DNA of 20,341 bases, taken from a virus. Below are positions 1 through 20,341 of the stretch, in pieces. The first letter of the stretch is position 1. Every line of letters starts with the position of its first letter. Location of the stretch: positions 1 through 20,341 of the IMG/VR virus record IMGVR_UViG_3300049098_000197, one strand, 5' to 3'. Under the pieces are notes generated by a model, which made no database searches, was not told the origin of the DNA, and was given only the letters and a program-made list of their open reading frames with translations. A program made the position numbers and the translations under genes.

Positions 1-1
1 T

Positions 2-247
2 GGATTATTAAAAGCAGGATTTAGGGTTTTATTTGATAATGAATTATTTGATAAAGCTGATGTTCCTTTATTTAAATTATATGGTAAAAATTATCCTGCT
101 CACCATAGCGGTATAATTGTTGATCAGATATATTTTATTCATGCTAAATGTGGTTGGAAAGATAGAGATAGAAAGGTTGGATTTGATCCTTTACATCCAC
201 ATTATTTTAAAAGATTGGCATGGGTAATGCGTTATAAGGAGTTTTAG
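2..247 (+). CDS. C-terminal end of an NlpC/P60-like tail protein (5' truncated)
   Basis: Only the last 81 residues are in the window; the reading frame is open from base 2 and ends with TAG at 245-247. The fragment contains HHSGIIVDQIYFIHA, which resembles the second half of an NlpC/P60 cysteine peptidase fold, where a His-x-Gly-Ile strand is followed by a strand ending in FIHA. The end (WVMRYKEF) fits the short C-termini of phage tail-assembly NlpC/P60 proteins. Such proteins usually lie directly before the tail hub gene, as here, and are thought to cut peptidoglycan during infection or act in tail-tip assembly. The catalytic Cys would lie upstream of the window. The call rests on a short motif plus gene order, so it is moderately sure. 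Confidence 0.55.
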   Translation, partial: GLLKAGFRVLFDNELFDKADVPLFKLYGKNYPAHHSGIIVDQIYFIHAKCGWKDRDRKVGFDPLHPHYFKRLAWVMRYKEF

Positions 248-2509
248 ATGGATGGAATGACAACCGGACAGACTATTGGAACAATTGCTGGTGGAGTCAT
301 TGGTGGAGCTATTGGTGGTTTTCCTGGGGCTATGATTGGTATGGCTGTTGGTGGTCAGCTTGGTTTGTGGATTGATCCTCCTTCTGCCCCTCCCCCTCCA
401 GGTATGGGAGATCTTGGAGCAAATTCTTATGTAAAATCTACCCCAGTACCTTTAGCTTTTGGTCAGGTAAAAGCTTTTGGTGGAGTTATTTGGATAGGGG
501 ATTTAGAAACAGGTATGAATAATGAGGGGTCGAGAAAAAATCCAGAATGGACTCCTGAGATGGATGCTGATTTTGCTGTTTGTCATTGTGAAGGGCCAAT
601 TACTTCTTATTTAAAATATTGGGTAAATGATCAAAAAATTGGAGATTTGGAAGATGGATGGAATATAGATTTTACTTCTTATCTTGGAACATCAAATCAA
701 AGTATAGATCCAACAATATCTTCTTATCAATCTGGAAAAACTGCTGAAGCAATTAATCTTAAATATTCAGCTTATACCGTAGTTGATTTGCATGTTGAAG
801 ACGCTGTTCTTTCAAAATTACCTTCTATTTCTGCTGAAATAAAAGCTTTTATGATAGAGTCTGGAGAAGAAGATGCTAATCCAATTCGTTGTGTCTATGA
901 ATTTTTAACTGATACAAGATGGGGAATAGGATTAGATACTGATTTATTCAATGGAGATCCAGATACAGCAGATAGTCCTTGGAAAATAGCATCAGATTAT
1001 TGTGATGAATCAGTTCAATTTACTGATTGGGATGATTCACTTTCAAATGAACCCCGATTTAGATATTCAAATATTTTTGATGCGAGAGCAGCAGCTTTTG
1101 ATATTATCACAGATATGATGCTAACTTGCAGAGGTCTTGTTCGTTTAAAACAAGGATTGATTGAACCCCTTATAGAAAATGCAGATGAAACTCCTGAATT
1201 ATATTATTCTGATCGAGTGAAAGGTGAGTTTGTAGCTGGTGGATCAAGTACCGTGAGTAGATTGTATGCTGATTTTTCAGCTTATCCTGATATATTTTGG
1301 TTTGGTGATGAGGGCAAAATAACCATATCGGGATCTAATTACACATTTATAGTTAAGGATCAAACATCGACTTATATTGATTTATTTGATGATCTTCCTG
1401 TATCACCAAATGCCAGTGATCCTTTTGAAATAGTAAAAGATAATATTAAAGAAGGATCATTTAATTTTAGGGAAAATAAAGATTCTGAAATCCCGAATAA
1501 ATTTAGAGTTGAATATGTACAAAGAGCAGTTAAAGATGAAAATGATAATTGGTCAAATGAATATATTTGGGATGCCGTAGAAAAAGATGCTGAAGAATAT
1601 TATTCAAAGTTTGCTGTGTATGGTGATGCCTCTTGGCCTACAGAACAAACTAAATTAAAAACAGTTAGATTAGGAGGAATAAAAAGAAAATCGCAAGCAA
1701 TGCGAATGGTTCAGTTTTATAGTGACTTTGCTTTATATAATAGATACTGGTGTGAATATGTAACAGGTTTGCAGGGGTATTATCATGCCATAGGAGATAT
1801 TATAGGTATAAGTCATATTCAAACTGGATGGGATAAAAAATCTTTTAGAATTGTGGGTATGGAAGAATTAGAAAATGACGAAGTTAAATTAACTTGTTTT
1901 GAATATAATTCTAATTGTTATAGTGATAATATTTCTAAAGTAATATCGTCAAGTGATAATAGTCTTCCGACTCCATATGAAGCTCCTGATGATGTTGAGC
2001 GTCTTTATGCTGTCCAAGATCTTTCTGAAAATAAAATTTATATTCTTTTTAAACGACCAGATGACAATCCCTATTTTATTGGAGCGCAAATTTATGTGAG
2101 TATAAATGGAGGAGATTATCAATGGATCAAAGAAGTCACATATATAACTCCTTCCGTAAAACTTGATGCAGGAATTAATGATTCGCAAACCACTATTGGA
2201 TATGACAATTCCACATTGTATGGATCTTTTCCATCTTCCGGTTCCTTTTGGATTGAAGATGAATTGATTACCTATACAGGGATTTCCGGTGATCCTGATT
2301 ATGAATTTACAGGATGTGGTAGAGGAATCAGTCCGGTTGCTCATACAATAGATAAATACTGCATGTTAAAAGATGCCTATACTGATTTTATTACTTTTGA
2401 AGATGCTAATATTGGTCAAACGTGGACAATAAAGGCAGTGGCGACTACACTTTATAATTTGAAATCAGATTTTGCTACTTCCCCAACTAAGGCAGTTACT
2501 ATATCATGA
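248..2509 (+). CDS. Tail hub / tip protein, short paralogue (753 aa)
   Basis: This is probably a central tail hub or tip attachment protein of the kind that follows NlpC/P60 proteins in siphophages. Residues 11-40 are a glycine-zipper-like hydrophobic segment (GGVIGGAIGGFPG and following), then a proline-rich linker and the hub-like segment TPVPLAFGQVKAFGGVIW. At about 333-395 there is a small beta module starting YADFSAYPD, and from about 401 a segment with KEGSFNF and PNKFRVEY, typical of the region before the C-terminal half in hub proteins. The last 170 residues look like a fibronectin-like region. AAGGAG at 236-241 supports ATG 248; a second in-frame ATG at 257 is possible. The end overlaps the next gene as ATGA, suggesting translational coupling. 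Most of its length aligns by eye with the next protein. I see no TIM-barrel glycosidase signature. Confidence 0.75.
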   Translation: MDGMTTGQTIGTIAGGVIGGAIGGFPGAMIGMAVGGQLGLWIDPPSAPPPPGMGDLGANSYVKSTPVPLAFGQVKAFGGVIWIGDLETGMNNEGSRKNPEWTPEMDADFAVCHCEGPITSYLKYWVNDQKIGDLEDGWNIDFTSYLGTSNQSIDPTISSYQSGKTAEAINLKYSAYTVVDLHVEDAVLSKLPSISAEIKAFMIESGEEDANPIRCVYEFLTDTRWGIGLDTDLFNGDPDTADSPWKIASDYCDESVQFTDWDDSLSNEPRFRYSNIFDARAAAFDIITDMMLTCRGLVRLKQGLIEPLIENADETPELYYSDRVKGEFVAGGSSTVSRLYADFSAYPDIFWFGDEGKITISGSNYTFIVKDQTSTYIDLFDDLPVSPNASDPFEIVKDNIKEGSFNFRENKDSEIPNKFRVEYVQRAVKDENDNWSNEYIWDAVEKDAEEYYSKFAVYGDASWPTEQTKLKTVRLGGIKRKSQAMRMVQFYSDFALYNRYWCEYVTGLQGYYHAIGDIIGISHIQTGWDKKSFRIVGMEELENDEVKLTCFEYNSNCYSDNISKVISSSDNSLPTPYEAPDDVERLYAVQDLSENKIYILFKRPDDNPYFIGAQIYVSINGGDYQWIKEVTYITPSVKLDAGINDSQTTIGYDNSTLYGSFPSSGSFWIEDELITYTGISGDPDYEFTGCGRGISPVAHTIDKYCMLKDAYTDFITFEDANIGQTWTIKAVATTLYNLKSDFATSPTKAVTIS

Positions 2510-5500
2510 CTAATATGGACATAGAAAAAACTTATAAGGATTTCAAAGGAAATCCGCAGCAAAGAAAACATCTTATTGCTTCTGGTGTAGGTGCTGTTAT
2601 TGGTGGATATATTGGTGGATACCCTGGAATGCAAATAGGCATGGCAATTGGGGGTTATTTATTTAAACCAGATTCACCGAATAAAAAATCTTATACTAAT
2701 CCTGATTATAAAACAAGTAAATCAAGGTTAGATCCAGTACCCGTAATAATTGGTACAGATATATGTCCTGGGAAAGTAATTTGGTTTAATAAAAATACAT
2801 TTGGAGTTTATGATTCAGGACATTTACCAAGTATGGAGGGTGCGCCACATGAAAGTAAGTGGAAAGAATTCATTGATCAATTAGCAGATAAAAAAGTAGC
2901 CTATTGGACTGAATATGCTGTTAATTTTAGTGGTAATGGTCATGTAGGAGTAATTAAATTTAATGGTAAACCATTTTGGTTTTGGCTTATATTTAGTGAC
3001 CTATGGGAAAATTATGATGATGCTTTAGATCCCTATCCTCCTTTAACAGTTTTTGATGCCTCACGAACGGAACATTTTACACATATTGATATAGAAGATT
3101 TAATTGGTCAAGATGCTACTTATAATAGAATAATGTATTTCAAAGGATTTTTTGCTGATTTTAGTGCTGCATCTGTTGCACCGGAAACTTCTAATTATAC
3201 CATTGATATGAATCTTCTTCAGGATATTAAACCGGAGATTCTTCCAGCGCCATTATCTTCCATGCCTATTTTTACTGCTGAAGTAAATTCAGATCGTGTT
3301 TGGTTGAGTCCTGAATCAAGGCAAGGTGGAAGTGGTATGGACTCTACTACTGGAAAACATTATTTTGAACCTGATCCTGAAGTAGGGGGGCTTTCCTGGT
3401 ATACATTAGGAATAGATCGGTATTGGAGTTGTCGGGATGCAAAAAATACTAAATTTGTAGGAATGGCTAATGGGGATTATGCCCCAATTTATATGGAGGG
3501 CAGTGATCGCAATTGGACGTATGCAGGAAATGATGCAACGTTACCAGAAATAGGAGACCCTTCATCAGCTATTCAAAATTGGTTTAAAGCAAATATATGT
3601 CCAGACATTAATTATAGTGAATTTGGTCATACAAGATCTCCAGCATTTTTACAAGCTACAGATGTCAATGATAATCGAGTTTATATTTGCGTTCATAGAC
3701 ATTGGTGGAATCCTAATCAGGGTAGAGGTGTCTATGGATTAGATAAATGGGATCATCATCATGCAGAGTATGGTGTTGAATTTGATATTTTTTATTTTGA
3801 TAGGAGTGATCCTGATTACAAAGTACATTCTCTTATTTATAATCAAAGATATAATTTACCAGATCCAGAAGGAGGAATTACTGCTGATGCCCCTGCCAAT
3901 CCTGCAATTGAATTAGGTAGTATGGTAGTATCTGAGAATCATATTTATCTATTTGGTAGTAGAGTTCAAACTGATGTTTTATTAAGTGATTACAGGACAA
4001 TTGAAAGTGGTGATAACTCTTATACAAAAATATATGCTGACTTTTCACAATATCCTGATGGATGGTGGGAGGGAAAATATGCTGCATTAGGTCAAAATAC
4101 TTATAAAATTTGGAGAGAAATAACTGAACAAACCAGTACCTACATAGTGGTAGCCAAAGAATTTGCAGCATTGCCCACTGCTGGAGAAGTAGTTCAACTT
4201 TGTAAATATCCTAAATGGGTTGCTGATTGGGGAATAGTTGGAGAGGGCAGCACAACCACAAAATTAATTTGTAATTCTCCAACGTGGAATTCTGATGGAT
4301 GGCTTGATAGTTCCTATAGTGGTCATACCTATTGGGATAAAGTTTTTTTTATAGGTCAATGGTTGTATGGTGTTGGGGCTTCTAATCCTGGGGATGGAAC
4401 AGAAATAAATTTATCATCTCCATTAGATAGAGAACCAATTCCAGGTGAACGAATTTGTTTTACAATGAATTCATCAAATGATTTTGATGAAAACGATACT
4501 AATCCTAATTTTAGTTCTGACTATGCAGGAATATTTTTTGATGACTTGGGATTTGATAACCCTACAAAAGCTGATTTGGGAAATTTAAATGCAAGTCGTA
4601 TAAGTGATAATGAGTTTAATCGATCTCACCATGTTTGTTTAAAAATAGATAAAAGTACTGGAGCAATAGAAAAACATGATACCCAAAGAGTGACTACTCC
4701 CACCTATTATGTTGGCCCACTTCTTACTTGGACAGGTGGTGTAGTGGTGTATGCTTGTGCAACCGATGTGCAGGCTTTTGTTTATTCTCATGAATCTCAG
4801 TATGGTACTCAAATGGCAGTTTATTCTTATCTGCTTGATTTTGATGATAGTGAAATTCATGAACAGATTCATCGTAGAAATGAATATTCAGGTGGTCATT
4901 CTGCTGCATGGTGTTATATGGGTTGTGTTTCGGCAAAAGAATGGAATAATGAATTAAATCAATATGTGGATGTCTGGTATACTGTTCTCAGGGTTTATGA
5001 TAGTTATGGAGAAATGAATGATGCTGTAGATCCAGGTACATTTCTTTTAAGATTAAATCAAGGAAGATTTTCAAATAAACAGGTATGGTCAGATGTTATA
5101 AATCAGTATCATGGTCTTGATCTTGATGGCGATCATAGAGGTATTGATACAATATTATTTCGTAAACATATAGCTACTGGCCCATTGTATAGTGATGCCT
5201 ATCTAACTTCTTTTCCAGATGAAAATAATTATCAAATTGGTAAATTTGGAATTACTGAAGATATTTATTTTGAGGTAGATAGAAATGGTGCTGGTACAAG
5301 GGAACAGTGGCGATTTACAATTCCTACTGAAAATAATAAGGCAGGGGAATTATATTGCATTGCTAAAAGTGATTTAGAAGATTCGGATAATAATGATCTT
5401 GATTTTCAGTGGTTAGAACTTCATGATTGGAGTAATTATAAACAATGCAGATATGGCTGGTATGCAAGTACTTTAACACAATGGAATTCTGGTCACTGGT

Positions 5501-7995
5501 ATCAATGTGATGAAAGTCCTGCATCAGTTGTTGCTGGTACTTCATGGTCAGATGATAATGGTTTATGGAGAGATCATTTTGGTCATCCATATGTAACAGA
5601 TTCATTTGAAATGCATTTTGATGAAGCAACTGATATTTGTAATGAAATAATTGATGCAACAATATATACTCTTAAAGAAGAAATTAATATAAGAGAACGG
5701 AGATTTCAATTTTCTCAATGTTATGATCAACCAAAAAAAATGCATGATGTAATACAAGAAGTTTTAGATACTTGTCAGGGTTTTATATCTCCATGTAGAC
5801 AAAGAAATTATTACAATATTCTTACTAATGAGATTGTTGATCCAGAGGAATATGAATCATGGGAATATTTTTCTAAAGTAAGAAATTTTAAATTAATAGT
5901 TCCACATCCTAATGAAATTCCCGTACTTTATTTTGGATTAGATTCAGCAGTGTTTGTTAGTACTCAGTTGTCAGATGAAAACAATCTTATATATGGTGAT
6001 TTTTCAGCTTATCCCGATAATTATTGGAAAGGAGATTTTGTTTATTACGGTGAAACAAAAGATCATGGAAGTCCAGGTGACGGAGATCATCCTTCAAGGT
6101 ATAGAAATTGGGATGTTATAATTAAACAAACTTCTACTTATATAAAAATAGGTGAGGGTATTCCTCTTTTTCCAGCTTCAGAATCGTTTACATTAAAAAA
6201 AGATAATATGAAAGAGGGTAGTTTTACCTTTGCTGAAAAATCAGAAATGGATCGTCCTAATAAAGTTAGGATAGAATTTAAAAATAGGTTATTAGGTTAT
6301 ATAAAAGATGTTGCTGAAGCTGAAGATACCTATCGATTAGACATATTAGGTGAATCTGAAAAAATTGATTTTTATAAAATGCATGGAATTAAACGGGCCA
6401 CTCAAGCAGGACGAATGGCAATGAGAATTCTTGATCAATGGAATTATCAAAAATATGTCTGTGCATTTGAAACTGATTTAGTAGGGATGACCCTTTGTAT
6501 GGGTGATATAATCGGAGTCAGCCACGCTATTACCGGATGGAATGGTAAATGGTTTAGAATAGTAGCAATGGATGAGTTAATGGATTTTGAAGTTAAATTG
6601 GAATTAGAAGAATTCAATCCTTATTGCTATCATGATTATGGTGTTCCTGTATATAACGGTTATCCTTATAGTGGTTTTCCTACACCTTATATACCAAGAA
6701 ACGTTGAACGATTTGAGGTAAAAGAGGATATAGAATTTAATCGGTTATATTTTACCTTTAAAGCTCCTGCAAGGGATGCTGGATATTTCACCGGAGCAAG
6801 AATATACCGAAAAAAAGATGATGGCACTTGGGAATTTATTGCTGTCATATATGAAACGGTGTCCTCTGTTAAATTAGCTCAAAGTGTTGGATTAAATGAT
6901 ACCACGATTTATTATGATAATGATTATATGTCAGGCTCATTTCCCTCTCAGGGGGTTATTTGGGTTGAAGATGAGTTGATGTATTACCACGGCATTGATA
7001 CTACCAATTATGCATTTACAAATGTTGTGAGAGGATATAAGGATACCGAACAGGTAGAGCATTTAATTGATGATGAAACGAATCTTTATATTAAATTAAG
7101 AGATGATGCTAATTTATATTATGAAATACCGGAATCCTGGGCAGGAACGACACAAACTTTTAAAGCGTCATCTGTTACGGTTCACAATTTGACCATTGAT
7201 CTTAATTCTTCCCCATCGTTTACCATTGATATAGTTGGTTATGGGGTACTGCCTTACTTTCCTGAATCAATTCAAAACGCATTGCCTGGAACTGAAAATA
7301 TATTTGAAACTCTTGGATTGGAGGAGGTCACAAAAGAACTTTCGATTGAAGAAGTAATTGAAATTCTTGGTTTAGGTACTTCAGAAACAATTACCGAAAC
7401 ATTAACCTTTTTAATTGAATCTCTTGGCTTGGGCGATAGTTTAAAGGATGTATCTATAATTAATATCGTAGAATCTCTTGGATTAGGAGATGTTAAGTAT
7501 CAACCGGACTATGTTCGTATGATTGAAGCTATTGGTTTGGGTGATTCAAAAACAGTTATTGAAACCTTGGCTCATTTAACTGAAACCCTTGGTTTAGGAG
7601 ATTTTGTTGAAATTATAGAAGTAATTACTGAAACCCTTGGTTTGGGTGATTCAAATATAATCGTTGAAACATTGGCCCAATTGGTTGAAGCTATTGGATT
7701 GGGTGATTTAAAAGTTGTCACTGAAACATGGACTCAATTTACTGAAACTCTTGGCCTTGGTGATAGTAATTATGTATTAACTGAAGAATCGATTACTGAG
7801 ACTCTTGGCATGGGTGATGTTACAGTAGTGGATATAATAGAGTACCTTGTAGAATCCCTTGGTTTAGGTGATTCAAAGGTGGTCACTGAGACATTAGCCC
7901 AAATATTTGAATCTCTTGGTTTGGGTGAATCAACTGAAGATTTATCTGAGAGTGAAGATGCTGCTATGATGATCTTAAATAATAATATGTTATAG
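2506..7995 (+). CDS. Giant tail hub / tip protein with central insert and LGLGD repeat tail (1829 aa)
   Basis: This is a paralogue of the preceding hub protein. The N-terminus (about 25-55) again has a glycine-zipper segment (GVGAVIGGYIGGYPG), followed by DPVPVIIGTDICPGKVIWF, matching the first hub. The two align again from about residue 1050 (RRFQFSQCYD against PRFRYSNIFD) to about 1580, including the modules YGDFSAYPD (about 1160), KEGSFTF and PNKVRIEF (from about 1235), and CMGDIIGVSHAITGW. Between about 250 and 1000 lies an insert absent from the shorter hub; it is rich in aromatic residues and short beta-strand-like segments and includes another YADFSQYPD module near 509. Residues 1601-1808 hold twelve repeats around E-T/S-L-G-L-G-D, spaced 16-19 residues. 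The ATG overlaps the upstream TGA (ATGA); another in-frame ATG lies at 2515. It probably forms an extended tail tip or central fibre. The function of the insert and repeats is unknown. Confidence 0.72.
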   Translation: MTNMDIEKTYKDFKGNPQQRKHLIASGVGAVIGGYIGGYPGMQIGMAIGGYLFKPDSPNKKSYTNPDYKTSKSRLDPVPVIIGTDICPGKVIWFNKNTFGVYDSGHLPSMEGAPHESKWKEFIDQLADKKVAYWTEYAVNFSGNGHVGVIKFNGKPFWFWLIFSDLWENYDDALDPYPPLTVFDASRTEHFTHIDIEDLIGQDATYNRIMYFKGFFADFSAASVAPETSNYTIDMNLLQDIKPEILPAPLSSMPIFTAEVNSDRVWLSPESRQGGSGMDSTTGKHYFEPDPEVGGLSWYTLGIDRYWSCRDAKNTKFVGMANGDYAPIYMEGSDRNWTYAGNDATLPEIGDPSSAIQNWFKANICPDINYSEFGHTRSPAFLQATDVNDNRVYICVHRHWWNPNQGRGVYGLDKWDHHHAEYGVEFDIFYFDRSDPDYKVHSLIYNQRYNLPDPEGGITADAPANPAIELGSMVVSENHIYLFGSRVQTDVLLSDYRTIESGDNSYTKIYADFSQYPDGWWEGKYAALGQNTYKIWREITEQTSTYIVVAKEFAALPTAGEVVQLCKYPKWVADWGIVGEGSTTTKLICNSPTWNSDGWLDSSYSGHTYWDKVFFIGQWLYGVGASNPGDGTEINLSSPLDREPIPGERICFTMNSSNDFDENDTNPNFSSDYAGIFFDDLGFDNPTKADLGNLNASRISDNEFNRSHHVCLKIDKSTGAIEKHDTQRVTTPTYYVGPLLTWTGGVVVYACATDVQAFVYSHESQYGTQMAVYSYLLDFDDSEIHEQIHRRNEYSGGHSAAWCYMGCVSAKEWNNELNQYVDVWYTVLRVYDSYGEMNDAVDPGTFLLRLNQGRFSNKQVWSDVINQYHGLDLDGDHRGIDTILFRKHIATGPLYSDAYLTSFPDENNYQIGKFGITEDIYFEVDRNGAGTREQWRFTIPTENNKAGELYCIAKSDLEDSDNNDLDFQWLELHDWSNYKQCRYGWYASTLTQWNSGHWYQCDESPASVVAGTSWSDDNGLWRDHFGHPYVTDSFEMHFDEATDICNEIIDATIYTLKEEINIRERRFQFSQCYDQPKKMHDVIQEVLDTCQGFISPCRQRNYYNILTNEIVDPEEYESWEYFSKVRNFKLIVPHPNEIPVLYFGLDSAVFVSTQLSDENNLIYGDFSAYPDNYWKGDFVYYGETKDHGSPGDGDHPSRYRNWDVIIKQTSTYIKIGEGIPLFPASESFTLKKDNMKEGSFTFAEKSEMDRPNKVRIEFKNRLLGYIKDVAEAEDTYRLDILGESEKIDFYKMHGIKRATQAGRMAMRILDQWNYQKYVCAFETDLVGMTLCMGDIIGVSHAITGWNGKWFRIVAMDELMDFEVKLELEEFNPYCYHDYGVPVYNGYPYSGFPTPYIPRNVERFEVKEDIEFNRLYFTFKAPARDAGYFTGARIYRKKDDGTWEFIAVIYETVSSVKLAQSVGLNDTTIYYDNDYMSGSFPSQGVIWVEDELMYYHGIDTTNYAFTNVVRGYKDTEQVEHLIDDETNLYIKLRDDANLYYEIPESWAGTTQTFKASSVTVHNLTIDLNSSPSFTIDIVGYGVLPYFPESIQNALPGTENIFETLGLEEVTKELSIEEVIEILGLGTSETITETLTFLIESLGLGDSLKDVSIINIVESLGLGDVKYQPDYVRMIEAIGLGDSKTVIETLAHLTETLGLGDFVEIIEVITETLGLGDSNIIVETLAQLVEAIGLGDLKVVTETWTQFTETLGLGDSNYVLTEESITETLGMGDVTVVDIIEYLVESLGLGDSKVVTETLAQIFESLGLGESTEDLSESEDAAMMILNNNML
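7306..7929 (+). repeat. Twelve-copy LGLGD protein repeat array at the hub C-terminus
   Basis: Twelve copies of an approximately 18-residue unit with core E-[TSA]-[LI]-G-[LM]-G-D start at codons 1601, 1619, 1638, 1656, 1674, 1693, 1709, 1728, 1747, 1765, 1783 and 1802. The first is degenerate (ETLGLEE), the second ends in GT and the last in GE. The spacer often contains a second ET (for example VVTETLAQIF). Codons for the core vary between copies (ttg, tta or ctt for Leu; ggt, gga or ggc for Gly), so these are diverged repeats rather than a recent slippage product. Function unknown. Confidence 0.9.
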
Positions 7996-8004
7996 GATAA
8001 TAAA

Positions 8005-8778
8005 ATGACTAATTGGCAGATTGGTAAACCTGCAATATTAAAAAATAATGGATGGGCTACACAAGTTACTCCATCAGGATCAAATCATACTAAAGGTTCA
8101 TGGGCGACAGCAGCATCTTCTATTGGATATGATATATCAGGATTTCTTTTTTGTTCTACTAATCCGTGGTCAGGCCAACGTCTTATGACAGATTTAGCCA
8201 TTGGAGATGCTTCTAATAAATATATATTAGTTGATAATCTTATAAATAATTATAATAGTACTTATACTCAAAGAAATGAGACAACTCATTGGGTTCCTAT
8301 GAGGATTGCAGCAGGGAGTAATATTTATTTAAGAGGGCAATCAAGTGTAGGAGGAGATTATTATAGAGCAACTATAATTCCTTATGGGGGAAATTTTCAT
8401 GGATCTGGATTTGGCAGAAGTATTGTATTAGGAGATAATACTGGAGATACTGGAGGTCAAGCCCTTACAACATCCTATGTAGAATTGACTTCTTCTCTTT
8501 CGTTTGCGGTGAAAATGATGTATGTTTCAATAATTCATTTAACTTATCCTTCAACTTATGGAGAGGGTTGGGTTTATGTAGCTGTAGGATCTTCAGGAAA
8601 TGAAGTACCTATATATTCAAGGAGAATAACTGGTCATAATTCTTCTGTTTGTGTTTGGGGGCATCCTGATAGTCATGCATTACCTGTAAATATAGCTCAA
8701 GGAAGTAGAGTATCAATTAAAGTAACTGATTCTGATGCAAATAATAAAATAGATGGTATTGTTTATTGTTATGGATAG
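8005..8778 (+). CDS. Virion-type protein with an internally duplicated beta domain (257 aa)
   Basis: I do not recognise a named family, but the protein seems to be built from two copies of a domain of roughly 110 residues. The first half has LAIGDASNKYILVDNL, then HWVPMRIAAGSNIYLRG and IIPYG; the second has VAVGSSGNEVPIYSRR, then HALPVNIAQGSRVSIKV and IVYCYG, in the same order and spacing. The alternating hydrophobic pattern suggests beta-sandwich or jelly-roll domains, common in phage tail-tip decoration or fibre proteins. Only a weak AGGAT precedes the ATG, 9 bases after the hub stop. It lies between the two genes that carry LGLGD repeats. A structural role is inferred from context. Confidence 0.6.
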   Translation: MTNWQIGKPAILKNNGWATQVTPSGSNHTKGSWATAASSIGYDISGFLFCSTNPWSGQRLMTDLAIGDASNKYILVDNLINNYNSTYTQRNETTHWVPMRIAAGSNIYLRGQSSVGGDYYRATIIPYGGNFHGSGFGRSIVLGDNTGDTGGQALTTSYVELTSSLSFAVKMMYVSIIHLTYPSTYGEGWVYVAVGSSGNEVPIYSRRITGHNSSVCVWGHPDSHALPVNIAQGSRVSIKVTDSDANNKIDGIVYCYG

Positions 8779-8789
8779 GAGATTAAAAA

Positions 8790-9116
8790 ATGGCAGTAAC
8801 AAGTGTAGGATCAGGAAGTCAGTCAGCCACTTTAGATACTGAACATACCTTAGATACGGAGACAACCGCAGGGGTCTATGTTCTGGTGGTTGATATGAAT
8901 AATTTGGCAGATGGAGATGTAGTCATATTGAGAATTAAAACAAAAGCTAAAACAGGATCTACTTCCAGACTTGCTTATCAATCTACTTTTTCCAATGCAC
9001 AGACTGAGGTAAATAAATATTCTCCAGCAATACCTGTTGATACTGAGATTATTTGCACTTTGGAACAAACCGATGGTACAGGCCGATCATTTGATTGGAA
9101 TCTTTTAAAGATGTGA
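8790..9116 (+). CDS. Small phage virion-type protein (108 aa)
   Basis: The 108-residue protein looks like a small single-domain beta protein: an SQSATLDTEHTLDTET start, a strand-rich centre VYVLVVDMNNLADGDVVILR, and an end DGTGRSFDWNLLKM. Similar short proteins (a GVYVLVVD-like strand, a GD-x-x-x-x-RI strand, and a Gly-x-x-x-x-F-x-W end) recur as hypothetical proteins in tail regions of environmental phages; this is recollection of a pattern, not a search. The upstream TAG stop overlaps the Shine-Dalgarno AGGAG (8777-8781), so translation is probably coupled to the previous gene. No membrane segment or catalytic motif is visible. It is probably a minor structural protein. Confidence 0.6.
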   Translation: MAVTSVGSGSQSATLDTEHTLDTETTAGVYVLVVDMNNLADGDVVILRIKTKAKTGSTSRLAYQSTFSNAQTEVNKYSPAIPVDTEIICTLEQTDGTGRSFDWNLLKM

Positions 9117-9120
9117 TGCT

Positions 9121-9867
9121 ATGAAGGTATTAAAATTTACAGGTGGTGGTACAGGCCCACCGGAAATAGAATACTTAGAAGAAACAATGGGATTAGGAGA
9201 TACTTATTCTTTAGGATTTATTGGTCTTGAAGAATTTGATGAAACCATTGGTTTTAATGATAGCATGTATACGATAGTTGAAATGTATCTTACTGAATCT
9301 CTTGGATTGGGAGATACCCCTGCTGAATTAGTATCCATTACCGAAACGATGGGTTTGGGAGATGTGGTCTATCAATATGATTATACCCATATAATCGAAA
9401 CTCTTGGTTTGGGTGATGAATTAACTAATACAATGGACATATATGTAGAAGTAGATGAATCCCTTGGATTAGGTGATGGAGGATTTGGTTATTTAGAAAT
9501 TAATTATAATTTAAGATGGAGAACCCGAACAAAAAAATTAAATTATGGTTTTGGAACTGCTCCTTTTGGTGATGTTGTTTCCTACGGAGATGGAGATGTA
9601 ATCGATGAGCTTAAAGAATTTAAGGTAAAGGTGATTCGATTATCTGATGAAACTGTTTTGAGAACAGCTACTATTACCATTGCCAATAAACAATTTCCTG
9701 ATGGATCTGCTCAATATGTTTATACGAGTGCAATGAACATATCCGATAATACTACCTTTGATCCTAATTTAAGATTTGAAGTTTATCAAGTTGATGTAAA
9801 CGATGTGTGGTCTCCAGCTAAATACTTAGATATAACAGTTACCAATGAAGGAGGAGATTTTGTATAA
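9121..9867 (+). CDS. LGLGD-repeat tail protein with fibronectin-III-like end (248 aa)
   Basis: Residues 21-119 carry six copies of the same repeat as the giant hub (ETMGLGD, ETIGFND, ESLGLGD, ETMGLGD, ETLGLGD, ESLGLGD, starting at residues 21, 41, 59, 75, 93 and 113). The second half (about 125-245) is a beta-rich domain with LRWRTRTKKLNYGFG, TATITIANKQFPDGSAQYVY and LRFEVYQVDVNDVWSPAKYL; the last resembles the final strands of fibronectin-III-like domains at the C-terminus of phage hub proteins. The gene begins 4 bases after the previous stop with no clear Shine-Dalgarno, so translation is likely coupled. An alternative ATG at 9116 is out of frame. It is probably a tail-tip protein working near the giant hub; its partner is unknown. 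Confidence 0.65.
   Translation: MKVLKFTGGGTGPPEIEYLEETMGLGDTYSLGFIGLEEFDETIGFNDSMYTIVEMYLTESLGLGDTPAELVSITETMGLGDVVYQYDYTHIIETLGLGDELTNTMDIYVEVDESLGLGDGGFGYLEINYNLRWRTRTKKLNYGFGTAPFGDVVSYGDGDVIDELKEFKVKVIRLSDETVLRTATITIANKQFPDGSAQYVYTSAMNISDNTTFDPNLRFEVYQVDVNDVWSPAKYLDITVTNEGGDFV
9181..9477 (+). repeat. Six-copy LGLGD protein repeat array
   Basis: Six units with the E-[TS]-[LMI]-G-[LF]-[GN]-D core are spaced 20, 18, 16, 18 and 20 residues apart, at the N-terminus of the 248-aa protein. The second copy (ETIGFND) is diverged. It is the same motif family as the array at the end of the giant hub gene, 1.25 kb upstream, but with no long DNA identity, so the relationship is seen at protein level. 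Confidence 0.9.
9848..9856 (+). promoter_or_regulatory. Strong ribosome binding site for the 83-aa protein
   Basis: AAGGAGGAG lies 10 bases before ATG 9867, inside the end of the upstream gene. It is the longest Shine-Dalgarno match I noticed, and the start also overlaps the upstream stop as TAATG. Both suggest high expression of the small protein that follows. Confidence 0.8.
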
Positions 9868-10118
9868 TGGCTTATACAACAGCATTTAATCTTTCAAAAC
9901 CTGCATATCGTACAGTAAGATATGATGAAGAAACCAATGATAACATGGATCGATTGGAAGCAATGGCACTTGGATTTCCAGGTACAACTGCCCCAGGAAC
10001 AGCAGGTAATTGGCCCGATGTAACTCCGACAACAGGTATGCGTTGGATTGATACAGCAAATGATCAGGAAAAAGTTTATTATAATAGTTCGTGGCAAGTA
10101 GTAAAAACATTCACTTAA
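9867..10118 (+). CDS. Small tail-fibre-associated hypothetical protein (83 aa)
   Basis: This short protein begins MAYTTAFNLSKPAYRT and continues with YDEETNDNMDRLEA, a pattern seen at the N-termini of some phage tail-fibre proteins, where the start serves to attach to the virion. The C-terminal half (PTTGMRWIDTANDQEKVYYN, then SSWQVVKTFT) looks like a short beta-strand module of the 'expected trailer' kind found in fibre or decoration proteins. No catalytic motif is visible. A very strong Shine-Dalgarno and TAATG overlap with the previous gene suggest tight coupling and strong expression. It is probably a minor structural component; the exact role is unknown. Confidence 0.6.
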   Translation: MAYTTAFNLSKPAYRTVRYDEETNDNMDRLEAMALGFPGTTAPGTAGNWPDVTPTTGMRWIDTANDQEKVYYNSSWQVVKTFT

Positions 10119-10120
10119 TA

Positions 10121-10127
10121 GGAGGAG
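10121..10127 (+). promoter_or_regulatory. Ribosome binding site fixing the start at ATG 10133
   Basis: GGAGGAG sits 5 bases before ATG 10133 and directly after the TAA of the 83-aa gene. It favours ATG 10133 over an in-frame GTG at 10091, which would lie inside the upstream gene and has no Shine-Dalgarno. Confidence 0.8.
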
Positions 10128-10132
10128 TCAAA

Positions 10133-10762
10133 ATGAAAAAAGTTATCCCTTTTAATAATCCCTTAGTCAGAAAAGTTGTTAAAGGTTTATTAAAAAAATC
10201 TGGTTTAGGTACTCTTGGTTTTCATAACATTTATGATTTTACCTGTGGTCAGTATGTTGATCCTCATGGTTTAGTAATTAAAGATCACCGTAATTACGAT
10301 GGAGCAATGAATTTTGTTCCTATATGGCATGAACGAATTCATAATTTGGTGGTCAATGAATCATTAGATGATGTACTTGACGTTTATTTCAAGTCAGGTA
10401 CGCAATCGGCTAACTGGTATATAGCTATCTTTGGTTCGGACTCTACCCCTGCTGGCACATGGACATATGCCACTCCGGTTTGTACAGAGTTTACCAATTA
10501 CGATGAGTCAACAAGAGAGGCATGGACTACAGGATCGGTATCTTCGCAAAGCCTTGATAACTCTGCATCTCCAGCGGAATTTACCTGTACTTCTGGAACC
10601 AATACCATTTATGGTGCAATGCTCAACAATGTTTCAACCAAAGGGGATACTGCCAGTGGTACGGGTATTTTATATTCGGCAGCAAGGTTTGGAGCATCCA
10701 GACCTTTTAATGCAGCAGAGGTATTAAAAATAGTCATCACGATAAACAGTGAAGATGTTTAA
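10133..10762 (+). CDS. Phage structural protein of unknown function (209 aa)
   Basis: The protein starts with a basic stretch (MKKVIPFNNPLVRKVVKGLL) and then a beta-rich body: LDDVLDVYFKSGTQSANWYI, FTNYDESTREAWTTGSVSS, a Ser/Thr-rich centre, and the end AAEVLKIVITINSEDV. The W-Y-I-A-I-F-G-S-D-S strand, the YDESTREAW segment and the late KGDTASGTGILYSAARF strand match, from memory, a common group of phage hypothetical proteins encoded near tail fibres and baseplates. ATG 10133 was chosen because of GGAGGAG at 10121-10127. Its DNA is visibly richer in G and C than that of neighbours such as the glycosyltransferase gene, hinting at a different recent origin. No enzymatic motif is visible. Confidence 0.65.
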   Translation: MKKVIPFNNPLVRKVVKGLLKKSGLGTLGFHNIYDFTCGQYVDPHGLVIKDHRNYDGAMNFVPIWHERIHNLVVNESLDDVLDVYFKSGTQSANWYIAIFGSDSTPAGTWTYATPVCTEFTNYDESTREAWTTGSVSSQSLDNSASPAEFTCTSGTNTIYGAMLNNVSTKGDTASGTGILYSAARFGASRPFNAAEVLKIVITINSEDV

Positions 10763-10772
10763 GGAGTAAACT

Positions 10773-11225
10773 ATGTCTGAATCACAGATTGCCGTAACTG
10801 AAGGTTCGGGTAAAAATGTCTCAACTGTGCAGGTATCTATTAGTGGAAATACCAGACAGATTGAACGAGATATTCAGGGTATGGGAGAAATTACCCTTGC
10901 TAATGTTACAACGGCACAGGGATCAACCGGACTGTATCCTGCTTCTGCTATTGAAATACGTGGAAGATACTATATCATATTAAAAAGCACGTTTAATGAT
11001 GATCAAGCATCAGCTACAATTCGCTTTTTATTTTATGATAGTGGCAGTACAGAGATTGGCTATAGTGAAGCTGTACCTATAGCCAATCTTGGAAAATCGG
11101 TATCAACAAGGTATTGGGGAGAACTTATTGTTTTCTCCAATATCTATGGTGCAAAGGAATTTAAAGTTTCTTTAGAAGCTATTAGTTCCGGTGACAATAT
11201 AACAATTGATTATGGGGTAACGTAA
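10773..11225 (+). CDS. Hypothetical virion protein (150 aa)
   Basis: I do not recognise this protein. It has a polar start (MSESQIAVTEGSGKNVSTVQ), then IQGMGEITLANVTTAQ, and a body of alternating strand-like segments: ASAIEIRGRYYIILKSTF, ATIRFLFYDSGSTEIGYSE, RYWGELIVFSNIYGAKEFKV and a final DNITIDYGVT. This periodicity suggests one beta-sandwich domain. AAGGAG (10761-10766) overlaps the upstream stop and lies 6 bases before the ATG. The TAA overlaps the next ATG (TAATG), coupling it to the collar-propeller genes. A structural or chaperone role for the following fibre proteins is possible but unproven. Confidence 0.55.
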   Translation: MSESQIAVTEGSGKNVSTVQVSISGNTRQIERDIQGMGEITLANVTTAQGSTGLYPASAIEIRGRYYIILKSTFNDDQASATIRFLFYDSGSTEIGYSEAVPIANLGKSVSTRYWGELIVFSNIYGAKEFKVSLEAISSGDNITIDYGVT

Positions 11226-12391
11226 TGACTTTGTTACATCCTAAAGTATCTGAAATTTATTCTATTGGTACAATCATTGAAGCAAATGCTCCTCCAAGTG
11301 GTAAGTGGTTGCCTTGTCAGGGGCAGATTTTAGCTCAAGCTGATTATCCTGCATTGTATGCTATGATGGATAATCCATATTCAATGATCTTTTCTGATTG
11401 GGAATTTTGTGATAATTATGATACTGGAGAAGATTATCCATATTGTGAGAGGGTTCAATGGAATGGAAGTACAGGATCTCCCATATGGGTAGCTGCTTCC
11501 TGGAATGGTTTTATTAGTCGATCAACTGATGGAATTACATGGACACTTGGAAGTTTTCCAGTATCAGGTGATTATATTTGTGGTTGGAATGGCACAGTTT
11601 TTTGTGCTATGAAATATGGATCAACTCAATCGTACACATCGACTGATGGGAGTTCATGGACTTCCCGAACTTTACCTTATGCTTATAATTGGAAAGCATG
11701 TGTTTGGGATGGAACTAACTTTATAGGTATTGCATCAAATAATGTTCAAACGATAAAATCAACTGATGGAATTACCTGGAGCAATGGGGGAGTATTAACT
11801 GAAACTCCATTTTATAATGCTGCTTCTGATGGAGCAGGAACTATAGTAGCAGTTGATATGGGTATTGACATTAATACTTCCGTTGATGGTGGAGCTAATT
11901 GGACTCATATGGAGGGGCCACAGGGAGGATGGTACTCTATTGAATATTGTAATGGTCTTTTTTTAATATCTACTGAGAGAAGTTATGTTGGTGTTTCTTC
12001 TGATGGTCTTGATTGGGAATGGATACCGTATTATTCAGATACGTATGAAGCAAATGATGGTGAATTGAATACTAATGCCGTTAGAATATTTCGTTGGAGA
12101 TACTATGATGGTATTTATTTTGGAGTACCTACAAGTTATGGTCATGGTGTCTATTCATTTGATATGAGAACTTTTCATCCTTGGTTTGCTAATGTTTATT
12201 ATGGGGAATTTTATGATGTTATTTATAATCCCACATCAGGTAATTTAACATGTTTTGGGAATTATACATGGGATATGCCTTATTCTAAAATAACAGGTCG
12301 TTATAACAGTAGCACACATTTTCAATTACCAAATTATTTTAAACATAAATTTTATGAACGTGAAAAAAATCGATATATAAGGGTATTATAA
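11225..12391 (+). CDS. Tail-collar domain interrupted by an Asp-box beta-propeller, copy 1 (388 aa)
   Basis: Residues 10-50 look like the start of a phage tail-collar domain: IGTIIEANAPPSGKWLPCQG, then QILAQADYPALYAMM. The collar end appears only at the far C-terminus, as TTHF-like STHFQLPN (363-370) followed by YIRVL. In between are five Asp-box-like motifs about 40 residues apart (STDGITWT 100, STDGSSWT 139, STDGITWS 179, SVDGGANWT 219, SSDGLDWE 258), with strands such as CGWNGTVFCAM between them, as in BNR-type sialidase-like propellers. It is probably a tail-fibre tip or receptor-binding protein with the propeller displayed from a collar scaffold. I see no sialidase catalytic set, so binding rather than hydrolysis is more likely. 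The start overlaps the upstream stop, with only a weak Shine-Dalgarno. A homologue follows directly. Confidence 0.72.
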   Translation: MTLLHPKVSEIYSIGTIIEANAPPSGKWLPCQGQILAQADYPALYAMMDNPYSMIFSDWEFCDNYDTGEDYPYCERVQWNGSTGSPIWVAASWNGFISRSTDGITWTLGSFPVSGDYICGWNGTVFCAMKYGSTQSYTSTDGSSWTSRTLPYAYNWKACVWDGTNFIGIASNNVQTIKSTDGITWSNGGVLTETPFYNAASDGAGTIVAVDMGIDINTSVDGGANWTHMEGPQGGWYSIEYCNGLFLISTERSYVGVSSDGLDWEWIPYYSDTYEANDGELNTNAVRIFRWRYYDGIYFGVPTSYGHGVYSFDMRTFHPWFANVYYGEFYDVIYNPTSGNLTCFGNYTWDMPYSKITGRYNSSTHFQLPNYFKHKFYEREKNRYIRVL

Positions 12392-13585
12392 ATGGATCTA
12401 ATACATACTAATATTGAATTGGAAATAGGAAGTGTGGTTGAAGCCGTTGGCCCTCCTTCAGCTAATTGGAAATGTGCTGATGGTCAAATATTAGATCAAG
12501 CTGACTATCCTCAATACGTTGCTTTTTGTCAAGAGTTACATCCCAAAAGATATGAAGGTATGAAGTATATGAATGAACGTACTGAAGTACCTCATTCATG
12601 TGCGAGAAAAGGAGACATAATAGTTGTTGTAGGGAAAGGAGATGAATGTCTCTACACAACTGATGGTGGAGATAATTGGACAGTAAACACTCCATTTGGA
12701 TCATCGGCAGATTATTATTATTGTGTAGGAAGTGATGGAACTACTTTTGTTACTTGTAAATATAATAGTAATGTTGCCTATACATCGACTGATGGAATCA
12801 ATTGGACTTCCCGAACTATGGCTCAAACAGCAAATTGGTTATCAGTCTTTTGGACAGGTAATTATTGGATGGCAGTTGACCGTTATGGTGGAGGAATTGA
12901 TTATTCCAGTGATGGCATAACTTGGTATAGTTCTACGCCACCAGATACAGGTTATCGTCCTTATTATCAAGCTTGGGGAAATAATATTTATCTTTATTAC
13001 AGTTATTATGATTATAAATGGCATATAACAGATGATGGTGGACAAACTTGGTCAGCGTCTGATTATTGTCAGTGGTTTTCTCCAGAGTATGCTGGAGCAT
13101 CTCCTTCTATAGTAGGTTTTGATGGAACATATTTCATTTGTTTTTATGAACAGCTTATGTCAAATTCTTTTTTAAGATCTACTGATGGAACTGATTGGGA
13201 ATGGATGCCCTTTACTAATACTCGATGGGATTATCAAGATTTTTTTCCTGGTACTATTCATTATGATGGCGTAGAAGATGTTTTCTTATTGCAAAGTTAT
13301 AGTCAAAATTATCCTTCTTGGCATATGGCTAAAAAAGGTCATGTTGAAAATTATAAAAAAAGAATAAGTCAAGTTCTTTATGATATTCCTGCTGGTACTT
13401 ATGACAGTGATCAAAAAGTAGCTGTTATACCTGGAACTGGAATGTTTTGTATTGGATATGATGGAGTTAAAAATAGAGAAATTTGGGCAGACTTTACTCG
13501 TTATGATAGTACAACAAAATTTCAACTTCCTGTATTATCTAATGGATTGCCTGGAGGTGTTAAAAAATATATAAGGATGGCTTAG
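12392..13585 (+). CDS. Tail-collar domain interrupted by an Asp-box beta-propeller, copy 2 (397 aa)
   Basis: This is a diverged tandem paralogue of the preceding protein. The collar-like N-terminus is IGSVVEAVGPPSANWKCADG, then QILDQADYP; the collar-like end is STTKFQLP near residue 380 and KKYIRMA at the terminus. The middle has five Asp-box motifs (TTDGGDNWT 89, STDGINWT 132, SSDGITWY 172, TDDGGQTWS 213, STDGTDWE 263). Conserved blade details include NWTSRT after the second box and DWEWMPF after the last, matching DWEWIPY in copy 1. The ATG follows the upstream TAA with no gap and has AAGGG at 12379-12383. The N- and C-terminal collar parts are kept while the propeller differs, which would fit two receptor specificities. 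A binding role is inferred. Confidence 0.72.
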   Translation: MDLIHTNIELEIGSVVEAVGPPSANWKCADGQILDQADYPQYVAFCQELHPKRYEGMKYMNERTEVPHSCARKGDIIVVVGKGDECLYTTDGGDNWTVNTPFGSSADYYYCVGSDGTTFVTCKYNSNVAYTSTDGINWTSRTMAQTANWLSVFWTGNYWMAVDRYGGGIDYSSDGITWYSSTPPDTGYRPYYQAWGNNIYLYYSYYDYKWHITDDGGQTWSASDYCQWFSPEYAGASPSIVGFDGTYFICFYEQLMSNSFLRSTDGTDWEWMPFTNTRWDYQDFFPGTIHYDGVEDVFLLQSYSQNYPSWHMAKKGHVENYKKRISQVLYDIPAGTYDSDQKVAVIPGTGMFCIGYDGVKNREIWADFTRYDSTTKFQLPVLSNGLPGGVKKYIRMA

Positions 13586-13589
13586 AGTC

Positions 13590-14474
13590 ATGGATATAAT
13601 ATTTAAGCAATGGCAAGCACCTGGAGATCTTTTGATGTTGACCTGTGCTATTAGAGATCTTCATAAGATGTACCCTGGAAAAATGAAAACTGATGTTCTT
13701 TGTTGTTATCCAGAAGTATTTTTTAATAACCCTTATATTACTTATTTTCCTAAAGATGGTAGTGTTCCTATTGTTGATTTAAAATATGATAAGGCAAGAG
13801 ATAAACTTGCTCCTCTTGGTTATCATTTTTCATCTGTGTTTATTTATATTCTCAATGAGATGTATGATCTTAAATTAATGAAAACATCGATGCGACCAGA
13901 TATATATTTAACTGAAGATGAAAAATTAGATAGAATTTTAGAAAAACTTGAAATAGAAAAACCTTATTGGTTAATTAATACTGGAGTAAAACAAGATATT
14001 CCAGTTAAAGGTTATCCTCCTTGTGGTTGGCAAAAAGTAATTGATGCTTTGGTTGATAAAGGGATAAAGCTTTATCAAGTTGGTAGTCGTGATGATATAC
14101 ATCCTACACACAGCAGAATTAAATCTTTGGTAGGAAAAACAGAAAATTTAAGAGATTATTTTTCGTTGGTATATCATTCACATGGATGTATTGGTCATGT
14201 GTCTATGCAAATGCACCTTGCTGCTGCTTTTGGTAAACCATGTGTAGTAGTTGCTGGAGGACGTGAAGATAGTCGATGGGAGCATTATCCAGGTCATAGG
14301 TTTTTACATACTGTAGGATTGTTGGATTGTTGCAAGGAGACAGGATGTTGGATTTCCAAAATAGAGGATTGTAAATATCCTTGGAAAGATACACCATATC
14401 CGTTATGCCTTGCTATGATTAAGCCTGAATTAATTATAGATGAAGTTTTGAATTATAATAAATTCATGCTATAA
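13590..14474 (+). CDS. Family 9 (heptosyltransferase-like) glycosyltransferase with cysteine-rich end (294 aa)
   Basis: The N-terminus QAPGDLLMLTCAIRDLHKMY matches the GDxLxxT/P start of GT-B family 9 enzymes, which move a sugar from a nucleotide donor, classically ADP-heptose, to an acceptor. The second Rossmann half shows YHSHGCIGHVSMQMHLAAAF then GKPCVVVAGGREDSRWEHYPG, equivalent to the conserved H-x-A-A-A-x-G-K-P region that contacts the donor. At 294 residues it is compact for the family. Five cysteines (247, 248, 253, 261, 273) lie in the last 50 residues and could bind a metal, as does the iron finger of protein-modifying O-heptosyltransferases; this is inference. It starts 4 bases after the collar-propeller gene (AAGGA at 13573-13577), so it is co-expressed with fibre genes and may glycosylate a virion protein. 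Changing host surface sugars is the alternative. Confidence 0.75.
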   Translation: MDIIFKQWQAPGDLLMLTCAIRDLHKMYPGKMKTDVLCCYPEVFFNNPYITYFPKDGSVPIVDLKYDKARDKLAPLGYHFSSVFIYILNEMYDLKLMKTSMRPDIYLTEDEKLDRILEKLEIEKPYWLINTGVKQDIPVKGYPPCGWQKVIDALVDKGIKLYQVGSRDDIHPTHSRIKSLVGKTENLRDYFSLVYHSHGCIGHVSMQMHLAAAFGKPCVVVAGGREDSRWEHYPGHRFLHTVGLLDCCKETGCWISKIEDCKYPWKDTPYPLCLAMIKPELIIDEVLNYNKFML

Positions 14475-14517
14475 TGTTAGTTAAATTTAAACAAATCATT
14501 GAATAAGGAGATTAAAA
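14475..14517 (+). promoter_or_regulatory. Longest intergenic gap, with AAGGAG Shine-Dalgarno
   Basis: This 43-base AT-rich gap holds AAGGAG at 14505-14510, 7 bases before ATG 14518. I see no convincing -35/-10 pair and no hairpin with a T-run, so I mark it only as a translation-initiation region. Confidence 0.5.
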
Positions 14518-14943
14518 ATGCCTGTTTACACAAACAACACAAGTAATACAATTACTGAAAAAGTAGAAAATGAAGATGGTGTTAGAAGCACGATTAAAAT
14601 TGAACCAGGAAAATCAAAACGAACCGAATTTGTTTTACTTGATGCGAATTTGACAGAAGATGATCCTGCTCCTTATTACAATCCTTTAATGCGTACTCAA
14701 TCAGTTACATCAACAGGGGTAGGTAATGATCAGACTATTCAGATCAGTCGAGAAACCAAAATAGTAGCTATTCATAATAATTCTGCTGCTGATGTAACTG
14801 CCTTTTTGAGATCCACATCGAATACCCCAGGAATACCTGTACCAAATAATACTTTGAGAGAAATCTCTGTTGGTTGTAATGTTGATCAAATTGTCCTTCA
14901 ATTTACTGCAAGTGCAACAATTCTCGTAGAGGAAAGGAAATAA
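14518..14943 (+). CDS. Hypothetical virion protein (141 aa)
   Basis: I do not recognise a family. The N-terminal third is polar (MPVYTNNTSNTITEKVENED), with a strand-like RSTIKIEPGKSKRTEFVLLD. The rest looks like a small beta-sandwich: QTIQISRETKIVAIHNNSAA, DVTAFLRSTSN, EISVGCNVDQIVLQFTAS and ATILVEE. The pattern of short strands with small polar turns, the absence of a signal peptide or membrane segment, and the position between the glycosyltransferase and the lectin-like genes make a minor structural or fibre-attachment protein likely. It has a good Shine-Dalgarno (AAGGAG) and is the only gene here preceded by a gap of more than about 30 bases. Confidence 0.55.
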   Translation: MPVYTNNTSNTITEKVENEDGVRSTIKIEPGKSKRTEFVLLDANLTEDDPAPYYNPLMRTQSVTSTGVGNDQTIQISRETKIVAIHNNSAADVTAFLRSTSNTPGIPVPNNTLREISVGCNVDQIVLQFTASATILVEERK

Positions 14944-14948
14944 TAATT

Positions 14949-15341
14949 ATGTCTAAAACAGAATTAATCCCTTTAGGTGGTGGAGGAGGCAGCAGTGATG
15001 TTTCATTTGCTCTTTCAATAGTTGATCAACCTTTGGATGGTCAAATAATTAATATATCAATACCATCATATCTTAAAGTAACTATTGATGCTGCTATGTC
15101 GGGGTCTTCAGGTAAAGCATCCGTACAGGCAGCAGCACAGTCAGATTTTGATGTACAAAAAAATGGATCTTCAGTAGGAACGATTCGTTTTGGAGCTACA
15201 GAGACAAGCCCATCGTTTATTATGGCCTCAGAAACCGAATTTGATGGTAGTTCCGGTGATTATATGACTATCGTATGTCCTAACCCTGCGGATACAACCC
15301 TTGCTAATATTGGAATTACCATTAAAGGAACCAAAGGTTAA
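14949..15341 (+). CDS. Small Gly-rich-start beta protein, probable virion component (130 aa)
   Basis: The start has a glycine run (LIPLGGGGGSSDVSF), probably a flexible linker, followed by a domain of short strands: FALSIVDQPLDGQIINISIP, YLKVTIDAAMSGSSG, SDFDVQKNGSSVGTIRFG, SPSFIMASETEFDGSSGDY and ANIGITIKGTKG. The FDVQKNGSSVGTIRF and DTTLANIGITIKG segments resemble, from memory, small jelly-roll modules common in phage head-decoration and tail-fibre proteins (repeated N-G-x-x-x-G-T-I-x-F). A purine-rich GAGGAAAGGAAA at 14929-14940 is the likely Shine-Dalgarno. Its exact place in the particle is unknown. Confidence 0.6.
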   Translation: MSKTELIPLGGGGGSSDVSFALSIVDQPLDGQIINISIPSYLKVTIDAAMSGSSGKASVQAAAQSDFDVQKNGSSVGTIRFGATETSPSFIMASETEFDGSSGDYMTIVCPNPADTTLANIGITIKGTKG

Positions 15342-15342
15342 T

Positions 15343-15379
15343 TAATAATTGATTAGGAGATAAGAAAATGGCTCTTTTA
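15343..15379 (+). repeat. 37-bp direct repeat, copy 1 (translation start of lectin-like gene A)
   Basis: A 37-base stretch identical to 16373-16409. It covers the ribosome binding site (AGGAG at 15355-15359), the ATG and the first four codons of lectin-like gene A. It begins just after the upstream stop. Confidence 0.95.
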
Positions 15380-16375
15380 TTTATGGATGGTTTTGATCAC
15401 TATACAGTAAATCAAAGACCTGATAAAAAATGGACAGGTTCTTCATTTATCACTATAAGTTCTTCATACGCAAGATTTAGTGGTCAAGGACTTTTTATTA
15501 CCAGTGGTGGTTATGCCCAACTTTGTGATATTGGAGTAAATAAATCAACAATATATTTTGGTATGGCAGTAAAAAAAATAAGTGGAGGAAATCCGGCAGT
15601 ATCTACTTCATATCCGCTTTTGATGTTTTTAGATGAATCAGGAGTAAATCAAGTATTACTTTGTGTAAATTCTGCTTATGGTATTGTTGCATATGATGGA
15701 TCACCTTCTTTGCTTGGTTCTTCATCTGATGGTGTTATCCCTGATCAAAAATGGTTTTATCTTGAAGTTAAAGTAACCATTAGTGCCACTGTTGGAGAAG
15801 TAACGGCAAGAGTAAATGAAACCCAAGTTTTAAATTTAACTTCTCAAGATACCAAAAATGGATCAGATTATATAAGACAATTTAGAATAACTGCTATTAA
15901 TATGAATCTTGATACAAATTTTGATGATATTTATATCGATGACGCTCAATTTCACGGTGATTGCAGGATCAGGACTTTTATGCCTGATTCAATATCAGGA
16001 ACCAACAATGACTTTACGGCATCTGCTGGAAATAAAGATGAATGTGTCGATGAAGCACAGAGTAATGAAGATACTGATTATATAACTTCAGACACAGTAA
16101 ACAATAAACAGACTTTTGGTATCACAACCGGAGCATTAGGAACGGTTATTGGCATCCAATTAAATAATCATTGCAAATTGGATGAAGCAGGAACCAGAAA
16201 AATTACTCCTTTAATTCGATCCAATTCAACTAATTATTCGGGAACCGAAACAGATCAAATTCCTGCCGATTATAATTTTGAATCAGAAATATTTGAAGAT
16301 GACCCTGATGATTCAAATCCCTGGACTCAGACTAAGTTAGAAGCAGCAGAGTTTGGTTTGGAAATTACTACCTAA
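15368..16375 (+). CDS. Lectin/LamG-like attachment protein A (335 aa)
   Basis: First of four related proteins. Residues 1-190 form a concanavalin/LamG-like jelly roll: the start MALLFMDGFDHYT, then KKWTGSSFITISS, STIYFGMAVKKISG, DQKWFYLEVKVTIS and NETQVLNLTSQDT, ending with DDIYIDDAQFHGDCR at about 186-200. Residues 200-335 are a second, strongly conserved domain (NDFTASAGNKDECVDE, TLGTVIGIQ-like ALGTVIGIQLNN, AGTRKITPLIRSNST, EAAEFGLEIT). This two-part layout is common in phage tail or decoration proteins; the N-terminal half probably binds sugar and the C-terminal half probably anchors or multimerises. Gene B follows after 22 bases and shares DNA repeats at both ends, pointing to tandem duplication. 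Function is inferred from fold-like patterns. Confidence 0.68.
   Translation: MALLFMDGFDHYTVNQRPDKKWTGSSFITISSSYARFSGQGLFITSGGYAQLCDIGVNKSTIYFGMAVKKISGGNPAVSTSYPLLMFLDESGVNQVLLCVNSAYGIVAYDGSPSLLGSSSDGVIPDQKWFYLEVKVTISATVGEVTARVNETQVLNLTSQDTKNGSDYIRQFRITAINMNLDTNFDDIYIDDAQFHGDCRIRTFMPDSISGTNNDFTASAGNKDECVDEAQSNEDTDYITSDTVNNKQTFGITTGALGTVIGIQLNNHCKLDEAGTRKITPLIRSNSTNYSGTETDQIPADYNFESEIFEDDPDDSNPWTQTKLEAAEFGLEITT
16307..16362 (+). repeat. 56-bp direct repeat, copy 1 (3' end of lectin-like gene A)
   Basis: A 56-base stretch identical to 17349-17404, encoding the last part of the conserved C-terminal domain (DDSNPWTQTKLEAAEFGLE). Flanking sequence is clearly less similar, so identity is concentrated here. 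Confidence 0.95.
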
Positions 16376-16409
16376 TAATTGATTAGGAGATAAGAAAATG
16401 GCTCTTTTA
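16373..16409 (+). repeat. 37-bp direct repeat, copy 2 (translation start of lectin-like gene B)
   Basis: Identical to 15343-15379. This copy also contains the TAA stop of gene A (16373-16375), AGGAG at 16385-16389 and the first four codons of gene B. Confidence 0.95.
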
Positions 16410-17417
16410 CTTATAGAAGGTTTCGATCATTTTACGTCTGATGCTCATTTAGAAGATAAAGGATGGGATATTGGATCAGGAAGTGGGTTTATTACCGTTG
16501 GTTCTGCTTATGGAAGATTTGGTGGAAATGGGGTAAAGGTAATAAATAGTGTTTGTTATCTTAGAAAAAATATTGGATCAGATGAATCTACTATTTATTT
16601 TGGAGTAGCAATCAAAATAGATGTAGGAACTCCTGGTGGGTATTATGCTGTTCATGGTGGATTTATTGAATTACGGGATGAAGCCAATACAATTCAAGTA
16701 CGTTTTTATATTGGTTCTGATTATAAAATTTTAGCTTATCAAGGAGATGGAACTTTGCTTGGTACTGCTACTGTTGCTTGTCCTTTTCAAAAATGGTTTT
16801 ATTTGGAAGGAAAAATAGTAATTCATGCTACAACTGGAGCAGTAGAGTTAAAAATGAATGGAACACAAGTTTTGAATCTTACTTCTCAAGATACAAAAAA
16901 TGGAACTGATTATATACGTTATATTCAGTTTGGATCTATATATGATGACATAGATACTCTCTTTGATGATGTGTATGTGGATGATGCTGCCTATCATGGA
17001 GATTGTCGGGTAAAAGTTTTTCTTCCTGATGATGTCTCTACAACTAATAATAGTTTTACAGCTTCAGCAGGAAACAAAGATGAGTGCGTAGATGATAATC
17101 CACCGACTGATGATACTGACTATATATATTCTGACACATTAAATCATAAACAGGGTTTTGGTATAACCACTGGATCATTAGGTACAGTTATTGGTATCCA
17201 ATTAAATAATTTTTGTCGGATTGATGAAGCAGGAACCAGAAAGATTACTCCTTTGATTCGATCTAATTCCACTGATTATCAAGGTACAGAAACAGATATA
17301 ATTACTGCTGACTATAAATTTGAATCAGAAGTTTTTGAAGATGATCCCGATGATTCAAATCCCTGGACTCAGACTAAGTTAGAAGCAGCAGAGTTTGGTT
17401 TGGAGATAACCACATAG
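16398..17417 (+). CDS. Lectin/LamG-like attachment protein B (339 aa)
   Basis: Closest relative of protein A. The N-terminal jelly-roll-like part keeps the scaffold (MALLLIEGFDHFT, STIYFGVAIKIDVG, FQKWFYLEGKIVIHA, QVLNLTSQDTKNGTDYIRY) but has different loops, including the Gly/Tyr-rich GTPGGYYAVHGG. The C-terminal domain (about 200-339) is very similar to that of A: SAGNKDECVDD, GITTGSLGTVIGIQLNN, DEAGTRKITPLIRSNST, and the same last 20 residues. A variable binding half joined to a conserved anchor half fits receptor-binding diversification. The TAG stop overlaps the Shine-Dalgarno (AGGAG 17416-17420) of the next gene. Sugar binding is inferred; no ligand-contact residues can be assigned. Confidence 0.68.
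   Translation: MALLLIEGFDHFTSDAHLEDKGWDIGSGSGFITVGSAYGRFGGNGVKVINSVCYLRKNIGSDESTIYFGVAIKIDVGTPGGYYAVHGGFIELRDEANTIQVRFYIGSDYKILAYQGDGTLLGTATVACPFQKWFYLEGKIVIHATTGAVELKMNGTQVLNLTSQDTKNGTDYIRYIQFGSIYDDIDTLFDDVYVDDAAYHGDCRVKVFLPDDVSTTNNSFTASAGNKDECVDDNPPTDDTDYIYSDTLNHKQGFGITTGSLGTVIGIQLNNFCRIDEAGTRKITPLIRSNSTDYQGTETDIITADYKFESEVFEDDPDDSNPWTQTKLEAAEFGLEITT
17349..17404 (+). repeat. 56-bp direct repeat, copy 2 (3' end of lectin-like gene B)
   Basis: Identical to 16307-16362. After it the two genes differ in synonymous positions and in stop codon (TAA in A, TAG in B). Confidence 0.95.
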
Positions 17418-17428
17418 GAGATTAAACA

Positions 17429-18307
17429 ATGGCACTTAGAAATACGCAGGTTGCAGTTGAGGTACTTGAAACTGAATCTGATCCTAATCTTAGAAATACG
17501 CAGGTTGCAGTTGAGGTACTTGAAACTGAATCAAATCCAAATTTGAGAAATACTCAAATTGCTGTTGAAGTATTAGAAGTAACTAATTTGATGCAGGTTG
17601 CACAGCAATTTGTTCAAATAATTTCTAATAATGATCCTACCAATTCAATTCAAGTAGCTCAACAATTTGTTCAGATCATATCTAAAAATCCTATTGCAGC
17701 AAATACTTTTGAAGGAGATGATGGTGATCCTCCTGATAATTCTATTTGGTCTGTACAGGCAGGTACTCCAGAAATTCAATCTAATGAATTAGAATTTCTT
17801 GTCAATAGTGGTAGTACTTTGGATAAGGTAAAACTGAAAAAAGTGGTAGGTGGAGATTTTGCAAGTTATGCTGAGATAGATGTTTCTGAAAACTATGATC
17901 AGGATAATTGGAAATTTGGTGTTAGAACAGATCTTAATTCGGGATCTTATTTTGAAATTAATAGAGAATATGACAATGTGAATGGTAATAATTTCGTTGT
18001 CAGAACAGCAGATGGTGGATCAGAAACCGTTTACAGAACTTCAACTTCAATCACTGATACCAAATTAAAGGTAACTAAAAGTGGTAATACTTTTAGAGGA
18101 TGGTATTGGGATGGAGATCAATTTGTTCAAGTAGGGTCAGATGAAACATTGGGCTTAACTGCTGATGAGTTTTGGACTTATATGGTTGCTGAAACCAAAA
18201 ACAATGAAGCTCAATTAAAAGTCTTGGTAAGTAAGTTTACTGTTTTATCTGGATATTTTGCCGATGCTTTTTTGCAAAATGTTTATCTTACTATTATTGA
18301 GGGATAA
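17429..18307 (+). CDS. Tandem-repeat protein with C-terminal jelly-roll domain (292 aa)
   Basis: The N-terminus is made of short repeats: three 18-residue units (LRNTQVAVEVLETESDPN and variants) and two 19-residue units (QVAQQFVQIISNN and variants). Phage proteins with N-terminal R-x-T-Q-x-A-V-E-V-L type strands are familiar from tail regions; their role is not established as far as I know. From about residue 95 there is a LamG/concanavalin-like domain: EGDDGDPPDNSIWSVQAG, SGSTLDKVKLKKVVGGDFAS, YAEIDVS, YFEINREYDN, TKLKVTKSGNTFRGWYWDGD and AQLKVLVSKF. Its jelly roll differs from that of the flanking lectin-like proteins and it lacks their C-terminal domain. The start has AGGAG at 17416-17420. 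It is probably another virion attachment or decoration protein. Confidence 0.65.
   Translation: MALRNTQVAVEVLETESDPNLRNTQVAVEVLETESNPNLRNTQIAVEVLEVTNLMQVAQQFVQIISNNDPTNSIQVAQQFVQIISKNPIAANTFEGDDGDPPDNSIWSVQAGTPEIQSNELEFLVNSGSTLDKVKLKKVVGGDFASYAEIDVSENYDQDNWKFGVRTDLNSGSYFEINREYDNVNGNNFVVRTADGGSETVYRTSTSITDTKLKVTKSGNTFRGWYWDGDQFVQVGSDETLGLTADEFWTYMVAETKNNEAQLKVLVSKFTVLSGYFADAFLQNVYLTIIEG
17435..17590 (+). repeat. Three 54-bp (18-aa) tandem repeats
   Basis: Units begin at 17435, 17489 and 17543. The first 44 bases of units 1 and 2 are identical (17435-17478 and 17489-17532); unit 3 is diverged at many synonymous sites. The unit encodes LRNTQVAVEVLETES plus a D/N-P-N turn. Copies 1 and 2 are therefore a recent duplication or have been homogenised. 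Confidence 0.92.
17591..17704 (+). repeat. Two 57-bp (19-aa) tandem repeats
   Basis: Units begin at 17591 (MQVAQQFVQIISNNDPTNS) and 17648 (IQVAQQFVQIISKNP and following). The first 12 residues after the initial position are the same, but codons differ, so they are older than the 44-base identity just upstream. They look like a diverged form of the preceding strand repeat. Confidence 0.85.
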
Positions 18308-18312
18308 ATAAA

Positions 18313-19356
18313 ATGACACTTAAATTTATAGATGGTTTTGAAGGCTATACTGACATTGATGATTTAACAAAGGTATTTTTAGGATCAACTGATTCCAGTG
18401 GTTATTTTAGTTTTCCAACAGGGAGAAGGGCAGGAACTAAATGTTTAAATTGGAATTCTTCAGGAGGTAGTAGTGGCCTTTTAAAAATTCCTATAGCAAA
18501 TGGTGCTTTTATTGCTGATGAAGAAGTCATATTTGGTTTTTCTTTTAAAGTTTCAGCTTATGGTCTTTCTTATAAAGTTGAATTTGATTTTGTTAGTTCT
18601 GGTCAGGGAGGAGTACGTTTACAATTTGTCAATGGTGGTAATATTATTAAATTATATAGATCTCACATTGCTTTTTATGAAGTAGGTAGTTTTAACTATG
18701 AAGTTGATACGTGGTATTATATTGAAGTAAAATGTAAAATAGCAAAACCTGGAGGCTATATTATAGCTCATTTAAATGAACAGGAAGTGCTTAATTATAC
18801 AGGTGATACTATGTGGAGTGGTGCTACTTCATTTAGTCGTGTAGAGGGTCGGTTTGGTGATAATTGGAATATATTAATAGATGATTTTTATATTGCTGGA
18901 AGTGAGGGCGTAAATAATAATGATTTCCTGGGAGATGTAAGAATTGATTCCATTAATCCCAATGGTGCAGGAAACTATACTGATTTGACTCCTTCTGCTG
19001 GATCTAATTATCAATGTGTTGATGAAGTTGTAATAGATGAATCAGATTATGTTGAGGGGATTGACCCTGGAGATAAAGATTCATACTCCTATCCAGATGT
19101 GCCTACCGATCTTGATGATGCAGATATTAAAGGAATATTTTTAAGAAATATATCACAACGAACAGCACCAGCAGATAATATAAAAATTGATTCTTTTATA
19201 AGAACGGGATCAACTGATTATAATGCTTCTGCTGATTTATCATTACAAGATGTTTGGGCAAGTAAAGATTTTATATTTGAAAAAGATCCTTCTGATTCGG
19301 GTGATTGGACTAAAGCAAAAATCAATGCCTGTGAATTCGGTATGGAGGTAGCATAA
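18313..19356 (+). CDS. Lectin/LamG-like attachment protein C (347 aa)
   Basis: Third member of the family, in a separate subgroup with the next gene. The N-terminal jelly roll starts MTLKFIDGFEGYTDIDDL and includes DEEVIFGFSFKVSAYG, VDTWYYIEVKCKIAKPG, HLNEQEVLNYTGD and NILIDDFYIAGSEG. The C-terminal domain begins at about 202 with NNDFLGDVRIDSINPNGAGN, then YTDLTPSAGSNYQCVDE, VPTDLDDADIKGIFLRN, FIRTGSTDYN and ends INACEFGMEVA. The final A/C-E-F-G-x-E motif is shared with proteins A and B, so the C-terminal domain is homologous across all four. GAGGGA at 18299-18304 serves the ATG, and the TAA overlaps the next ATG (TAATG). It is probably a receptor-binding or decoration protein; the ligand is unknown. 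Confidence 0.67.
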   Translation: MTLKFIDGFEGYTDIDDLTKVFLGSTDSSGYFSFPTGRRAGTKCLNWNSSGGSSGLLKIPIANGAFIADEEVIFGFSFKVSAYGLSYKVEFDFVSSGQGGVRLQFVNGGNIIKLYRSHIAFYEVGSFNYEVDTWYYIEVKCKIAKPGGYIIAHLNEQEVLNYTGDTMWSGATSFSRVEGRFGDNWNILIDDFYIAGSEGVNNNDFLGDVRIDSINPNGAGNYTDLTPSAGSNYQCVDEVVIDESDYVEGIDPGDKDSYSYPDVPTDLDDADIKGIFLRNISQRTAPADNIKIDSFIRTGSTDYNASADLSLQDVWASKDFIFEKDPSDSGDWTKAKINACEFGMEVA

Positions 19357-20341
19357 TGACTCTTTTAAAATTTGATGGTTTTGAGGGATATTCAAGTCCT
19401 TGGGATGCTGAAAATGCTAATGGTATTATAGGAGATCTTTCAGGAAATGTTTGGAGTTATGAAACTGGAAGAAATGGTGGAAAATGCATAAGATTTAATG
19501 CTAGTAATCTTTATCGTGGAATTATTACTTTAAACTTTCCTTCAATAGATAATAGTCGTGTAGGAATTTTAGGTGTTGCTGTAAATCATCATTATTTTTT
19601 TAGAAGTACAACTTCTGTTTATCCTTCTATTGGGTTTGGTGCTGATAATAGTTCCCGTTTTGTAGCTTATTTAGATGATTCTGGATTACTTACCTTTGGT
19701 ACTTGGAATGGTTATCTTATGGATTATGGTACAGTTCAGCTTAAACTTGATCAGTGGTATTATATGGAAGTTAAATATAAATGTCATGATACTACTGGAA
19801 TATCTCAATTTAGATTAGATGAACAATTAATTTATAATTTTTCTGGAGATACAAAAAACACGAGTACAGGAAATACAGATTTAGATTATGGTCATTTAAT
19901 ATCAGGGTATTATTGGAATCATAATTTACAATGGGTAGAATTTGATGATGTATATATTGCTGATGATCAAGGAACAGAGAATAATGATTTCTTAGGAGAC
20001 ATAAGAATTGATGCTGTTCATCCAAATGGAGCAGGTAACTATGCTCAAATGACACCTTCAGCAGGAAATAATTATGAATGTGTCGATGAAGAAGCAATGA
20101 ATGAAGCTGATTATGTTGAAGGAGCTAATATAGCAGAAAAAGATTCATATACCTATGGGAGTGTGCCTACCGATCTTGACGATGCAGCTATTTTTGGTTT
20201 ACAAATAAGAAATCATTGTAGAAGAACAGCACCATCTAATAATATAAAAATTAATCCTTTCATAAGAACCGGATCAACTGATTACAGTCAAACAACATTG
20301 GATTTAAGTGATTCATTTAGAGAATCACAGGGAGATATAAT
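19356..20341 (+). CDS. Lectin/LamG-like attachment protein D (3' truncated, 328 residues visible)
   Basis: Fourth member, running off the window end with the frame still open. It starts MTLLKFDGFEGYSSPWD with GGAGG at 19344-19348 and overlaps the TAA of gene C. Strand-like segments match C: RVGILGVAVNHHYFF, LKLDQWYYMEVKYKCHD, LDEQLIYNFSGDTKN and VEFDDVYIADDQGTE. From about 208 the conserved C-terminal domain follows (NNDFLGDIRIDAVHPNGAGN, MTPSAGNNYECVDEE, VPTDLDDAAIFGLQIRNHC, FIRTGSTDYS). Only about 20-25 residues are expected to be missing, judging by C. Its jelly-roll loops differ from those of C, again a variable front on a conserved rear. Confidence 0.67.
   Translation, partial: MTLLKFDGFEGYSSPWDAENANGIIGDLSGNVWSYETGRNGGKCIRFNASNLYRGIITLNFPSIDNSRVGILGVAVNHHYFFRSTTSVYPSIGFGADNSSRFVAYLDDSGLLTFGTWNGYLMDYGTVQLKLDQWYYMEVKYKCHDTTGISQFRLDEQLIYNFSGDTKNTSTGNTDLDYGHLISGYYWNHNLQWVEFDDVYIADDQGTENNDFLGDIRIDAVHPNGAGNYAQMTPSAGNNYECVDEEAMNEADYVEGANIAEKDSYTYGSVPTDLDDAAIFGLQIRNHCRRTAPSNNIKINPFIRTGSTDYSQTTLDLSDSFRESQGDI

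Follow-up and report, generated by a model that had tools for sequence, protein, structure and literature searches.

A shared LGLGD-type repeat in a J-like tail-tip hub and a small downstream protein of a little-known phage family

The window studied here (the whole stretch of DNA that was analysed, a virus record of 20,341 bases) encodes a J-like tail-tip hub that ends in an array of a short repeat, and a small protein, encoded downstream, that begins with an array of the same repeat. Judged from their sequences, the two arrays have a common origin. The locus is a new variant of the J-type tail tip, and the window is a member of a little-known phage family. We favour, with a probability of about one half, the reading in which the repeats serve the tail tip as a modular element of its shaft, in a split-gpJ layout. 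Most of the tail-tip diversity of environmental phages lacks annotation, and the presence of one repeat in both a J-like hub and a separately encoded tip protein offers a tag by which paired components of the tip can be recognized in sequences. The arrays are also a testable case of how shaft lengthening and the exchange of receptor-binding parts might proceed independently of each other in phages.

One repeat family in two proteins

The features of the locus are listed in Table 1. The hub array consists of 12 units (residues 1603-1808) spaced by 16-19 aa, and the small-protein array of 6 units (residues 23-119) spaced by 16-20 aa. The unit counts, the period of 16-20 residues and the presence of two genes between the hub and the small gene, all claimed in an earlier note on this DNA, are therefore borne out in the window ORFs. 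The first two hub units and the last one are degenerate (LGLEE, LGLGT and LGLGE). The strict LGLGD motif occurs six times in the hub and three times in the small protein, versus 0.007 and 0.003 expected from shuffled proteins, which makes it about a thousand times more common than in such proteins, and no [LIM]GLGD was found outside both arrays in the six frames of the window. An HMM built from the hub units only matched the small protein (E 1.8e-17, 6 domains), and an HMM built from the small-protein units only matched the hub (E 4.3e-27, 12 domains), compared with a best E of 0.19 among 787 background ORFs. This indicates that both arrays belong to one repeat family, as had been proposed.

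Table 1. Features of the J-like tail-tip locus in the window
Feature	Position	Strand	Description
J1, 753 aa, tandem paralogue of the hub	248..2509	+	reaches only to the start of the hub array
J-like tail-tip hub, 1829 aa	2506..7995	+	phrog_1101, phrog_31, Phage-tail_3, J1 similarity
Hub array, 12 units	7312..7929	+	consensus h-x(3)-h-x(2)-h-x-E-[TS]-L-G-L-G-D, period 16-19 aa
Hub C-terminal peptide MMILNNNML and stop	7966..7995	+	from the comparison of nine genomes
MTNW-type gene, 257 aa, slot member	8005..8778	+	window protein 23-31% identical to relatives
MAVTS-type gene, 108 aa, slot member	8790..9116	+	window protein 71-92% identical to relatives
Small protein, 248 aa	9121..9867	+	conserved MKVLKF start, 6 units, beta-rich C-domain
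Small-protein array, 6 units	9187..9477	+	same count in all nine genomes
Small-protein C-terminal domain	9481..9864	+	predicted Ig/Fn3-like beta sandwich; 71-99% identity to window copy

Six other virus contigs carry both genes (L015, L017, L006, L008, L009 and L007), and two more are partial relatives, L010, with a hub cut at its start, and L079, with a small gene cut at its end; with the window, these form a set of nine genomes. Both arrays, whose pairing in neighbouring genes the earlier note had proposed to look for, occur together in these nine related contigs. The small gene lies downstream of the hub in all nine genomes covering that place, and its product contains 6 units in every one, followed by the conserved C-domain (partial in L079). 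For the small proteins of the window and L015, a regular expression prints 7 units by including IGLEE or IGFEE between units 1 and 2; the count of 6 is that of the alignment. The hub arrays comprise 12 units in the window and L015, about 10 in L079, 5-7 in L017, L007, L008 and L009, and a single unit in L010 and L006. In L006, the hub tail (L006:5802-6824) continues after its one unit with an unrelated TxLDAIL repeat that replaces the LGLGD array. The L008 hub has added LamG-like domains, and LLLESGxxLLLE-type repeats follow the array at the hub ends of L015, L017 and L008. No third array was present in records of 89 kb and 108 kb. A pattern scan of the genome collection gave low-complexity Gly-rich frames or chance matches and one true relative, L079, and no paper on an LGLSD repeat of phages turned up in a literature search. 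As a side observation, L079 (JAHWGK010000056.1), a close phage relative, is binned in the MAG of a Thermoplasmata archaeon; a class-wide host-link search in archaea gave a match in that MAG alone (1/80 genomes), and L079 is probably misbinned.

Units appear to move between the two genes. A unit of the type VxYQPDYxxxIE is found in both hub and small-protein arrays, and the copy in the hub of the window shares 89% DNA identity with that in the small protein of L079, versus a hub-small mean of 53%. Codon agreement at identical residues reaches 80% for this unit, as opposed to 58% among the remaining hub-small pairs, a difference that is only indicative because the pairs are not independent. At the level of sequence, at least one unit type (YQPDY) has been copied between the arrays. 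Moreover, two units of the L007 hub share 96% DNA identity, which points to a recent duplication inside the hub. Relatives therefore show the gain and loss of units, as well as their copying between hub and small gene.

When units are aligned on their core, the spacer is hydrophobic at positions -11, -7 and -4. Position -2, which lay outside the search motif, is Glu in 44 of the 44 distinct hub units and Glu or Asp in all 38 small-protein units. Helical periodicity peaks at 100 degrees, with z 9.2 for the hub and a weaker z 3.9 for the small protein, both values being inflated since the units are related. AlphaFold monomers from 9 sequences gave a mean pLDDT of 34.5 for the hub tail and about 27 for the small-protein array, and the array models are unusable; with such shallow alignments, low confidence is expected whether the arrays are ordered or not.

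The tail-tip setting

The hub is composed of a Gly-rich N-terminus, a long insertion, a J core extending to about residue 1576 and then the repeat array. It matches phrog_1101 (6e-19), phrog_31 (2e-10) and the Pfam family Phage-tail_3 (4e-8, over the Pfam cut-off), and thus has the J-type profile match by which gpJ / megatron proteins are recognized. The upstream paralogue J1 is 35% identical to the hub across the core, in an alignment that reaches hub residue 1576 and then stops. Since J1 ends just before the array start, the hub array is an addition to the J core. The window thus encodes two tandem J-like proteins (248-7995), the second with an insertion of about 900 aa between the Gly-rich N-terminus and the J core. 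Upstream of the J-like genes, L017 carries a Phage_BR0599/phiJL001 Gp84-type hub protein, an NlpC/P60-like protein and a tape-measure-like fragment (weak match), and the gene order read from these genes is that of a gpJ / megatron tail tip. Both array-bearing genes therefore sit within a tail-tip module, in agreement with the claim that they encode tail proteins. A tblastn search against named phages gave no match for the hub (E 1e-5) nor for the small protein or the hub array (E up to 1).

Other features of the window lie downstream of this module, where collar-domain, Asp-box and LamG-like proteins are encoded (the LamG-like label is our own reading of the sequence). A glycosyltransferase family 9 gene (13590-14474) stands within the tail gene cluster and is kept in relatives. 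Four paralogous-looking tail-region proteins (15368-20341) combine a short hydrophobic start with DGFD or DGFEG/EGFD, and both of the two that were scanned match phrog_2448. Finally, in the protein encoded at 17429-18307, an 18-aa unit (LRNTQVAVEVLETESNPN) is repeated about 2.6 times at the start, in near-identical copies.

The C-domain of the small protein was modelled by AlphaFold as a beta sandwich at residues ∼160-235, with pLDDT from about 70 up to about 80. Its best fold match in the PDB is the central fibre of lambda gpJ (8xck), a weak one (E 2e-3, TM 0.27). Relative to the query, no fold-search match exceeds TM 0.35, and many of these matches are collagen-like; they serve as leads only. 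With a TM of 0.27 for the best match, the predicted Ig/Fn3-like character of this domain is likewise a lead and not a result. No Ig/Fn3 sequence match was found for the C-domain, its matches in Pfam and PHROGs were at chance level, and a PDB sequence search with small-protein profiles gave no match. Among viral contigs, there were no distant C-domain relatives outside the window's own family.

The genes between the hub and the small gene constitute an exchangeable slot of 0-3 genes: three in L015, two in the window, L006, L009 and L010, one in L017 and L008, and none in L007 and L079. They are of three kinds, MADxKLTELTE, MTNW and MAVTS, and one of the MADxKLTELTE type has a tail-fibre PHROG match. 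The MTNW-type protein has no PHROG match, and its low identity among relatives (Table 1) suggests that this gene is fast-evolving. The hub C-terminal peptide MMILNNNML is present in the window, L006, L009, L010 and L015, exactly the five of nine genomes with both MTNW and MAVTS genes, and absent from the other four. This association persists in L015 despite another gene intervening, and the peptide may serve in docking or may mark a linked block, or a border, of recombination.

What the shared repeat may do

In the reading that we favour, a unit would consist of one short, amphipathic helix, with hydrophobic residues at -11, -7, -4 and 0, and a closing Gly-Leu-Gly-Asp turn. A segmented shaft of helices, bundled from three hub chains, would extend below the J core, where lambda gpJ has its alpha-helical shaft. 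Through its N-terminal repeats, the small protein would place a tip or receptor-binding domain of Ig/Fn3-like type at the end of the shaft or close to it. The layout would then be that of a gpJ with the tip as a separate gene, and the slot would be an exchangeable place for tail-fibre-like proteins. A long shaft made of the LGLGD repeat is not required, as the L010 hub has a single unit and the L006 hub carries unrelated repeats. A further proposal, in which a shared, interchangeable helical repeat joins a two-protein tail tip, the hub shaft varying in length as units come and go and bearing a separately encoded receptor-binding tip with the same repeats, so that tips and slot proteins could be swapped on an unchanged hub, is in our opinion unlikely.

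The constant co-occurrence of the two arrays, their membership of one family and the exchange of units between them would also be expected if the hub and the small protein bound each other through their shared repeats, by heterotypic pairing or co-bundling. The retention of at least one unit at the start of every hub tail is in line with such docking, as is the unrelated virus G090, in which several adjoining genes also share a lookalike array. However, the counts do not match: hubs have from 1 to 12 units against an invariable 6 in the small protein, and in L006 the hub keeps one unit before its foreign repeat and the small protein still has 6. Unequal counts argue against unit-by-unit docking, but not against docking by the first or a few units, or against contact as such; we regard a docking interface, which the earlier note had put forward, as a tentative alternative. 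If instead the arrays were disordered spacers without a specific partner, the very low AlphaFold confidence would be accounted for, but not the strict conservation of the core and of Glu at -2 in diverged units, nor the amphipathic periodicity, and we lend this idea little credence. The arrays might also act at the DNA level, recombination between related repeats swapping the slot genes, given that the variable part of the locus is precisely the slot between them, with its 0-3 genes of three kinds. This seems the least probable proposal: DNA identity between hub and small-protein units is mostly low (the mean of 53% given above), the slot borders (the MMILNNNML end and TTAAAGATGTGATGCT) lie outside the arrays, and the motif residues are kept as amino acids although codons differ, which indicates that selection acts on the protein.

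The earlier note had also suggested that one long protein was split by the insertion of the two genes. The two arrays are indeed nearly contiguous in L007, with a 4-base overlap of hub stop and small-gene start, and in L079, with a gap of 12 bases, no genes lying between; phages in which a gpJ-like spike is followed by an Ig-like ORF of its own have moreover been described (PMC12309495). However, in both genomes the hub and the small protein are separate ORFs and the MKVLKF start is conserved even in the absence of slot genes, so that the proposed splitting of one protein by the entry of these two genes fails. Moreover, TTAAAGATGTGATGCT (or a sequence near it), which elsewhere is the end of the MAVTS gene, is kept upstream of the small gene in L017 and L079, and such traces in slot-less or reduced genomes suggest that slot genes have been lost, and not that the slot was empty from the outset. 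Scans with the small protein and its C-domain gave no fused homologue, profile comparison of the C-domain with the hub tail revealed no resemblance, and the unit count is constant in one protein and variable in the other. An ancestral long protein whose split point was later entered by the slot genes is accordingly doubtful; an older split, or the spread of the array by duplication, is possible.

Comparison with known tail tips

E-x-L-G-L-x-D arrays are also found in DUF2341- and BNR-type tail-region proteins of the virus contigs G090, G091 and G092. In G090, three tail-region genes (L183, 3828-12853, minus strand) contain arrays, one of about 45 units, and one of the three genes encodes a protein of 278 aa in which an N-terminal array is followed by a C-domain. 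These arrays are like those of the window in their similar core, their period of 18-20 aa and their helical periodicity. However, they were not recovered by the HMMs of the window family (E 0.4-4.6, best E 0.4-1.5), and they are thus a resemblance, possibly by convergence, and no proof of function.

The RcGTA-like tail-tip module consists of a hub protein, an NlpC/P60 peptidase and the megatron. The order seen in L017 (BR0599/Gp84-type hub protein, NlpC/P60-like protein, J-like proteins) resembles this tail tip. Unlike RcGTA, the window family has two tandem J-like proteins and repeat arrays.

In lambda, gpJ is one chain with FNIII domains, an alpha-helical shaft, a beta prism/central straight fibre and an Ig-like RBD (PMC11101478, PDB 8xck). 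The window is similar in having a J-like hub in a tail-tip operon with a C-terminal extension past the hub core, a helical signature and a beta-sandwich-like tip domain. It differs in that a gene of its own encodes the presumed tip domain and in that the extension is an array of 16-20-aa repeats with variable copy number; the fold likeness is weak (TM 0.27). Another counterpart may be the layout proposed for Dhillonvirus JLBYU60, Traversvirus tv24B and Littlefixvirus (PMC12309495), with a separate downstream Ig-like ORF and, in the Dhillonvirus type, a spike whose end would be a knife-like domain and which would bind the Ig-like protein. As in this type, the gpJ-like spike of the window lacks a terminal Ig domain, and a short way downstream lies the gene of a small protein predicted to be beta-rich. 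In contrast, the two partners of the window share repeats, which the parts consulted of PMC12309495 do not note for its own pairs, and up to three other genes intervene in relatives of the window. The window fits a split-gpJ layout of this kind, with the repeat as a putative shaft element in both proteins.
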